A stretch of 60,509 bases of DNA from contig DATKAN010000017.1 in NCBI GenBank assembly GCA_035498035.1, positions 1-60,509 of the forward strand, written 5' to 3'. This document shows, piece after piece, positions 1 to 60,509 of this stretch. Source of the stretch: Nitrospiria bacterium. GTDB lineage: Bacteria > Nitrospirota > Nitrospiria > JACQBZ01. How positions within the stretch are numbered: position 1 is the first letter of the stretch; each line of letters opens with the position of its first letter. Below the pieces are notes generated by a model. It did no database searches. It had not been told where the DNA came from and saw only the letters and a list, made by a program, of their open reading frames with translations. The translations under genes and the position numbers were made by a program.

Positions 1-2
1 TG

Positions 3-587
3 CACCTGCTTGCGGATTCCTCTTATCAGCAGGGAATGGTCCGGTTCATCGAGAACCATGACGAGCCCAGGGCTGCCGCCGCGTTTCCATCCGGAAAAGG
101 TCGCGCTGCAGCAGTGGCGATCCTCACGCTTACCGGGGCAAAGTTGCTGCATGAGGGACAACTCGAAGGAAGGAAAGCAAGGTTGCCTGTCTTTCTGGGC
201 CGTCGTCCCGCGGAGCCGGTCGATCATGACCTCGCGGTCTTCTACGGACGTCTGTTGAAAGAGACCAACCACGATGTCTTCCGGAATGGGGAATGGCGCC
301 TCTGTGAGCGGAGCGGCTGGCCCGACAACCAGAGTTGCTTGAACCTCTTGGCCTGGAGCTGGTTCAAGGACGATGATCGCTTCCTCATCGTCGTGAATTT
401 TTCTGATCGGGCCTCCCAGGCGCTCGTCAGGGCGCCGTGGGATGAGCTGAGAGGGAAAAAGTGGCGTCTCAACGATCTGCTGTCCGGCGAGACCTATGAC
501 CGAAGCGGGGACGAGATGAAGAATGCCGGTCTGTACGTCGACCTGAAGCCGTGGCAATGCCACCTGTTCCAGGTTCGTGCCTTTTGA
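3..587 (+). CDS. GH13 alpha-amylase-family protein, C-terminal part (5' end outside window)
   Basis: The open frame enters from the window edge and ends at TGA 585-587, giving about 194 residues of a C-terminus. It begins just before a clear GH13 conserved region IV (RFIENHDEPRAA), where the catalytic-site His-Asp pair of the alpha-amylase clan lies. It continues through the last part of the barrel (ILTLTGAKLLHEGQLEG) into a beta-sandwich-like tail (LIVVNFSDRASQALV). The family acts on alpha-glucosidic bonds; the exact substrate cannot be read from this fragment. A SemiSWEET-like gene follows after 28 nt, so a role in glucan or maltose metabolism is reasonable but inferred. The N-terminal barrel with the nucleophile Asp and acid/base Glu is not in the window. 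Confidence 0.85.
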   Translation, partial: HLLADSSYQQGMVRFIENHDEPRAAAAFPSGKGRAAAVAILTLTGAKLLHEGQLEGRKARLPVFLGRRPAEPVDHDLAVFYGRLLKETNHDVFRNGEWRLCERSGWPDNQSCLNLLAWSWFKDDDRFLIVVNFSDRASQALVRAPWDELRGKKWRLNDLLSGETYDRSGDEMKNAGLYVDLKPWQCHLFQVRAF

Positions 588-615
588 GCGTTCACTGGGC
601 GGAAGGAAGGTGAAC

Positions 616-999
616 ATGGGTCATTCCAAGAAACTTGCGCTGGGAATTTTCTTCATCAGCGTGATCGCTCTGGCGGGCTGTGAGGAGTTGATACCCCAGA
701 ATCCGGCGAGCCTGCTTGCTCCCCGGTTTCACCGTTCAGAGGTCGTCGGCTTGGTCGCAGGATTTGGAACCACCTTCGCCGCCGTCCCGGACCTGATCGC
801 GATGCTCCGGAGGCGGTCCACCGCCGGCATGAATCCGAGAATGGCGGCGATTACGGGCGCCTTTCAGATCCTCTGGGTCTATTACGGATTGTTGATTGTG
901 TCGAGACCCGTGGTCGTATGGAATATCATCGCGGTGGCCACTAATTTCTTCAGCGTGGGCGCCTACCTTTATTTTGCCCGCCGGGAGAGGAGGAATTAA
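616..999 (+). CDS. SemiSWEET/PQ-loop family protein with N-terminal lipobox-like signal
   Basis: A 127-residue protein. Residues about 40-125 match the SemiSWEET (MtN3/saliva, PQ-loop) pattern of three helices: GFGTTFAAVPDLIAMLRRRS, then STAGMN, then QILWVYYGLLI and a third helix VVWNIIAVATNFFSVGAYLYF. The usual PQ dipeptide is PD here. SemiSWEETs dimerise to move sugars across the inner membrane. Unusually, a stretch of about 40 residues precedes the domain. It contains a hydrophobic segment ending in ALAGC, which looks like a lipoprotein signal, where family members normally start directly with helix 1. ATG 616 is preferred over the frame-compatible ATG 577 because GGAAGG precedes it. Its stop overlaps the next start by one base, so the two genes are translationally coupled. 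Confidence 0.75.
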   Translation: MGHSKKLALGIFFISVIALAGCEELIPQNPASLLAPRFHRSEVVGLVAGFGTTFAAVPDLIAMLRRRSTAGMNPRMAAITGAFQILWVYYGLLIVSRPVVVWNIIAVATNFFSVGAYLYFARRERRN

Positions 1000-1886
1000 T
1001 GTCTGTGACACGTTTCATGACGGCTTCGAAACGTAAGAGGGATTGTCCGCTCCGATGGAGAATCATTGGGGTCTTGGCTGTGTTGGGAATCCTGACGATC
1101 GGAGCCGAGCTCCCGGCCCGGGCCGCGGACGATCCCTACGACGGGGATTGGCATTTTTCGGTGACGCCCTATATCTGGCTGCCCAACATTAATGGCAAAC
1201 TTCGGTATGACAATTTTGAGGGGGCGGGAACAAGCACCGAAGCCCAGACCGGTCCGAACAATTATCTGGAGAATCTGACATTCGCCTTGATGCTCAACGG
1301 CGAGGCGCGAAAGGGGTCGTGGGCGGTATTTACCGACATTATCTACCTGGACTTCGCCAATCAGGACAGCACCCTCAAGTCGGTGTCCGGCCCCAACGGC
1401 AATGTCCTCATTCCGCGAGACCGTAACACAAATACCGAGACGAGCCTGAGAGGAGGCGTCTGGACATTGGCGGGCAGCTACACTGTCGCACGGAATGACA
1501 CGGCCACGCTCGACATTTTGGCCGGTGCACGTTATCTCATCATAAAGACCTCGCTTGACTGGAATCTGACCACGACGATCGCCGGACCCGGATTTCCCAT
1601 CGAGCAGTCGGGTGATCGTTCCAATCGCGGAGATCTCGTCGACGCGATCGTCGGCCTGCGGGGCCGGCTGCGATTCGGGGAAGGCTGGTTTGTTCCTTAC
1701 TATCTCGACTTCGGGACGGGCGGAACGAACCTGACGTGGCAGGGGATGGCCGGAATCGGCTACGCCTTTGATTGGATAGATGTCTTGGCGTCCTATCGCA
1801 GTCTTTACTACGACCAGTCCGGCGACCGGCTGCTCCAGAACATTCGGTTCAACGGACCAGCGGTCGCGGTGACCTTCCACATCTGA
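999..1886 (+). CDS. outer-membrane beta-barrel protein
   Basis: A 295-residue protein with a hydrophobic signal segment at about residues 23-42 ending in ARAADDP, then alternating amphipathic strands rich in aromatic residues (WHFSVTPYIWLPNING, SWAVFTDIIYLDF) and a terminal strand ending in FHI. This is the pattern of a small outer-membrane barrel whose last residue is hydrophobic or aromatic. A strong AGGAGGA ribosome site precedes the ATG, which overlaps the stop of the SemiSWEET-like gene by one base. A role as a solute channel partnering that gene is a guess from operon context. I do not recognise a narrower family. Confidence 0.75.
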   Translation: MSVTRFMTASKRKRDCPLRWRIIGVLAVLGILTIGAELPARAADDPYDGDWHFSVTPYIWLPNINGKLRYDNFEGAGTSTEAQTGPNNYLENLTFALMLNGEARKGSWAVFTDIIYLDFANQDSTLKSVSGPNGNVLIPRDRNTNTETSLRGGVWTLAGSYTVARNDTATLDILAGARYLIIKTSLDWNLTTTIAGPGFPIEQSGDRSNRGDLVDAIVGLRGRLRFGEGWFVPYYLDFGTGGTNLTWQGMAGIGYAFDWIDVLASYRSLYYDQSGDRLLQNIRFNGPAVAVTFHI

Positions 1887-1968
1887 TGGGGAGTTTATCA
1901 TTTCATTGAGGTATTTTTATTAATCGCCGGCCGGGGGTACATGATCTGAAATTCGGGGCAGGGATGGA

Positions 1969-2886
1969 ATGAAGCGATGCGCGATCGAAATTTTTGCAGT
2001 GTTCGTTGTTCTCATGTTGCTGCTTCTCAGCGCCGGACCCGCGTCGGCCCAGCAACTCGAACCCCGGGCCTACTCGCCGTCTCCCGTGGGCTTGAACTTC
2101 CTCGGCCTGGCCTACTATTACTCAAGCGGGGGCGTCGTGCTCGACCCCTCCCTGCCGATACAGAACGTACGTGCCAAGGTCTCCACCGCAGCCCCCTACT
2201 ACGGAAGGACGTTCGGCCTCTTCGGCCGGCAGGCGAGTGTAACCCTGACGACGCCCTATGCGTGGGGGACGGTCCACGGCGATGTGAAGGAAGCGGGTCG
2301 CACCGTCGATCGTTCGGCATTGGCCGACCCGCAGCTTCGGTTCGCCGTAAACCTGATCGGCGGGCCGGCGCTGACGCCGCAGGAATTCTCCCGGCACGAG
2401 CCGGAAACCACGCTGGGCACAAGCCTGATCGTCGTCGCCCCGCTCGGCCAGTACGCCCCGTCAAAGCTGATCAACCTCGGCGCCAACCGCTGGGCCTTCA
2501 AACCGGAGTTGGGGCTTTCGCACCCCGTCGGAAATTGGGGGGTGGAATTTTACGCGGGCGTCTGGTTGTTTACGGCCAACGACGACTTCTTCGGCGGTCA
2601 GGTCAAAAGGCAGGACCCGCTGGCGTCGCTCCAGACCCATGTCGTATACACGATTCGTCCGCGGCTGTGGGCGGCCTTCGACTTCACCTACTACGCCGGC
2701 GGGGAGACGACGGTCGACGGCCGGCGGCAGAACGACCGGCAGGGCAATACCCGCGCAGGGTTGACGGTCTCCCTCCCGGTGGCGCGGAGCCAGTCCCTGA
2801 AACTGAGCTATACCAATGGAGTCTCGACCCGTGTCGGCTCGGCATTCCAAACGATCGGGGTGGCCTGGCAATGGCTCTGGTTTTGA
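1969..2886 (+). CDS. outer-membrane transporter of the Phenol_MetA_deg type
   Basis: A 305-residue protein with a classical signal peptide (hydrophobic run VFVVLMLLLLSAGPASA, cleavage after ASA). It is followed by the strand pattern seen in the MetA-pathway-of-phenol-degradation family (PF13557-like): an N-terminal RAYSPSPVGLNFL, an internal PLGQYAPSKLINLGANRWAFKPELG and a last strand IGVAWQWLWF. The PxGxY...NLGxNRWxFxPExG block is characteristic of the family. Members are annotated as putative aromatic-compound outer-membrane channels, but their substrates are largely untested. It lies 82 nt after the previous barrel gene and may be read from its own promoter. Confidence 0.8.
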   Translation: MKRCAIEIFAVFVVLMLLLLSAGPASAQQLEPRAYSPSPVGLNFLGLAYYYSSGGVVLDPSLPIQNVRAKVSTAAPYYGRTFGLFGRQASVTLTTPYAWGTVHGDVKEAGRTVDRSALADPQLRFAVNLIGGPALTPQEFSRHEPETTLGTSLIVVAPLGQYAPSKLINLGANRWAFKPELGLSHPVGNWGVEFYAGVWLFTANDDFFGGQVKRQDPLASLQTHVVYTIRPRLWAAFDFTYYAGGETTVDGRRQNDRQGNTRAGLTVSLPVARSQSLKLSYTNGVSTRVGSAFQTIGVAWQWLWF

Positions 2887-2954
2887 AGGCGACGGGCGAT
2901 CTGTCCGCGGGATCCCACGCGGCGGACCTGAGATACATATGGGGCCGAGAAAAT

Positions 2955-2992
2955 CAACTCGTAAATTTACTAGCTGGTAATTTACCGAGTTG
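2955..2992. repeat. inverted repeat (13-bp stem, one bulge) after barrel gene
   Basis: CAACTCG-TAAATT at 2955-2967 pairs with AATTTA-C-CGAGTTG at 2979-2992, with one bulged C and an 11-nt loop. It lies 68 nt downstream of the Phenol_MetA_deg-type stop codon. No T-tract follows on the plus strand, so it is not a textbook intrinsic terminator. It could be a transcript-end hairpin or a regulatory dyad. Confidence 0.55.
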
Positions 2993-3170
2993 AAACACCG
3001 CGCCGGAAAAGATACCATACCGATGATGAATCGGATGGGACAATTTTGTAGTCAGGAACACTCAATAGTCGGAAATTTGGGACGCGGGTTTTGTCAACGG
3101 GACGAACCACAAACGCTTCGGCTTGCCGCATGGGGCGTCAAGTCAAATTCAACCAACGGAGGTCCATGTC

Positions 3171-3644
3171 ATGAATCTATTTCGAATCGCATTAATCGTG
3201 GGTGTTCTGTTCAGCGCGGGATCGGTCCTCGCGCAGGAAGTGACGGCCGACACCATGCAGGCCCTCAAAGACAAGGTGATGTCCGATAAAAAACTGGTCG
3301 TGTCGGCCAACCTGAATCTGACGGATACGGAGGCCAAAGGGTTTTGGCCCGTCTATGACAGCTATCAGAAGGATCTGGGAGGCATCAATCAGCGACTGGC
3401 CACCCTGATCAAGAGCTACGCCGAGGTGTATAACAGCAACACCATGGACGATGCCAAGGCGAAATCGCTGGTGAACGAGGCCGTCGCGATCGAAACCGCC
3501 GAGGCGGCGTTGAAAAAGTCCTATCTTCCCAAGCTGGAAAAAGTACTTCCGATGAAGAAGGTGGCGGTTTATTACCAGATCGAGAACAAGATCCGGGCCT
3601 TGGTCAGGTATGAGCTCGCCTCGGAGATTCCCCTGGCCAAGTGA
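3171..3644 (+). CDS. small helical periplasmic protein
   Basis: A 157-residue protein with a signal peptide (LFRIALIVGVLFSAGSVLAQ). The mature part is almost wholly helical and rich in Lys, Glu and Ala, with the segments AKGFWPVYDSYQKDLGGINQ and KVAVYYQIENKIRALVRYEL. ATG 3171 is chosen over the upstream in-frame ATG 3123 because GGAGGT lies 7 nt before it and the signal peptide begins there. The size and helical content recall Spy/CpxP-like periplasmic chaperones, but no LTxxQ motif is seen, so that resemblance is only structural guesswork. It stands alone, about 285 nt after the previous gene. Confidence 0.75.
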   Translation: MNLFRIALIVGVLFSAGSVLAQEVTADTMQALKDKVMSDKKLVVSANLNLTDTEAKGFWPVYDSYQKDLGGINQRLATLIKSYAEVYNSNTMDDAKAKSLVNEAVAIETAEAALKKSYLPKLEKVLPMKKVAVYYQIENKIRALVRYELASEIPLAK

Positions 3645-3730
3645 AACAGGGGCCCTTCATGCGGAGTCTCCATGCAACATGAATAACAAAAGCCACATAA
3701 AGCCCGGTTAGAAATAGGGAGGAAATGCTG

Positions 3731-4114
3731 ATGAAACGTTTCACGAAAATGAGCTGGCTTTTCGTTCCGTTATCGCTTGGATTGCTTGTGACGGCCTGTG
3801 CCTCATACTACAAAGTCAGGGATCCCGGCACAGGAAATACCTATTACACGGAAAAGGTTAAGCGGGAAAGGGGCGGGGCCGCGACGTTCAAAGATGCCCG
3901 ATCCGGGGCCGAGGTGACGATTCAGAATTCGGAGGTGACGGAAATCACCAAAGGTGAATATACCACGGGTATTTCAGCCCCGGCCTCAACGCCGGCCCCG
4001 GCACCTGCTGCAGCGCCCGCTCCAACTCCGGCACCCGCTCCTGCTCCAGCACCCGCTCCTGCTCCAGCGCCGGAAGCGGCCCCTGCACCAACGCCGGCTC
4101 CGGGAGAAAAATAG
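3731..4114 (+). CDS. small lipoprotein with Ala-Pro-rich tail (paralogue of 4739-5014)
   Basis: A 127-residue lipoprotein: the signal SWLFVPLSLGLLVTAC gives lipid attachment at the Cys. This is followed by a conserved core (YYKVRDPGTGNTYYTEKVK, FKDARSGAEVTIQNSEVTEI) and then about 45 residues made almost only of Ala, Pro and Thr. The tail looks like a periplasm-spanning or peptidoglycan-reaching linker. ATG 3731 is preferred because GGGAGG sits 8 nt upstream, while ATG 3725 would leave only 2 nt. The core is shared residue for residue over much of its length with the lipoprotein at 4739-5014, so this is a local duplication. Function unknown. Confidence 0.78.
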   Translation: MKRFTKMSWLFVPLSLGLLVTACASYYKVRDPGTGNTYYTEKVKRERGGAATFKDARSGAEVTIQNSEVTEITKGEYTTGISAPASTPAPAPAAAPAPTPAPAPAPAPAPAPAPEAAPAPTPAPGEK

Positions 4115-4139
4115 CCGATAGCCCTTCAGGCACTATCGG
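4115..4139 (+). terminator. hairpin directly after lipoprotein stop codon
   Basis: CCGATAG (4115-4121) pairs with CTATCGG (4133-4139), starting at the base after the TAG stop of the lipoprotein gene. There is extra GCC/GGC pairing inside the loop. No U-run follows, so this may be a transcript 3'-end stabiliser or a weak terminator. Confidence 0.45.
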
Positions 4140-4295
4140 GTGGAAGCGGAATGACATCGAGAAGGTGAATTGTACGGACCCATGCCTTGTGTTCCGGTTC
4201 CTCATATTCAAGACGGGGAAGCTCCCGAAGCGACGGAGGTTCCGGCTCGTCGGGGCGGGGCTTTGCCCCGGCGCGTATTGATTGCCATTCCTACG

Positions 4296-4724
4296 ATGCG
4301 TGTACACAATGCAACCAACACCCAAATATTCCTGGCTGCCGTGCCGGCCGGTGCATGCGTGTTCACAGCGCTGCAAGCCCAGGCGGCCGTCCTGACCGGC
4401 GCGAACCTCCAGAAACGTACCGACGCCATCCTCGGGCTGATGGTCTTCTCGCTCATTCCCGATGTCACCACGGGGTCGCTCTCCATAGCCAACACGCCCA
4501 CGGGAAATCCGGACATAGCCATGAGCACGCTCGGCGGGGGCTTCACGGTGAGCAGGGATTTCCCGCTGTACCTTGAGGGCACCGCAGGATACAGCCGCTA
4601 CGACCCGTCCTTTCTCGCCGCCGAAGGCGTTGACAGCGTGCATGAAACAGGGTACATTGTGCCTTCGATCAGGTTTCATCATGTCACATGGATGATGAAT
4701 CAAAACGGAGCCGGTCCCCCATAA
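4296..4724 (+). pseudogene. fragment of an outer-membrane beta-barrel gene between the duplicated lipoproteins
   Basis: The open frame encodes a hydrophobic N-terminal segment (IFLAAVPAGACVFTALQAQA), then PDVTTGSLSIANTPTGNPDI and a barrel-like stretch (LGGGFTVSRDFPLYLEGTAGYSRYDPSF). It ends after only about 140 residues in a run with no strand character (HHVTWMMNQNGAGPP). The middle resembles the start of a much larger outer-membrane barrel, so the gene looks truncated. The frame is open back to ATG 4170, but upstream codons include a GC hairpin (4256-4270) and do not look coding. It sits exactly between two paralogous lipoprotein genes, as if the duplication or an insertion broke it. It could also be a short real gene. 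Confidence 0.4.
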
Positions 4725-4738
4725 TGGAGATGATGAAC

Positions 4739-5014
4739 ATGAAATGGATCAAGGAGATGAGCTGGCTTATCGTTCCGTTGTCGCTTGCTTTGCTTGTGAC
4801 GGCCTGTGCCACGTACTATAAGGTGAGAGATCCCGCCACCGGAGACGTCTACTATACGGAAGATGTGAAGCAAGGAGGGACGGGGGCGGCGATGTTCAAA
4901 GACGCTCGCAGCGGCTCCGCGGTAACAATCCAGAATTCGGAAATTACGGAGATCAGCGAACAAGAATATAAGGCGGGCGTTTCGACTCCCGCCCCGGCTC
5001 CGGCTCCGAAGTAG
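4739..5014 (+). CDS. small lipoprotein, paralogue of 3731-4114
   Basis: A 91-residue lipoprotein with signal SWLIVPLSLALLVTAC and the same core as its neighbour (YYKVRDPATGDVYYTEDVK, FKDARSGSAVTIQNSEITEI). It ends after a very short Pro-Ala tail (TPAPAPAPK) instead of the long tail of the other copy. ATG 4739 has GGAG 9 nt upstream; ATGs at 4724, 4730 and 4733 in the same frame are alternatives. The nucleotide sequences of the two genes are close over the signal and core, which points to a fairly recent duplication followed by tail expansion or loss. Function unknown. Confidence 0.78.
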   Translation: MKWIKEMSWLIVPLSLALLVTACATYYKVRDPATGDVYYTEDVKQGGTGAAMFKDARSGSAVTIQNSEITEISEQEYKAGVSTPAPAPAPK

Positions 5015-5175
5015 GGTTCAACACCGAAGGAGGCCTCGGAAAATGTTGGCCTGATCTTTCCGGATCACGGTCCGTATGAGACCGAAGGACCGGTTGGCCG
5101 GGCGATCAAAAAAGGTCTCCACCACAAGGAGCCGCTCGGAGAGTCGCCGGGTTGGGCATCCGTAAGGCGCGACCC

Positions 5176-6453
5176 ATGACCTGGTTACAACGGTACCGCT
5201 GGCGGTCGTTCATCAAATCCTCTTTATGGCTCTACCCGGTGGCGGGATTGCTGGCCGCGACTCTGGTTGCACCGGTGATCCGGTGGTTGGACGGGCTTAC
5301 TCATTGGAGTTGGTTCAACTTCAATCCGGAAGGCGCCCGAGCCGTCCTGGGAGCGTTTTCCGCCTCGATGTTGACCTTCCTCGTCTTCGTCCTTTCCGCG
5401 ATGATCATCGTTGTTCAGCTGGCCAGCGCGCAGTTGACGCCCCGCATCATCGGCCTGTTTTTTTCCAGGCGGCAGATCAAGGTGGTCCTGGGCGCCTTTA
5501 CGTTTTCCTTCATCTACACCCTGGCTGCGCTGGGCCGGATCGAACAAACTGTTCCCCAATTACCCGTCGCTCTGGCGGTCGGTTTAAACCTGCTCTCCGT
5601 CATCGTCTTTGTCCGGTTCGTCTATGAAATCGGTGTCGGCTTGCGCCCGATCGCCTTGCTGGAGGACGTGGGCCGGGAAGGCCGATGGGTCGTTGAAAAC
5701 ATTTACCCTCGACTCTTCGACTCCATGCCCGGTAGGAATACGGCTTCCGACCCGCGACGGACTTCTCCAATCCGTATCATTCCCCATACGGGGGCGTCCG
5801 GCACGGTCCTGGCGTTTAGTCCCGCGCACATGGTCGAGCTCGCTCAACGGGCCGATGCAATGATCGAGTTGATTCCCCAGGTCGGCGATTTTATCGCGAA
5901 GGGAGACCCGTTCCTTCGCGTGACCTCCGAACAGCGTCCTGTGGACGACGAGGCCTTGCGTCATTGTATCGCCATCGGACCCGAACGCACCATGGAGCAG
6001 GATCCCCGATTTGCATTTCGCATCCTGGTCGATATCGCCAACAAGGCGCTGTCCCCGGCCATCAATGATCCGACGACCGCCGTGCTGACGCTCGATCAGA
6101 TCCATCGTTTGCTGCTCTATGTGGGACAGCGGGATCTCGGCTCCGGGGAAGGACGCGACGCGGAGGGAAAGCTTCGACTGGTCTATGACACGCCGGACTG
6201 GCCGGATTATGTCCTGCTCGCCGTTAGCGAGATCCGCCACTACGGCCAGGGCAGCATCCAGGTGGCCCGTCGGCTCCGGGCCATGTTGGAACACCTGATG
6301 CGGGTCTTGCCGGAGGGGCGAAGAGCGCCGCTGCGTCGCGAGCTTCAGCTGCTGCAGAAATCCGTGGAACGCGATTTTGACGATCAAATGGACCGCGACA
6401 TGGCGGAGGTTTCGGATAACCAGGGCGTGGGCGGGTCCGCTTCGTCGCGGTAG
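5176..6453 (+). CDS. DUF2254 family membrane protein
   Basis: A 425-residue inner-membrane protein with the layout of DUF2254: about four transmembrane helices in the first 170 residues (SLWLYPVAGLLAATLVAPVI, MLTFLVFVLSAMIIVVQLAS, VLGAFTFSFIYTLAALG, LNLLSVIVFVRFVYEIGVG). The signature SAQLTPRIIGLF follows the second, and then comes a large soluble C-terminal domain with DIANKALSPAINDPTTA. Function is unknown in the family. ATG 5176 is chosen; an in-frame TTG at 5152 is possible but has no better ribosome site. It reads toward the DUF4105 and hydrolase genes with a 51-nt gap. Confidence 0.88.
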   Translation: MTWLQRYRWRSFIKSSLWLYPVAGLLAATLVAPVIRWLDGLTHWSWFNFNPEGARAVLGAFSASMLTFLVFVLSAMIIVVQLASAQLTPRIIGLFFSRRQIKVVLGAFTFSFIYTLAALGRIEQTVPQLPVALAVGLNLLSVIVFVRFVYEIGVGLRPIALLEDVGREGRWVVENIYPRLFDSMPGRNTASDPRRTSPIRIIPHTGASGTVLAFSPAHMVELAQRADAMIELIPQVGDFIAKGDPFLRVTSEQRPVDDEALRHCIAIGPERTMEQDPRFAFRILVDIANKALSPAINDPTTAVLTLDQIHRLLLYVGQRDLGSGEGRDAEGKLRLVYDTPDWPDYVLLAVSEIRHYGQGSIQVARRLRAMLEHLMRVLPEGRRAPLRRELQLLQKSVERDFDDQMDRDMAEVSDNQGVGGSASSR

Positions 6454-6504
6454 CTCAAAAATCGAAAGGGAACGTACGCGGCGGACGAACCGGCCTCATT
6501 CATC

Positions 6505-7545
6505 ATGGGCGATTCCATTACAAAATCCGGAACAGGTTCATCCTATATTCTGAAAGGTTTGACGATATTTACCCGGGCCCTGTCCGGGTTGGCGTTGATC
6601 GCCATGACCGCGTGGGGCGTGCTTGCGATTTACTACTCCAACCTCCCGCCGATGGTCAGGGTGGTGTGCAGTGTCTTTTTCGCGCTCGCTGCTGTAAGCG
6701 GTCTTGTTTGGATCCGGCCCTGGCGCCGGGCCTTGGCGGTTTTCCTTACGGGTTTCATCGTCGTGCTGCTCGGATGGCTGGCCATTCCTGCCAGGAATGA
6801 TCGAAACTGGCAATCCGATGTCGCTGTCCTGCCGTATGCCACCCTAGAAGGGAATCTCGTCACGGTCCACAACATCCGAAATTTCGACTATCGCAGCGAG
6901 ACCGACTTCACCCCGTCCTATTACGACAAAACCTTCGATCTACGACAGCTCGACTCCGTGGATCTCATCGCCGTATACTGGATGGGGCCGGACATCGCGC
7001 ATACCTTTTTGAGTTTCGGCTTCGGCGGAAAGGATCATCTGGCCATTTCGATCGAGACCCGAAAAGAACAGGGGGAAGGATACTCAACGATCCAGGGGTT
7101 CTTCAAGCAATATGAGCTGTACTACGTGGTGGCCGACGAGCGCGATGTGATTCGGGTACGAACCAACTATCGCAAAGATCCCCCAGAGGACGTCTACCTC
7201 TTTCCCCTTCACGGTCGATTGGAAAATGGCCGGCACCTGTTTTTGGAATACATGCATGCGATCAACGCGTTGAAGGAACACCCGGAGTTTTACAATACCC
7301 TAACCACCAACTGCACCACGACAATCTGGCTCAACAGCCGGGTGAATCCCGGCCATCTGCCCTTCTCCTGGAAGCTTCTGCTGAGCGGCCACGTGCCGGA
7401 GTATTTATACGAGGCCGGGCTGATCGATACCCGACTGCCGTTTCCGGAGCTGGTGGCGCGCAGCCTGATCAATTCCCGCGCAAAGGCCGCGGATCAGGAC
7501 CCCGATTTTTCAGTGCGGATCCGGCAAGGACTGCCCGGACTATAA
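6505..7545 (+). CDS. DUF4105 / Lnb N-terminal periplasmic domain protein
   Basis: A 346-residue protein. Three hydrophobic segments lie in the first 100 residues, then a DUF4105 domain starting at SDVAVLPYATLEGNLVTVHN and NFDYRSETDFTPSYYDKTFDL. Motifs HTFLSFGF (about residue 170) and TTNCTTTIW (Cys about 270) match the conserved His and Cys regions of the family. In Lnb-type proteins of Firmicutes this domain belongs to enzymes that rearrange acyl chains on lipoproteins. Whether this member does so is inference. It is followed after 19 nt by a hydrolase lipoprotein, so the pair may act on envelope lipids. Confidence 0.85.
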   Translation: MGDSITKSGTGSSYILKGLTIFTRALSGLALIAMTAWGVLAIYYSNLPPMVRVVCSVFFALAAVSGLVWIRPWRRALAVFLTGFIVVLLGWLAIPARNDRNWQSDVAVLPYATLEGNLVTVHNIRNFDYRSETDFTPSYYDKTFDLRQLDSVDLIAVYWMGPDIAHTFLSFGFGGKDHLAISIETRKEQGEGYSTIQGFFKQYELYYVVADERDVIRVRTNYRKDPPEDVYLFPLHGRLENGRHLFLEYMHAINALKEHPEFYNTLTTNCTTTIWLNSRVNPGHLPFSWKLLLSGHVPEYLYEAGLIDTRLPFPELVARSLINSRAKAADQDPDFSVRIRQGLPGL

Positions 7546-7564
7546 TACGGAGGATCGTTTTCGC

Positions 7565-9499
7565 GTGTTCGACGAGGGGGATAAAGAAAATAGGCGGTGG
7601 ATGTTAACCCGGGCCTTGCCCCTAGCCTTATATCTATTGCTGGCCGTATCCCTTTTCGGCTGTATCACACCCATCGGTGTACGGAAGGTGCCCACCGATA
7701 TCACCTACCGGGAAATCACCGCCAATGCCATCAGCGGCAATGTAATCAGCCAAGATTCCGAGGTCGTTCTGTATCGCTTTGGCCTCCTGGATCGGTTTTA
7801 CAAAGACCCCGCGGGGGTCATCGCCCTTCTTCATGAGAAGGCGAGCAGGGACCCCCGGCGTGACCTGCGCTTTGCCCTTGCGGAGATGAGCTACTACTAC
7901 GGGACCCTACTTGAAAAACGGGGCATTTTCTATCCCAATTGGGCGGAACCTTACGAATACTATCTGATGTCCGCCGTCTATTCCTATTTCTACCTGTTCG
8001 CCGAGGGCGGGACGGAACAGGGGGATCCTTACGACCGCCGATTCCAGATCGCCGTCGACATGTACAATCGTGCGCTCGGCAAGGGCCTGGCCACGGGGAA
8101 AGACGGCCAACTGGTGCTTCAGGATGAAATCCGCCAGTTGCCCGTCGGCAATATTGAGATTTCTCTCAAATTGAAGGCGCTGCCGTGGCCGCTGGAGGAC
8201 TTCGACCGCTTCCTGCCGGCGGATGACTACACCGTGTACGGATTCAGTATTCTGGCCCGAACTCCGGGTATCGGCCTGCCCCTGATCGCCGTGCACCAGA
8301 AAACACCGGAATATCCCGGAGGGCCCTCAATTCCTATGACCGCTTTCTTGCGTGTCCCCGGGGATGTTCAAGACCTCAACGACAAGACCCCCCTCGCGTC
8401 CCTGGAACTTTATTCGGGTTATAAAGAAACGACCATCGTGGCCAACGGCCAAAAGGTCCCGTTGGGAACGGACACAACAACGCCGCTGGCGTACCGGCTC
8501 AGCGATGCCTACCTCTGGAGCCAACTGGGTCCCCGGCGGTTTATATTCGGCGGCCAGGAAAAGCCGAAGCTCATTATGGTCCAGCCCTACGTGGCCGGGC
8601 GCATACCCGTCGTTTTCATTCACGGGACCGCAAGCAATCCCCTCTGGTGGGCCGAAATGTTCAATACGCTCTATTCCGACCCGGTCCTGCAGGAACGGTT
8701 TCAATTCTGGTTCTACATGTACGACAGCAACCTTCGGGTCCCGGTTTCGGCCGCCGCGATGCGCGACATCCTGACCCAAACGGTGGCGAAACTCGATAGG
8801 GAGGGGATGGACCCCGCGTTGCATGAGATGGTGCTGGTCGGACACAGTCAGGGGGGGTTGCTGGAGAAAATGAGCGTGGTCAAGACCGGCGATACGCTCT
8901 GGGATGCCCTCAGCAAGGTAAGCCTAAAGGACCTGAAAGCGAAACCCGAATTAAAGAAGGAATTGCAAAAGGAATTTTTTATCGAGCCGCTCCCTTTCGT
9001 CAAAAGGGTGGTCTTTATTTCAACCCCGCATCGAGGAAGCTTCCGGGCCAGTTCATGGGTTCGAAGCATTCTCCGGCGCATTGTTACACTGCCGGGTGAT
9101 ATCCTTACGACAAATCCCAAGGAGTACTTCAATGTTATTGAACAGGCCAATTTACCCCCCGAGTTTCGCGGCCAGGTATTTACCAGCGTGGACAGCATGT
9201 CGCCGGAAAATCCGGTCCTCAAAGCCCTGGCCGGGATTCCGGTGGCCCCCGGGATCAAGTCCCACTCGATCATCGCGGTCCTGCCGGAGTACAGTGATTA
9301 CACAAAAGGAAATGACGGCGTGGTCCAGTACTCGAGCGCCCATATCGAAGGGGTGGAGTCCGAATTCATCGTACGCGATCAGCATTCCTGTCAGGGGAAC
9401 CCGTTGGTGATCGAGGAAGTGCGCCGGATCCTGCTGGAACATCTTGCTTCTGTCTCGGAATCATTCAAATCGCACGAGCCTACGACACCGACGCAGTAA
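7565..9499 (+). CDS. large alpha/beta-hydrolase lipoprotein
   Basis: A 644-residue protein beginning at GTG 7565, 10 nt after GGAGGA. A lipobox (LAVSLFGC) places it on a membrane face outside the cytoplasm. The first about 330 residues are a family-specific region. After this comes an alpha/beta-hydrolase fold: PVVFIHGTASNPLWW (oxyanion region), VLVGHSQGG with nucleophile Ser428, a putative acid in GNDGVVQYSSAH, and a late His in RDQHSCQGNP. The hydrolase part resembles secreted lipases/esterases of the triacylglycerol-lipase type (HGTxxxPxxW). The natural substrate is unknown. It is the third gene of the DUF2254-DUF4105-hydrolase row. Confidence 0.8.
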   Translation: MFDEGDKENRRWMLTRALPLALYLLLAVSLFGCITPIGVRKVPTDITYREITANAISGNVISQDSEVVLYRFGLLDRFYKDPAGVIALLHEKASRDPRRDLRFALAEMSYYYGTLLEKRGIFYPNWAEPYEYYLMSAVYSYFYLFAEGGTEQGDPYDRRFQIAVDMYNRALGKGLATGKDGQLVLQDEIRQLPVGNIEISLKLKALPWPLEDFDRFLPADDYTVYGFSILARTPGIGLPLIAVHQKTPEYPGGPSIPMTAFLRVPGDVQDLNDKTPLASLELYSGYKETTIVANGQKVPLGTDTTTPLAYRLSDAYLWSQLGPRRFIFGGQEKPKLIMVQPYVAGRIPVVFIHGTASNPLWWAEMFNTLYSDPVLQERFQFWFYMYDSNLRVPVSAAAMRDILTQTVAKLDREGMDPALHEMVLVGHSQGGLLEKMSVVKTGDTLWDALSKVSLKDLKAKPELKKELQKEFFIEPLPFVKRVVFISTPHRGSFRASSWVRSILRRIVTLPGDILTTNPKEYFNVIEQANLPPEFRGQVFTSVDSMSPENPVLKALAGIPVAPGIKSHSIIAVLPEYSDYTKGNDGVVQYSSAHIEGVESEFIVRDQHSCQGNPLVIEEVRRILLEHLASVSESFKSHEPTTPTQ

Positions 9500-9797
9500 T
9501 CTTCCTATTCCCAATTCCCCCCTCATTGGATCAATCCATCGGTAAAGGTCGGCATGGCTCCGGCCCCTTCCCTATTTCCATTTGTACGGTCTACAAAAAA
9601 ATCCTTAATTTTCCTGTCGGCCACCGGAATAGGCCCGTTATGAATATGATAAACCGCGTTTAAAAATCCGGTCCGTCAAACTCGTAAGACCCTGTTTAGC
9701 CAACCTTTTTGACCATGATTCGGGTTGACAGTGCCCGCATTTCAGCTATCCTTGTTAATAGGTCCCGGATAAACCTTTATAATGAGGCAGGGAACAC
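9500..9797. other. intergenic region with promoter
   Basis: Almost 300 bp without a gene between the hydrolase lipoprotein and the HEAT-repeat protein. It is more AT-rich than the flanks. No terminator hairpin with T-run was found. The right end holds a sigma-70-like promoter (9725-9752). Confidence 0.5.
9725..9752 (+). promoter_or_regulatory. sigma-70-type promoter for the HEAT/HD-GYP genes
   Basis: A perfect -35 TTGACA (9725-9730) is followed after 16 bp by TATCCT (9747-9752). Predicted transcription would start near 9759, about 40 nt before the TTG start of the downstream gene. Confidence 0.6.
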
Positions 9798-11912
9798 TTG
9801 GACGAAACACCCCCGTCGACACAGGTCATTGATTCCCAACATATTGTAAACGTCCTGATCGGGCTTCAGGTGGCGATTCGCAAGGTGGGGCTCTACTCCT
9901 TCTCCCATTCCGTCGTTCCCAGCCTTTTGGAAAACCTGGAAACAAATTTCAACGCTCTCTTTGAATCGATAGGGGGAGTCACGTTCGGAATCACCCGCCA
10001 TGAATTTTTATTCCAGGATACCTCGCTTTCGGCCGGGAATCCGGTGATCCGCGAGCTCGCCCGCGGACTGAATCAGTTTGGATTGGCCGGAATGTCATTT
10101 TCAAAAGGGCTCACCAGAGACGACATTTTAAAATTTCTCAGACTGCTTGTGGAGGGCCGCGGACAGACGCCGGAGCAACGGGAACGGATGATTGCCCGGT
10201 TGCACCAGGAGGTCCCGGCTATCCGGTTGAAGCTGATCCGTTTTGGAGAAGCGCTAAAAGGTCCCCGGGAGACGGTCGATCCGGAAAAACGAGAAAATGC
10301 GGAGCCGCAGGAAAAAGGGTTATGGCGCGGGCTGGTCAAACAGCTGTTGGACCAAAACGCGGGGAACGGCCAATCGATACCCGGTATGAGCGCCGATGAA
10401 AAAATCGACATTGAAAAACTGGGGGAGCTCATCAATCAACTCTGTCGGGAAAACGGGCCGGAATCAAAAAAGAATGAACAAACCATTGCCGGATTCCTGC
10501 GCGCTCCGACCGAAGGCCGTTTCCTGGACCACGAGCAGCGAATGCATCTGTATCGTGAATTATCCAGGATGCTATCGAACCTCGACCCGGCCGTGAGAGA
10601 ACAGATTTTTCGTTTCTCGGTGGAGGACACGGACAACGACAAAGCCCCCGTGGAAGATCTCCTGGAATTCTTGCCGGAAACCCAGCTGGTGGAAATCCTG
10701 AACCAGATTCAATTATCCAATCAGGGGGTCTCCGCACCCATGTTGAGTCTGCTGAACAAATTGACCGATCTATCGTCTCAAAATGAAAAGATCAAGGAGA
10801 TGTTGACCTCCAAGCTGGAGAATCACCAGGACCTGGTTCAGGAGCTCTTCACCAACCGGGCCACCCGAACCTATTATCCTTCCTCATACCGCTCTCTTCT
10901 GGATGAGGAATTGGCTCATGAAAAGTTTGAAAAACAGTCCCCTCCCGTGGACGAGATGAAGGAAATCGAACCGGACTCGGTCAACCGACACCTCGGCCTT
11001 GTCCTGCTGGAACTTCTGGACGGGCCCATTCGATCCCAACCCGAGTACGAATGGCTGATCCGGCAGGTCACCCGTGTGTTGACGGGGGGAATGGGAGATC
11101 ACAAACAGGCCGTCCTGAAAGAAACCCTGTCGATTCTTTTCGGAAAGCTGAACTCGGCCGACGCGGCCACCCGGTCTTTTATCCAAAAAGAAATCAGAAA
11201 TTTCATCACGCCCGAGGTGTTCGCGGGCCTCCTCCAATCCTTACGGACGGATGGCGACGAGCGCGTGGGGGACCTGCTCGGCCAATTGAAAGAACTGGCC
11301 GGGTCCGAGGGGATCCCCATGTTGCTGGATCTTCTGGAGGTCGAGGAGAATTTGTCGGTCCGAAAACGCCTGTTGCAATGGATTATCCAGTGCGGTCCGG
11401 CCGTGATCCCCATGGCGGTGCAACGTCTGAAAAATCCAAAATGGTATGTGGTCCGAAACATGCTGGTTTTGCTCAAGGACCTCGGGGCGAAGGAGGCCTT
11501 GCCCGAAATCCTTCGAAGTCTTCAGGCGGACTCCTCAAAACTCAGGATGGCCGCGCTCCAGGCGATTGAATCCCTGGGAAAGGGCACCGATATCTTCGAT
11601 CGCGCCGTCTCCACGGCGCTTCGCGATTCCGACCCGGCGGTGTTCCGCAAAGGCGTATCGATGATTCTCTCCCAACCGGATGACCGGGCCATGGAGATGA
11701 TCCGGTCCATGTTGCGATTTACCGGCGAGATCAGCGCGGAAAACCAATTGATTCCCGTACTGGAGATGATCCGAAAATCCCGTGTAAAGAAACTGGTCCC
11801 GGACCTCTTGAAACTTCGGCGTCACCTGAGGCTTCGATTCTGGCAATGGAACCGGATCGGGGTTCTGTACAAGGCCGTCAACCATACCCTCCGCGAACTT
11901 CGGTCGGGGTAA
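9798..11912 (+). CDS. HEAT-repeat protein with an N-terminal domain shared with the adjacent HD-GYP protein
   Basis: A 704-residue soluble protein starting at TTG 9798; no ATG in frame gives a better start. Residues about 10-120 (VAIRKVGLYSFSHSVVPSLL, FLFQDT, GMSFSKGLTRDDILKFLRLL) form a domain that recurs at the start of the next protein. The middle is charged and helical. From about residue 400 the protein is a chain of HEAT-like helical pairs (GSEGIPMLLDLLEVEENLSV, AVIPMAVQRLKNPKWYVVRN, ALPEILRSLQADSSKLRMAA). Such repeats usually bind other proteins. The 7-nt gap to the HD-GYP gene implies co-expression. No enzymatic motif is visible. Confidence 0.75.
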   Translation: MDETPPSTQVIDSQHIVNVLIGLQVAIRKVGLYSFSHSVVPSLLENLETNFNALFESIGGVTFGITRHEFLFQDTSLSAGNPVIRELARGLNQFGLAGMSFSKGLTRDDILKFLRLLVEGRGQTPEQRERMIARLHQEVPAIRLKLIRFGEALKGPRETVDPEKRENAEPQEKGLWRGLVKQLLDQNAGNGQSIPGMSADEKIDIEKLGELINQLCRENGPESKKNEQTIAGFLRAPTEGRFLDHEQRMHLYRELSRMLSNLDPAVREQIFRFSVEDTDNDKAPVEDLLEFLPETQLVEILNQIQLSNQGVSAPMLSLLNKLTDLSSQNEKIKEMLTSKLENHQDLVQELFTNRATRTYYPSSYRSLLDEELAHEKFEKQSPPVDEMKEIEPDSVNRHLGLVLLELLDGPIRSQPEYEWLIRQVTRVLTGGMGDHKQAVLKETLSILFGKLNSADAATRSFIQKEIRNFITPEVFAGLLQSLRTDGDERVGDLLGQLKELAGSEGIPMLLDLLEVEENLSVRKRLLQWIIQCGPAVIPMAVQRLKNPKWYVVRNMLVLLKDLGAKEALPEILRSLQADSSKLRMAALQAIESLGKGTDIFDRAVSTALRDSDPAVFRKGVSMILSQPDDRAMEMIRSMLRFTGEISAENQLIPVLEMIRKSRVKKLVPDLLKLRRHLRLRFWQWNRIGVLYKAVNHTLRELRSG

Positions 11913-11919
11913 AACCGTC

Positions 11920-13158
11920 ATGGCCGACTCAAAATCCTCAATCCCATCGGGTTCCGATGCCAAGGAGGCCCTCCCGAATCCTCCCGCCCATCCGGATTAT
12001 CCACAGGCCGGTCCGGAGGAAAAGTTCCTCAGGGCCCTATCGAAATTATCGCGGGATCGTGTGATGTATCCCGAGAAACATCCTCAAATCCTTTTGGATG
12101 TTTCAATCCTCCAAGACGCCGTCCCGCCCCTATTTGAGAATCGCCCGGAACGGATTTTTGTCTTTATTGAAGATCAGATATTCGTGGATGATCGCCGGCT
12201 GATGACCGCATCGACCCAAGCGCCCGACATCGTCAAGGTTTTTCGGGACAAAAAAATCGACGCCCTTATCCTTCGAAAAGGATTGGGGTGGGAAGAGCTC
12301 GATTCATTTCTCAACGCCCTTCATTCATCCAACCCGGACAACACCCCCAGACCGTTCCCTCTTTCCCCAACGATCGAAATCCGGAGGTTCACCTCCAAGG
12401 ACGGGGAAAAACCCATCGTCCATTCCGACTCCCAGGAACCGGAACCATCGGTCTCAAAAAAATCCTTAAACAAGGCGCAGTTCTCCGATGAAACCAAGAT
12501 GATCCGGGATATTTACACAGAATGGAATGCTCCCAATGGGGCCCAAGTGAGCATGGTCTTTAAAATCATGAATGTTCTGGAAAAGGGACTCTATGATCAC
12601 CATCAATCGTTCATTCCCCTGGCCGATCTAAAATCCTATGATGAATACACCTATGTCCATGCCATCAACCTGGCGATATTGACCATGGCCCAGGCTGAAT
12701 CCTTTGGAATGCCAAAGGAGGCCGTTCGCGCGTTTGGCGTCGGCGCCCTTCTTCACGACGTGGGAAAGACCCACGTTTCGGTAGATATCCTGAACAAACA
12801 AGGGCAGTTGACCCCGGAGGAGTTTGAGGAAATGAAAAAACATCCCGTCCTAGGGGCCACCGCATTGTTGCAATATCCCGAGATCCCTCCGATCGCCGCC
12901 ATCGTGGCGTACGAGCACCACTTGAAGTATGACGGATCGGGTTATCCGACGATGAAACAGAAACGGCTTCCGCATATCGCCAGCCGGTTCACATCCATTT
13001 CGGATCAATTCGACGCCATGCGGAGCAACCGACCTTATCGGGAGGCCATGCCCCCGGAAAAGATTTTCGAGGTGATGCAGGAGAACAAGGGGACGGCCCT
13101 GGATCCCAAGCTATTGGATCATTTTATCGTCTTCATGAAATCGAGAAAAATTATTTGA
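11920..13158 (+). CDS. HD-GYP domain phosphodiesterase
   Basis: A 412-residue protein. The N-terminal domain (about residues 30-130: KLSRDRVMYPEKHPQILL, IFVDDRRLM, LILRKGLGWEELDSFLNALH) is the same fold-pattern as that of the upstream HEAT protein. The C-terminal HD-GYP domain is complete: YVHAINLA, ALLHDVGKTHV (H279-D280), MKKHPVLGA, YEHHLKYDGSGYP (H333-H334, GYP 341-343), ISDQFDAM and RPYREA. HD-GYP enzymes hydrolyse cyclic di-GMP (some act on cGAMP) using two or three metal ions, and all ligands are present here. It is encoded 7 nt after the HEAT gene, with which it likely forms a complex or shares an input. Confidence 0.88.
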   Translation: MADSKSSIPSGSDAKEALPNPPAHPDYPQAGPEEKFLRALSKLSRDRVMYPEKHPQILLDVSILQDAVPPLFENRPERIFVFIEDQIFVDDRRLMTASTQAPDIVKVFRDKKIDALILRKGLGWEELDSFLNALHSSNPDNTPRPFPLSPTIEIRRFTSKDGEKPIVHSDSQEPEPSVSKKSLNKAQFSDETKMIRDIYTEWNAPNGAQVSMVFKIMNVLEKGLYDHHQSFIPLADLKSYDEYTYVHAINLAILTMAQAESFGMPKEAVRAFGVGALLHDVGKTHVSVDILNKQGQLTPEEFEEMKKHPVLGATALLQYPEIPPIAAIVAYEHHLKYDGSGYPTMKQKRLPHIASRFTSISDQFDAMRSNRPYREAMPPEKIFEVMQENKGTALDPKLLDHFIVFMKSRKII

Positions 13159-13268
13159 TCCGTGCGAATACTCCCGGATCGGGTCTTATAACCCGCTGAT
13201 AGAATAATGAAAAGCAATATGGCGTGGTCAAACGGCCATCGGCCGTACAGAAGCCGGATCGTTCTTTG

Positions 13269-13277
13269 TGGTATACT
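13269..13277 (+). promoter_or_regulatory. extended -10 promoter element
   Basis: TGG followed by TATACT (13272-13277) is an extended -10 element in the 213-bp gap before the GAF protein gene. The -35 region is poor, as is common with extended -10 promoters. Confidence 0.45.
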
Positions 13278-13371
13278 CATTTTAGTGTGAAGATTCATCA
13301 TGTTAAGGGCTCGGCAGGCCTTGACGGGGCTTGATCATGCGGTAGAGCGCGCATTGTAGGGGTGGAATAGA

Positions 13372-15624
13372 ATGGCTGAATATGATGTGATCCGGGATCT
13401 CCTCGTCCAATTTCATTGGATCACCCAGTTGGTGGACGCCACTCTCAAGGGCAAGCCCATCCCGCCCATGCACGGTCAACCCACCCCCCAAGTCAAACAG
13501 CTTATGAGCTCCCTGCAAACGCTTTCGGAGCATTACAAGAACCTCGAAAACCAAATCAACACCTACAAACGCAAGCAGCAGGCGCTGGAAATCACCTTTA
13601 AAAACATGTCGGCCCAGCTCGACATGGAGAAAAAGGGCTCGTCCAATGCGGCCCTGTTGGAGGCGAACCTCAAGCGAGCCGAACGGCGGATCGACGATCT
13701 CATTTCGACGAACCAGGCCCTTCGGGGTCATATCATGGAATTGACGAATCAGTTGACGTCGAGCCGGCAGGAGCTCGCTTCCCGAGTCCCGCCGCCCAAA
13801 ATACCTCTTCCTCAGGAAGGCGAGCCGTCTTTACCACCGTCCAAAGACGCCGGGTCTCCTCCTCCGTCCCCCCCGCTTCAGCCCCCGGCCCAAGCCAAGG
13901 GGGAACCCTTGGAGGGCGACACACAGGCCCTTCTTTCCATACTCAAAACGGTTCAATTGATGGACACCAACCTTTCGCCGGATGAGGTGGTCAGGCGCGC
14001 CTGCCAGATCCCCTTGGATTGCTTCGGCAGTCAGCGAAGCGCGGCCTTCCTCTGGGATAAGGATTCCGCGAGCTTCATCCCGATCCATTCCTTGGGAATG
14101 AAGGCCTCCCTCATTTCCGCATTCGGGGCATCTCGACTCCGCGGAACGGACCTCCCCGTCCTGACCCAATTGCTGGCCAAGGGAGGGACCCTGGTGATCG
14201 AGGACTGCTGGAAGAGCCCCGCAAAGGGAAAGGTCTATGTTACCGACGGACGGATTGAATCATTCGAAAGCCCTTTCATGTTCTTACCCAAGGAGTTCAT
14301 TGAACGCTTTGAAATCTATTCCCTCATGGCCGTTCCCTTTGCTCATAAGGGAAAGACCTTGGGCGTCCTGTTTGTGGATTATGGAAACAACCCCCATGAA
14401 TTTTCGGAGACCGAAATCACCGTCATGAACGGGCTGGGGTTGTTTATCGGAATGAGCCTCGACAACATTCAAAGACATCAGACCACCGCGCAGCGTCTGC
14501 TAAAAATCGAACGCAGGAGCGAAACGGAATCCGTGCTCCGGAACATTGAAGCGGCCCTCTCCTCGATGGATCAGCCGGAGCCGGTCATCGGATCCGTCAT
14601 CGGGATGATTCCGCGCGTCATCGGGTGCGACTGGGTTTCGGTGCTTCTGCGCGACAAACCGGCCGGAGGGTTTTATGTCCTGGGCAACCTGGGGGATCTC
14701 AGCGATCTGGTGTACGGGAAAGGCACCATCCCCTTCGATTACCTCAACGGCGCGGCCGATCTTCAGAACGATCGCATCCTCCACCGGGCCAACCTGGAAA
14801 CCGAAAGCAGGACTTCGGCCCTGGATCTTTATCTGGTCAGTCACGGGATCCGATCCGATGTGTACGTGCCTATCCCCGTTCCGGGAGAGGTGATCGGATT
14901 GCTTCATCTATGCAGCCGCCGGGTGGCGGGTTTTGTTCAAGAAGACATCGCCCTCGCCCAAGATATTGCAAAACGGCTCGGCCACGGCCTGGAGAAGACC
15001 ATGGCCCAGAGAGTTCGGGACCGCCGCAAAACCAACGGTCACTTCAAACAGATCGAATCGTTGATCGACAGCCTATCCGGAAAAGACTTTAAATTGGGGG
15101 ACTACCGAGACGAGATGATTGCCTGCGGGCTCGAAGTGGCCCGCCGGCTAAAGTTGGATGAAGAGCAGCAGGGCTGGATCAAATACGCCATTGTCCTTCA
15201 CGAGATCGGGAAAAACGCGATCCCCGATTATATCCTCAACAAACGGGAGAAGCCGACGCCCAAGGAGCTGGCCATCCTCCGGAGTCATCCCACCAAAGGC
15301 GCGGAGATGATCAAAACGTTCCGATTCAGCCACCTCATTAAGGGATTGAAATTCAGTAAATTCGTCGCCCCCCAGATACGGCACCTGTACGAGCGTTGGG
15401 ACGGAACCGGTTATCCCGAAGGATTGAAAGGGGAGGCGATTCCCATCGGATCCCGGATTGTGGCCGTGGTCAACGCGTACGCGGCCATGACGACCGGACG
15501 ACCTTATCGTCAGGCCCTGAGCAAGCCGGAGGCCTTGCGGGAAATTCAGGACGGCGCGGGCACCCAGTTTGATCCGCGCGTCGTGGAGATTTTTCTCCAG
15601 TACCAAAATCAAAATCCAAAATAA
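13372..15624 (+). CDS. coiled coil - GAF - GAF - degenerate HD-GYP protein
   Basis: A 750-residue cytoplasmic protein. Residues about 35-140 are coiled coil, then a Pro-rich linker (about 142-180). A GAF domain (about 190-370) contains the phrase LMAVPFAHKGKTLGVLFVDY, and a second GAF (about 385-545) contains SDVYVPIPVPGEVIGLLHL. The C-terminal domain has the HD-GYP outline (ERWDGTGYP with GYP 680-682, IPIGSRIVAVV, RPYRQAL), but most metal ligands have changed. The HD pair is HE (H610-E611), the HH pair is LY (672-673), the D after the GYP region is N701, and the first His is absent. It is therefore probably a sensor or scaffold rather than a phosphodiesterase. It lies downstream of an intact HD-GYP gene. 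Confidence 0.82.
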   Translation: MAEYDVIRDLLVQFHWITQLVDATLKGKPIPPMHGQPTPQVKQLMSSLQTLSEHYKNLENQINTYKRKQQALEITFKNMSAQLDMEKKGSSNAALLEANLKRAERRIDDLISTNQALRGHIMELTNQLTSSRQELASRVPPPKIPLPQEGEPSLPPSKDAGSPPPSPPLQPPAQAKGEPLEGDTQALLSILKTVQLMDTNLSPDEVVRRACQIPLDCFGSQRSAAFLWDKDSASFIPIHSLGMKASLISAFGASRLRGTDLPVLTQLLAKGGTLVIEDCWKSPAKGKVYVTDGRIESFESPFMFLPKEFIERFEIYSLMAVPFAHKGKTLGVLFVDYGNNPHEFSETEITVMNGLGLFIGMSLDNIQRHQTTAQRLLKIERRSETESVLRNIEAALSSMDQPEPVIGSVIGMIPRVIGCDWVSVLLRDKPAGGFYVLGNLGDLSDLVYGKGTIPFDYLNGAADLQNDRILHRANLETESRTSALDLYLVSHGIRSDVYVPIPVPGEVIGLLHLCSRRVAGFVQEDIALAQDIAKRLGHGLEKTMAQRVRDRRKTNGHFKQIESLIDSLSGKDFKLGDYRDEMIACGLEVARRLKLDEEQQGWIKYAIVLHEIGKNAIPDYILNKREKPTPKELAILRSHPTKGAEMIKTFRFSHLIKGLKFSKFVAPQIRHLYERWDGTGYPEGLKGEAIPIGSRIVAVVNAYAAMTTGRPYRQALSKPEALREIQDGAGTQFDPRVVEIFLQYQNQNPK

Positions 15625-15804
15625 CCTCTACCCTATCGAACCACGCCCCTTTCTCTCTGAAAGTGAAGGCGTCTCCCCGATTGACACCCTAAGCGCCCGT
15701 CCTATAGAATCAGGATGGCCTGATTTCGCGGCCAACGGCCCCGAGCCGTTCGGATATATCTATTCGGATCAGAATACTTTATGAACCTGTTAAGGACCCT
15801 CGGG

Positions 15805-16938
15805 ATGGATTCGCCTTCGGATGCTTTTCGGAAACCGTCCAGGGCTATGCGGGCCTCCCTTCTCCTGCTGGCACTGACCCTCCCGGTCGACGGCAGCGCC
15901 CGGAGCCTGGAATCCTACGACCTGAGTACGAGTCCAAAAGGGCCCAAGTTTATTTCCCTGGCCGCGGGAAGCCATCACGTTTGTGCGATCCTCTCGACCG
16001 GAAACGTCGGGTGCTGGGGAAGCAATATGATGGGGCAGCTCGGTAACGGCATTCAGGTTGACGCTCCTTCCGAGACGCCGGTCGGGGCGATCGGAATATC
16101 AACCGCAACCGATATCGCGGCCGGGGATGTCCACTCCTGCGCCCGGCTCCGGAACCGCACCGTGTGGTGCTGGGGAAGCAACCGCTTCGATCAGCTGGCC
16201 GCCTCCGGCATTGCGAGCTCGGCGGAGCCCGTCCAGGTATCCGGGATCACAAGCGCCGTCAGGATCGCGGCGGGTTCGTTCCACAGTTGCGCCTTGTTAG
16301 AAAACGGCCGCGTGCTTTGCTGGGGATTTAACAAGTCCGGACAGCTCGGCAGAACATCGGAACCCCAGTCGGACCATCCGGTGGAGGTCGAGGGAGTCGA
16401 ACATGCGGTGGCCCTGTCCGCCGGCGGGTCCCATACATGTGCCGTGACGGCAAGCGGCGCGGTCCAGTGCTGGGGCGCCAATTTCTCGGGGGAGCTCGGA
16501 ACCGGGACGCAAGAGTCCGCGTCCGGACCGGTCACGGTGGCCGGCCTTCCCCCGGCCCGATCGGTCGCGGCCGGCGAGAACCATACCTGCGCGGTTCTGA
16601 GAGACGGCCGCGTGGCCTGTTGGGGCGGCAACACCACCGGGCAGGTCGGAAACGGCACGACCGCCAACTCGGGAAAACCGGTATTGATCGATGGCGTTGC
16701 GCACGCAAGGAGTGTGACGGCAGGCCGCTTCCACACCTGCGCCCTGCTGAAAGGCGGGCGGGCCGCCTGCTGGGGAAGCAATAACAACGGCGAGCTCGGG
16801 AGCGGTTCTAAATCCGGTTCGCTCAAGCCGATCCCCGTCTCGGGGATCTCTTCCTTAATCGCCATCGCCGCCGGTGACCGGTTTACCTGCGGAATCCTTC
16901 GGAATGGAACCGCAAAATGCTGGGGCGGCATTCGATAG
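15805..16938 (+). CDS. secreted RCC1-type seven-repeat propeller protein
   Basis: About 377 residues: an N-terminal signal (MRASLLLLALTLPVDGSA) and then seven repeats of about 50 residues. Each repeat carries AAGxxHxCAxLxxGxVxCWGxNxxGQLGxG. The pattern is that of RCC1 / chromosome-condensation repeats forming a seven-bladed propeller. Every repeat has one Cys before and one in the CWG, giving 14 repeat cysteines likely paired in disulfides, in line with export. ATG 15805 has AAGGA 8 nt upstream; in-frame ATGs at 15781 and 15847 are alternatives. Bacterial members are usually found in secreted or cell-surface proteins; the binding partner is unknown. Confidence 0.85.
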   Translation: MDSPSDAFRKPSRAMRASLLLLALTLPVDGSARSLESYDLSTSPKGPKFISLAAGSHHVCAILSTGNVGCWGSNMMGQLGNGIQVDAPSETPVGAIGISTATDIAAGDVHSCARLRNRTVWCWGSNRFDQLAASGIASSAEPVQVSGITSAVRIAAGSFHSCALLENGRVLCWGFNKSGQLGRTSEPQSDHPVEVEGVEHAVALSAGGSHTCAVTASGAVQCWGANFSGELGTGTQESASGPVTVAGLPPARSVAAGENHTCAVLRDGRVACWGGNTTGQVGNGTTANSGKPVLIDGVAHARSVTAGRFHTCALLKGGRAACWGSNNNGELGSGSKSGSLKPIPVSGISSLIAIAAGDRFTCGILRNGTAKCWGGIR

Positions 16939-16985
16939 GAACCGGTTCGTCGGGGATAAAGGATCGGACAGGAGAGGGGCGTTTC

Positions 16986-17369
16986 ATGAAGAAAATTTTA
17001 TGGGAAGGGTTTTGGATCCTGATTGGAATCGCGTCGATGGTTTCCCCGTCCACCGCGCAGGGTCTCCGGACGATTGACGGCCGAGAACTTCAGACCCTGA
17101 TGTCCGACGGCCATCCCCTGGTCATCGTCGATGTGAGGGAGCCGGAGCTTTTTTCGGCCGGCCACATCAAGGGCGCCATCAATATCCCGTATGACGACGC
17201 CAAGCCGCGGGTGTTCAAAGAGCTATTCCGTAATGACCGCATCGTGTTCGTATGCCACGGCGGACCGATGGGCGATGAGCTCGGCCGCTTGCTGGTCAAT
17301 AACGGATATCCGGACGTCTACAATCTCGCGGGTGGGATGAAGAAATGGAAAGGTGCGACGGTGAAATAG
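16986..17369 (+). CDS. periplasmic single-domain rhodanese-like protein
   Basis: A 127-residue protein with an N-terminal signal (FWILIGIASMVSPSTAQG) and one rhodanese domain: LVIVDVREPELFSAGHIKGA, then IVFVCHGGPMGDE and the terminal YNLAGGMKKWKG. The active-site Cys is present, but the loop reads C-H-G-G-P-M where sulfurtransferases have C-x-x-G-x-R, so the anion-binding Arg is missing. It may bind sulfur compounds or act as a regulator rather than a standard thiosulfate sulfurtransferase. A GAGAGGGG ribosome site precedes the ATG. It is 47 nt from the RCC1 gene. Confidence 0.85.
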   Translation: MKKILWEGFWILIGIASMVSPSTAQGLRTIDGRELQTLMSDGHPLVIVDVREPELFSAGHIKGAINIPYDDAKPRVFKELFRNDRIVFVCHGGPMGDELGRLLVNNGYPDVYNLAGGMKKWKGATVK

Positions 17370-17415
17370 CGACGGATCGGAGGCCCTGCGCGCCTCACTT
17401 GAACCGGGGTATGTA

Positions 17416-18024
17416 TCAATAGGCCACCCCGAGCTTCAGGGCCCAGTATTCAAGCTTTGTGTTCTCGGACTCGAAGGCGTGGTGGTATTGGAGACCGAGA
17501 ACCGCACGGGTGTGGTAAGCAATCTCGTGCGATACGCCGATTTCCGGCGCAAACCCGAAATGCCAGCTCGTATTCGAAAAGGCATACAATCCGACATCCC
17601 AGCGCTGGCTCATGTAGTAGGGTCCCGCACCGAGCCCCACGTAAAACATCTTGTCGGGACCCATGTAATAATGCACCGTCGCAAGGATTGGAAAGGCGTT
17701 GATCGTGCGGTTCTGTTCCCCGGACAGCGTCCCGTGGGGAATGTCGATCGGATTATTGGTCGTCTCGAAGAAAACGTTCCAATCCACAGCCACACCGGCG
17801 GAGATGTTCGGACTAACAAACCATCGTCCTTCAAGCCCGATTCCACGGAAGCTGGTCGCATCGATAAATTCCTTCGTGTCGCCCTCCGGAAATGCGATCT
17901 GGTAGCTGGCAATCACCCAGGGCTCCTGGCTCTGAGCCATCGCCCGGGAACCCGGCAGACTTATCGTCAGTATGGTGATCGTCACGGCAATCGAACACAA
18001 GAATCTCGAATTGAACATGCGCAT
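17416..18024 (-). CDS. small outer-membrane beta-barrel protein
   Basis: A 202-residue protein with a signal peptide (VTITILTISLPGSRAMAQ) and an eight-stranded OmpW/OmpX-like pattern: WVIASYQIAFPEGD, GIGLEGRWFVSPNISAGVAV, ATVHYYMGPDKMFYVGLGAG, FGFAPEIGVSHEI, with the last strand ending in LKLGVAY. The final Tyr is typical of barrel substrates of the BAM machine. A strong AAGGAG lies 6 nt before the start. It is the last gene of a three-gene reverse-strand row (hydrolase, DUF4136 lipoprotein, barrel) with gaps of 22 and 10 nt. Confidence 0.78.
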   Translation of the reverse strand: MRMFNSRFLCSIAVTITILTISLPGSRAMAQSQEPWVIASYQIAFPEGDTKEFIDATSFRGIGLEGRWFVSPNISAGVAVDWNVFFETTNNPIDIPHGTLSGEQNRTINAFPILATVHYYMGPDKMFYVGLGAGPYYMSQRWDVGLYAFSNTSWHFGFAPEIGVSHEIAYHTRAVLGLQYHHAFESENTKLEYWALKLGVAY

Positions 18025-18034
18025 GAATTCCTCC

Positions 18035-18715
18035 TTACGACGGTCCCAGGTAAGGTGATTGAGCGAAGCATTGGTTGATTTGATCCGTAACCCGGGCGGT
18101 GGAATTGCCGGAATCGATCAGGCCGTTGATCGCACAGCCCCAGACCATCGGAGCCGTTTTAGGATCCGTGCTGGTGTCCACCCGCGACGGATCGGCCATA
18201 TTGATCAGGATCGTCCCGGTGGTAAAGCTGTAGGGTTGCATGTAGGGATAGTACCCGCCGTAACAGTAGCAACCATATCCCCACCAGCCACCCCAATAGG
18301 TGTAACCGTAATAGGTCGACGTCGTGGCCGAAACCGTAATAATGAAATTGGGCTGGAGGGCCGGGGGCTCCGTAGGTTCCGTAGGAACGCGGGTATACTG
18401 TCGGGCGGCCATGTTGGCCGCGACCTGAGACAATATCGACGTTTCCAACGTCGGAGGAATGGTAATAGGGTTCGTTTGCCCCGGCGGAACGATATCGACA
18501 TTGTCCGGCATAAAATAGGTGGGTTGGGAAGGAGGCTGGGCCGGGTAAAAATTCGCTTGTTTATCGAATTGCGTGATGGCAATATCGTAATCCGATGCGG
18601 ACTTGTTGCTATCGTACGGATAGCAGGCGGTGAGCGCGGGCAATAAACCAAGGATCAGCATGCCCCATCGGGCGAGGCTGCGCGTCCTCCATCGTCGCGT
18701 TTGTTCCTTATTCAT
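18035..18715 (-). CDS. DUF4136 lipoprotein
   Basis: A 226-residue lipoprotein: basic N-terminus, hydrophobic WGMLILGLLPALTAC with lipidated Cys. The DUF4136 core follows (SDYDIAITQFDKQANFYP, ILSQVAANMAARQYTRV, PNFIITVSATTSTYYGYTY). A very aromatic Gly/Tyr stretch around YGCYCYGGYYPYMQPYSF is followed by TGTILINMADPS and a C-terminal helix with AINGLID. DUF4136 proteins are outer-membrane-associated lipoproteins of unknown role. It sits in a reverse-strand row with an exported hydrolase and a barrel. Confidence 0.85.
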   Translation of the reverse strand: MNKEQTRRWRTRSLARWGMLILGLLPALTACYPYDSNKSASDYDIAITQFDKQANFYPAQPPSQPTYFMPDNVDIVPPGQTNPITIPPTLETSILSQVAANMAARQYTRVPTEPTEPPALQPNFIITVSATTSTYYGYTYWGGWWGYGCYCYGGYYPYMQPYSFTTGTILINMADPSRVDTSTDPKTAPMVWGCAINGLIDSGNSTARVTDQINQCFAQSPYLGPS

Positions 18716-18737
18716 TGGTCAACCGTCCTTTCCATCA

Positions 18738-19601
18738 TTAACCAACCCCATATTTCTTGAACCACTCCAGCAAGCGCTTCCAGCCGTCCTCGGCCGCCTC
18801 TTTCCGATAGCTCGGCCGGTAGTCGGCGTTGAAGGCGTGGGGTGCGTCGGGGTATACAACGATCTGTGAAGGACTGCCGGCCGCCCGCAGGGCTTTTTGC
18901 ATCCGCTCGATCGAATCGATCGGAATGCTCGCGTCCGCGCCCCCGTACAGTCCCAGCACGGGGGCCTTCAGCTTCCCGGCGAGGTCGATCGGGTACCGAG
19001 GAGTGAGATCGTTCGGCGATCCCTCCAGCCGTCCGTACCAGGCCACCGCCGCCTTCAGCCGCACGTTGTGCGCCGCGTAGAGCCAGACGATCCGCCCGCC
19101 CCAGCAAAAACCGGTGATACCAAGTCGCTTGAGATCTCCCCGACCGGACTTTCCGGCCCAGTCCGCGGCCGCATCCAGATCGGAGAGCACCTGCGCATCC
19201 GGCACCTTCGAGACGACCCGGGTGAAGATCTCCTGGAAATCGGTCATCTTCGAAACGTCTCCCTGCCGGGCGTACAGCTCGGGCGCCACGGCGAGGTAAC
19301 CCCGTTTGGCGAAACGACGGCACATATCCCGGATGTGCTCGTGGACCCCGAAGATTTCCTGGACCACCAGAACGACCGGGAACGGGCCACCCCCGGCCGG
19401 CCTGGCGCGATAGCCCGGGATCTCGCCGTCGGCGACGGGGATCTTCACCTCGCCGGCCGAAAGCCCGGCCGCGTCGGTCGTGATGGTCTGGGCCGAGACG
19501 GGCCGCACCGCCAGGGCAAAGCCCGCGGCCAGCGCCGAGATGACAAATTCCCGTCTCGTAAAACCGGTCTTGGGGAGAAAATTCTGGATGCCCTTATCCA
19601 T
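18738..19601 (-). CDS. Tat-exported dienelactone hydrolase family protein
   Basis: About 287 residues with a twin-arginine signal ([17 protein letters not shown]). The mature enzyme is an alpha/beta hydrolase of the dienelactone hydrolase family: [18 protein letters not shown], nucleophile Cys in [11 protein letters not shown], acid in [10 protein letters not shown] and His in [12 protein letters not shown]. The Cys-Asp-His triad is intact. Family members open lactone or ester bonds. The Tat signal implies folding before export to the periplasm. ATG 19601 (MDKGIQ) is preferred; an upstream ATG at 19622 is in frame. It is the first gene of a three-gene reverse-strand row. Confidence 0.88.
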
Positions 19602-19712
19602 TTCACTTTCCCGGATGATCATCTCGCGAGCCGTTTCCCGAGGGTTCGACTATGGTATGACCGACTTCCCCATTAAGTCAATAAGACTTTTCCCGATTCA
19701 TTCCATTAGAAG

Positions 19713-19742
19713 ATGACGCGGGCCAACAATTTTATTTATAAT
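19713..19742 (+). promoter_or_regulatory. promoter for the double UvrA gene
   Basis: A perfect -10 TATAAT (19737-19742) with a -35-like ATGACG 18 bp upstream (19713-19718). Transcription would start near 19749, so the in-frame ATG at 19713 cannot be the translation start. This supports ATG 19773. Confidence 0.5.
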
Positions 19743-19772
19743 AATCCTCTCATCCTTGTATTGAGGTGTCCG

Positions 19773-22700
19773 ATGTCCAAGGGCTTTATTCAAATCCAGG
19801 GGGCGCGGCAGAACAACCTGAAGGTCCTCGACCTCCGCCTTCCGCTCAACGAACTGATCGTCGTGACGGGCGTGAGCGGTTCGGGAAAATCCTCGCTCGC
19901 CTTCGATACGATCTACGCCGAGGGACAGCGGCGCTATGTCGAGACCTTCTCCCCCTACGCCCGACAGTTTCTGGACCGGATGGACAAGCCCAAGGCCGAT
20001 CGGATCGAGGGAATCCCGCCGGCCATCGCGATCGATCAGACGAATCCGGTCCGGACTTCGCGATCCACCGTCGGCACCATGACCGAGCTGAACGATCATT
20101 TGAAGCTTCTGTTCGCGCGGGCCGCGGAACTGTTCTGCCGCGGCTGCGGCCGTCCCGTTCATCGTGAAACGCCCGACAGCATTGCCGATCAGGTGATCAA
20201 GAACGCCGCATCGTCCCCTACGGTCGAAGCCCTGATCACCTTCACCGTCCGCGTTCCGGATAATTTTTCCGTGAAGGAGGTCAAATCGCTGCTTGCGGGC
20301 CAAGGGTATACCCGGATTCATCGCGAGGAGGGCCCGCGCCTTGAGGTGATCGCCGACCGGGCGCGGATCGTCATGGCCCGACGGGGAAGACTCGTCGAAG
20401 GGATCGAATCCGCTCTCAAACACGGGAACGGCCGTGTGGATGTTTACCCCCTGGATGACCGGGGCCGTTCCGGCGCGCCCTGGCGCTTTTCCTCCGAGCT
20501 TCACTGCCCCGATTGCGACATGGACTATCGCGACCCCATCCCGAACTTTTTCTCGTTCAATTCGCCCATCGGCGCTTGCGGAAACTGCCGCGGCTTCGGC
20601 CGGGTCATCGGGATCGATTATGCCCTCGTCGTCCCGGACGAGAACAGGACGCTGGCCGGGGGCGCCGTGAAGCCCTGGCAGACCGAAAGCTACTCGGAAT
20701 GCCAAGACGACCTGATGCGGTTCGCGCGACGGCGCGGGATCCCCACGGACCTCCCCTGGCGGAAACTCACCCGGGAGCAGAAACAGTGGGTGATCGAGGG
20801 GGAAGGGTCGTGGCGGGACCGGAAATGGTACGGCGTAAAGCGGTTCTTCGACTGGCTCGAGACGAAAAGCTACAAGATGCATATCCGGGTGTTGTTGTCC
20901 CGATACCGCGCCTACGACGTCTGCCCCGACTGCCGCGGGGCGCGGCTTGGCCCGGAGCCCTTGCTCTGGCGCTTGGGAACCACCGGGAAGGGCCTGACGA
21001 TTCACGAAGTGATGCTCCTGCCGATCGAGCGGAGCTTTGAGTTTTTCAATCACCTCAATCTCCCCGTTCCGCTCGATGAAGCGGCCGATCTCCTATTGGG
21101 CGAAATCCGTTCCCGGCTTCGCTATCTCGTCGAGGTAGGACTCGGCTACCTCACGCTGGACCGGCAGTCCCGGACGCTCTCGGGCGGCGAGGTCCAGCGG
21201 ATCAACCTCACGACGGCGCTCGGCACCTCGCTCGTCAACACGCTGTTCGTTCTGGATGAGCCCAGCATCGGTCTTCATCCGCGCGACATGGGCCGGGTGA
21301 TCGGGGTGCTCAGGCGGCTTCGTGATGCCGGAAACTCGCTGCTCGTCGTGGAACACGACCCGCAGGTGATGCTTTCGGCCGACCGCATCCTGGATCTCGG
21401 GCCGGGGCCGGGCGAGCGCGGGGGTCGGGTCGTCTATTTCGGCCGGCCCGAAGGACTTTTGAAATCGTCCCGTTCGCTTACGGCGCAATACCTTTCCGGT
21501 ACGAAAGCTGTTGCGGCCGAGACCGAACCGTCGCCGCCGGCGACGGCGCACCTCGAGGGCTATTTGGAGATTTTGGGCGCGGCCGAGAACAACCTGAAAT
21601 CCATCGATGTCAGTATTCCCCTCAAACGCCTCGTCTGCCTCACCGGCGTGAGCGGCTCGGGAAAGTCCACCCTGATGCAGAATGTCCTCTACAACGGGCT
21701 GCGCAAGACCTTCGGCCGACCGGTCGAGCCGCCGGGCCGCCACCGCGCGATCCGCGGCCACCACCGGATCGGCGACGTCGTCCTGGTGGACCAGTCGCCC
21801 ATCGGAAAGACGACGCGCTCGAACCCCGCGAGCTACGTCGGTGCCCTGGCCGCCGTTCGCGAGCTTTTCGCGGCCGAGCCGCTCGCCCGCGAAAGGGGCT
21901 ATACCGCGGCGACCTTCGGCTTCAACTCCGGGGCCGGCCGCTGTCCCGCCTGCGGCGGAAACGGTTTCGAGCATGTCGAGATGCAGTTCCTGAGCGACGT
22001 CTATCTCCGCTGTCCGGACTGCGACGGGAAGCGCTACCGACCGGAAGTACTGGAGGTCAAGGTCTGGCCGGCGAACGGGGAAAGCCGGCCGCGGTCGATG
22101 GCCGACGTGCTCGAGATGACGGTCACGGAGGCGATGGCGTTTTTCGCCGCCTCACCCCCGGTGCGCAAGGCGCTCGAGCCGCTTACGGCGGTGGGCCTCG
22201 ATTACCTGAGACTGGGTCAGCCCGTCCCCACGCTCTCGGGCGGGGAGGCCCAGCGGCTGAAGCTGGCGGGACATCTGGCCGTCATCCCCGGCCGGTCCGA
22301 GAACCGTTCCAGCCTGTTTCTTTTGGACGAGCCGACGACGGGCCTCCATTTCGACGATATTCGAAACCTGCTCTCGGCCCTTCGACGTCTGATCGCGGAG
22401 GGCCACTCGGTCGTCGTGATCGAGCACAACCTCGACGTGATCCGGGCGGCCGATTGGATCATCGACCTCGGGCCCGAGGGCGGCGAGGCCGGCGGCCGGG
22501 TCATCGGCGAGGGAACACCGCGGGAGATGGCGAAACACGGGACGAGTCACACCGGGGCGGCCTTGCGGACCTACGAGAGGGCGCTCCGCCGGATCGCGGA
22601 ACTCCCGGCCCCGGCCGAACCCAAGAACCGGGAGGCCATCGGCTCGAAGGGGGCGATCCGGATTCACAACGCCCGCGAACACAACCTCAAGGGCGTCGAC

Positions 22701-25298
22701 ATCGCGATCCCGCGCAACCGGTTCACGGTGATCACCGGCGTGAGCGGCAGCGGAAAGAGCACGGTGGCCTTCGACATCCTCTTCGCCGAGGGCCAGCGCC
22801 GGTATCTCGAGTCGCTGAACGCCTATGCGCGACAGTTCGTGCAGCCGGCCGCCCGGCCGGACGTGGACGCGGTCTTCGGGATTCCCCCGACCGTCGCCAT
22901 CGAGCAGCGCACCAGCCGCGGCGGACGGAAGAGCACCGTCGCGACCCTGACCGAGATCTACCATTTCCTGAGACTCCTGTTCGTCAAGCTGGGAACACCC
23001 CACTGCCCGGACTGCGACCTGGCGATACGACCGCAGACCGCCGAGGCGATCCTGGCCCGGATTCTGCGACAGCACCGCGCCAGAACCGTCCGGCTCCTCG
23101 CCCCGCTCGTGACGGCGCGAAAGGGCACCTACTCCGACCTCGCCCAATGGGCCGCGGGGAAAGGGTTCAGCCAGCTGCGCGTGGACGGGAAAATGATCCC
23201 GACCGATCCCTGGCCCCGTCTGGACCGTTTCAAGGAGCACACGATCGAGCTGCCGGTCGGCGCGCTCGTCGCGACGCCCGAGGCGGAGCGGGACCTTCGC
23301 GCGCTCCTCGAGCGGACGCTGGAGTTCGGAAAAGGCGCCGTCCGGATCGCCCCGGGAGAGGGGCTTTACTCCACCCGCCGGTCCTGTCCGCGCTGCGGCC
23401 GGAGCTTCGCCGAGCCCGATCCGCGGCTTTTCTCCTTCAACTCGAAACACGGGTGGTGCGGCCGCTGCTACGGCACCGGCCAGATGTTGCGCGGCTTCGA
23501 CGACCGGCAGACGGGCGAGGAGATCTGGTGGAACGAATGGTGGGAGGGCGGGGAGACGGTCTGCCCGGACTGCCACGGCCGGCGGCTCAACCCCGAGGCG
23601 CTCGCGGTCCGGTTCCGCGGGAAAAGCATCGCCGAAATCACGGCGCTCCCGGTCGAGGAGGCCGACCGGTTTTTCCGGGGCCTGAAGACGCACGGCCGCG
23701 AGGCGGTAATCGCGCGGGACATCCTCGCCGAGCTGGGCTCCCGGTTCAAATTCCTCAAGGAGGTCGGCTTGGCCTATCTTTCGCTCGACCGCTCGGCCCC
23801 GACGCTGTCCGGCGGAGAGGCCCAGCGCATCCGGCTGGCCTCGCAGCTCGGCTCCAACCTCCGGGGCGTCTGCTACATCCTGGACGAGCCGACGATCGGA
23901 CTTCATCCGAGGGACAACCGGAGGCTGCTGGAGACGCTGCACAGGCTCGGGGCGAAGGGAAACACCGTCGTGGTGGTCGAGCACGATGAAGAGACGATCC
24001 GGAGCGCCGCGCATCTCGTCGATCTCGGACCCGGCGCGGGCGTTCACGGGGGGAGGGTGGTGGTCGAGGGGCCGGTCGGCGCCGTGATGCGGCATCCCGA
24101 ATCCGTGACGGGCCGCTACCTGGCCGATCCGCTCCGGCACCCCTTAACCGATCGACGGCCGGTGCGGGCGGGTGATCCCGCCCTGGAGATCCTCGAGGCG
24201 CGGCTTCACAATCTGAAAAACCTGCGGGTCCGCGTTCCGCTGGGAAGGCTGGTCTGCGTGACGGGGGTGAGCGGAAGCGGCAAGAGCACACTGGTCCGGG
24301 ATATTCTTCACGACAATCTGAAGCGGAACCTGGCTCCGGAACGGAGGGCCGAAAGGCAAACGGCTCGCGAACCGCGCTTCCACGGATGCCGCGCGATCCG
24401 CGGCGGGGAAACGGTCCGACGGGTGCTGGAAGTGGACCAGACCCCGATCGGTAAAACGCCCCGCTCCTGCCCGGCGACCTATGTCGGTTTCTGGGACGAA
24501 ATCCGCCGGCTGTTCGCCGCGATGCCCGAGGCGCGGATGCGCGGATGGGGGCCGTCCCGCTTTTCATTCAATGTCCCGGGCGGACGCTGCGAGACCTGCG
24601 AAGGCCAGGGCGTCCGGACGATCGAAATGAGTTTTCTTCCCGACGTGCGGGTGGGCTGCGAGGCCTGCCGCGGGGCGCGGTTCAACCCGGAGACCCTCAC
24701 CGTCCGCACCAAAGAAAAAACAATCGCCGAATTGCTCGCGATGAACGTGGACGAGGCGGCCGGGTTCTTTGCCGCACACCGCAAGGTCCATCATGCCCTG
24801 CGCCTATTGCAGGACGTGGGGCTGGGCTACCTCACGCTCGGCCAGCCAAGCCCGACCCTCTCGGGCGGCGAGGCCCAGCGGATCAAGCTGGTGACCGAGC
24901 TGACGAAGGCCGGGCCGCCGGAGGAGCTTTCTCCCGCGAGGCCCCGTGAGATACGCCCATCACCCCTTCACGCGACGCTGTACCTTTTGGACGAGCCCAC
25001 GATCGGCCTGCATATGGCCGACGTCGAAAAGCTGATCCGGGTGCTCCACCGCCTGGTCGCGGCGGGCAACACGGTCGTAATCATCGAGCACAATCTGGAT
25101 GTGATCGCCGAGGCGGATTGGGTCATCGACATGGGGCCGGAGGGCGGAGCGGGGGGCGGCCGCATCGTGGCCCAGGGCTCCCCGGAAGCCGTCGCGCGCG
25201 TCCGGGACGCCTCCCACACCGCCAGGATCCTCGCCCGTTTCCTCAGGGAACGCGGACGACGGGGGATTGACAGGGGGGCTTCGGGAGGAATATCATGA
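19773..25298 (+). CDS. uvrA: double-length (tandem fused) UvrA
   Basis: A 1841-residue protein made of two complete UvrA units head to tail; a normal UvrA has about 940 residues. Four ABC ATPase modules are visible: four GVSGSGKS Walker A loops, four LSGGExQR signatures and four DEPxxGLH Walker B regions. Unit 1 covers about residues 1-950, unit 2 about 955-1841. Each unit retains zinc-binding CxxC pairs ([10 protein letters not shown]...ACGNCRGFG and [10 protein letters not shown]...[19 protein letters not shown]...WCGRCYGTG and [10 protein letters not shown]...VGCEACRGA) and the insert where UvrB binds. UvrA dimers find DNA lesions in nucleotide excision repair. A fused form would be an obligate dimer in one chain. 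A separate uvrB is present at 50177-52171. Confidence 0.95.
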
Positions 25299-25328
25299 AG
25301 GCATTGTACGGTCGGAAGCATCCCAGAT

Positions 25329-25790
25329 ATGGCTAAAACGGTCCCCAAACAGGAATTCGTGGACTTGGGCGATCGGCGGGTCCTCGCCGACGAGCTGAAA
25401 AGGTCCGTCGAGATCTGTCTCAAGGACGGCCGCTATGTCGCCGTCCTGTGCGTCATCGTCTGCGGCATCGACGCCTTCGCGAGCGGCCACAAGAGCTTCA
25501 CGGCCCACAAACGGGATTACCTGAAAATTCTCGAAAAGCATTTTCCCGTCCTGGCCAAACAACTCGGGGCGCAAAAATTCTACAATACGTACCGGCATGG
25601 GATGGTCCATCATTTTCATCCGATGAAGGGGTACATCATGAGTCAGGATCAGGACCTCGACGGCCAGTACGTTGCGGAACTGAAAATCGAAGGGAGGCCG
25701 GAGCCGGCCATTTCGATCAACATGGACCGACTCATCCGCGATTTCATCCATCTCTGCGATTACGTCATTTCCGGGAATCCGCTTCCCTGA
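25329..25790 (+). CDS. unknown small cytoplasmic protein downstream of uvrA
   Basis: A 153-residue protein that I do not recognise. It starts at ATG 25329, 30 nt after the UvrA stop, with only a weak ribosome site, so it is probably co-transcribed. It contains a helical N-terminal half (ADELKRSVEICLKDGRYVAVLCVIVCGIDAF) and a His-rich turn (YNTYRHGMVHHFHPMKGYIM) in the middle. A C-terminal helix (INMDRLIRDFIHLCDYVI) follows. No signal or transmembrane segment is present. The clustered histidines could bind metal, but nothing proves it. Confidence 0.65.
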   Translation: MAKTVPKQEFVDLGDRRVLADELKRSVEICLKDGRYVAVLCVIVCGIDAFASGHKSFTAHKRDYLKILEKHFPVLAKQLGAQKFYNTYRHGMVHHFHPMKGYIMSQDQDLDGQYVAELKIEGRPEPAISINMDRLIRDFIHLCDYVISGNPLP

Positions 25791-25830
25791 ACCCCATCCC
25801 GAGCCGTATTCGGCCCCTTCCCACGTCCGT

Positions 25831-27180
25831 TCAGCGCGTCATCCAGGAGCGGGACCGGATTGTCAGAAACGCATACGGGAAAATCCAAAACAAGGTCAAG
25901 ACCGAGAAGTAGGCGTAGAGCACCCCGAAGAGACAGTTCCAGGATCGCTCGCTCTTTAAATAGAAGAGCATGTAAACGGTGGACATCAATCCGATCGAAA
26001 ACAGGACCGGCGGGATCGTCCACGGATCGCTCGCCGACAGCACGACCAGGAGCACAAGGGCGCCGTAGCTCACGGGATAACGCAGGTTGGTGACGAAACG
26101 GTCCAGGATCGCAATCATGCGGGCCGCAAAAGGGCGCTTCCAGACGATGCGGATAAACCGGAGATCTTCCCGGATGTAGCTTCGGTCCCAGCGGATATAC
26201 ATTTTGCACAGCTTCGTATAGCGATCGGGGACCACCGTGCGGACCACCGCGGTCCGCTGGTAGACGGTGTCATAACCGCGCGACAGGATGAAGTTCGTCA
26301 GGGCGCGGTCCTCGCCGTAAGTGCATCGGGCGCCCAGGAAGGTCTGCCCCTCCCACGCGTCCAGCACCCCGCGCACCACCGAGAGGCGATACGCCGTCAA
26401 GGCACCGGGACAACAATAGACGGTGCGGTAGGTGGACTGCGCCGCGCGAAGATAGTCGAAGGCCAGGATGTAACGCACCTGCAGCATCCGCGGAATGATT
26501 CCCTGGTGCCGATTGTAAACATCCACCTTCCCGGCCACCGCCCCCACGGTCGGATGGCGAAAGGGACCCGCCAGGGCCAGGAGCGTACCGCTGTCGATCA
26601 CGCTGTCGGAATCGACGGTCACGACGACCTCCCCCCGCGCCCGCCGAAAACCCTCCGCCAGCGCGGCGCGCTTACCCTTATTTCGCGGAAACCTTATCGG
26701 GGAAACCAAGGCCGGATACCGTCGAGCGGCGCGCGCAATGTATTTCCACGTGTCGTCGCGGCTCCCGTCATCCACCACAAGGATCTCCAGCCGGTCGCCC
26801 GGATAGAGCGCGGCCGCCACGGAATCGATGGTCTTCTCGACCATCGGCCCCTCGTTATAGGCCGGGATGATGACGGTCATGCGGGGGGCGTCGCCCATGC
26901 CGGTGGATGCAAAGGGCCGGTAACGGGACCACAGCAGCGTGCGAAAGACCAACAGGATGGTTCCCATGACAACCCACAAAAAGCTCGGGCGCTCAATATA
27001 CCGAGCCCAATGGAGGGGAACGGTTTCGCGAAATAATGGACGGAAAAGGTGGCTTGATAGAATGACGTAGGCGAGACCCGAAAGACTCAAAATGATGGCC
27101 GACCTGAGCACCCACTCCCAGATGTCGGTCTGAGCTTTGGCAACCGTCTTACCCCTGACTAAGACTGAATCGGAAGACAT
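25831..27180 (-). CDS. membrane glycosyltransferase family 2 (hyaluronan/chitin-oligosaccharide synthase-like)
   Basis: A 449-residue processive-type GT2. N-terminal transmembrane helices (about residues 25-45 and 65-85) lead into the catalytic domain: VIIPAYNEGPMVEKTIDSV, EILVVDDGSRDDT, VVVTVDSDSVID (DxD), CPGALTAYRLSVV, YGEDRALTNFIL (GED) and YIRWDRSYIRE in place of the QxxRW motif. Three or four C-terminal helices follow. This set is closest to NodC/hyaluronan-synthase-like enzymes that polymerise and extrude a polysaccharide; the sugar is unknown. It is transcribed divergently from the small metallopeptidase gene. Confidence 0.88.
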   Translation of the reverse strand: MSSDSVLVRGKTVAKAQTDIWEWVLRSAIILSLSGLAYVILSSHLFRPLFRETVPLHWARYIERPSFLWVVMGTILLVFRTLLWSRYRPFASTGMGDAPRMTVIIPAYNEGPMVEKTIDSVAAALYPGDRLEILVVDDGSRDDTWKYIARAARRYPALVSPIRFPRNKGKRAALAEGFRRARGEVVVTVDSDSVIDSGTLLALAGPFRHPTVGAVAGKVDVYNRHQGIIPRMLQVRYILAFDYLRAAQSTYRTVYCCPGALTAYRLSVVRGVLDAWEGQTFLGARCTYGEDRALTNFILSRGYDTVYQRTAVVRTVVPDRYTKLCKMYIRWDRSYIREDLRFIRIVWKRPFAARMIAILDRFVTNLRYPVSYGALVLLVVLSASDPWTIPPVLFSIGLMSTVYMLFYLKSERSWNCLFGVLYAYFSVLTLFWIFPYAFLTIRSRSWMTR

Positions 27181-27334
27181 CCTAACTTGCTTTCCACCTA
27201 ATAAGTAATGCGAACATTCACTATAAGATAATCACGGGGCGAATATCAAGTGGCAGGAGCAAGTGCGGTTCCTGGCTTGATCCCCCGGGAAGACGATTAG
27301 AATCAGAAACGTCCCTCGCCTTGGTCCGAGAGCC

Positions 27335-27766
27335 TTGCCTTTTTCGAAGCGCTTGGTTATAGTCCATTCGGATAGGGGGCATGCGTTGGAATATCTACCG
27401 GCACCGGAAATCGATGAGGAACTCGGGAGGATCATCCGCTCGCTTGAAATGACCCACATCCAGCCCGGACGCGTCCGCGCGATCCGAAGCCGCGGGACGA
27501 AAAGCCGCCGCATCCTGGCCCGCTGCCACGGATTACCCAAAGCACTTCAGACCGCCCTGTCCATCCCGGCCCACTACGTGATCGAGCTCGTCTCTGAAAA
27601 TTACGACCGTCTCACCGAAGCCGAACAGACCAAAACGCTGATCCACGAGCTCCTCCATATCCCCCGCATCTTCGGCGGGGGATTTCGAAACCACGACTAT
27701 GTCCGTGATCGTCGTGTGAACCAGCTCTATGAACAGTACATGAGAAGGAAAAAGGATCCCGCGTAG
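27335..27766 (+). CDS. putative metallopeptidase (phage-metallopeptidase-like domain)
   Basis: A protein of about 143 residues with a zinc-peptidase signature HELLHIP (HExxH) at about residue 107, followed by GGGFRNHDYV. An upstream helix-strand region contains AHYVIELVSENYDRLTEAEQ. This matches the small putative phage metallopeptidase domain found in chromosomes and prophages. The N-terminus is uncertain: the frame opens with TTG 27335 and no strong ribosome site is present. It is not flanked by phage genes here. Confidence 0.7.
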   Translation: MPFSKRLVIVHSDRGHALEYLPAPEIDEELGRIIRSLEMTHIQPGRVRAIRSRGTKSRRILARCHGLPKALQTALSIPAHYVIELVSENYDRLTEAEQTKTLIHELLHIPRIFGGGFRNHDYVRDRRVNQLYEQYMRRKKDPA

Positions 27767-27823
27767 GGCCCGAACTGAATCGCCCCTTGCTTTATTATTA
27801 ACGGCTCCAACACATCCTGGAAC

Positions 27824-27852
27824 TTGACAAATTCGATGGCCGGGGTTAAAAT
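27824..27852 (+). promoter_or_regulatory. strong sigma-70 promoter of marR-nirK
   Basis: A consensus -35 TTGACA (27824-27829), an optimal 17-bp spacer and TAAAAT (27847-27852), which matches the -10 consensus in five of six positions. The predicted start near 27859 gives a leader of about 27 nt before the MarR ATG. Confidence 0.75.
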
Positions 27853-27862
27853 CACCAAAAAT

Positions 27863-27875
27863 TTAGGACTCCTAA
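27863..27875. promoter_or_regulatory. 13-bp perfect palindrome, candidate MarR operator
   Basis: TTAGGA-C-TCCTAA is a perfect dyad lying 10 bp after the -10 hexamer, across or just behind the predicted transcription start, and 10 bp before the MarR start codon. Bound regulator would block transcription, which fits autoregulation of the marR-nirK operon. Function is inferred from position and symmetry. Confidence 0.6.
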
Positions 27876-27885
27876 CTATATCTCT

Positions 27886-28533
27886 ATGTCCACCCTAGAC
27901 AGTCACGGCAGGCCGAATGCGGATTATTTGAAGGCCCCGATCGAGGAGCGGATTGGTGTCGGACTTCATCAGTTGAGCCGTGCCGTCCTCCTGCAATCGG
28001 AACGAGCCGCCTATCGGCACCGGCTAAGCGGTCTGCAATCCCAACTGGTCCTGTCCCTCCTCAAACAGCATCATGCTAAAAGTATTGGCGGAATCGCCGA
28101 TGAACTCGACCTGTCGGCGCCGACCCTGAGTGACGCCGCTCGCGTTCTGCTGAAGAAAGGGCTGATCAGGAAGGCCCGGGATGATCGGGACGGTCGGATC
28201 GTCAAATTGTCGCTCACTCGCCGGGGCCGCACGCTGGCCCACACGTTGCAGGAGGCCCAGGCGGAGATTCAACGCATCGTATCATCGCTTTCGAACGAGG
28301 AAAAAGAACATCTGTTGTCGTTGCTCGTCACGTTGACCAAGGGATTTCTGAACCGGGGGCTGATCTCCATTTCACGCATTTGTCAAGGGTGCCAATTTTT
28401 TGGTCAGGACCGTTATCCCGGATCCGATAAACCCCATTACTGCGGCTTCGCCGGCATGCCGATCGGCGAGTCGAAGCTTCAAACGGACTGCCCCGAGCAT
28501 GTGCCGCTGAACCTGCCGGCGACAGACCGCTAA
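27886..28533 (+). CDS. MarR family regulator with C-terminal cysteine cluster
   Basis: A 215-residue winged-helix regulator: recognition-helix region SIGGIADELDLSAPTLSDAA, wing KKGLIRKARDDRDGRIVKLS and dimerisation helices. After the MarR domain (about residue 155) there is an added segment with CQGCQFF, then HYCGF and DCPEH, four cysteines placed as a possible metal or Fe-S site. It is followed after 15 nt by nirK, so the protein very likely controls nitrite reductase. The cluster could sense NO, oxygen or redox state (inference). The ribosome site is weak, which would keep regulator levels low relative to NirK. Confidence 0.85.
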   Translation: MSTLDSHGRPNADYLKAPIEERIGVGLHQLSRAVLLQSERAAYRHRLSGLQSQLVLSLLKQHHAKSIGGIADELDLSAPTLSDAARVLLKKGLIRKARDDRDGRIVKLSLTRRGRTLAHTLQEAQAEIQRIVSSLSNEEKEHLLSLLVTLTKGFLNRGLISISRICQGCQFFGQDRYPGSDKPHYCGFAGMPIGESKLQTDCPEHVPLNLPATDR

Positions 28534-28548
28534 TTCAAGGAGGATCCT

Positions 28549-29565
28549 ATGCGTCAAACATATTTGTTGTTGATATCGACGGTCTTACTACTCTTCCTCA
28601 TGACGGTGGCAATCCAAATCCCGGCGGTGGAAGCCCAGACCCCCGTGGTGGCTCAGCTCACGACCGCCCCCAACGTTCCGCAACCGATCGCCCGGACGAA
28701 GCCGGCCCGGGTGGTGGTCAATCTGGAGGCAAAGGAGTTTGTGGGCACGCTGACCGAAGGGGTGCAATACAAATTCTGGAGTTTCAACGGGACGGTGCCG
28801 GGGCCGATGATCCGGGTTCGTGTCGGGGACACGGTGGAGCTGCATCTTAAAAATTCCCCCGACAACAAAATGCCCCATAACATCGACCTCCACGCGGTCA
28901 ACGGGCCGGGAGGGGGCGCGGCCGTCAGCCTGGTCAATCCGGGACAGGAGGCCGTCTTCCAGTTCAAGACCCTGAACCCCGGTCTTTTCATTTATCACTG
29001 CGCCTCCCCGACGCCCAACATTCCGGCCCATATCGCCAATGGCATGTACGGCCTGATCCTGGTCGAACCCGCGAAAGGGCTGGCCAAGGTGGACCATGAA
29101 TACTACGTAATGCAGAGCGAATTCTTCACCGAGGCCTCGGACCAATCGGGTGTCTACCAACTCTCCATGGAGAAGGGCCTGGCCGAGCATCCCGACCACG
29201 TGGTTTTCAACGGACGCGCGGGCGCCCTTCTGGGACCCGGCGCGTTGAAAGCGAAGCCCGGGGAGACGGTTCGGATTTTCTTCGGGAACATCGGACCGAA
29301 CAGCGCCTCATCGTTCCATGTCATCGGCGAGATCTTTGACAAGGTCTATCTCGATGGGGCCCTGGACGGGGCGGTCAACCGGAATGTCCAGACGACGCTG
29401 GTTCCGTCCGCCGGGGCGGTCATCGTGGAATTCAAGGTCAACGCACCCGCCACCTACCTGCTGGTGGATCACAGCATCTTCCGTGTGGCCAAGGGTGCTC
29501 TCGGCGCACTCGTTGTCGAGGGTCCGGAGGATCCGACCGTGTTCAAGGCTGTCAAAAAACCGTAA
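28549..29565 (+). CDS. nirK: copper-containing nitrite reductase (NO-forming)
   Basis: A 338-residue two-cupredoxin enzyme with a signal peptide (LLLFLMTVAIQIPAVEAQ). All copper ligands are visible: type 1 copper H110, C151, H161, M166 (MPHN, YHCAS, PAHIANGM); type 2 copper H115, H150 and the His in LLVDHSIFR. The catalytic pair is Asp113 (HNIDLH) and His257 (SSFHVIGE). It reduces nitrite to nitric oxide in the periplasm. Domain layout resembles AniA-like NirK (GMYGLILVEP). A strong AAGGAGG lies just before the ATG. It is the second gene of the marR-nirK operon. Confidence 0.95.
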   Translation: MRQTYLLLISTVLLLFLMTVAIQIPAVEAQTPVVAQLTTAPNVPQPIARTKPARVVVNLEAKEFVGTLTEGVQYKFWSFNGTVPGPMIRVRVGDTVELHLKNSPDNKMPHNIDLHAVNGPGGGAAVSLVNPGQEAVFQFKTLNPGLFIYHCASPTPNIPAHIANGMYGLILVEPAKGLAKVDHEYYVMQSEFFTEASDQSGVYQLSMEKGLAEHPDHVVFNGRAGALLGPGALKAKPGETVRIFFGNIGPNSASSFHVIGEIFDKVYLDGALDGAVNRNVQTTLVPSAGAVIVEFKVNAPATYLLVDHSIFRVAKGALGALVVEGPEDPTVFKAVKKP

Positions 29566-29598
29566 GACAGCACGGGTCGCTCGAAAAGTCCCTGACGT

Positions 29599-31086
29599 TC
29601 AGCCTCTGAAATTGACCCCGCGGAAGAAATGGAAACGTTGCACCTCGATTCCGTTTCGGAAGAACGGGAAATCTTCCAAAGGTTCCACCTTGTCGAAGCG
29701 GTGAATCATTTCGTTGACTTCCCAAACTTCCCCGACGACCAATATAGCGTCCTGTCCAACACGGTCTTCCGGGCGGTTCCAAAAGCGATACTGGTGATTG
29801 ATGATTCGGTCTTGAAGGATCACGACCTGGGGATGGTCGGGAAGATAAAATCCAAGTTCCGCGGCAATTTGATAAGTCCTGCAACCTACGAAGCTTTGAC
29901 CCGGAAGATTCCGCCGCAAAGTTTCCACGTGTCGGGCCAGTTCATTCCATCCGTCCACCCTGGAGGTGCTGTCGATTCTCGCCACAGAAATGGGAATGGG
30001 TAAAAAAGGCCTTGCAACCTGCCAATGCAACAATGCGGTCATCGCAAACGCCAAAATCAGCCCCCAATGGACCCAAGGGGATCGGAGGCGTTGGTGCCGT
30101 GAGAGGGTTGCGGCCACCAAAAGTACTCCACCGAAATAAGCCGGGGCCGGCCAGTTCCCCGCCACCTTGGTCCGGATGGATAGAGTCAAAAAAAACAAAA
30201 AAAGCGGAAATGAACAGCACCACAATATCCATTCCTGAGGCGGCAACTTTCCCTCACGCCGCCGCTGCCAGGCTTCCCACCAAACCTGTAAAATCAACAT
30301 GAATAAAATCGGGGTCACCACGCCCACTTGAGACCCCAAAAATTCGGGAAGACTCGCCAGGGAATGCCGGGAAGGATTGGCCCCTCCGATGTAAAGTACG
30401 TGCCGGGCGGAGGGCCACTCGTTTTGAGCGTTCCAGACCAGGATGGGAATTCCGGACAGCACGCCCAGGAGCAAGGCCAACCAGGGGCCCGCGGATTTAA
30501 GCTTGGGTCTTAATTCCGGATGGCTCACCAGGGCCAATCCCGCCAGGGGAAAAAGGAACACCCCGGTATATTTACTCAAAATACCAAGACCGCCGAAAAA
30601 TCCGAAACCCAACCACGCCGTCAGACCCGGTCTTTCTATCGCCCACGCCATACGCGCCAAGGCCAACGCCCAGAAACCCACCTGCAGCGAGTCGTGCACC
30701 ATCAAGACCCCGCCCACCGCGTACAAAAGCATGCCGTTGAGGCCCAGCACGGCCCACAACGCGGCCCGCGGCTGATTCAATATGCGACGGCAGAACCCAA
30801 TGGCGACGGTGGAAACCAGAAGGCCCGAGAGCGCCGCAGGAAAACGCACCCCCATTTCGGTATTCCCAAACAAAAAAGTCCCGAACCGTATGGCCACGGC
30901 CAGCATGGGGCCCTGGTCATAGTAACTTAGTGCCGGGTGCCTGGACCATTCCCAGTAATAGGCCTCGTCCGGAGCCAGATTGATGAGGGGAATATAAGCC
31001 AGTCGGGCCACGAAAAAAAACAAGGCCCAAAACCACGCCCAAATCAAAATTTTTTTTTGTTCAGGTTCTGGAGACCGCTCTTCCAT
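29599..31086 (-). CDS. GT39/ArnT-like membrane glycosyltransferase
   Basis: A 495-residue multi-spanning protein of the PMT_2 (dolichyl/undecaprenyl-phosphate sugar transferase) group. The first extracytoplasmic loop has the acidic motif APDEAYYWEWSRH with the catalytic Asp-Glu, then YYDQGPMLAVAIR. About 10-12 helices follow (VLGLNGMLLYAVGGVLMVHD, GLGILSKYTGVFLFPLAGLA) and a C-terminal soluble part. Such enzymes move a sugar from a lipid carrier to lipid A, protein or polymer on the periplasmic face. It heads no obvious operon but lies 30 nt downstream of the PHP gene on the same strand. Confidence 0.85.
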   Translation of the reverse strand: MEERSPEPEQKKILIWAWFWALFFFVARLAYIPLINLAPDEAYYWEWSRHPALSYYDQGPMLAVAIRFGTFLFGNTEMGVRFPAALSGLLVSTVAIGFCRRILNQPRAALWAVLGLNGMLLYAVGGVLMVHDSLQVGFWALALARMAWAIERPGLTAWLGFGFFGGLGILSKYTGVFLFPLAGLALVSHPELRPKLKSAGPWLALLLGVLSGIPILVWNAQNEWPSARHVLYIGGANPSRHSLASLPEFLGSQVGVVTPILFMLILQVWWEAWQRRREGKLPPQEWILWCCSFPLFLFFLTLSIRTKVAGNWPAPAYFGGVLLVAATLSRHQRLRSPWVHWGLILAFAMTALLHWQVARPFLPIPISVARIDSTSRVDGWNELARHVETLRRNLPGQSFVGCRTYQIAAELGFYLPDHPQVVILQDRIINHQYRFWNRPEDRVGQDAILVVGEVWEVNEMIHRFDKVEPLEDFPFFRNGIEVQRFHFFRGVNFRG

Positions 31087-31116
31087 CTCGCTCTGGGCAG
31101 GTGATCATGCGGACCT

Positions 31117-32307
31117 TTAACTAGAATTGCCGCGAATGTAAATCGGGTTGGAATAAATCCAGGTGTATGTTTGGTGGGTCCAAAAAGGGGATGGCCGGTT
31201 AAGCTCGACCTCCACCCGGTAGACCCCTTCTTCCTCGGCCTCGTAGACCAGGGGGTTTGTCGAAGAGTCGGCAACCAGCATGCCGTCCTTGAATAACTTG
31301 ATCCGGTAGGATTCCGGCCGGAAGCGTGTGCCGAGCGAGGCCGTCAGGGTTACCGGACCGGGTTGGGTCAATTCATCTCCCATGAGAACTCGCTCCCCGC
31401 TTCCCGTGATTCCTTGAAAAAGAAAACCGGTCGGATCACCCAGGAGATCCATGGCGATGTAGAGATGTCCCTCCCTTACGGCATCATACAGCATTTTCTT
31501 ATCCTGGGCCAAAGCACCTTTAAAAGGCTCCGGTAAGAGTGCATGGTTGCTGGCAAGCGGCATGACCCTTTCCGGAGAGGGAAACTTGATGGTATAACGT
31601 TTTCGAATGCGGAACTGACCGTGAATGTCCGCGGAGTAGATCCCCACCATCTTCTCCATCTGGGTTTGTTCATCCCACTTTTCCAAGACATCCTTGGGTC
31701 TCTGATAAAGATTGAGAAGGGCATAGGAGGTATTCAGGGGATAGGTCATCAGACTCCAGAGGAAGGCGAGTCGGTTGGCCTGCTTATACAGCAACGCGTT
31801 ATCGATAATCTCCATCCCCGTCAACCCGGTGGTTCCCCAAGTCTTCCATCCGGATTGGGGATGCAGCGGATGGGAAATAAAAGCGATCCCGCCCTGTTTT
31901 TGGACCTCGTCTATAACGGATTGGGGATCCCTGTTGTCTCGCTTGACCGTCTTGGAAATTCCCAAGGCCAAGGTGTACTCTCCCTCCATGCCGATCTCCT
32001 CGCCGCTCAGAAAAAGGAGATGATCGTACCAGCCCTCCTTTCGGTCGGTCACCGGCCGAAGGGTGTTATGGTCCGTGGAGATGAGAAAATCCAACCCGAC
32101 ACGGTTGCCGGTCGCGGCGAGCTGCTCCACCGTTTCCGCTCCGTCCGAATACGTGGTATGAACATGGATCAATCCCTTGTAGTCATGGTATGGACTTGGA
32201 GGATCTCCGTTCTTGTAGACGCTCACGGGGAAGGAGTAGGTGTCGATTCGAAGGCCGACCAGCAGTACCAGACCGGCTAACATGAAAAAAAGGCACCGAC
32301 GTCTCAA
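31117..32307 (-). CDS. PHP-domain protein with N-terminal membrane anchor
   Basis: A 396-residue protein starting at TTG 32307 (ATG 32283 is the alternative). An N-terminal hydrophobic helix (LFFMLAGLVLLVGL) is followed by a PHP phosphoesterase domain: GLIHVHTTYSDGAET, DFLISTDHNTLRP, LFLSGEEIGMEGEY, GIAFISHPLHPQ and a late SADIHGQF. The metal-binding His and Asp residues of the PHP fold are present. The C-terminal about 100 residues look like a beta-sandwich (GPVTLTASLG, YEAEEEGVYRVEVEL). Related exported PHP proteins are thought to hydrolyse phosphate esters outside the cytoplasm. It is between a GT39 and a sulfotransferase-like gene on the same strand. Confidence 0.82.
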   Translation of the reverse strand: MRRRCLFFMLAGLVLLVGLRIDTYSFPVSVYKNGDPPSPYHDYKGLIHVHTTYSDGAETVEQLAATGNRVGLDFLISTDHNTLRPVTDRKEGWYDHLLFLSGEEIGMEGEYTLALGISKTVKRDNRDPQSVIDEVQKQGGIAFISHPLHPQSGWKTWGTTGLTGMEIIDNALLYKQANRLAFLWSLMTYPLNTSYALLNLYQRPKDVLEKWDEQTQMEKMVGIYSADIHGQFRIRKRYTIKFPSPERVMPLASNHALLPEPFKGALAQDKKMLYDAVREGHLYIAMDLLGDPTGFLFQGITGSGERVLMGDELTQPGPVTLTASLGTRFRPESYRIKLFKDGMLVADSSTNPLVYEAEEEGVYRVEVELNRPSPFWTHQTYTWIYSNPIYIRGNSS

Positions 32308-32318
32308 CGGCTTCCCTT

Positions 32319-33188
32319 TTATGATTGGTGTGAACCCGGGGGATCCGATTCCGCCGCCAACGCGTTATATCGTTCCGCATAATCCCGGCATTGTTGCCAG
32401 TCATCGAAATACCGGATTCGGATTTCCTCCAATCGCTCTTTTGGAATCAACTCGCCCTTCGGCAGCCAGGTTTCCGGTATCAATAAAGACGGGTAGAGGA
32501 TCGAATAAAGAACGAGCGATCGCGAACGTTTCTGAATCCAGTGCCAGGCCCTCGGCCCGGAGAACTGCTGCACGGGAGAAAAAAGATACCGGCTGACGCT
32601 TCGAAGGATCCGGAGCTGTTTATCGGCGTACGACGTGTGAAAGGGATTCAAGGAAATTTGTTTTGGATCGTATTCCGCGCCGCAGCAACGGGCAATCTTG
32701 TCCACGAATCCCACGGGGTCGGCTTTCAGGTCTTCATAAAACAGGACCAGCGGTTTGCGGGAAAAATATTTTTCCAACACCTGGAGTTTTGGATACATAT
32801 AGAGATCGCTTTGCTTCCAGTATCCTTGATCGTTGTCGAGATCGAAAAAGGAGTCAAAAAGCAAACCGAATCCGTTTTTTACGCGGCGGCGGTACTGGGA
32901 GGCGATCCACGAGTCGTGCCGGCGCAGCACGATGATCGGACGGGCCTGCGGGTAAAGGGCCGCGAAACGGCTCACTTCCCTCTCCAGTTGCCGGTCAAAT
33001 TCGCGTGAAACGAGATACTTCGGATGTCGCGACCCGCCGATGATCGACGCGTAACGGCGATACCGCGTGTTCTTTACGTAATATATCCCGCGGAATTTGG
33101 GAAAGACCTTGTGTTGCAACCATGTGGTTGCGGTTTTGGCCAGCCCGACATGAAAGAAGATTTGTTTTTGGTGGGATGGAATTGTCAT
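32319..33188 (-). CDS. sulfotransferase-like protein
   Basis: About 289 residues with a P-loop at the N-terminus (FFHVGLAKTATTWLQ) matching the 5'-phosphosulfate-binding loop of PAPS-dependent sulfotransferases. A second motif PIIVLRRHDSWIASQYRR corresponds to the 3'-phosphate-binding region (R...S). LVLFYEDLKADPVGFVDKIARC is typical of the family's later helix. It may sulfate a carbohydrate or lipid made by neighbouring glycosyltransferases. ATG 33188 is used; an in-frame start further upstream (33215) lacks support. Only 11 nt separate it from the PHP gene, so they are co-transcribed. Confidence 0.8.
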   Translation of the reverse strand: MTIPSHQKQIFFHVGLAKTATTWLQHKVFPKFRGIYYVKNTRYRRYASIIGGSRHPKYLVSREFDRQLEREVSRFAALYPQARPIIVLRRHDSWIASQYRRRVKNGFGLLFDSFFDLDNDQGYWKQSDLYMYPKLQVLEKYFSRKPLVLFYEDLKADPVGFVDKIARCCGAEYDPKQISLNPFHTSYADKQLRILRSVSRYLFSPVQQFSGPRAWHWIQKRSRSLVLYSILYPSLLIPETWLPKGELIPKERLEEIRIRYFDDWQQCRDYAERYNALAAESDPPGSHQS

Positions 33189-33417
33189 GGCGTGGACATT
33201 GTAACAGGGAATCACGCCGCGCGTCCAATCCCATTCCCGGTGCTTGGCTTGAGGGATTACGGTTCACTTTTTCATGTCGCCGACCCAGATCCGATAGCGT
33301 CTTCAAAGAGAATATCGGGTATCCGACGGCTCCGGCCGAAATATTCCGTCGGGGTAATAGAGGCGTCTCGGGCCGGTAGCGGCGCGGGAAGGCCCGCAGC
33401 CGATACAAAGGGGGGGG

Positions 33418-33534
33418 TTACGCCTCACGGAGCCGGCGCTGCAGTGCCGGCTCTTTGATGCCGTACGGATACCCGTTCTTCTCCTCGATGACCGACTGCG
33501 GCCCCAACGGCTTCCCAAAGGGCAAGCGGACCAT
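33418..33534 (-). CDS. possible 38-residue small protein
   Basis: A reverse-strand frame from ATG 33534 to TAA 33418 would encode a basic peptide with MVRLPFGKPLGPQSVIEEKN at its start and a helix-like Arg-rich end (LQRRLREA). The composition looks more protein-like than the surrounding frames, but there is no good ribosome site and no family is recognised. It could be a remnant of a longer gene. Confidence 0.25.
   Translation of the reverse strand: MVRLPFGKPLGPQSVIEEKNGYPYGIKEPALQRRLREA
33430..33453. repeat. 24-bp near-perfect palindrome
   Basis: GAGCCGGC and GCCGGCTC flank the central CTGCAG-containing core, with only one mismatched base pair across the 24-bp dyad. TTT follows on the plus strand, but there is no clear upstream plus-strand gene that it would terminate. 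Confidence 0.5.
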
Positions 33535-33996
33535 TTCGGTCTATTTTCTGAACTCAATTGTAAATAGCAAAAGACATGCCAGGGATCGGGTATTGAACGA
33601 ATGGTCGATTGGATCGCCTTAAACGAGCTTGCGGGGCGTGATAGAAACTAGAAGCGGGGCTTTTTGTCTCACCATGGGACTTCTTTATTCGGCTCCAGCG
33701 TCGTTTTTTTTGATTCGCGTCGCCGGGGGGGACCGCTGTCCGGCCGCGGTCGGAAATTAAACACGATACCCTTCAAAATCCTTCCCGACATATTCAACAA
33801 GGCATGAACAGTTTTCTCGGTCGCCAAAATACTTCGTCGGTTCTCCTAACACACTTTGGTTTGAGTTATATTTATAGTAAGATACCGTTGTTAACGATGG
33901 AAGTCGAGCAGGAAATTGATCTCCGCAGACGATGCGGATCAATCCAATCATTCCCGGCTCCCGCAGGTTTGACGATCCACCGGTCGCAATAAAAAA

Positions 33997-34755
33997 ATGG
34001 ACATGGCAATGAAAGAGACTCTCAGCAAGGTGCCAGAGGTTACTCTGATTTTCTGGATCATAAAGATCCTGGCCACGACCTTGGGCGAGACCGGAGGAGA
34101 CGCCGTGTCCATGTCGATGAATCTCGGTTATCTCGTGAGCACCGGAATTTTTTCGGTGATCTTCATCGCGGCCGTAATAGCCCAGGTATCCGCAAAGCGC
34201 TTTCATCCGGTCGTGTACTGGACGACCATTGTTGCAACGACAACGGTTGGAACGACATTGGCCGACTTCGCGGACCGGTCGCTGGGTATCGGGTATGCGG
34301 GCGGAACAACGATTTTGTTCGCCCTTCTAATGACGTCACTCCTCATTTGGCATCGTGCTCTTGGTTCGGTCGCTGTGGATACGGTAAGCTCTCCGAAATC
34401 CGAAATGTTCTACTGGGTAACCATCATGTTTTCTCAGACCTTGGGGACGGCGCTTGGCGATTGGACCGCCGATACAGCCGGTCTTGGGTACAGTGGCGGC
34501 GCGATCGTGTTTGGGGCGATGTTGGCGATCCTTGCCGCCGCGTACTATCTGACACCCCTATCTCGCCCCACGCTTTTCTGGGCGGCTTTCATCCTGACGA
34601 GACCGCTTGGAGCCGTGGTCGGCGACTTTCTGGACAAACCCGTAAGCCAGGGGGGCTTGGCGTTGAGCCGCTATTCGGCATCGCTAAGCCTTCTCGTGCT
34701 CATTGGATTGTGCATATTGATCTTTTCACATAAACCGGCCAAACGCGGGCGTTGA
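33997..34755 (+). CDS. DUF347-repeat (COG4705-like) integral membrane protein
   Basis: A 252-residue protein made of four similar units. Each unit carries a two-helix pattern with a conserved acidic turn: KILATTLGETGGDAVSM, TTTVGTTLADFADR, SQTLGTALGDWTADTAGLGY and TRPLGAVVGDFLDKPVSQGG. The repeated TxGxxxGD motif is that of DUF347, found in uncharacterised membrane proteins. The acidic residues inside helices suggest ion transport, but this is untested. No strong ribosome site is seen before ATG 33997; ATGs at 34003 and 34009 are in frame. It is a single gene, convergent with the two-component operon. Confidence 0.85.
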   Translation: MDMAMKETLSKVPEVTLIFWIIKILATTLGETGGDAVSMSMNLGYLVSTGIFSVIFIAAVIAQVSAKRFHPVVYWTTIVATTTVGTTLADFADRSLGIGYAGGTTILFALLMTSLLIWHRALGSVAVDTVSSPKSEMFYWVTIMFSQTLGTALGDWTADTAGLGYSGGAIVFGAMLAILAAAYYLTPLSRPTLFWAAFILTRPLGAVVGDFLDKPVSQGGLALSRYSASLSLLVLIGLCILIFSHKPAKRGR

Positions 34756-34846
34756 GCGCCGAGGAGTAAATCCCATCAAATGGAGGGGATTGATTCGGAA
34801 TGGGGAGGTGAACCTTTTGTTCCGTCAAGAGACTTTAGGTCTCCGG

Positions 34847-36214
34847 TCAGGAGTTCTCAGTGTTGTGCTCACGCCGCTTGCTGAGTCGATAAAGCGTCTT
34901 GCGGTTGATTCCCAATACCTCGGCCGCCTTGCTTTGATTGCCGCCGGTCTGGTTGAGGATCTGCTCGACGTAGCGCCGCTTCATTTCTTCCAACGTAATC
35001 AGCGCGTCCGAGGAAGACCGGGAAGGGGCGTCATCCCGAGAAGGTAAGTCTTCGGAAATATCGGAAGGCAGCAGGACGTTGTTGGTCGTGAGCGTTACCG
35101 CCCGCTCGATGACATTTTCCAGCTGGCGGATATTGCCAGGCCAATGATATCGCGTCAGGATCTCCATGGCTTCCTTGGAAATCCCCGAGACGCTCTTCTT
35201 GGCGCGCTGACAGGCCGTCCTGATGAAATGATTCGCCATGAGCGGAATATCTTCCGGGTGCTCCCGAAGCGGGGGCAGATCGATCGTCACGACGTGAAGC
35301 CGGTAGAAGGCATCTTCTCGGAAACGCCCGGCCTTCACGAGGGATTTGAGATCCTTATTGGTGGCCGCCAGGATCCGAACATCGATTTTGACCGTTTCGC
35401 TTCCCCCCACCGGGCGGACCTCCCGTTCCTGCAGAACCCGCAACAATTTGGCCTGAAGAGAAGGTGTGATATCTCCGATCTCGTCCAGAAAACAGGTCCC
35501 CCCCTCCGCCTCCAGAAACAAGCCTTTTTTATTCGTCCAGGCGCCCGTGAACGCCCCCTTGGTATGGCCGAACAATTCGGTTTCGAGGAGACCCTCCGGA
35601 AGCGCGGCGCAGTTCACCGCAACATAGGGCTTCTCGGCCCGGTGGCTGTGGCTGTGAATCGCCCGGGCGATCAACTCCTTCCCGGTCCCGCTTTCGCCCT
35701 GAATCAGGACCGTGGTATCGGTGCGGGCGACCCGCGCCACCAGCTTGTAGATCTCCAGCATCTTCGGGCTGTTGCCGATGACGGTCTCCAGAGGAAGGTT
35801 CTCCGCCGCGTCGGTCGGGAGAAACAGATTTTCCCGGACGAGGCGCTGCTGATTCAAGGCCTGTTGAACCGTCACCTTGATGTCATCGATTTTAAACGGT
35901 TTGCTGATATAATCGTAGGCTCCGTTCTGAATGGCCTCGATCGCCGTCTCAAAGGAGCCGAAGGCCGTGATGACGATCATGATCGTGTGGGGACTCTTTT
36001 GGCGGAAGGCCCTGACCACTTCGAGCCCGCCGACATCCGGCATCTTCAAATCCGTAATCACCATGTCGAAGGGGGTGCGACTCCCCGTCTGAATGGCTTC
36101 CGAACCTTGGGTGGCCGTTTGAACCCGATATCCCTCTTTCGTCAGGACCTCCCGGAGGAGATCCGCCGCAACTGCGTCGTCGTCCACCACAAGGATCCGA
36201 GGAGACGCCACCAT
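34847..36214 (-). CDS. sigma-54-dependent response regulator (NtrC family)
   Basis: A 455-residue regulator in three parts. The receiver domain (about 1-120) has acidic pocket DDDAV and phospho-acceptor Asp in MVITDLKMPDVGG. The AAA+ domain (about 140-375) carries VLIQGESGTGKELIARAI, the sigma-54 contact loop GAFTGA and TCFLDEIGD. A Fis-type helix-turn-helix (NQSKAAEVLGINRKTLYRL) ends the protein. When phosphorylated it would activate sigma-54 promoters. Its start lies 2 nt after the stop of the sensor kinase gene, so the pair is one operon. Confidence 0.93.
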   Translation of the reverse strand: MVASPRILVVDDDAVAADLLREVLTKEGYRVQTATQGSEAIQTGSRTPFDMVITDLKMPDVGGLEVVRAFRQKSPHTIMIVITAFGSFETAIEAIQNGAYDYISKPFKIDDIKVTVQQALNQQRLVRENLFLPTDAAENLPLETVIGNSPKMLEIYKLVARVARTDTTVLIQGESGTGKELIARAIHSHSHRAEKPYVAVNCAALPEGLLETELFGHTKGAFTGAWTNKKGLFLEAEGGTCFLDEIGDITPSLQAKLLRVLQEREVRPVGGSETVKIDVRILAATNKDLKSLVKAGRFREDAFYRLHVVTIDLPPLREHPEDIPLMANHFIRTACQRAKKSVSGISKEAMEILTRYHWPGNIRQLENVIERAVTLTTNNVLLPSDISEDLPSRDDAPSRSSSDALITLEEMKRRYVEQILNQTGGNQSKAAEVLGINRKTLYRLSKRREHNTENS

Positions 36215-36216
36215 TC

Positions 36217-37842
36217 TTACCCTCGCTTTCTCACGGGAAGGCGGACGATAAACCGGCTTCCCTCCGTCAATCGACTTTCCACGCTAATCGTCCCTCCGTG
36301 GCGCTGAACGATGTCCCGACAGATCGATAAACCAAGACCGCTTCCCTGCCCGGGATCTTTGGAAGTGAAAAAAGGTTCGAAGATCTTCTGAATCTGATCC
36401 GGCGGGATTCCCCGGCCGTTGTCCTGGACCGTCACCTCGACCCAATCGGTTTTCGCGGCCTCCTCCCGTGCGGGAAAGGAAGCGTCAATCGGTAGCGTGG
36501 TCCGCTTTGTTCGAATTCGCAGGGTTCCGCCGCCGGATAATTCGTCGATGGCGTTGTCGATCAAGTTCAGGAAAACCCCCTGCATCTGGCTGTGACTGGC
36601 CAGGAGCTTGGGCAGATTGGGGTCCAATTCCTTGACCACCGTGATTTGCTTGGCGATCGTTTCGGGTGAAAACAGGACGCAAAGATCATCCAGGATCACG
36701 TTCAGCTCGATCCAATCGAAGTCCGTTTCCGGATACCGCGTCGTGTTCAGCAACTGACGGATGCTGTTGATCAGCCGTTCGAGCTGAGACTGCATGATGG
36801 ACAGGCGGCGCCGAGCATCTTCGGACAGACCGCTCTCCACCAGAAGAAGCTGGAGATGGCCGAACACCGAGTGGAGCGGGGTTCCCAATTCATGGGCCAC
36901 CGTTGCGGCCAACTGGCCGATGGCCGCGAGTTCGTTGGATTGCAACAGTTGTTTCTGCATCTGGTAAATCGACCGATTGGCGCGGGTCAACTCGTCGTTC
37001 CTCGTCTGAAGTTCTTCCGTGGCCGCGTCAATTTTGTTTTGTAGCTCCTCATTAAAGGTATGAATCCGGCCGAGGAGCGCCTGATTGGCCTCGGCGGTTT
37101 GCTTGATCGTCTGGATCATCGAATTAAAGCTTTGGGTCAGTCGGCCGAGTTCATCCTGCGTCTCGGAGAAAATCGAAACCGTCAAATCCCCCGCCTTGAC
37201 CCTGGCCATCGCCTTCAGGAGATTTTCGATCGGGCGATGGATCATCCGGGTCATGGAAACCGCAAAGAGGCCGCCAATCATCAGAACGGAGAGGAGGGTG
37301 ATGACGAAGGCATGGCTGCGCTCCTCATTTTGCAGCCGGTCATACTCCTTTCGGGACAGCTTCATCTGAATTAAACCGATCACCCGGCTTTTGAGATGGA
37401 ACGGCGAAATCACATTGACGTAGTTCACTTTTCCGATTCGTTCCGGTTTGTAAAGGATCTGATTCATATTTACTTTATCGATATCATCCTGAGACAGGGA
37501 CGCCGGGGGATGCGGGACACTCATTTTGGATGTGACCGGAAGAAGCATTCCCTCCGGAGAAAATGAATACAGATCGATGCGTTCGATATCCGAATGTATC
37601 GTTATCATGTCCATCAGGTCTTCGTTGATTTCATCGATATTGGTCAGGTTGCGATAAACGGTCGCCACGGCCGAATCGATCTCTTTGACAACATTCTCGG
37701 TTTCCTGTCGAAGGTTGGCCTCGGCGTTTTTTTCGATCATGCTCTGGGTGAAATAGTTTGAGGCGAATAAGATCGCGACCACGCTGGTGATCGTCAACAG
37801 GAGGAGCTTGGTTTTGATGCTGATATTTTTAAACACGGACAT
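36217..37842 (-). CDS. membrane sensor histidine kinase
   Basis: About 541 residues: a first transmembrane helix (LLLLTITSVVAILFASNYF), a periplasmic sensor of about 150 residues, and a second helix (AFVITLLSVLMIGGLFAVSM). HAMP (RPIENLLKAMARVKAGDLTV), a coiled coil and a HisKA domain with phosphorylated His in AATVAHELGTPLHSVF follow. The HATPase has VFLNLIDNAIDEL, NGRGIPPD and GSGLGLSICRDIV. It phosphorylates the adjacent NtrC-type regulator. The periplasmic signal is unknown. ATG 37842 is used; a TTG at 37851 is possible. Confidence 0.92.
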   Translation of the reverse strand: MSVFKNISIKTKLLLLTITSVVAILFASNYFTQSMIEKNAEANLRQETENVVKEIDSAVATVYRNLTNIDEINEDLMDMITIHSDIERIDLYSFSPEGMLLPVTSKMSVPHPPASLSQDDIDKVNMNQILYKPERIGKVNYVNVISPFHLKSRVIGLIQMKLSRKEYDRLQNEERSHAFVITLLSVLMIGGLFAVSMTRMIHRPIENLLKAMARVKAGDLTVSIFSETQDELGRLTQSFNSMIQTIKQTAEANQALLGRIHTFNEELQNKIDAATEELQTRNDELTRANRSIYQMQKQLLQSNELAAIGQLAATVAHELGTPLHSVFGHLQLLLVESGLSEDARRRLSIMQSQLERLINSIRQLLNTTRYPETDFDWIELNVILDDLCVLFSPETIAKQITVVKELDPNLPKLLASHSQMQGVFLNLIDNAIDELSGGGTLRIRTKRTTLPIDASFPAREEAAKTDWVEVTVQDNGRGIPPDQIQKIFEPFFTSKDPGQGSGLGLSICRDIVQRHGGTISVESRLTEGSRFIVRLPVRKRG

Positions 37843-38052
37843 CTTGATCAACCCGTATCATGCCTCGGATGCCAACATCGCGGACAGGGTGGGCGCGTAA
37901 AGCCTTCAGGCAGGCTAATACTTCATCAAGGGATGTCGGCCAAGCCTTGTCATTATATTCCATGCTCGGATGAGATGCAAGGGCTCCAAAAGTTAGGGCC
38001 GGGGTGGTAGAATGACGCATGGAGTAAGGATGATTCAGTTCGGAGACTCAAA

Positions 38053-39123
38053 ATGATCGAGATTGACGGAAGCCATGGGGAGGGCGGGGGCCAGATCCTC
38101 CGGACCAGCCTGGCCCTTTCGGCCTTGACCGGAACGCCGGTGAGGATACGCCGGATTCGATCGAGCCGGAAAGCCCCCGGGCTCAAACCCCAGCACCTGA
38201 TCAGCGCGAAAGCGGCCGCGCAGATCTGCCGCGGCAGCCTCGTCGGCGCGCGGGCGAATTCCACCGACCTCCGTTTCCTCCCCGGCGAGGTTCAGGCGGG
38301 GCGTCATGCCTTTGACGTGGGAACCGCCGGCTCCACAAGCCTGGTCCTCCAGACCCTCCTTCCTCCGCTGTCCTTTGCCGGAAGTCCCTCCCGAATCCTT
38401 GTGCACGGCGGGACTCACGTGGCCTGGAGCCCGCCGGCCGAATATCTGCGGGACGTTTTTCTGCACACCGTTTCGGCGATGGGCCTCCGGGCGCAGGTCA
38501 AAATTCGCCGATCGGGATTTTACCCCAGGGGCGGCGGAGAGATCGAAGCGATCGTGGAGCCGTCTCCGAGTTGTTTGAGGCCGCTCCGGATCGTGGAACG
38601 CGGCCGCTTGAAGTCCCTCCGGGTCATCTCAACGGTGGCCCGTCTCCCGTTATCGATCGCGGAGCGTCAGTTGAAACGGGCGACGCAACGGCTGGCCGAG
38701 CGGGGGTTGGCACCGCGGGGCGAGACCGGGACGGTCGAATCCCCGGGCCAAGGATCGTTTTGTTTCATTCGGGCCGATTTTGAAAACGTGAGGGCCGGCT
38801 TCTCGGCGCTGGGTGAACTCGGCAAGCGGGCGGAACGGGTGGCGGATGAAGCGGTGGAGGACTTCATCGGCTACTGGAACGGCCCCGGGGCTCTGGACCG
38901 TCATCTGGCGGATCAGGCCGCGCTCTACATGGCCCTGGCCGAAGGCGAATCGATGGTCACCGTCTCGGAAGTCACCGAACATCTCAAGACAAATCTCTGG
39001 GTGATTGAACGGTTCCTTCCGGTCACATTCGCTCTGGAGGAAAATCTTTCGGGCCGCGGGGGAACGCTCCGCGTAACCGGGACGGCCTTCCGCGGACGCC
39101 GGGCCGGCCACGAGGTATTTTGA
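38053..39123 (+). CDS. rtcA: RNA 3'-terminal phosphate cyclase
   Basis: A 356-residue enzyme converting RNA 3'-phosphate to a 2',3'-cyclic phosphate with ATP. Family blocks are intact: IDGSHGEGGGQILRTSLALS, RKAPGLKPQHLISAKAAAQI, FDVGTAGSTSLVLQTLLPPL, VHGGTHVAWSPPAEYL, YPRGGGEIE and the late SEVTEHLKTNLWVIERFLP, which carries the adenylated His. No RtcB or RtcR gene is adjacent. The sigma-54 regulator next door is not of the RtcR type because it has a receiver domain. It is convergent with the EamA transporter, with 6 nt between the ends. Confidence 0.95.
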   Translation: MIEIDGSHGEGGGQILRTSLALSALTGTPVRIRRIRSSRKAPGLKPQHLISAKAAAQICRGSLVGARANSTDLRFLPGEVQAGRHAFDVGTAGSTSLVLQTLLPPLSFAGSPSRILVHGGTHVAWSPPAEYLRDVFLHTVSAMGLRAQVKIRRSGFYPRGGGEIEAIVEPSPSCLRPLRIVERGRLKSLRVISTVARLPLSIAERQLKRATQRLAERGLAPRGETGTVESPGQGSFCFIRADFENVRAGFSALGELGKRAERVADEAVEDFIGYWNGPGALDRHLADQAALYMALAEGESMVTVSEVTEHLKTNLWVIERFLPVTFALEENLSGRGGTLRVTGTAFRGRRAGHEVF

Positions 39124-39129
39124 GTCGGA

Positions 39130-40050
39130 TTATTGTTTGACGGAGCGCGCGCGATCGGTCGTGATCACAACGACGGCGGCCACGATGATCGCGGCGGCCA
39201 GAAGGATTTGGGCCGAGAGCGTTTCGCCCCCGAGGACCCGGCCGAGGGTGACCGCCACGACCGGATTTACATAGGCGTAGGTCGAGGCGCGCGCGGGCGT
39301 GGTCGCGTTCAGCAGCCAGATATAGGCCGTGAACCCCACGAGCGAGCCGAAGACGATGAGGTAGGCCAACGAGAGGGCCGAGCGCGGGGAAACGGCGCCC
39401 AACTGCAACGCGGCGGCTTCGCCCGTCGCCAGCCCGGCCAGCAAGAGCAGCACGCCCCCCGTCAGCATCTCCATCGCCGTGGCCAGCAGCCGCGATTCCG
39501 GCAGCGGCGCACGCAGGGAGTAGAGCGATCCGGCCGCCCATGCCACGCCTCCTCCGATCAGCACGGCCGCCCCCGCCGGATCGATGCGATGGATGCCCGA
39601 CAGCTTTTCCGGTCCGACCAGCAGCGCCATCCCCGCAAGCCCCAATCCCAGCCCGGTCATAACCCAGGGACTCGGCCGGGCGCTGTTCCACCCAATCCAG
39701 TCCAAGAGGACCATCCAGATCGGCACGGTCGCGATCAACAACGACGCCAGCCCGGATGGGACCCGTTGCTCCGCCCAGACCACGGCCCCGTTGCCGACCG
39801 AGACGAGCAGGCCGCCGATCAGGGTCGTGGCGCCCCAGTGGATTCGGGCCGGCCGTTTTGCTCCGGCCAGACGTGACCAACCGTACAACACCGCGCCTGC
39901 GACCGCAAAACGAAAGCCCGCCATCAGGAAAGGCGGCAGCGTCTCGATCGCAAACCGAATCGCCAAAAACGTCGATCCCCAGATCAGGTAAACGGACGCA
40001 AATGCGGCGGCAACTTTGACCCGAAACGGCAGAGGCGTGGATGAACTCAA
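39130..40050 (-). CDS. EamA/DMT family transporter (YedA-like)
   Basis: A 306-residue protein with ten predicted transmembrane helices in two EamA repeats. The first has VYLIWGSTFLAIRFAIETLPPF and WAEQRVPSGLASLLIATVPI; the second has LIVFGSLVGFTAYIWLLN and YAYVNPVVAVTLGRVLGGE. These are the hallmark phrases of drug/metabolite exporters. The substrate cannot be deduced, although family members export amino acids or other metabolites. Confidence 0.9.
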   Translation of the reverse strand: MSSSTPLPFRVKVAAAFASVYLIWGSTFLAIRFAIETLPPFLMAGFRFAVAGAVLYGWSRLAGAKRPARIHWGATTLIGGLLVSVGNGAVVWAEQRVPSGLASLLIATVPIWMVLLDWIGWNSARPSPWVMTGLGLGLAGMALLVGPEKLSGIHRIDPAGAAVLIGGGVAWAAGSLYSLRAPLPESRLLATAMEMLTGGVLLLLAGLATGEAAALQLGAVSPRSALSLAYLIVFGSLVGFTAYIWLLNATTPARASTYAYVNPVVAVTLGRVLGGETLSAQILLAAAIIVAAVVVITTDRARSVKQ

Positions 40051-40156
40051 GAAACCGGATCTCCTTCAAGCGGATTATACATCAGAATCCGGCCCGGATT
40101 CACCTCAAGGATTGGGTTCAGGCAGCACAGACAGGCGTCGTTATCCAGCGAGCAGG

Positions 40157-40207
40157 GCGAGCGAGAGGGTGAGGACTTCGGCGAGCTCAGTCGAGCCGCT
40201 CGGCCGG
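40157..40207 (+). repeat. dispersed repeat, copy A
   Basis: It shares the left block GCGAGCGAGAGGG-GAGG and the middle block CTTCGRCGAGCYCRGTCGAG with copy B at 44400-44512, then ends near a CCGG half-stem. It lacks the right block seen in copies B and C. It lies upstream of the ACT-GlnE-like gene, outside any coding frame. Confidence 0.6.
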
Positions 40208-40331
40208 TGAAAGCGAGGATCGGGCTTGGCCCATCCGAGCGCGGGGTCTGGGGTCATCGGAGGACCAGTATTCTATTTTGCCGCACGGGCCCCCAGACAA
40301 GATAGGCCGCGACGCAAGCCCCTACAATCGA

Positions 40332-40361
40332 TTGAATCGGGAGATCGTCCTTCTGTATAGT
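40332..40361 (+). promoter_or_regulatory. promoter of the ACT-GlnE-like gene
   Basis: TTGAAT (40332-40337), an 18-bp spacer and TATAGT (40356-40361). The predicted transcript starts about 27 nt before ATG 40395, and GAAAGGA serves as ribosome site. Confidence 0.5.
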
Positions 40362-40394
40362 GTTAGGAAACACTCTTCCTGAAAGGACCCTCCG

Positions 40395-42683
40395 ATGGAG
40401 AACGGCCGGGATTTGAAAAAAACGATCGCGCTTCTCTCAAGGGACTCGGACCCTTCGGCCGTCCAGGACTTCGTCTCCGGAATGGATCGGGATTATTTTA
40501 CGGTTTTCACGCCGCGCGAGATCCGCACGCATCTTAAAATGTCCCTCGACCTGAACGCCGATCATCCGGTTCGACTTAAAATCACCCCGCGCGGAAAGGA
40601 CCGGTTCAACATCGCGATCGTGGCCTTCGATTATTTTTCGGAGTTTTCCATTCTGTGCGGCCTGCTCGCCTCCTTCGAACTCGAAATTCAAAAGGGCCAC
40701 AGCCATACCTTCCTGGATCGACGGCCCGGGCCGCAGCCGCCTTCTTTTCCACGGGGCCGCTGGCCCCGAAGGTTCGGCCGCCCGATCCCCGGTCGAAAAA
40801 AGATCGTCGACGTGTTCGACGTACGCGCGCGGCCGGGACAAGCGTTTACGGATGCCAAAAGGTTGGAATTTGAAAACGAGCTGGATCGGCTCATCCGTCT
40901 TTTGGGAGAGGGCCAATCGGAGGCGGTTCGGGAACACCTGAACCGCCGGCTGGTCGAGCGGATGGAGAAGCGGAAAAGCCCGTTTGCCGGGCTTCTTTAT
41001 CCGGTGGAGGTTCGATTCGACAACCGCAGCGATCCGCAATGGACCGTGATGGACGTCCATTCAAAGGACACTCCCGCCTTTCTCTACGCCCTCTCGAATG
41101 CCCTGGCCCTGAGGGACGTTTATATCCACAAGGTCCGGATTCAGAGCGTCCAGGCCGAGGCCCGCGACCGATTTTATATCTCGAACCGGCAGGGCCGCAA
41201 GATCGAGGGCGAGCGGGAGCAGAAGGCCCTGAGGATCGCCTTGGTCCTGATCAAGCAATTCACCCATTTTCTCCCCTGGGCCCCGGATCCGGCCAAGGCG
41301 ATCCGGTTTTTCGATCAACTCCTGGACAAAGTGATGGAGAAAAAAACGGCCGCCCCTTTCATCGAGCTGTTCAAAGAAAAGCAAGGGCTGGATCTCCTGG
41401 CCCATCTGCTGGGGGCCAGCGACTTTCTCTGGGAGGACTTCCTTCGGATGCAATTTGAGAACCTGATGCCCGTGTTGGAGGGCATCAAAAAACGGCCACG
41501 GCGGCCGGGAAAGCCGGCCCTCTCCCGGGACCTCGCGGCCCGACTCGCACGGGGCGCGACCCCGGATGAAAAGAAACGGATTCTGAATGAATTCAAGGAC
41601 CGCGAAATGTTTTCGATCGACATGAGCCATTTGATCGACCCCATGGCGACCCTGACCGATTTTTCATCCGCGCTTACGGATCTGGCCGAGGCGGTCGTGG
41701 ATCATGCCGCCCGTATCGGCCGCGAAGTTTTGCGCTCGAAACACGGCCGCCCGCGGCTGGAGAGCGGCGCGGTCTGCCCCTTCGCCGTCTGCGGCCTCGG
41801 GAAATTCGGCGGGCGGGAAATGGGATATGCCTCCGACATCGAGCTCCTGTTCGTCTACGGCGGGCCGGGGAGGACCGACGGTCCGGAATCGGTCGAGAAC
41901 AGCCTGTACTTTGAGCGACTGTGCCAGGAGATCCTCCGGCTCATCGAGGCCCGGCAGGAAGGGATCTTCCACATCGACCTCCGGCTCCGGCCGGACGGGA
42001 CCAAGGGTCCGCTGGCCGTCTCCCTGGACCGTTTTCGATCCTACTATCAGGCCGCCGGCGAGGCCGCGCCGTTTGAGCGACAGGCCCTGACCAAGCTCCG
42101 CTTCGTCGCCGGGGATCCTTCACTGGGTCGCGCCATCGAGGACCACCGCGACCGGTTCGTCTTCGGCGTCGAACCCTGGGACCGGGACTCGGCCCTCCAT
42201 CTCCGGCAGCGCCAGGTCCAGGAGCGGGTCCGGCCGGGGGGCGTGAACGTCAAATACAGCCCGGGGGGGATCATCGACATCGAATACGCCGCGCAGTATC
42301 TTCAAATCCAGCACGGCCATCGCCATCCGGAGTTGCGGACGCCCAATACGCTGGAGGCGCTGGACCGGCTCGGCCGCCTCCGGCTTCTCTCCAAGAAAGA
42401 CGTCGGCCTTCTCCGCGACGCCTATCTCTTTCTGAGAAATCTGATCGACGGACTTCGGATGGTCCGGGGCAACGCCGAGGACCTGATCCTGCCGGAGGAG
42501 TCCTCGGACGAATTCAAATTCCTCGCGCGGCGCCTGGGCTATCACGAGGCGGACTGGAAGAAGGGGGCGAGGAGGCTGGCCGACGACGTTCACCGCCACA
42601 TGAAGAACGTCCACGCGTTCTTCTCCCGACGGTTTTCCTTCCCCCCGACGGAATGGCCCCCCGGTCGGACGAAGCCCTCCTAA
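40395..42683 (+). CDS. ACT-domain protein with a single GlnE-type nucleotidyltransferase module
   Basis: A 762-residue protein. Residues about 30-190 resemble a degenerate ACT-like unit (LKITPRGKDRFNIAIVAFDY). About 203-290 form an ACT domain (WTVMDVHSKDTPAFLYALSN, LRDVYIHKVRI) like the C-terminus of GlnD. From about 420 there is one GlnE-type module: VCGLGKFGGREMGYASDIEL (about 466-484), FHIDLRLRPDGTKGPLAVSL, YYQAAGEAAPFERQALTKLR and IIDIEYAAQYLQI. GlnE adenylylates or de-adenylylates glutamine synthetase; normal enzymes have two such modules in one chain. The metal-binding pair reads S-D-I-E where family members have D-x-D. It faces the gene for another single module, and their 3' ends overlap by 4 bp. 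Confidence 0.8.
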   Translation: MENGRDLKKTIALLSRDSDPSAVQDFVSGMDRDYFTVFTPREIRTHLKMSLDLNADHPVRLKITPRGKDRFNIAIVAFDYFSEFSILCGLLASFELEIQKGHSHTFLDRRPGPQPPSFPRGRWPRRFGRPIPGRKKIVDVFDVRARPGQAFTDAKRLEFENELDRLIRLLGEGQSEAVREHLNRRLVERMEKRKSPFAGLLYPVEVRFDNRSDPQWTVMDVHSKDTPAFLYALSNALALRDVYIHKVRIQSVQAEARDRFYISNRQGRKIEGEREQKALRIALVLIKQFTHFLPWAPDPAKAIRFFDQLLDKVMEKKTAAPFIELFKEKQGLDLLAHLLGASDFLWEDFLRMQFENLMPVLEGIKKRPRRPGKPALSRDLAARLARGATPDEKKRILNEFKDREMFSIDMSHLIDPMATLTDFSSALTDLAEAVVDHAARIGREVLRSKHGRPRLESGAVCPFAVCGLGKFGGREMGYASDIELLFVYGGPGRTDGPESVENSLYFERLCQEILRLIEARQEGIFHIDLRLRPDGTKGPLAVSLDRFRSYYQAAGEAAPFERQALTKLRFVAGDPSLGRAIEDHRDRFVFGVEPWDRDSALHLRQRQVQERVRPGGVNVKYSPGGIIDIEYAAQYLQIQHGHRHPELRTPNTLEALDRLGRLRLLSKKDVGLLRDAYLFLRNLIDGLRMVRGNAEDLILPEESSDEFKFLARRLGYHEADWKKGARRLADDVHRHMKNVHAFFSRRFSFPPTEWPPGRTKPS

Positions 42684-44284
42684 GCGGGATCGGACGGCCC
42701 GCCGTCCCCGAAGCGATCCTGGAAGATCCGGTGCACCCGGCCCGTGTGGGCGTCATAGTCTTTTGAGAAACGGTCGACGGCGCTGTCGGGACCGCCGTCG
42801 CGATAACCCAAGCGGACGGCGCAGGCCCGGACCTCTCCGGCTTCCTCGGGGATGGCGTGGGTCTGAACATCCGAGACCATCTGGAGCTTGTTTTCGACAT
42901 CGCGCAGGAACCGGTAGGCGGCCGAAAGATCGCGATGCTCCGGCCCCGAGAGGAGGCCGTGTTCGAGCAGGCGCCGGAGGGCCTTCCGCGTGTTCCGTTC
43001 CCGGATTCCCGGGACCTTCCTTCCGAACGACGCCTGAAGCGATTGAACGATGAACTCGATCTCCCGGATCCCGCCGAATCCCAATTTGACATTCCGGCGG
43101 CTCTGTCCGCGGGCGGACAGTTTTTGATCGATGCGCTCCTTGATCCGTTTAACTTCGTCCTTCGCCTTGCGGTCAAACGGCCGGTCGTGGATAAAGGGTT
43201 TCACCTGTTTCAAAAATTTCATTCCGAGCAAACGGTCGCCCGCGACGGGCCAGACCTTGGTCAGGGCCAATCGCTCCCAGGTCTCTCCGCGGGAGGTGTA
43301 ATAACGCCGGAAGGCCTCCAAGGAATGGGCGAGGCTTCCCATTTTTCCCTCCGGGCGAAGCCGCAGGTCGACCCGGTAGACGTAACCCTCCGGCGTGACA
43401 TCGCTCAGCGCGGCCGTGATTTTTTGGGAGAGCCGCTTGAAATAGTCTTCCTTCGACATCGTCCCGGGCCGGCCCGAAGCGCCGTTTCGATATATCCCGC
43501 CCCGATCCGACGCGTAGAGATACATCAGGTCCACGTCCGAGCTGAAATTGAGCTCCCCGCCGCCGAGTTTGCCCATGGCTAATACGGTGAAACCCGTCCG
43601 GACCCTCCGGCCGGAGGGATCCTTGTGGAACGGCGTCCCCTGCTCGCGTCGCATCTGCCGCGCGGAGATTTCGTACGCCTTCTGGATCAGGACCTCGGCC
43701 AGGATCGAGAGGGCCGCCCCCGTTTCCTCGACGGTGGCCTTCTTCAAAAGATCCCGAACGCCGATGCGGAGAATTTCCCTTCGCTTGAAAATCCGGAGGA
43801 CGTCGAGCTGCTTCGGCACGGTCTTGAAATTCCTGAGGGCGTCGGAGAGGTCCCGCATCAGGTCCTTCTTTTTCCGCTCCCGATCCAGGAGCCGCGGATC
43901 CGAAATCCAATAGAGATATTCCGGATCACGGATCAGGATTTCGGCCATGAACGGGCTGCCGCCGAACGTGGTGGCCAGGAGCTCCAGGACCCGGGGGGTC
44001 TCTTTAAGATAGGAGAGCAGATGGATCCTGTTGATCGTCGTCCTGGTGAATCGTTCGAAAAGATTGAGGGCCTGATCGGGATCGGCAGAGCGGGACAGAC
44101 AACCCAGGAGCTCTTCGATGATCTCGGCCAGGAGTTGACGGGCACGAGGATCCTCCGCCATGGCCTGCAGGTTGGCATCGGCCTTCGAGACCTCTCTAAG
44201 CCCATACGGGCTCAGGAGCGAAGCGACCTGACCGGCGTCCAGCCGAGTGGCCAACACGAGATCTTTCGGATTCAACACCTTCAT
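42680..44284 (-). CDS. single-module GlnE-like protein (N-terminal adenylyl-removase type)
   Basis: About 534 residues, roughly half of a normal GlnE. It follows the layout of the N-terminal half: TFGGSPFMAEILIRDPEYLY, VLRIFKRREILRIGVRDL, then TVLAMGKLGGGELNFSSDVD (about 234-253) with an intact D-V-D metal pair, YRVDLRLRPEGKMGSLAHSL, RRYYTSRGETWERLALTKVW and GGIREIEFIVQSLQ. The helical end has HAIPEE. In two-module GlnE this half removes AMP from glutamine synthetase. ATG 44284 is chosen because upstream codons to 44614 read through repeat and promoter DNA. It is convergent with the ACT-GlnE-like gene, which carries the other module type. Confidence 0.82.
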   Translation of the reverse strand: MKVLNPKDLVLATRLDAGQVASLLSPYGLREVSKADANLQAMAEDPRARQLLAEIIEELLGCLSRSADPDQALNLFERFTRTTINRIHLLSYLKETPRVLELLATTFGGSPFMAEILIRDPEYLYWISDPRLLDRERKKKDLMRDLSDALRNFKTVPKQLDVLRIFKRREILRIGVRDLLKKATVEETGAALSILAEVLIQKAYEISARQMRREQGTPFHKDPSGRRVRTGFTVLAMGKLGGGELNFSSDVDLMYLYASDRGGIYRNGASGRPGTMSKEDYFKRLSQKITAALSDVTPEGYVYRVDLRLRPEGKMGSLAHSLEAFRRYYTSRGETWERLALTKVWPVAGDRLLGMKFLKQVKPFIHDRPFDRKAKDEVKRIKERIDQKLSARGQSRRNVKLGFGGIREIEFIVQSLQASFGRKVPGIRERNTRKALRRLLEHGLLSGPEHRDLSAAYRFLRDVENKLQMVSDVQTHAIPEEAGEVRACAVRLGYRDGGPDSAVDRFSKDYDAHTGRVHRIFQDRFGDGGPSDPA

Positions 44285-44312
44285 TTTAATCTCGGGCACC
44301 CCCCGGGGTCCT

Positions 44313-44318
44313 ATTATA
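44313..44318 (-). promoter_or_regulatory. -10 element for the GlnE-like gene
   Basis: A perfect TATAAT on the reverse strand, about 30 nt before ATG 44284. The -35 position is not consensus, so an activator may be needed. Confidence 0.4.
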
Positions 44319-44399
44319 CCGGTTATTGCGTTTCGGAGGAAGGCGTAACGCGAAGTCTTCGGGTTTGCATCATCAACGAGGATTTTCCAAGCGGGCGGG

Positions 44400-44512
44400 G
44401 CGAACGAGAGGGGGAGGACTTCGACGAGCCCGGTCGAGTTGCTCCCTCCGGTTGAGCCGGCCTGCACTCCGCGGTTCGCAGCCGAAGTGCGGAGGGGGCG
44501 AGGCGAGCCCCT
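44400..44512 (+). repeat. dispersed repeat, copy B (longest)
   Basis: It contains all three blocks: left GCGAACGAGAGGGGGAGG, middle CTTCGACGAGCCCGGTCGAG, and right GGGGGCGAGGCGAGCCCCT. Between the middle and right blocks are stem-loops (CCGG-TTGAG-CCGG and CTCCGC...GCGGAG). Copies A and C each keep two parts of this structure. Confidence 0.65.
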
Positions 44513-44529
44513 CCTCATCAGCATCTCGC

Positions 44530-44559
44530 TTGATTCTCGGATAACGTATTGGGTACAAT
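44530..44559 (+). promoter_or_regulatory. promoter of the barrel-Slp genes
   Basis: TTGATT (44530-44535), an 18-bp spacer, TACAAT (44554-44559). The predicted start is about 27 nt before the barrel ATG. Confidence 0.55.
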
Positions 44560-44592
44560 TAATAGCAAGGACACCCTCCTGCGGGTCATGCC

Positions 44593-45390
44593 ATGAAATT
44601 AAGCTTCGGCACATTGGCGGTTTTCGTTATTCTCCTCGCTTGGACTCCCCGGGCCCGCGCGGCCATGTCGGACGACCGAACGGTTGAACCCTATTTCCAG
44701 ATGAACGTGGGGGTCTACTCTCGGGATATCGTGGAGAAAAGCTCCGCGCTTACGAGCTTCAAAGTCAACGGGACCGCCGATTCCACACGAGTGATCGCCA
44801 AGGCCGGAGTCAACATCGGAGATATTGTGAATCTTTATCTTCAGGGGGGGGGCGCCGATCTGACCATCGATGATTTTGACGATTACGACGCCTCCATGAA
44901 CGGGGCTTACGGCGGGGGGATGCGCATCAACCTTTACCGGGAACCGTATCGGGATGGGCTGAAACTGTTTGTCGAGGGTAACTACCTGCACAATTCCACG
45001 AACGACAAGACGCAGATTGCGCGGGAATGTACCGGGCTTCCGAATTGTCCGGCTCCTTCGAATAATTTCTTTCCGACCATCGCGGACGAGACGATTCAAT
45101 GGAATGAATACACCTTCTTGATGGGGGGGAGCGTCCGGTATTTCGACTTCGGTCCTTACGGGGGCATCCGCTTGTCGAAGGTGGACGGGAAGGACCGGGT
45201 CCGTTCCGGGCCCGACGCCAATTTCACAACCAATTTCACGGCCACGGCTGACGTGAAGGAGCGGGATAATTTCGGGGTCTTCTTCGGAACGGACGTCTTC
45301 CTGGACCGTGCGGGAAAAACGGCCTTGAATTTCGAGGCCTCCCTGTTCGATGTCTACTCCTTTCAGGCCGGCATTCGAACCACGTTTTAA
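44593..45390 (+). CDS. outer-membrane beta-barrel protein
   Basis: A 265-residue protein with a signal peptide (LAVFVILLAWTPRARA) and a barrel pattern: VEPYFQMNVGVYSRDIVEKS, VNIGDIVNLYLQGGGADLTI, AYGGGMRINLYR, FDFGPYGGIRLSKVDG, FGVFFGTDVF, ending in FQAGIRTTF. The terminal Phe is the usual BAM signal. It is 13 nt from the Slp-family lipoprotein gene, so both are likely one transcript. No closer family recognised. Confidence 0.78.
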   Translation: MKLSFGTLAVFVILLAWTPRARAAMSDDRTVEPYFQMNVGVYSRDIVEKSSALTSFKVNGTADSTRVIAKAGVNIGDIVNLYLQGGGADLTIDDFDDYDASMNGAYGGGMRINLYREPYRDGLKLFVEGNYLHNSTNDKTQIARECTGLPNCPAPSNNFFPTIADETIQWNEYTFLMGGSVRYFDFGPYGGIRLSKVDGKDRVRSGPDANFTTNFTATADVKERDNFGVFFGTDVFLDRAGKTALNFEASLFDVYSFQAGIRTTF

Positions 45391-45403
45391 GGAAAATAAC
45401 TCT

Positions 45404-46129
45404 ATGACGCTCCGGTACCCCCTGGCCCTGCTCGGACTCGCAATCCCCCTCTGGATCGGGGGGTGCATGAATTATTACGCCATCCCGGAACCGTTCGACA
45501 AAGAGGTCAACCGCACCGTCACGTTCACCGAACTGAAGCGGGACCCCGAGGCCCATAAAGGGGAGCTCGTGGCCCTGGGAGGCGTTGTTCTCCGGGCCAA
45601 GAGTTTGAAGGACGGCACCCAGATCGAAGTTCTTCAACTCCCCCTGGATCGTTACGATCAGCCAAGTTTTCCCTCGGAGGCCTCGCAGGGGCGCTTCATG
45701 GTTGTGGATCCGGAGCACCACGATCCGGCCGTTTTGAAAAACCGGAGGATCACGGTGGTCGGCGAAGTCATCGGGAAAACAGTCGATATGATCGACGAAT
45801 ACGAGTACACCTACCCCTATCTGTCGGCGCGGTTCATCTCTATCTCCCAGGAAGGAAGTGCGTACTACGGCTATCCCCCGCCCTATTATTATCCCTACAA
45901 TTATTACTATTGGGATCCCTACTACTACGGGTATCCCTATTGGTGGTACGGCCCCCCATTCGGAGTTGCCCCCCCGATCGGAGTACCCCCCCCGTCGGGC
46001 CTTCCCTCCCCGGGGCGACAATTCAATTCGCCGTCGGGAGGTCTAAGCCCTCCGCCCCCAACTCCGAGCGCCCCGCCGCAAACCCCGAGCGCCCCGCCGA
46101 AGAGAGGATTCAACAAAAAATCCGACTGA
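45404..46129 (+). CDS. Slp family outer-membrane lipoprotein with Tyr- and Pro-rich tail
   Basis: A 241-residue lipoprotein (LLGLAIPLWIGGC). The Slp core is clear: ELVALGGVVLRAKSLKDGTQ, IEVLQLPLDRYDQP, GRFMVVDPEHHDP and RRITVVGEVIGKTVDMI, then YTYPYLSARFI. Slp proteins are outer-membrane lipoproteins induced in starvation in enteric bacteria. After the core this protein adds a tyrosine-rich segment (PPPYYYPYNYYYWDPYYYGY) and a proline-rich end (PPPPTPSAPPQTPSAPP), perhaps a surface-exposed or envelope-spanning tail. ATG 45404 has AAGGAAAA upstream. Confidence 0.85.
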   Translation: MTLRYPLALLGLAIPLWIGGCMNYYAIPEPFDKEVNRTVTFTELKRDPEAHKGELVALGGVVLRAKSLKDGTQIEVLQLPLDRYDQPSFPSEASQGRFMVVDPEHHDPAVLKNRRITVVGEVIGKTVDMIDEYEYTYPYLSARFISISQEGSAYYGYPPPYYYPYNYYYWDPYYYGYPYWWYGPPFGVAPPIGVPPPSGLPSPGRQFNSPSGGLSPPPPTPSAPPQTPSAPPKRGFNKKSD

Positions 46130-46160
46130 TCCGCCCTTCGCCCTTCCCTCCGCCCTCCAT

Positions 46161-46189
46161 TTGGCATTACCACGAAATTGCGGTATCAT
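46161..46189 (+). promoter_or_regulatory. zwf promoter
   Basis: TTGGCA (46161-46166), 17-bp spacer, TATCAT (46184-46189); each hexamer has five of six consensus bases. The leader before zwf would be about 110 nt and contains repeat copy C. Confidence 0.6.
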
Positions 46190-46229
46190 ACCCGTGAGTC
46201 TCCCCTCGCGGATTTACCCAGAGAGCCAA

Positions 46230-46289
46230 GCGAGCGAGAGGGGGAGGCTCCGTCCGGCTCAGCCGGTGGAGGGGGCGACGCGAGCCCCT
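46230..46289 (+). repeat. dispersed repeat, copy C, in the zwf leader
   Basis: The left block GCGAGCGAGAGGGGGAGG and right block GGGGGCGACGCGAGCCCCT are as in copy B. They are joined through the perfect stem CCGGCT-C-AGCCGG. It lies between the zwf promoter and the zwf ribosome site, so it would be transcribed and could fold. Confidence 0.65.
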
Positions 46290-46306
46290 AGAATAGGAGT
46301 CGCGCC

Positions 46307-47848
46307 ATGAGAAAGGCCAAGGTCCTTCGGATCCCGCCCCCGGAAAGCACCGCCAATGAACCCCAGGCCAATCCCTTTGGCCTGGTGATCTTCGGGGCCT
46401 CGGGTGATCTGACCCAACGAAAACTAATCCCGGCATTGTTTCGGCTGATACGGTCCGGCCTGCTGCCGAAGCACTGGTACGTCATCGGATCGGCCCGCTC
46501 CCGGATGGACGACGACCTCTTCCGCAAGCACGTCCGGGAGGCCATCCGCGCCGTGGAAGAGAGCGGACCTATCCGGGACGCGGAGGTGGAACACTTCCTC
46601 GGTCGATTCCACTACCTGCCCGGCGATTCTCAGGAGCCGGGATATTACTCGCGCCTCACCAAGCGGCTGAACGAACTGGACAAGGACCACCAGACCGGCG
46701 GGAACCGGCTCTACTATCTGGCGACTCCCCCGGACGCCTATGCGGGGATCATCCAACACCTGGGCGGGGCCGGTTTGAACCGCCCCGTCAAGACGGCCCG
46801 TTGGAACCGGATCGTCATCGAAAAACCTTTCGGGACGGATTTGTCCTCGGCCCAGGCCCTGAACCGGAAGGTGGCTCAGGTCTTCAAAGAAGACCAGGTC
46901 TACCGGATCGATCACTACCTGGGAAAAGAGACCGTTCAGAACATCCTTTTTTTCCGATTTGCCAACGCCATCTTCGAGCCGATCTGGGACCGGCGCTACA
47001 TCGACCATGTCCAGATCACCGTCGCGGAGAGCCTCGGCATCGAGCACCGGGCCGGATACTACGAACGGGCCGGGGCCCTTCGGGACATGTTTCAAAATCA
47101 TTTATTGCAGCTCCTCTGCCTCATCGCGATGGAGCCTCCCGCGAATTTTGATCCCGAAACGGTTCGCGATGAGCGGACGAAGGTTCTCAAGTCGATTCGT
47201 TCCATTCCGATGGACCAGCTCGACCGCTTCGCCGTGCGGGGTCAGTACGGCCCGGGCCGCGAGGGCGGTCGGGAGGTTGCCGGGTACCGGTCGGAGCCGG
47301 GCGTTGCACGGGACTCCGCCACCGAGACGTTCTCGGCCCTGAAGCTTTATATCGACAACTGGCGCTGGCAGGGCGTCCGGTTCTATCTCCGATCCGGCAA
47401 GCGGCTCGCCAAACGAAAGGCCGAGGTGGCCATTGAGTTCAAATGGGTGCCCCATCTGCTTTTCAACCCCCTGACCCCGCAAGACATCCAGCCGAACACC
47501 CTGGTCTTTCGCATCCAGCCGGAGGAAGGGATCCAGCTGACCTTCCAATCCAAACATCCGGGGCCCAAACTCTGTCTGGACAACGTCATGATGGAATTCG
47601 ATTACCGGGGCAGCTTCAAAGGACCCTCGCCCGACGCCTACGAGCATCTTCTGCTCGACTGCCTCGTCGGGGACCAGATGCTTTTCGCCCGTCGGGACTG
47701 GGTGGAACTGTCCTGGGGATTCATCACGCCCATCCTGGACCATTGGGCCAAGACGCTCCGGGTTCCGATCTACGAATCCGGAAGCACGGGGCCTCACGAA
47801 GCCGAAACACTCATCGAGCAGGACAAGCGCCGCTGGAGACCGCTTTAG
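46307..47848 (+). CDS. zwf: glucose-6-phosphate 1-dehydrogenase
   Basis: A 513-residue enzyme oxidising glucose 6-phosphate to 6-phosphogluconolactone with NAD(P)+ at the entry to the pentose phosphate pathway. The nucleotide-binding start FGASGDLTQRKLIPALFRL, the active-site motif YRIDHYLGKETVQN and the later WRWQGVRFYLRSGKRLAKR and VGDQMLFARRDWVE are all canonical. Length is normal. AGGAG sits 8 nt before ATG 46307. Glucokinase follows after 26 nt, so the product of one is the substrate of the other. Confidence 0.97.
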   Translation: MRKAKVLRIPPPESTANEPQANPFGLVIFGASGDLTQRKLIPALFRLIRSGLLPKHWYVIGSARSRMDDDLFRKHVREAIRAVEESGPIRDAEVEHFLGRFHYLPGDSQEPGYYSRLTKRLNELDKDHQTGGNRLYYLATPPDAYAGIIQHLGGAGLNRPVKTARWNRIVIEKPFGTDLSSAQALNRKVAQVFKEDQVYRIDHYLGKETVQNILFFRFANAIFEPIWDRRYIDHVQITVAESLGIEHRAGYYERAGALRDMFQNHLLQLLCLIAMEPPANFDPETVRDERTKVLKSIRSIPMDQLDRFAVRGQYGPGREGGREVAGYRSEPGVARDSATETFSALKLYIDNWRWQGVRFYLRSGKRLAKRKAEVAIEFKWVPHLLFNPLTPQDIQPNTLVFRIQPEEGIQLTFQSKHPGPKLCLDNVMMEFDYRGSFKGPSPDAYEHLLLDCLVGDQMLFARRDWVELSWGFITPILDHWAKTLRVPIYESGSTGPHEAETLIEQDKRRWRPL

Positions 47849-47874
47849 ACCATGGGGGCGAAGAGGCCTCGATC

Positions 47875-48861
47875 ATGATCCTGGCGGGCGACATCGGGGG
47901 AACGAATACCCACCTGGCCCTCTTCCGAAAGACGAACGGCAGGCTGACCCGTGTCCGTGGAAAAATTTTTCCGAGCCGGGAATATGACGGTCTGGAGGCG
48001 GTGATCCGAACGTTCCTCCAGACGAAAACGCTCGCCATTGACGGCGCCTGTTTCGGCGTAGCCGGACCGGTGGCGCGGGGCCGTGTTCAAACCACGAATC
48101 TGCCCTGGATCGTGGAAGCCGACCTCCTCCGACGAAATTTCCGGATTCCGGTCGTGCGGCTGCTGAACGACCTCGAGGCCATGGCGTACGGGACGCTGGG
48201 ACTCCGGGCCCGTGAATTTCGTGTCCTGAATCCCGGAAAGGCCGATCGAAACGGCAACCGGGCCGTCATCGCGGCCGGAACCGGCCTTGGGGAGGCGGTG
48301 CTGTTCCGGAACGGAGGGGGATACCGCGCGTCGGCGTCGGAGGGCGGGCATACCGATTTCGGACCGCGAAACCCGACCGAGATCGCCTTGCTCGAATATT
48401 TATTGAAGCGGTTCAAACACGTAAGCTACGAGCGGCTCGTCTCCGGTCCCGGACTTCGGAACATTTTTCAATTCCTGGAAGACACGGGCCGGGCCAAAGT
48501 CCCGGGCTGGCTTACCGAGAAAATGGCCTCCGGCGACCCTTCGGCCGTGATTACCGAGACCGCGCGGACCGGTCGGTCGGAGATCTGCGTCAAGACGGTC
48601 GAGCTGTTCGTCTCGGTCTACGGGGCCGAGGCCGGGAACCTGGCGCTCAAGGCCCTGGCCACCGGCGGGGTACTCCTGGGCGGAGGAATCGCGCCCCGAA
48701 TGATTCCGAATTTATTAGACGGGACTTTTATGAAGGCGTTTGTGGACAAGGGGAGATATGCCGCGCTGCTCCGCTCCATCCCGGTCCGGATCATCCTGAA
48801 CGAGACGGTCGGGCTCCTGGGCGCGGCGCGACATATCCTCGACGCCCTGCGGACGAGATGA
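47875..48861 (+). CDS. glk: glucokinase
   Basis: A 328-residue kinase of the bacterial Glk (ROK-unrelated) type: ATP phosphate loop LAGDIGGTNTHLALF, GACFGVAGPVARGRVQTTNL, sugar-binding LLNDLEAMAYG (catalytic Asp), VIAAGTGLGEAVL, ASEGGHTDFGP (Glu-Gly-Gly-His) and GGVLLGGGIAPRM. It phosphorylates glucose using ATP. ATG 47875 begins exactly at the conserved N-terminal strand; the open frame running upstream into zwf is not used. The stop overlaps the next start (ATGA). Confidence 0.95.
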   Translation: MILAGDIGGTNTHLALFRKTNGRLTRVRGKIFPSREYDGLEAVIRTFLQTKTLAIDGACFGVAGPVARGRVQTTNLPWIVEADLLRRNFRIPVVRLLNDLEAMAYGTLGLRAREFRVLNPGKADRNGNRAVIAAGTGLGEAVLFRNGGGYRASASEGGHTDFGPRNPTEIALLEYLLKRFKHVSYERLVSGPGLRNIFQFLEDTGRAKVPGWLTEKMASGDPSAVITETARTGRSEICVKTVELFVSVYGAEAGNLALKALATGGVLLGGGIAPRMIPNLLDGTFMKAFVDKGRYAALLRSIPVRIILNETVGLLGAARHILDALRTR

Positions 48862-49637
48862 AACGACCGCCGAAAAAAACGGCCCGGAGTTTTCTGATCG
48901 ACATGGACGGCGTCCTGGTCCGCGGACATCGCCTCATACCGGAAGCGGATTGCTTCATCGAACGGCTGCGGTCGTCCGGACGTAAGTTTCTGATCCTGAC
49001 CAACAACTCGGAACGGACGCCGCGGGATCTGGCACACCGGCTGGGCGAAATCGGGCTGAAGGTCACGACGGATCATATTTACACCTCCGCCCAGGCCACC
49101 GCCCTGTTTTTGGACGATCAGAATCGAAAAGGCACCGCCTTCGTGATCGGGGAGGCGGGGTTGATCGAGGCGCTGCACGACGTCGGCTACGTGATTACGG
49201 AGCGGGATCCCATGTACGTGGTGGTGGGCGACACGCAGAACTACGATCACCGCCGGATCACGCAGGCGATCCGGCTGATTCAGTACGGCGCGCGGTTCAT
49301 CGCGACCAACCCGGACGTGACCGGTCCCGCGGAGACGGGGATCGTCCCGGCCACCGGCGCCCTGGTCGCCCTGATCGAAAAAGCGACCGACCGGCGGGCC
49401 TTCTTCGTCGGAAAACCGAACCCCCTCATGATCCGCACGGCCCTGCGACGGCTCTCGGAGCATTCGGAAAACACGGTGATGGTCGGGGACCGGATGGACA
49501 CCGATATCGTCGCCGGCATCGAGAGCGGGTTGGAGACGATCCTCGTCCTCACCGGCGTGACCCGCCGCGAGGACCTCGACCGCTTCCCCTACCGTCCGAC
49601 GCGGGTCGTCGAGTCGGTCAACCGGATCAAGCTGTGA
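48858..49637 (+). CDS. HAD-IIA family (NagD-like) sugar-phosphate phosphatase
   Basis: A 259-residue HAD hydrolase: motif I FLIDMDGVLVRG with nucleophile Asp, motif II LILTNNSERT, cap domain of the C2 type (YVVVGDTQNYDHRRITQA), motif III lysine in FFVGKPNPLMI and motif IV MVGDRMDTDIVAGI. NagD-like enzymes dephosphorylate small sugar phosphates or nucleotides. It overlaps glk by 4 bp (ATGA), so zwf-glk-HAD form one operon around glucose entry. Confidence 0.92.
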   Translation: MKRPPKKTARSFLIDMDGVLVRGHRLIPEADCFIERLRSSGRKFLILTNNSERTPRDLAHRLGEIGLKVTTDHIYTSAQATALFLDDQNRKGTAFVIGEAGLIEALHDVGYVITERDPMYVVVGDTQNYDHRRITQAIRLIQYGARFIATNPDVTGPAETGIVPATGALVALIEKATDRRAFFVGKPNPLMIRTALRRLSEHSENTVMVGDRMDTDIVAGIESGLETILVLTGVTRREDLDRFPYRPTRVVESVNRIKL

Positions 49638-49675
49638 CGGGCCGAAAAAACCGTAAAATCCTGATCGATTTTCCC

Positions 49676-49704
49676 TTGACATCAGGGTCCAAACTAGTTA
49701 AGCT
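49676..49704 (+). promoter_or_regulatory. candidate promoter of the DUF4321 gene
   Basis: Perfect TTGACA (49676-49681) with a weak TAAGCT (49699-49704) after 17 bp. It is about 90 nt before the start codon. Confidence 0.4.
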
Positions 49705-49798
49705 TCTCACCGTTTCGACGGAAGAATCTCCCCGGCCGCTTGGGCCCGGCACTGTGCGTGTTTGATCATCCCTACCCCCCGACTGCGAGGTGAGAACG

Positions 49799-50068
49799 AT
49801 GGCCGTCTTGACCAAAACGCCCTGGTTGTTGATTTTTTTCATTCTGCTCGGCGGGTTGCTCGGCGGGCTGCTGGGTGAAATTTTAAGGGCCATCGCGCCC
49901 GCGGGTCCATTGCAGGACATCTTTGCCAAGATCCAGGACATCGGACTGAATCCCCCGTTTACGATCGACCTTAAACTGTTTTCGATCACCTTCGGCTTCA
50001 TGCTTCGGGTCAATCTTTTCAGCATCCTGGGAATCCTGCTCGGGATCTATATTTACAAACAGGCTTGA
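49799..50068 (+). CDS. DUF4321 small membrane protein
   Basis: An 89-residue protein with two hydrophobic segments: LLIFFILLGGLLGGLLGEIL near the start and VNLFSILGILLGIYIY at the end. Between them lies DLKLFSITFGFMLRVN, which is the conserved middle of DUF4321. The family has no known function; it is found in Clostridia, Nitrospirota and deltaproteobacteria and is usually a lone gene. ATG 49799 has GAGGTGA upstream, so the in-frame GTG at 49790 (which is part of that site) is not chosen. Confidence 0.85.
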   Translation: MAVLTKTPWLLIFFILLGGLLGGLLGEILRAIAPAGPLQDIFAKIQDIGLNPPFTIDLKLFSITFGFMLRVNLFSILGILLGIYIYKQA

Positions 50069-50119
50069 ACGGTCTGGTTCATCATTCATATTCACGGGTA
50101 CGCTTTATCGACATAATAT

Positions 50120-50163
50120 ACAGCGCGGAACTTGTCTCCGCGCGGAGATAAACTCCGCGCTGT
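50120..50163. repeat. nested palindrome between convergent genes
   Basis: The outer arms ACAGCGCGGA (50120-50129) and TCCGCGCTGT (50154-50163) are perfect complements. Inside lies a second perfect 14-bp palindrome TCTCCGCGCGGAGA (50135-50148). No T-run on either side. It sits between the convergent DUF4321 and uvrB genes, where it could end transcripts from both sides or be a REP-like element. Confidence 0.6.
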
Positions 50164-50176
50164 GTAGATCAATACG

Positions 50177-52171
50177 TCATTTCACCCCCAGCTCCATCTC
50201 CTTCAGCTTGCGGATCCGGTCGCGGAGCTCGGCCGCTTTTTCAAACTTCAACTCCTTCGCCGCCGCCCTCATCTCCTTTTCCAGACTGCGGACGATTTGC
50301 GGGATCTCGCTCAAGGGAACGTAGCCCTCCGCTTCCTCAGCGACCGCCGGAACGGTGACGTAATCGGCCTCGGAAATCTCGTACAGCGTTTTTGGAATCC
50401 CCTTCTTGATCGTCTCGGGCGTGATGCCGTGAACCCGATTGAACTCGAATTGGATTTTCCGACGACGCTCCGTCTCGCCCATGGCCTGTCGCATCGACTC
50501 GGTCACGGCATCCGCGTACAGGATCACCTCCCCGGCCACGTTGCGGGCCGCCCGCCCCGCGGTCTGGATCAGGGACCGGTAGGACCGCAGGTAGCCTTCC
50601 TTGTCGGCATCCAGGATCGCCACCAGCGACACCTCGGGCAGATCCAGCCCCTCCCGCAGAAGATTGATTCCGATCAGGACGTCGAACGTTCCCAGGCGCA
50701 GATCCCGTATGATCTCGTTGCGCTCCAGCGTCTGGACCTCGGAATGCAGATAGCGCACCTTCAGGCCCAATTCATGATAATACTCGGCGAGATCCTCGGC
50801 CATCCGCTTCGTCAACGTCGTCACCAGGATCCGTTCCTGACGGGCCACCCGTTTTTTGATCTCGCCCAGAAGATGATCCACTTGACCTTTGGCCGGCCGG
50901 ACCGTGATGGAGGGATCCATCAGCCCGGTCGGCCGAATGATCTGCTCGACGACGCGGTCCCGGCTGCGCTCAAGCTCATACGGACCGGGCGTGGCCGAGA
51001 CGTAAACGACCTGGTTCATGTGACGTTCGAACTCCTCGAAGGTCAGCGGCCGGTTGTCGAAGGCCGACGGCAGACGGAACCCGTACTCCACCAGGTTTTT
51101 CTTGCGGGACCGGTCGCCCTCGTACATCCCCCCGATCTGCGGAACCGTCGCGTGGCTCTCGTCGATGATCAGGAGGTAGTTCGAGGGAAAGTAATCCAGG
51201 AGGGTCGGCGGCGGATCGCCCGGACGGCGGCCGGAGAGGTGCCGGGAATAATTCTCGATCCCATGGCAGTATCCCACTTCCCGGATCATCTCCAGATCGA
51301 ACCGCGTCCGCTGATCGATCCGCTGGGCTTCCAGGAGCTGGCCGTTGTTCCGGAAAAACCGGATCCGCTCCTCCAATTCGGCCTCGATCCCTTCGAGGGC
51401 CTGCCGGAACCGATCCGGCGGGATCACGTAATGGCTGCTGGGGTAGACCGCCACTTTGGGGAGGCGCCGAAGGACTTCCCCCCGCAGCGGATCGATCTCG
51501 GAGAGGGCCTCCACGGTGTCGCCGAACTGCTCGATCCGGACGGCGTGGCTCTCGGAGGAGGCCGGGAAGACCTCGAGGATATCCCCGCGCACCCGGAAGG
51601 TCCCCCGTCGCAGATCGTAGTCGTTTCGCTCATACTGGATCTCGACCAGTTTCCGGAGGATGGCCTCGCGGTCGATGGCCATCCCCTCTTCCAGGTACAG
51701 CAACATCCCGTGGTAGGCTTCCGGCGAACCGAGGCCGTAGATGCAGGAGACCGACGCCACGATGATCACGTCGTTCCGCTCGAACAGCGCGCTCGTGGCG
51801 GCATGGCGCATCCGGTCGATGGCATCGTTGATCGACGCGTCTTTCTCGATGTAGGTGTCGGTCTGGGGAAGATAGGCCTCCGGCTGGTAATAATCGTAGT
51901 AGCTGACAAAATAGGCGACGGCGTTCTCGGGAAAAAACGTCCGGAATTCGTGGTAGAGCTGCGCGGCCAGTGTCTTGTTGTGAACGATCACCAGGGTCGG
52001 CCGCTGGACCCGTTCGATCACGTTGGCCATGGTAAAGGTTTTGCCCGATCCCGTCACGCCCAAGAGCACTTGATGTTTTTCATTCCGCAGGATCCCCTCG
52101 GACAAGGCCGCGATAGCCTTCCCCTGGTCGCCCTTGGGAGCGAAGTCCGCGCAAAGTTTGAATCGTTCCAT
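50177..52171 (-). CDS. uvrB: excinuclease ABC subunit B
   Basis: A 664-residue DNA helicase-like subunit of nucleotide excision repair. It is loaded on damage by UvrA and recruits UvrC. Walker [15 protein letters not shown], the beta-hairpin region [24 protein letters not shown] box [14 protein letters not shown], helicase motifs [26 protein letters not shown] and the C-terminal UvrC-binding UVR motif ([20 protein letters not shown]) are all present. Full length. It is transcribed divergently from the GGDEF gene. No UvrC gene is in the window. Confidence 0.97.
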
Positions 52172-52188
52172 CGATCTCTCCCGCGAAT

Positions 52189-52197
52189 ATCATAACA
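52189..52197 (-). promoter_or_regulatory. extended -10 promoter for uvrB
   Basis: On the reverse strand TGT precedes TATGAT, an extended -10 element about 18 nt before the uvrB start. No LexA-type dyad was recognised near it. Confidence 0.4.
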
Positions 52198-52309
52198 CAC
52201 CTTTTTTCCGACTGCGACAGGTTTTGAACCCTCCAAACCCACTTTCGAGTAGTTGCTTTCCATGGCGATGTTTTGTAGTATTTAGAAAGCCTTGAGAGGG
52301 GTTTGGTTG

Positions 52310-54406
52310 ATGGTCGTCTATTTGATTCTGGCCAGCGGAAACTTGGCCGCATGCCTCGTCCTTGTCGGATGGGTCAAGGCCGTATTTCCGGACGACCTTC
52401 TTCCCGTCCTCGAGGTTTTGGGAATCTACCTGGTCCTGGCGCCGTTTCCTCTCCTGCTCCCGTTCAAGCGGCGGCATCCGGAGCCCCGGCCGAGCGAATT
52501 GATGCCGGTCTACCTGATGGCCCTGGCCCTTATTTTCATCACGGCCGCTTTTAGCTTGGAGTTCCACCGGCAACTGATCGAGCTCCGCCTCCCCATGGTC
52601 GTCATCGACCCGGTATGGCTGACCCTCCTTTTCTTCGTGGGGTACCTGCCCGCCTCCCTCCTGCTCAGTTTCGGCCTGGCCCGTCTTGCGCGGAGGCCTC
52701 GAGTCGCCAAAACCCTGCTCCTGAGTCCGGGCTACGGCATCCCGATTCCCGCTCCCCCGGCGCATTCAAGGGCCAAACCGGCCGAGGTCATCGCCGTCGA
52801 GCCGACGCCGAAAAAGGAGCCCGAAAATCAATTGACATTAAGCGCCTCGCAGGATATAAACGAGCCGATGACGGCGAGCGGTCAAGGACACGACAAAAAC
52901 GTCTTGAGCACCAAATTTTCACGGTTGATGACGCTGTTTTCGCTGGCGGCGGATCTTAAAAACGACCCCTCGGAACTCATTCACACGCTGCTGAACTCCC
53001 TTGGGATCCTGTTCAACCTGAACTCGGCGTCCGTCTTGATTTGGGATCGGGATCGACAGGCATTCAAAACCGTGGCGACGTTCGGACAAGCCACGGAACC
53101 GCTCCGGAACTTCCAAGCGGACGCCTCGGTGGACCCGATCCGCACATTGATGGAACAACAACGTCCGTTATCAATTCACGATACGCTCGAAATCCTGAGA
53201 GCCGGTTTTCCGTCCGGCATTACCTCGGTCTACCTCTTCCCCTTGTTCACCTCCAACCAGCGCGTTGTGAGTTTGTTGTGCATCTTCGACACGCCCATCG
53301 ACGACGAGACCGCCCAGATCATCTCGGCGTTCTGCCAGCAGGTTTCCCTGGTTCAGGAAAACTCGCAACTTCAACGGGAGCGGCGGGATCTGACCAAGGA
53401 TGTCTCGGTTTTTCTGGAGATCGCCAAGACCGTCGGCTCCGCCATGGACTCCGAAGAGATCTTCAGCGCCATTCTGGACAAGTCCACTCAGTACGTGCAG
53501 GCGGAACAAGGTTCGATCATGCTTTTAGACGAAGACCGCCGGGAGCTGTCGATCAAGGCGATGAAGGGGCTGAACAAAAAGATCGTGGAACTGCTGAAGA
53601 TCCGACCGGGCGAAGGCATTTCGGGCCAGGTGTTGACGAGCGGCAGCCCGCTGATGGTGGCGGACATCGACGCGGACCATCGGGTCGCACAGGAAAGACG
53701 CCCTCGTTATAAAACCAAGTCGTTTATCAGTATCCCGCTCAAATTGAGCGGCCGGACCATCGGCGTTCTCAACGTCGCCGACAAAGTGAGCGGGGAGGTC
53801 TTTTCGGATGAGGACCTGCAACTCCTCGTTTCGATCGGGGCCTACGCCTCTGTGGCGATCGAGCGGTCCCGATTCTATCAGAAAACCGAGGAACTGAAAA
53901 AAATCTCGATCACCGATTCCCTCACGGGACTTTTGAATCGCCGCTATTTCCAGGAGCGCATGTCGGAAGAAATCGAACGATCCCGCCGTCACCACTTGCC
54001 CCTGTCGTTGATCATGCTTGACGTGGACAACTTCAAGCAGGTGAACGACCGCCTGGGACATCTGATCGGGGACGAGGTCTTAAAGGCGACGGCGCGGTGC
54101 CTCCGAAACAGCATCCGGACGATCGATGTGGCCGCCCGTTACGGGGGGGAAGAGTTTACCGTCATCCTTCCGCAAACCAGCAAGGCCGATGCCCAAACCA
54201 TCGCCGAGCGTATCTGCGCGGAGGTCTACCGACTCGATCTCCCGTTTATCAAGCCCGAGCAGAAAATAGTCTTGAGCGTCAGCCTGGGACTGGCGACCTA
54301 CCCGGAAGACGCCGAGACGCTGGAAGACCTGGTTCGCAACGCCGACATCGCGCTCTATGCCGCCAAGTCCCAGGGGAAGAACCGAGTCGTCGTCTACGGG
54401 AAGTAA
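52310..54406 (+). CDS. membrane GAF-GAF-GGDEF diguanylate cyclase
   Basis: About 698 residues. Four N-terminal transmembrane segments (about 1-130) are followed by a linker, a GAF domain (about 205-365) and a second GAF (about 380-535; MLLDEDRRELSIKAMKG, FISIPLKLSGRTIGVLNVAD). The catalytic domain (about 545-698) starts ITDSLTGLLNRRYFQERMSE. The active site is RYGGEEF (about 612), and the RTID five residues before it is a complete I-site for product inhibition. It should make cyclic di-GMP. ATG 52310 has AGAGGGG 8 nt upstream; TTG 52292 is less likely. Confidence 0.93.
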   Translation: MVVYLILASGNLAACLVLVGWVKAVFPDDLLPVLEVLGIYLVLAPFPLLLPFKRRHPEPRPSELMPVYLMALALIFITAAFSLEFHRQLIELRLPMVVIDPVWLTLLFFVGYLPASLLLSFGLARLARRPRVAKTLLLSPGYGIPIPAPPAHSRAKPAEVIAVEPTPKKEPENQLTLSASQDINEPMTASGQGHDKNVLSTKFSRLMTLFSLAADLKNDPSELIHTLLNSLGILFNLNSASVLIWDRDRQAFKTVATFGQATEPLRNFQADASVDPIRTLMEQQRPLSIHDTLEILRAGFPSGITSVYLFPLFTSNQRVVSLLCIFDTPIDDETAQIISAFCQQVSLVQENSQLQRERRDLTKDVSVFLEIAKTVGSAMDSEEIFSAILDKSTQYVQAEQGSIMLLDEDRRELSIKAMKGLNKKIVELLKIRPGEGISGQVLTSGSPLMVADIDADHRVAQERRPRYKTKSFISIPLKLSGRTIGVLNVADKVSGEVFSDEDLQLLVSIGAYASVAIERSRFYQKTEELKKISITDSLTGLLNRRYFQERMSEEIERSRRHHLPLSLIMLDVDNFKQVNDRLGHLIGDEVLKATARCLRNSIRTIDVAARYGGEEFTVILPQTSKADAQTIAERICAEVYRLDLPFIKPEQKIVLSVSLGLATYPEDAETLEDLVRNADIALYAAKSQGKNRVVVYGK

Positions 54407-54442
54407 GATCGATCGCATTTGCGGCCGGCCGGGTTCTTTTAT

Positions 54443-55351
54443 TCAGTCTCCGAACAGCCCTTCCACAAAATCCTCGGCGGAGAATACATCGATATCCTCG
54501 GGTCCTTCGCCGACCCCGACCAGCTTCACCGGGATCCCGAGCTCTTCCGCAATGGCCACGACCACCCCGCCCTTGGCCGTGCCGTCCAGTTTCGTGAGCA
54601 CCACCCCCGTCACCCCGATCGCCTCGTGAAATTGTTTGGCCTGCGACACGGCGTTCTGTCCCGTCGTCGCATCCAGGACCAGGAGCGTCTCATGGGGACT
54701 TCCAGGCAGGGCCTTGTCCATGACCCGCTTCATCTTCTTGAGTTCCTCCATGAGATTGAATTTCGTATGCATCCGGCCGGCGGTGTCGACGATCACCACA
54801 TCCGTTCCCCGCGCCTTGGCCGCCGTAAGTCCATCGAAGATGACGGCCGACGGGTCCGATCCGCTCTGATGTTTGATCACGGGACAGCCCACCCGCTGTC
54901 CCCAAATTTCGAGTTGTTCGATGGCCGCCGCTCGAAACGTGTCCCCGGCGACCAAGACCACGGACCGACCTTCTTGGCTGAATTTCAGGGCCAGTTTTCC
55001 TATCGTCGTCGTCTTGCCGACACCGTTCACCCCCACCATCATCACCACGAACGGAGGCGGACTCTTCACCTCCAACCGGCTTTCTTTTGACTTCAAGGAC
55101 GCCATCAATTCGGCCTTCAAAAACGCATTTAACCGAGACGGATCGGCACGCTCATGGCGATCCAGCCGATTTCGAAGTCCGGCCGACAGGCGTTGAACCG
55201 TATGGACCCCCAGATCGGCCGACAACAAAATTCCTTCCAGACGCTCAAGCAGATCGGCATCGATCTCCCTATTGCCGAAGATCAGACTCTCGAGACCTTG
55301 GCGCCATCGCTGACGGGTTTTGGACAGGCCCTTTTTAAAACGCCGCAACAT
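54443..55351 (-). CDS. ftsY: signal recognition particle receptor FtsY
   Basis: A 302-residue SRP GTPase: N-domain helices (DADLLERLEGILLSADLGVH) then the G domain with VGVNGVGKTTTIGKLA (G1), AGDTFRAAAIEQLEIW, VDTAGRMHTKFNLMEELKK (G3), VLTKLDGTAKGGVVVAI (G4) and a C-terminal LVGVGEGPEDIDVFSAEDFV. The acidic A domain of enterobacterial FtsY is missing, as in many other bacteria. It docks ribosome-SRP complexes to the Sec translocon. It is the last gene of the phoH-pgpH-ybeY-ftsY row, 14 nt after ybeY. Confidence 0.96.
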   Translation of the reverse strand: MLRRFKKGLSKTRQRWRQGLESLIFGNREIDADLLERLEGILLSADLGVHTVQRLSAGLRNRLDRHERADPSRLNAFLKAELMASLKSKESRLEVKSPPPFVVMMVGVNGVGKTTTIGKLALKFSQEGRSVVLVAGDTFRAAAIEQLEIWGQRVGCPVIKHQSGSDPSAVIFDGLTAAKARGTDVVIVDTAGRMHTKFNLMEELKKMKRVMDKALPGSPHETLLVLDATTGQNAVSQAKQFHEAIGVTGVVLTKLDGTAKGGVVVAIAEELGIPVKLVGVGEGPEDIDVFSAEDFVEGLFGD

Positions 55352-55365
55352 GCCGTTTCTTTCTT

Positions 55366-55845
55366 CTATGGGGATGATGCTCGCTGGGCGGGTTCAAACA
55401 GGTGTTGGATCAACGCCCGTTCCTTGCGCCGCATCCGGCGGGCCTCCTCCGGCCTTTCATGATCATAACCCAGCAGGTGTAAAATGCCGTGGATCATCAG
55501 CCGGGCCGTCTCTCGTCCCAAGCCGTGGCGCTGCTCCCGCGCCTGACGGCGCGCGGTGGGCGCTGAAATAACGACATCCCCCAGAAACGGGGGCGGGCGT
55601 CGCTGCGCACCGCCTTTCGATCGGATCGATTTCGAAAGGGCCAGAGGAAAGGCCAGCACATCGGTCGGTCGGTCCTGGCCGCGATAGAATTTATTCAGGG
55701 ATTGGATCCGGCGGTCGCTCAAAAATGACAGGCTGATTTCCGCTTCAGGCCGGCCCAGTTTGCGAAGAACCTTTTCGGCCCACGTCCTGTAAGTTCCGGT
55801 CCGCAGGGGAATGCGGCGTTGCCGGTTGGCGATCCGAATCCTCAT
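55366..55845 (-). CDS. ybeY: endoribonuclease YbeY
   Basis: A 159-residue metal-dependent RNase used in 16S rRNA 3'-end maturation and ribosome quality control. ISLSFLSDRRIQSLNKFYRG and RPTDVLAFPL precede the zinc motif MIHGILHLLGYDHERPEE (HGxLHLxGYDH), which is intact. Translation from ATG 55845 overlaps the 3' end of the upstream PgpH-like gene by 101 bp in another frame. The N-terminus from that ATG has the usual family start (RIANRQRR). Confidence 0.95.
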   Translation of the reverse strand: MRIRIANRQRRIPLRTGTYRTWAEKVLRKLGRPEAEISLSFLSDRRIQSLNKFYRGQDRPTDVLAFPLALSKSIRSKGGAQRRPPPFLGDVVISAPTARRQAREQRHGLGRETARLMIHGILHLLGYDHERPEEARRMRRKERALIQHLFEPAQRASSP

Positions 55846-58087
55846 ACTCCGATTCTCCATAATTCGGCAGCCCCATGCCCGGGTATTCGATCCGCTGGTG
55901 GAATTGTCCGGTCAGGACCTTGACGAAACTCTGCTGGATCGTCTGGAGGTCCTTGAGGGTCAGGTCGCTTTCGCTGAGCTGACCGTCGAGATAGATCGTC
56001 GTCACCATCTTCTCGACCAGGGCGCTGATCCGCCCCTGCGTCGGGTTGTCCAGCACCCGCGAGGCCGCCTCGACGCCGTCCGCCAGCATGATGATCGCCG
56101 CGATCTTGGTCTGGGGCCGCGGCCCGGGGTAGCGAAAGTCGATCTCATCGATCGGCGGCTGGTCCGGGGCGCGGTTTTTTTGGGCGCGATTGTAGAAATA
56201 CGTCATCAACCGCGTCCCGTGGTGCTGTGGAATAATGTCGAGGATCGCCTGGGGGAGCTTGTACTCCCGGGCCAGGTCCAGTCCTTCTTTGACATGCGAT
56301 GCCACGACGAGGCTGCTGAGCTGAGGCGACAGCATGTCGTGGCGATTTCCATGGCCCATCTGGTTTTCAATATAGTAGTCCGGTTTGAGAAGTTTTCCGA
56401 TATCGTGGTAGTAACAACAGACCCGGGCCAGCAGGGGACTCTCGCCCACCGCTTCCGTCGCGGCCTCGGCCAGATTGCTCACCATCATGCTGTGATAATA
56501 GGTTCCCGGGGCCTGGATCGAAAGCCGCCTCAGGAGGGGATGATTTAAATCCAAGAGCTCCAGCAGCCGAATATCCGTGGTAATGGTGAAAAGGAATTCC
56601 AGTCCCGGGAGGAATCCGGATACGATCAGGCCCGACAGCAGACCCCCACCCGCACCGAAGAGCAGATCCAAGACGGACTTGAGATTCAGTTGGGTCGCCT
56701 CGTAGAAATTGATCGCGGCCACGAGGACCACGTTCACGATGCTGACCGCCAAACCGGCCCGAAGGAGCTGGGTCCGCCGGTGACAGGTGATCACGCTGAA
56801 CACGGCCACGACGCTCCCCACAAACGAATACAGGGTGAATAACGGCTCCTCCGGCACGACGATCCCCATCATCAGACTCATCACGAAGGAAAAAATCAAG
56901 CCCATGTGGGTGTCGAACAGGAGGGTGCTCAGCATGGCTCCGGCCGCCACCGGAATCGCGTACACGATCGAGGCGGGATCGACCGTAGGAAATTTATCGG
57001 CGAAGGCCGTCAGAAGAAAATAGGAAAACTTGGACACCGCAATCGTTCCGGCCAGGAGGATTCCCAGGAGAAGCAATTTCGACAGATCGCGAGTCATGGG
57101 CGCACGGTAACGGCGGATATCCAGATAAAAAATCGCCAGGATCGCCGTGACCATAATGAGCAGCCCGACCAGGACGCGCAGAACCAGCCCCCCATTCCGG
57201 TATTTTGAAAGTTCCTCCAGGAGCGGTCGATCCTCGTAGGCCACCCGATCGCCGGCCCGGAAGAGAAACTCTCCCTTTTTGACCTTGTAGTAGAGCGGTT
57301 TGACCGAGGCGCGTGCCGACTGTTGGCGGGATTCCGTTTCGCTCCTGTTCAGTGTTACGTTGGGTATCAGCAACCGGGAAACCAGCTCCCCGATTGCGGT
57401 CGCTTTGGAGGGATCGTCCGGAAAGGCTTGCACCGACCCATCCCGCGCCAGCGACTGGGCTTCCTTGAGGTCCGGAATGGACAGGACATTCTTGACGAAT
57501 TGTTCCTTCCGCTCCCCGACCGTCCGGATCACGATTCCCCGGTCTTTCTCGCCGTTGGCGAAGGTCCGGTTGGAAATAATTCCGCGGTCCATCACGGAAC
57601 GCAAAGACTGCCGCACTTGGCTTTCCAGATCCTGCCCGTATCCGCCGCTTCTCAGAAAAGCCAGGGTCGGGGACCCCAGACGAAGACCGATCTTTTGCTG
57701 GAACTCCTGGTCCATGGCCGCGGCGATCCGCCTGAGCCGATCGGGCTCCGTACGGGCCCGCAGGTCCCGTGCCGCCAAAAAGGCCTTCGCCACCTTTTGG
57801 TCCAAAACCTCGACGGCCCCGAGATCCGAATCGTAGACCACGGGAACGGCCGCCTCCGCTTGATGTTGCGCCTCCTGGGTGGCATCGATGTCCAGTAACT
57901 CCAGATTGGTCGGGGCCTTGATATCCCGGGAGATGATTTCTCCAATGGTCAACTCGGGCGAGAAGAACAAAAGATACGGCGCCAGGAGGTACACCACAAC
58001 CAGCACAACGATCGCACCCAAGGCATAGCCCTGGTAGACGGGGTCTCGATAGCGGGGACCGTCCTTATTTTCTTTTTCCTCTTCCAC
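55745..58087 (-). CDS. PgpH-like 7TM HD-domain phosphohydrolase
   Basis: About 780 residues: N-terminal transmembrane helix (GYALGAIVVLVVVYLLAPYL), a large extracytoplasmic 7TMR-HDED region, seven transmembrane helices (about residues 305-510), then a cytoplasmic HD domain with ARVCCYYHDIGKLLKPDYYI, SSLVVASHVKEGLDL and ILDIIPQHHGTRLM. Firmicute PgpH hydrolyses cyclic di-AMP; whether this organism makes that nucleotide is unknown from the window. GTG 58087 is the likely start; it lies 23 bp inside phoH. The 3' end runs 101 bp into ybeY in another frame. Confidence 0.88.
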   Translation of the reverse strand: MEEEKENKDGPRYRDPVYQGYALGAIVVLVVVYLLAPYLLFFSPELTIGEIISRDIKAPTNLELLDIDATQEAQHQAEAAVPVVYDSDLGAVEVLDQKVAKAFLAARDLRARTEPDRLRRIAAAMDQEFQQKIGLRLGSPTLAFLRSGGYGQDLESQVRQSLRSVMDRGIISNRTFANGEKDRGIVIRTVGERKEQFVKNVLSIPDLKEAQSLARDGSVQAFPDDPSKATAIGELVSRLLIPNVTLNRSETESRQQSARASVKPLYYKVKKGEFLFRAGDRVAYEDRPLLEELSKYRNGGLVLRVLVGLLIMVTAILAIFYLDIRRYRAPMTRDLSKLLLLGILLAGTIAVSKFSYFLLTAFADKFPTVDPASIVYAIPVAAGAMLSTLLFDTHMGLIFSFVMSLMMGIVVPEEPLFTLYSFVGSVVAVFSVITCHRRTQLLRAGLAVSIVNVVLVAAINFYEATQLNLKSVLDLLFGAGGGLLSGLIVSGFLPGLEFLFTITTDIRLLELLDLNHPLLRRLSIQAPGTYYHSMMVSNLAEAATEAVGESPLLARVCCYYHDIGKLLKPDYYIENQMGHGNRHDMLSPQLSSLVVASHVKEGLDLAREYKLPQAILDIIPQHHGTRLMTYFYNRAQKNRAPDQPPIDEIDFRYPGPRPQTKIAAIIMLADGVEAASRVLDNPTQGRISALVEKMVTTIYLDGQLSESDLTLKDLQTIQQSFVKVLTGQFHQRIEYPGMGLPNYGESEYEDSDRQPATPHSPADRNLQDVGRKGSSQTGPA

Positions 58088-59048
58088 CCTTGCCCTCGTA
58101 CCGGTCGTAAGCCCGGATGATTTCCTGAACCAGACGATGCCGGACAACGTCCTGCTCGGTGAAATAGACAAACCGGATTCCCGGCGTGTCGGACAGGATC
58201 TCCTGGATCTCGATCAGACCGGATGTTCGTTCGGTGGGAAGGTCCACCTGCGTGATGTCGCCGGTCACCACGGCCTTAGAATTAAATCCGAGACGCGTCA
58301 CAAACATCTTCATCTGTTCGGATGTCGCGTTCTGCGCCTCGTCAAGAATGATGAAGGAATCGTTCAGCGTCCGGCCGCGCATGTAGGCCAGCGGCGCGAT
58401 TTCGATCTCCCCTCGCTCCACATACCGATTGGCCCGTTCGACATCCATCATATCATACAGCGCGTCATACAAGGGTCGAAGATACGGATTGATTTTGGCA
58501 TACATGTCCCCGGGCAGAAATCCCAGCTTTTCTCCCGCCTCGACCGCCGGTCGGGCCAGGATGATCCGGCTGACCTGGCGTTTGGTCAAGGCCGAAACGG
58601 CCATGGCCATGGCCAGATACGTTTTCCCCGTTCCGGCCGGGCCGATGGCGATCACCAGATCGTATTTCCCGACCGCATCGACATAGCTGCGCTGCGTCCC
58701 GGATCTCGGCACCACCATCCGTTTTTTTGTCGCGATCGGTATCGCATCCAGAAAAAGGCCCTTGATGGAGACGGCCGGGTCCTCGTGGAAGGCTTGGATC
58801 GCATATTGCACGTCCTGCGGCCGGAGGACGAACCCCTCATTCATGATGCCGACCAGGCCGAGCAATAATCGCTCGGATCCCTTGACGGCCTCGGCCGATC
58901 CCTGGATGGTGATTTCATCTCCACGGGCGGTTAAGCGGACATGCAGGGCTTCCTCAATCCGCTTCAGGTGGTCATCGTAATGCCCGAACAGGGCCTGGGT
59001 TTCAATTCCGGCTGGCAATCGAATGCGAGCACTGCTTGATTTTTCCAA
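58065..59048 (-). CDS. phoH: PhoH family ATPase
   Basis: A 327-residue protein starting at TTG 59048 with AAGGAAG upstream. The N-terminal about 100 residues carry a KH-like fold (ALHVRLTARGDEITIQGS). The ATPase follows with Walker A IGPAGTGKTYLAMAMAV, GFLPGDMYAKINPYLRPLYD, Walker B FIILDEAQNATSEQ, GDITQVDLP and VRHRLVQEIIRAYDR. PhoH/YbeZ-type proteins partner YbeY in RNA handling, which matches the operon. It is the first gene of the row and overlaps the PgpH-like gene by 23 bp. Confidence 0.93.
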   Translation of the reverse strand: MEKSSSARIRLPAGIETQALFGHYDDHLKRIEEALHVRLTARGDEITIQGSAEAVKGSERLLLGLVGIMNEGFVLRPQDVQYAIQAFHEDPAVSIKGLFLDAIPIATKKRMVVPRSGTQRSYVDAVGKYDLVIAIGPAGTGKTYLAMAMAVSALTKRQVSRIILARPAVEAGEKLGFLPGDMYAKINPYLRPLYDALYDMMDVERANRYVERGEIEIAPLAYMRGRTLNDSFIILDEAQNATSEQMKMFVTRLGFNSKAVVTGDITQVDLPTERTSGLIEIQEILSDTPGIRFVYFTEQDVVRHRLVQEIIRAYDRYEGKGGRGKRK

Positions 59049-59193
59049 TGAAGAAGCTTCCTTTGTTGTCCGGGCCCGTGTTTAAGGTCCAAACCTCCCG
59101 AGCGTCGGGGGCAAAACGGTCCGTTTCCCGGCTCCAATTCCAGCCTTAATTATACCAAGATGCCCGCAGTCAAGACAACCCGGTTTGAGCCGG

Positions 59194-59625
59194 TCAATCA
59201 ACCTGAACATGTTCGAGTGTTCCGTCCGGTACAATGGTCCAGACGTCCTCATCGGAATCCGAATCAATATTGCCGGTGGCCGTCGCTTTATAGCCGGGGG
59301 GGTCTCCGTTGGACGGGGGGATGCGCTCAAGCGTTACCGTATAGTAGCGAAGGTCGGAGCTGTGGTATCCGATTTCGTTCAAGGTTCCATAGCCGCCGCT
59401 GAAAGCGAAATACATCGTTTCCAATCGTTTGACTTCGTTGAGCGCCACCGGAGCCTCCACCTGACGGGCTCTTTTGAGATATGAAATATAAATGGGGACC
59501 GCAATTCCCACCAGGATTCCCAAGATCGCGCCCACAACCATGAGTTCAAGGAGGGTAAACCCATTCGGGTGTTTGCCCCTTCCTTTTATGCTTTTTGGAC
59601 TCGAGTCTTCCCCGTAGCCCACCAT
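59194..59625 (-). CDS. type IV prepilin / pseudopilin-like protein
   Basis: A 143-residue protein with a class III prepilin signal: a 22-residue positively charged leader ending in Gly, then FTLLELMVVGAILGILVGIA with Glu at +5. The rest has the usual long N-terminal helix (YISYLKRARQVEAPVALNEV) and a small globular domain (GYKATATGNIDSDSDEDVWT), with the DSDSDED run a possible calcium-binding loop. It would be cleaved by PilD and assembled in a type IV pilus or type II secretion pseudopilus. It is 14 nt downstream of the HAMP gene. Confidence 0.88.
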   Translation of the reverse strand: MVGYGEDSSPKSIKGRGKHPNGFTLLELMVVGAILGILVGIAVPIYISYLKRARQVEAPVALNEVKRLETMYFAFSGGYGTLNEIGYHSSDLRYYTVTLERIPPSNGDPPGYKATATGNIDSDSDEDVWTIVPDGTLEHVQVD

Positions 59626-59639
59626 CGGATCGTCCTCGA

Positions 59640-60257
59640 TCAGGGATGTCTCTGGGGAACCCCTTTGGAAGGAATCGGATTTGACTCCGGAGGGTTGAGT
59701 TTATACCGCTTGAGAAGGGTCTCGATATCTTCGACCTGAATGTCGATCTGTTCCAGAACCTGGCTGAGCTGTTCGGAGTTGAAACTCTTGCTCCGAACCC
59801 CTCCAAGGGTTTGCAGCAGACGTTGATGAACGGCTTGAACCGTGCGAAGCGCGTCTTCCTTCTGACGAACGATCTGGTTCACCAACACGGCCAGTTCTTT
59901 AAGATCATCGCCCGCCCGAAAACGGACCTCCATACCCAGGTCTCCCGATGCGATCAGCTTGAGCGATTGTTCAAGGCGATAAATTGGCCCTCCCAGACGG
60001 TGGGTGATCCAGATGGTCAATAACATGAAGGCCGGGACGCTGAGCAGTATCGCGGGCCAGAGCCGGTCACTCAAGGCGATGAATTGAGTGGCCGCAAGCG
60101 CCTGTTCCTCAAGCGGCAACCCCGAACCCAATTTCAAGGCGGGTGGAATAAAAAGCGCCCCGGCCAGGACAACGGTGTAAGCCAGCAGCAACAGGCATGT
60201 CAAAAACGCATACTTCCGCTGGATGCTGTGGACGTAAAAGCGCTTTCGGATCTTCAT
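59640..60257 (-). CDS. membrane HAMP-domain protein
   Basis: A 205-residue protein with two transmembrane helices (FLTCLLLLAYTVVLAGALFI and LWPAILLSVPAFMLLTIWI) separated by a short loop of about 35 residues. After that comes a HAMP domain (GGPIYRLEQSLKLIASGDLG) and a coiled coil ending in DIETLLKRYKL. No kinase, cyclase or methyl-accepting output domain follows, so it is a signal relay without its own output. It sits between a GAF-like gene and the prepilin gene and may regulate pilus function. Start ATG 60257. Confidence 0.78.
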   Translation of the reverse strand: MKIRKRFYVHSIQRKYAFLTCLLLLAYTVVLAGALFIPPALKLGSGLPLEEQALAATQFIALSDRLWPAILLSVPAFMLLTIWITHRLGGPIYRLEQSLKLIASGDLGMEVRFRAGDDLKELAVLVNQIVRQKEDALRTVQAVHQRLLQTLGGVRSKSFNSEQLSQVLEQIDIQVEDIETLLKRYKLNPPESNPIPSKGVPQRHP

Positions 60258-60276
60258 CGCCTTGTCCGAGGCTCCT

Positions 60277-60509
60277 TTACAGTTCGATAATCTTCTTTTT
60301 CAGAATCAGGATCTCCAGGGCCATCGCCAGTTTTTGCGCCAGCTTCCGGACATACGAAAGCGACTGAATCGGCCGGCTCGACACTTGATTGTCCCCGAAC
60401 AAGACGGCCACCACTTGGTCGTTCATCAAGATCGGGAGGAGCAAGATTTCCTTGGGATGATCGCCGCCTAGCAACTGAAACAGGTCCCGGTAGGTCGGAT
60501 CATACGGGG
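60277..60509 (-). CDS. C-terminal part of a GAF-like protein (5' end outside window)
   Basis: The reverse-strand frame is open to the window edge. About 77 C-terminal residues are visible (PYDPTYRDLFQLLGGDHPKE, then ILLLPILMNDQVVAVLFGDN, then a terminal helix LAQKLAMALEILILKKKI). The phrase LLLPIxxxxxVVAVLFGDN matches the last strands of a small-molecule-binding GAF-like domain found in regulators. It precedes the HAMP gene by 19 nt on the same strand. Confidence 0.6.
   Translation of the reverse strand, partial: PYDPTYRDLFQLLGGDHPKEILLLPILMNDQVVAVLFGDNQVSSRPIQSLSYVRKLAQKLAMALEILILKKKIIEL

Follow-up and report, generated by a model that had tools for sequence, protein, structure and literature searches.

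Adjacent HEAT-repeat and HD-GYP genes with a common N-terminal domain: a candidate two-gene signalling module in Nitrospirota

Three consecutive genes of a Nitrospiria bacterium raise the question of what the signalling unit at this locus is. The original prediction proposed that a HEAT-repeat protein, an HD-GYP enzyme, and a third protein with a degenerate HD-GYP domain form a single complex, while the evidence below favors the first two genes as the unit. The window analyzed is the whole 60,509-nucleotide stretch of contig DATKAN010000017.1 (assembly GCA_035498035.1), from a genome of 2.67 Mb in 67 contigs.

The locus and its N-terminal domain

The features considered, all on the forward strand of the window, were as follows.

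9725..9783, + strand: two sigma-70-like promoter matches 5' of gene 1 (matches to consensus only)
9798..11912, + strand: gene 1, HEAT-repeat protein; open reading frame of 704 aa with a TTG start
9831..10247, + strand: N-domain of gene 1 (about residues 12-150), matching that of gene 2 in profile comparison
11313..11567, + strand: HEAT_2 match in gene 1, residues 506-590
11920..13158, + strand: gene 2, HD-GYP protein; open reading frame of 412 aa; HD_5 match with E 5e-22
12016..12399, + strand: N-domain of gene 2, residues about 33-160; own-genome model match with E 2e-27
12610..13143, + strand: HD-GYP domain of gene 2, with H247, H279, D280, H308, H333, H334, and D362, and G341-Y342-P343
13372..15624, + strand: gene 3, with a coiled coil, two successive GAF domains, and a degenerate HD-GYP domain; open reading frame of 750 aa
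15061..15582, + strand: pseudo-HD-GYP domain of gene 3 (residues 564-737), with substitutions at five of the seven ligand positions

Genes 1 and 2 are spaced by 7 nt and genes 2 and 3 by 213 nt. Eight sigma-70-like sites were found over positions 9400-16000, where 3.4 were expected.

The HEAT_2 match of gene 1 (E 5e-10) scored 39.9 bits against a curated cut-off of 27.7, and an all-helical solenoid was predicted on both sides of it in a low-confidence full-length model. This poor model (pLDDT 61.5) matched general HEAT/ARM proteins in Foldseek, including PP2A A chains. A search of 97 other genomes found relatives spanning most of the protein in 13, some of these relatives being broken by contig ends.

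The HD_5 match of gene 2 scored 79 bits against a curated cut-off of 27.2, and the seven ligand positions and the GYP motif were invariant among all 53 aligned HD-GYP proteins. The closest solved chains were 4mcw, which we take to be PmGH, and a 3'3'-cGAMP-specific phosphodiesterase; c-di-GMP and 3',3'-cGAMP would therefore both be possible substrates. From its membership of the HD-GYP family, we infer that gene 2 may exert control over a cyclic dinucleotide. The genome contains 11 HD_5 matches and 25 GGDEF matches, so that enzymes of the substrate-making kind exist in it. Of these GGDEF matches, the strongest falls inside the window, at 53909-54385, within an open frame of 706 codons.

A common N-terminal domain of the HEAT and HD-GYP proteins had been proposed from two short motifs, and this proposal was borne out by profile comparison. 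Pairwise BLAST of the N-termini of genes 1 and 2 revealed no visible relation (E 0.77). A profile-profile comparison of 11 HEAT with 13 HD-GYP sequences gave a P of 3.6e-8, and the comparison of 50 HEAT with 53 HD-GYP sequences gave a P of 2.3e-23, with a probability of 99.5% over 104 ungapped columns. The real N-domain profiles scored 122, while one reversed and 29 column-shuffled controls scored only from 7.4 to 14.0. By these profiles, the N-domains of genes 1 and 2 are homologous.

The N-domain exceeds the two motifs first quoted and extends over about 135-145 residues. An AlphaFold2 model of the gene 1 copy was confident (pLDDT 87.3, pTM 0.80), with the predicted order alpha-alpha-beta-beta-alpha-beta-alpha-alpha-beta, although its alignment consisted of eight rows mixing HEAT and HD-GYP copies and it is hence no independent proof of a common fold. 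Helices were predicted at residues 13-32, 39-55, 82-93, 107-120, and 125-138, and strands at 60-65, 70-72, 96-102, and 142-146. Neither N-domain of the window matched a Pfam family up to E 10, and a search with 60 members of the domain at E 0.1 returned scattered weak matches to unrelated families, with at most two members per family. Foldseek found no solved structure at E 0.001 or better (best E 0.35), and a second structure comparison gave a Z of at most 4.6, which is not proof of a new fold. As judged from these searches, the N-domain is new to the domain databases searched.

Conservation of the pair and the wider range of the N-domain

A total of 58 loci were fetched, 56 via a HEAT match and two via an HD-GYP match. 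A filter on the HEAT gene (score, length, and no masked letters) was passed by 50 of these, and eight loci were dropped as fragments, for masked letters, or for a low score. An HD-GYP gene directly followed the HEAT gene in 49 of the 50. The remaining HEAT gene (L123) stops at a contig end, and another contig of the same genome (L136) opens with a HEAT-gene remainder followed by an HD-GYP gene. The spacing between the two genes ranged from -56 to +134 nt among the fetched loci, often with an overlap, and a single outlier of -293 resulted from an over-extended open reading frame. The genes flanking the pair vary from family to family, and the pair itself is therefore regarded as the unit. In five loci of one subtype (L188, L189, L190, L192, and L207), the pair is preceded by a conserved open reading frame of 91-92 aa and by another gene, presumably tatC, judging from its sequence.

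A census was then based on the N-domain alone, with a sampling blind to adjacency. The own genome of the window contained exactly four N-domains and no further copy; these make up two pairs, one in the window and one on contig C25. Among the Nitrospirota sampled, the N-domain was found in 46 of 61 genomes (128 matches), where 112 of the matches form 56 same-strand pairs in 38 genomes. In a second phylum, to which the Geobacteraceae MAG G314 belongs, it was found in 28 of 59 genomes (75 matches), and 54 of the matches form 27 pairs in 21 genomes. In a third, that of the Elusimicrobiota MAG G353, the domain occurred in nine of 50 genomes, with one pair visible, in G353 itself.

Re-reading covered 67 pairs, namely all 27 from the second phylum plus 40 of the 56 from Nitrospirota; of the other 16 in Nitrospirota, 14 lie in loci that were read separately. 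The second gene encoded an HD-GYP protein in 67 of the 67 re-read pairs, and a HEAT signal was present in every one of their loci. The seven ligands were intact in 65 pairs, and the other two were truncated by contig ends. A frame change divides the HEAT gene of L308. An apparent HEAT/HD-GYP fusion in L134 was rejected, as the reading frame shifts there across a run of N letters that marks a gap in the assembly. Of the two findings that would have refuted the original prediction, unrelated N-terminal regions and a neighborhood not kept in relatives, neither was made for genes 1 and 2; the neighborhood is kept both among the fetched HEAT genes and among the re-read pairs. The conservation of the pair in two large phyla suggests a widespread two-part signalling machine.

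The same distribution bears on a possible role of the pair in defence or conflict, where the HD-GYP protein would cut a nucleotide and the HEAT protein would sense an invader. Adaptor domains common to adjacent genes are described as typical of conflict systems in parts of PMC7159879. However, the pair is common in Nitrospirota (38 of 61 genomes), unlike defence systems with their patchy distribution, and PADLOC returned only weak matches that covered part of its HEAT, Cas3, Cas10, and coiled-coil models. A defence system was rejected on these PADLOC matches, and we regard this explanation as extremely unlikely.

A phylogeny of 103 N-domains demonstrated that the HEAT-type and HD-type copies separate almost fully. 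Only three changes between the HEAT and HD labels were required, compared to 34.6 in shuffles, and one exception was a long branch (L043); the tree was built from few columns and many of its forks are open. Distances between the partner proteins were correlated with an r of 0.94 among 48 pairs, while 1000 permutations gave at most 0.14, and the correlation was retained within two subtypes (0.96 among 34 pairs and 0.95 among 14 pairs); common descent by itself would be expected to produce such a correlation too, and it was not used as proof of binding. The nearest neighbors of the partner proteins agreed in only 26 of the 48 pairs.

The N-domain also occurs outside the pair. Among 16 unpaired matches in Nitrospirota, seven were read. 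Three of these (L290, L292, and L296) were pairs whose second N-domain had scored below threshold, another three (L289, L293, and L297) carried the N-domain on PAS-histidine kinases, and the last (L291) carried it on a GGDEF-AAA-HEAT protein. In the second phylum, 21 matches were unpaired. These included two loci with HEAT plus HD-GYP by domain models (L243 and L268), an AAA-HEAT protein (L266), and two in which no Pfam family was found (L264 and L265). Additionally, the N-domain forms the start of histidine kinases from Elusimicrobia and of a receiver-SpoIIE protein from Planctomycetota (L214, L218, and L226). The original prediction asked whether the domain always pairs HEAT with HD-GYP proteins; it does not, given its occurrence in PAS-histidine kinase, receiver-SpoIIE, AAA-HEAT, and GGDEF-AAA-HEAT proteins. 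The N-domain is wider than the pair, and the pair is its main setting in Nitrospirota.

The L291 protein (positions 5328-9170, in genome G030 of the same class) is a single chain of 1280 aa that combines GGDEF, an AAA ATPase, the N-domain, and HEAT repeats. By its domain content, this one chain is a putative counterpart of the pair on the cyclase side.

These wider occurrences introduce the main rival to a coupled module, namely a general sensor role of the N-domain. The domain would be a sensory or ligand-binding input, and the HEAT and HD-GYP proteins would bind the same signal, be co-transcribed, and act in one pathway without forming a complex through it. Consistent with this, the domain heads PAS-HisKA kinases and the receiver-SpoIIE protein, and input domains of kinases are usually N-terminal; it also lies inside AAA-HEAT proteins, and its HEAT-type and HD-type copies are distinct. 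However, nearly all Nitrospirota copies sit in two adjacent genes, and no solved structure was close enough to point to a ligand (Foldseek E 0.35, Z 4.6). A sensor role was considered rather unlikely on balance, while the occurrence of the domain on histidine kinases and the other outputs, which suits a sensor no less than an adaptor, was counted against the module reading.

The neighboring pseudo-HD-GYP gene

Gene 3 carries two GAF domains, as had been proposed, and an HD_5 match with an E of 2e-36. The description of its HD-GYP domain as lacking metal ligands was only partly accurate. At the seven ligand positions of gene 2, gene 3 has Y, H, E, H, L, Y, and N, hence two of the seven are kept, H610 and H639. 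An alternative phmmer alignment could place His671 of gene 3 at the first His of the HH pair. With this set of residues, gene 3 lacks the complete metal ligands that define an HD-GYP phosphodiesterase. All five members analyzed (gene 3 and four orthologues) were degenerate, including one orthologue in which a further His was lost, while all ligands are kept in a more remote homologue of about 28-31% identity, a single gene represented by both L285 and L276.

When gene 3 was compared with the four orthologues, its degenerate domain had a dN/dS of 0.06-0.11 and was the slowest-evolving part of the protein, more strongly constrained than the remainder; the values were 0.08-0.15 in the GAF part and 0.18-0.36 in the N-terminal part. 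Gene 3 was conserved in three genera of one family.

A single complex of all three proteins, in which gene 3 would serve as a pseudo-enzyme sensor, gains some appeal from this slow evolution and from the two further genomes of the genus among those read (L122 and L136), in both of which gene 3 follows the pair. However, the N-domain was sought in gene 3 and is absent. In two sister genera, the 17.0 and 12.0 kb read around the orthologues of G003 and G005, respectively (78% and 68% identity), contain no pair, and the pairs read in other families have no neighbor resembling gene 3; adjacency of gene 3 to the pair was confined to its genus. Gene 3 as a part of the locus was rejected on this context, and the three-gene complex of the original prediction did not hold up; we regard it as highly unlikely. 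Instead, gene 3 is a real pseudo-enzyme under constraint and is judged separate from the pair. In the window, gene 3 is adjoined by a gene for an RCC1-repeat protein (15781-16938). In L136, an RCC1-repeat gene and a rhodanese-like gene are kept together with gene 3.

Proposed mechanism and comparison with known systems

In the best reading of these results, to which we give about an even chance, genes 1 and 2 encode a coupled two-gene module in which the HEAT protein is a regulatory or targeting subunit acting on a cyclic-dinucleotide phosphodiesterase via the paired N-domains, with gene 3 independent. The N-domains of the two proteins would dock on each other, and the HEAT solenoid would be a subunit dedicated to the HD-GYP enzyme. 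Its arm would bind a client or signal protein and so switch or place the hydrolysis of the cyclic dinucleotide, most likely c-di-GMP and possibly 3',3'-cGAMP. Gene 3 would be an independent GAF-GAF pseudo-HD-GYP protein that is located next door by chance in this genus. The many roles in which HEAT repeats occur count against this reading.

More tentatively, and with somewhat less than even confidence, the pairs may represent a widespread and undescribed class of two-component phosphodiesterases, composed of an HD-GYP catalytic subunit and an obligatory regulatory subunit, the HEAT solenoid, that are joined by a paired new domain. The same domain would then also connect kinases, a phosphatase, and a GGDEF-AAA-HEAT protein to a shared adaptor system. 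A search of mostly open literature on HEAT repeats with HD-GYP or c-di-GMP, Nitrospirota, Geobacter, degenerate HD-GYP domains, and adaptors returned no description of the pair.

The usual explanation for the regulation of HD-GYP enzymes lies in sensor domains of their own polypeptide. In the present case, a HEAT protein made from an adjacent gene is the partner, tied to the enzyme by a common domain, in more than 100 pairs read across Nitrospirota and the second phylum. If the two proteins bind, this would be a new way to regulate or place the breakdown of a second messenger, in bacteria whose signalling is hardly known. The N-domain provides a defined domain family to name, and the degenerate domain of gene 3 offers another lead, apart from the pair.

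Among known systems, the HD-GYP phosphodiesterases PmGH (4mcw) and PA4108 have the catalytic domain, the seven ligand positions, and the GYP motif in common with gene 2. Where the trinuclear PmGH site has a Glu, gene 2 has Tyr243. Enzymes of this type have GAF-like, receiver, or DUF3391 N-terminal parts, whereas gene 2 has an unlisted N-domain that is also carried by the adjacent HEAT gene. A broader parallel is the scaffold A subunit of PP2A, a HEAT solenoid that holds a metallophosphatase, as the HEAT protein here possibly organizes a metal-dependent phosphohydrolase. This likeness is one of general HEAT resemblance only, in a low-confidence model (pLDDT 61.5), and the enzymes are unrelated.

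According to parts of PMC12943098, DUF3391 is located N-terminal to HD-GYP, SpoIIE, and other output domains and is composed of four to five antiparallel strands and one to two helices, with a C-terminal helix. The N-domain resembles DUF3391 (PF11871), the usual N-terminal domain of HD-GYP proteins, in where it sits relative to such output domains. In contrast to that description, the N-domain model, which is a prediction only, starts with a pair of long helices and comprises five helices and four strands in total. DUF3391 was rejected as an identity for the N-domain, as no match was found in the Pfam searches above (window N-domains to E 10; 60 members to E 0.1) and the predicted topology differs.

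The logic of the pair has a nearer parallel in adaptor domains. Parts of PMC7159879 interpret one domain copied into two adjacent genes as an adaptor for homotypic coupling. The effector-associated domains (EADs) described there are, like the N-domain, a single domain copied into neighboring genes, and the N-domain shares with these adaptors the presence of the same domain in two adjacent genes, a likeness of arrangement. While EADs couple vWA/MoxR or GTPase cores to effectors, the partners here are a HEAT solenoid and a second-messenger phosphodiesterase. By analogy, the coupling-adaptor idea in those parts of PMC7159879 is the closest logical precedent for the pair.

Follow-up and report, generated by a model that had tools for sequence, protein, structure and literature searches.

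Glutamine synthetase adenylyltransferase (GlnE) is a textbook two-headed regulatory enzyme. In Escherichia coli GlnE, de-AMPylation is carried out by the N half and AMPylation by the C half; a regulatory domain separates the two, and PII acts as the switch (PMC12409994). Both half types lie in one chain with two PF03710 matches (PRK11072; structures 1v4a and 3k7d), each half combining a nucleotidyltransferase domain with a PF08335 domain, and the genome also encodes a GlnA that has the target tyrosine. The ACT domains of relevance here are those of GlnD, the PII uridylyltransferase/uridylyl-removing enzyme (TIGR01693), in which a nucleotidyltransferase and an HD (uridylyl-removing) domain are followed by a C-terminal, glutamine-sensing tandem of ACT domains. 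The two halves of the E. coli ATase are said to have been separated artificially, as AT-N and AT-C, by Jaggi et al. in 1997.

Here, we describe a GlnE that is encoded by two genes on opposite strands, with two ACT domains added ahead of the predicted C-type module, in a bacterium of the class Nitrospiria; the window, i.e. the whole stretch of DNA that was analysed, has 60,509 nucleotides. The two proteins are divided where AT-N and AT-C were, and the halves would likewise be expected to retain separate activities, whereas in this case the split is a natural one found across the class, with the regulatory ACT domains kept on the putative C-type half.

Two convergent genes, each with one GlnE module

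The forward gene (positions 40395–42683, + strand) encodes a protein of 762 amino acids (P0001) and the reverse gene (42680–44284, − strand) one of 534 amino acids (P0002), both as intact open reading frames. As the original prediction had it, the genes converge and overlap tail to tail by 4 bp, with the two stop codons sharing the sequence CTAA (42680–42683), read as TAA on the + strand and as TAG on the − strand; an identical overlap of the stop codons was found in the relative G008 (L139). The start of the reverse gene near 44284 agrees with the open frames of 542–544 amino acids in the relatives G006 and G001. Its open frame also holds a possible start further upstream, at 44614. Directly upstream of the forward gene, a candidate sigma-70-like promoter (TTGAAT-18-TATAGT; 40332–40361, + strand) was noted by consensus match only.

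That each gene would encode a single GlnE-type module was confirmed by profile searches, in which one PF03710 and one PF08335 domain were detected in each protein. The PF03710 nucleotidyltransferase domains (41394–42137 on the + strand and 43208–43984 on the − strand) scored 151 bits in P0001 and 227 bits in P0002, with a cut-off of 24, and the helical PF08335 (GlnD_UR_UTase) domains were placed at 42216–42626 (+) and 42716–43144 (−), respectively. When the GlnE equivalogs of NCBIfam (PRK11072, PRK14108 and PRK14109) were compared, each protein corresponded to about half of the model, and neither reached the cut-off of any NCBIfam model, the best scores being 201.5 for P0001 (PRK11072, cut-off 487) and 411 for P0002 (PRK14108, cut-off 724).

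About 300 residues located N-terminally to the P0001 module matched the C-terminal end of GlnD models (TIGR01693 positions 606–842), and residues 18–282, in a profile of 40 relatives, aligned with residues 626–859 of the GlnD from the same genome, a region with both of its ACT domains (hhalign probability 98.4, E 5e-15). The first ACT domain of P0001 (residues about 59–171; 40569–40907, + strand) was delimited from the predicted structure and from the alignment to ACT1 of the organism's own GlnD, with predicted strands at 59–67, 70–78, 96–107 and 135–145, helices at 83–93 and 153–171, and a low-confidence loop at 116–132. The second one (residues about 205–284; 41007–41246, + strand) was detected by PF24931 (25.8 bits, slightly below the cut-off of 27), by TIGR01693, by the own-GlnD alignment and in the predicted structure; D225 and F229, in its D-T-P-x-F-L-Y turn, were invariant in 40 relatives. 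The original prediction had placed the other GlnE half behind a GlnD-like ACT domain, which holds for the half and for the likeness to GlnD, but not for the number, as there are two such domains and not one. No HD domain was matched in P0001 by domain profile searches, and the GlnD order nucleotidyltransferase-HD-ACT-ACT was not found. Thus, P0001 shares with GlnD a homologous ACT tandem, but its catalytic module is of the GlnE type and is preceded by the ACT pair, which comes after it in GlnD.

Structure predictions were compared with PDB entries as well. For P0001 (mean pLDDT 83), two ACT-type folds were obtained, with elements at 59–171 and about 205–295, connected to a GlnE-type fold by a poorly predicted stretch (about 315–360). 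Its top PDB matches were ATase domains of E. coli; ACT-bearing proteins came next, with weaker scores. P0002 was predicted with high confidence (pLDDT 93) and matched the E. coli N-terminal ATase domain 1v4a with a TM of 0.87 of the target and 2.5 A. The P0001 fold was also better fitted by 1v4a than by 3k7d; fold comparison was dropped as a means of telling N from C half for this protein, as the structures do not discriminate between them. E52D mutants of ANT-4'' were among the PDB matches of the structure search.

Assignment of the half types

When a tree was built from 115 modules, all those of N type, whether canonical, split, fused or permuted, were set apart by one branch (SH-aLRT 98%), and the ACT-associated modules formed a single clade (100%); the same N/C divide was recovered in a reduced tree (97%). 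Log-odds scores against the canonical halves were +179 for P0002 and −76 for P0001, and lay on the C side in all 41 ACT-bearing modules. Because of the N/C divide in the trees and the signs of the log-odds, P0002 is classified, at the level of sequence, as the N-type (deadenylylating) half and P0001 as the C-type (adenylylating) half. Full profiles were used for this typing, since the strictly half-specific positions amounted to 4 columns, too few to decide. The opposite types proposed for the two modules are therefore backed by trees (97–98% SH-aLRT) and log-odds alike, and the option that both modules belong to one half type was not supported by the trees and the profile scores. As the module tree is unrooted and a clade of canonical C modules by themselves was not rejected (p-AU 0.40), the position of the ACT-C clade relative to the canonical C halves is weakly resolved.

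The activities could also be distributed otherwise than in E. coli, with the ACT-bearing protein removing AMP under inhibition by glutamine and the other protein adding it, or with both carrying out the same reaction in response to different signals. The functions of the E. coli halves were assigned from few enzymes, the ACT-C clade joins near the N/C divide, and for some fused N modules the log-odds favour neither half. However, P0002 was clearly N-type and P0001 on the C side in all tree and log-odds analyses, and the order of the fused N-ACT-ACT-C chains described below parallels the canonical N-regulatory-C order, so we regard such a redistribution as unlikely.

Active sites

As in E. coli GlnE, both proteins have an acidic residue at each of the three catalytic carboxylate positions. 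P0002 has an intact D-x-D (D250-V-D252; 43529–43537, − strand) with D306 as the third carboxylate, in keeping with the earlier description of the reverse gene as an N-terminal half with this motif intact, and was N-type in the analyses above. Unlike the D-x-D of E. coli GlnE, the C-type module of P0001 has D-x-E (D481-I-E483; 41835–41843, + strand), with D528 as the third carboxylate. In the alignment, D-x-D and the third Asp were kept in all N-type modules and D-x-D in the canonical C halves (16 of 16), whereas D-x-E with the third Asp was found in 40 of the 41 ACT-bearing C modules. A Glu at the second catalytic Asp is then present in 40/41 ACT-bearing modules vs. 0/32 canonical half-modules, and as judged from the alignment D-x-E is a conserved signature of the ACT-bearing modules and not decay.

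Such a replacement might change or abolish catalysis, in which case P0001 would be a regulatory subunit of little or no catalytic activity, with ACT domains that sense glutamine and a module that binds GlnA or P0002, and P0002 would perform both reactions. Against this, the three acidic positions are kept without decay across several phyla, and this speaks in favour of a specific active site; moreover, D-x-E is permitted within the nucleotidyltransferase superfamily, where it occurs in, e.g., kanamycin nucleotidyltransferase. A P0001 without effective catalysis is in our view improbable, and an adenylylating P0001 is the reading preferred below.

Other nitrogen regulators in the genome and the putative target

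The genome (2.67 Mb, 99% complete) was searched for other copies of glnE, glnD and glnA. No GlnE modules were detected by profile search beyond P0001 and P0002; the only further match, a weak one, falls within GlnD, and a full-length GlnE elsewhere in the genome was rejected on these grounds. The glnD gene is ordinary, and its product is complete, with two ACT domains of its own. A single glnA encodes 469 amino acids with the adenylylation tyrosine, Tyr397, in DKDLYDLEP, and lies in an amtB-glnB-glnD-glnA cluster on a different contig from the split pair. Three PII genes are present. Presence of the tyrosine in GlnA is weak evidence, because most genomes without GlnE retain it, with Phe only in G012; as a marker of co-loss with GlnE it was discarded as uninformative.

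A second GlnE was absent from all 22 ACT-GlnE genomes checked, four of them Nitrospirota, and glnA adjoins the ACT-GlnE gene in many genomes (including L036, L040, L041, L044 and L052), with direct adjacency in relatives from Nitrospiria, Chloroflexota, KSB1, Spirochaetota and Omnitrophota and the gene order amtB-glnB-glnA-GlnE in L055. Because of this absence and this adjacency, there is strong circumstantial evidence for glutamine synthetase as the likely target of ACT-GlnE. The pair could instead modify another protein, e.g. PII, with GlnA as an incidental neighbour, given that three PII proteins are encoded in the genome and that GlnE/GlnD-type nucleotidyltransferases modify PII in other bacteria. 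This appears very unlikely in view of the direct glnA adjacency in all these lineages, of a GlnA that keeps its target tyrosine and has no other GlnE to serve it, and of a normal GlnD already available for PII.

Distribution of the split in Nitrospiria and in the phylum

Conservation of the split was analysed in 58 genomes around the source genome; judged from named relatives, they all belong to the class Nitrospiria. Neighbouring modules on opposite strands were found in at least 43 of them, in a divergent (head to head) arrangement in 36 genomes of four families, including Nitrospira and Manganitrophus-type genomes, and in a convergent (tail to tail) one in seven genomes of five families, namely that of the source genome and four others. 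Two further genomes lacked a neighbouring pair, one having the genes on different contigs and the other a truncated forward gene only. Both genes were missing together in the remaining 13, and in no case among the 58 was one gene intact without the other. The split GlnE is class-wide in Nitrospiria, being found in nearly all sampled relatives that carry GlnE.

Frameshifts or truncations in the relatives L030, L054 and G010 could point to an assembly or sequencing artefact or to a decaying pseudogene. However, the genes lie on opposite strands, are full length in most genomes and are also paired in single-contig chromosomes; since the same split pair is present in at least 43 of the 58 genomes, chance or artefact is excluded, and the probability that we attach to this explanation is negligible.

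Among 246 genomes sampled from the phylum, the matches listed for the other classes were one-chain GlnE proteins, mostly of about 930–1170 codons, and no fused GlnE was found among those listed for Nitrospiria. None of the canonical GlnE chains tested had ACT domains. In G002, from the same genus as the source genome, the flanking gene order was retained and the pair was missing, about 260 bp replacing 4.5 kb. A 26-residue remnant of the end of the reverse gene (E 6e-4) was detected at this empty site; because of the retained flanks and this remnant, the pair was probably lost jointly in G002.

A model for the divided enzyme

The above results suggest that P0001 and P0002 jointly constitute the GlnE of this organism, divided at the boundary between halves, with P0002 removing AMP and the ACT-bearing P0001 adding it under the control of glutamine; we give this reading a probability of roughly two in three (about 0.68). 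P0002, N-type and with D-x-D, would strip AMP from Tyr397 of GlnA by phosphorolysis, and P0001, C-type and with D-x-E, would add AMP to the same residue. When nitrogen is plentiful, glutamine would bind to the tandem ACT domains of P0001 and adenylylation would be stimulated, so that glutamine synthetase would be turned down; stimulation is the simplest reading of an ACT pair on this module. We infer the direction of each activity and glutamine as the ligand. PII and PII-UMP, from the separate and normal GlnD, would probably still influence the pair, P0001 and P0002 may associate physically, and their genes would presumably be expressed separately.

A natural, class-wide separation in nitrite- and manganese-oxidising lineages would allow each activity and its signals to be studied singly, and the added ACT pair would permit a direct test of the site at which glutamine acts on the enzyme. 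Also, the wiring to be expected for nitrogen control would change in Nitrospira, an ecologically important genus.

ACT-bearing GlnE in other phyla

Outside this class, single chains of about 1200–1310 residues with the order N-ACT-ACT-C were found in Planctomycetota, Chloroflexota, Calditrichota and KSB1; the order ACT-ACT-C-N was seen in chains from Spirochaetota and Omnitrophota. In the fused N-ACT-ACT-C proteins, the ACT pair occupies the place that the regulatory region has in canonical GlnE. The literature search, which covered open-access papers, gave no account of a GlnE with ACT domains or with a natural split, and an earlier description elsewhere is conceivable; the pair belongs to a widespread and apparently undescribed branch of this long-known enzyme.

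Extended to this branch of several phyla with three layouts (split, N-ACT-ACT-C and ACT-ACT-C-N), a tentative proposal, to which we give somewhat less than even odds, is that the ACT domains on the adenylylating module sense glutamine directly, and that Nitrospiria use one protein to write and another to erase the AMPylation of glutamine synthetase, the two being transcribed separately. Control would therefore depend less, or not at all, on a GlnD-PII relay of the E. coli type.

Finally, a chimeric origin of the split pair, with the N module derived from canonical GlnE and the C module from the ACT branch, was assayed on the tree. The test gave a p-AU of 0.033 for a group that was named post hoc from the tree, and points weakly to such a composite origin.

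Absence of the split pair in some members of the family

When contig C13 of a genome of the same genus was compared with window positions 40033-44548, a clean site was found from which both the forward gene (40395-42683, + strand) and the reverse gene (42680-44284, - strand) were absent. On either side of this empty site, the genes for RtcA, EamA, outer-membrane and Slp proteins were retained, and a remnant of the end of the reverse gene (26 residues) was also present. Three more members of the family, with genomes 95-96% complete, likewise lacked both genes. The neighbouring RNA 3'-terminal phosphate cyclase (RtcA) gene, located at 38053-39120 on the + strand of the window, was present in only three of the seven family members searched.

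Variants of the GlnE modules in relatives

The forward gene of Manganitrophus sp. GAC4 (9818-12210 of its locus) was split across two frames, with the break between the ACT domains, in a complete genome; this may be a true frameshift or a sequencing error. In genome G010 (contig C55, 6837-8480), an early stop was detected about one-third into the C-type module of the forward gene, near the contig end, and a search of this genome for the reverse gene did not reveal it. The GlnA of another relative (G012), whose genome was 85% complete and without GlnE, had Phe replacing the adenylylation Tyr.

In five loci from Spirochaetota and Omnitrophota (L050, L052, L053, L055 and L059), the domain order was ACT-ACT-C-N, a permuted arrangement of GlnE that would deserve study in its own right. 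Finally, a divergent split pair was present on a contig labelled Nitrospinota (L031); its N-type module grouped within the Nitrospiria clade, and the contig is possibly misnamed or misbinned.
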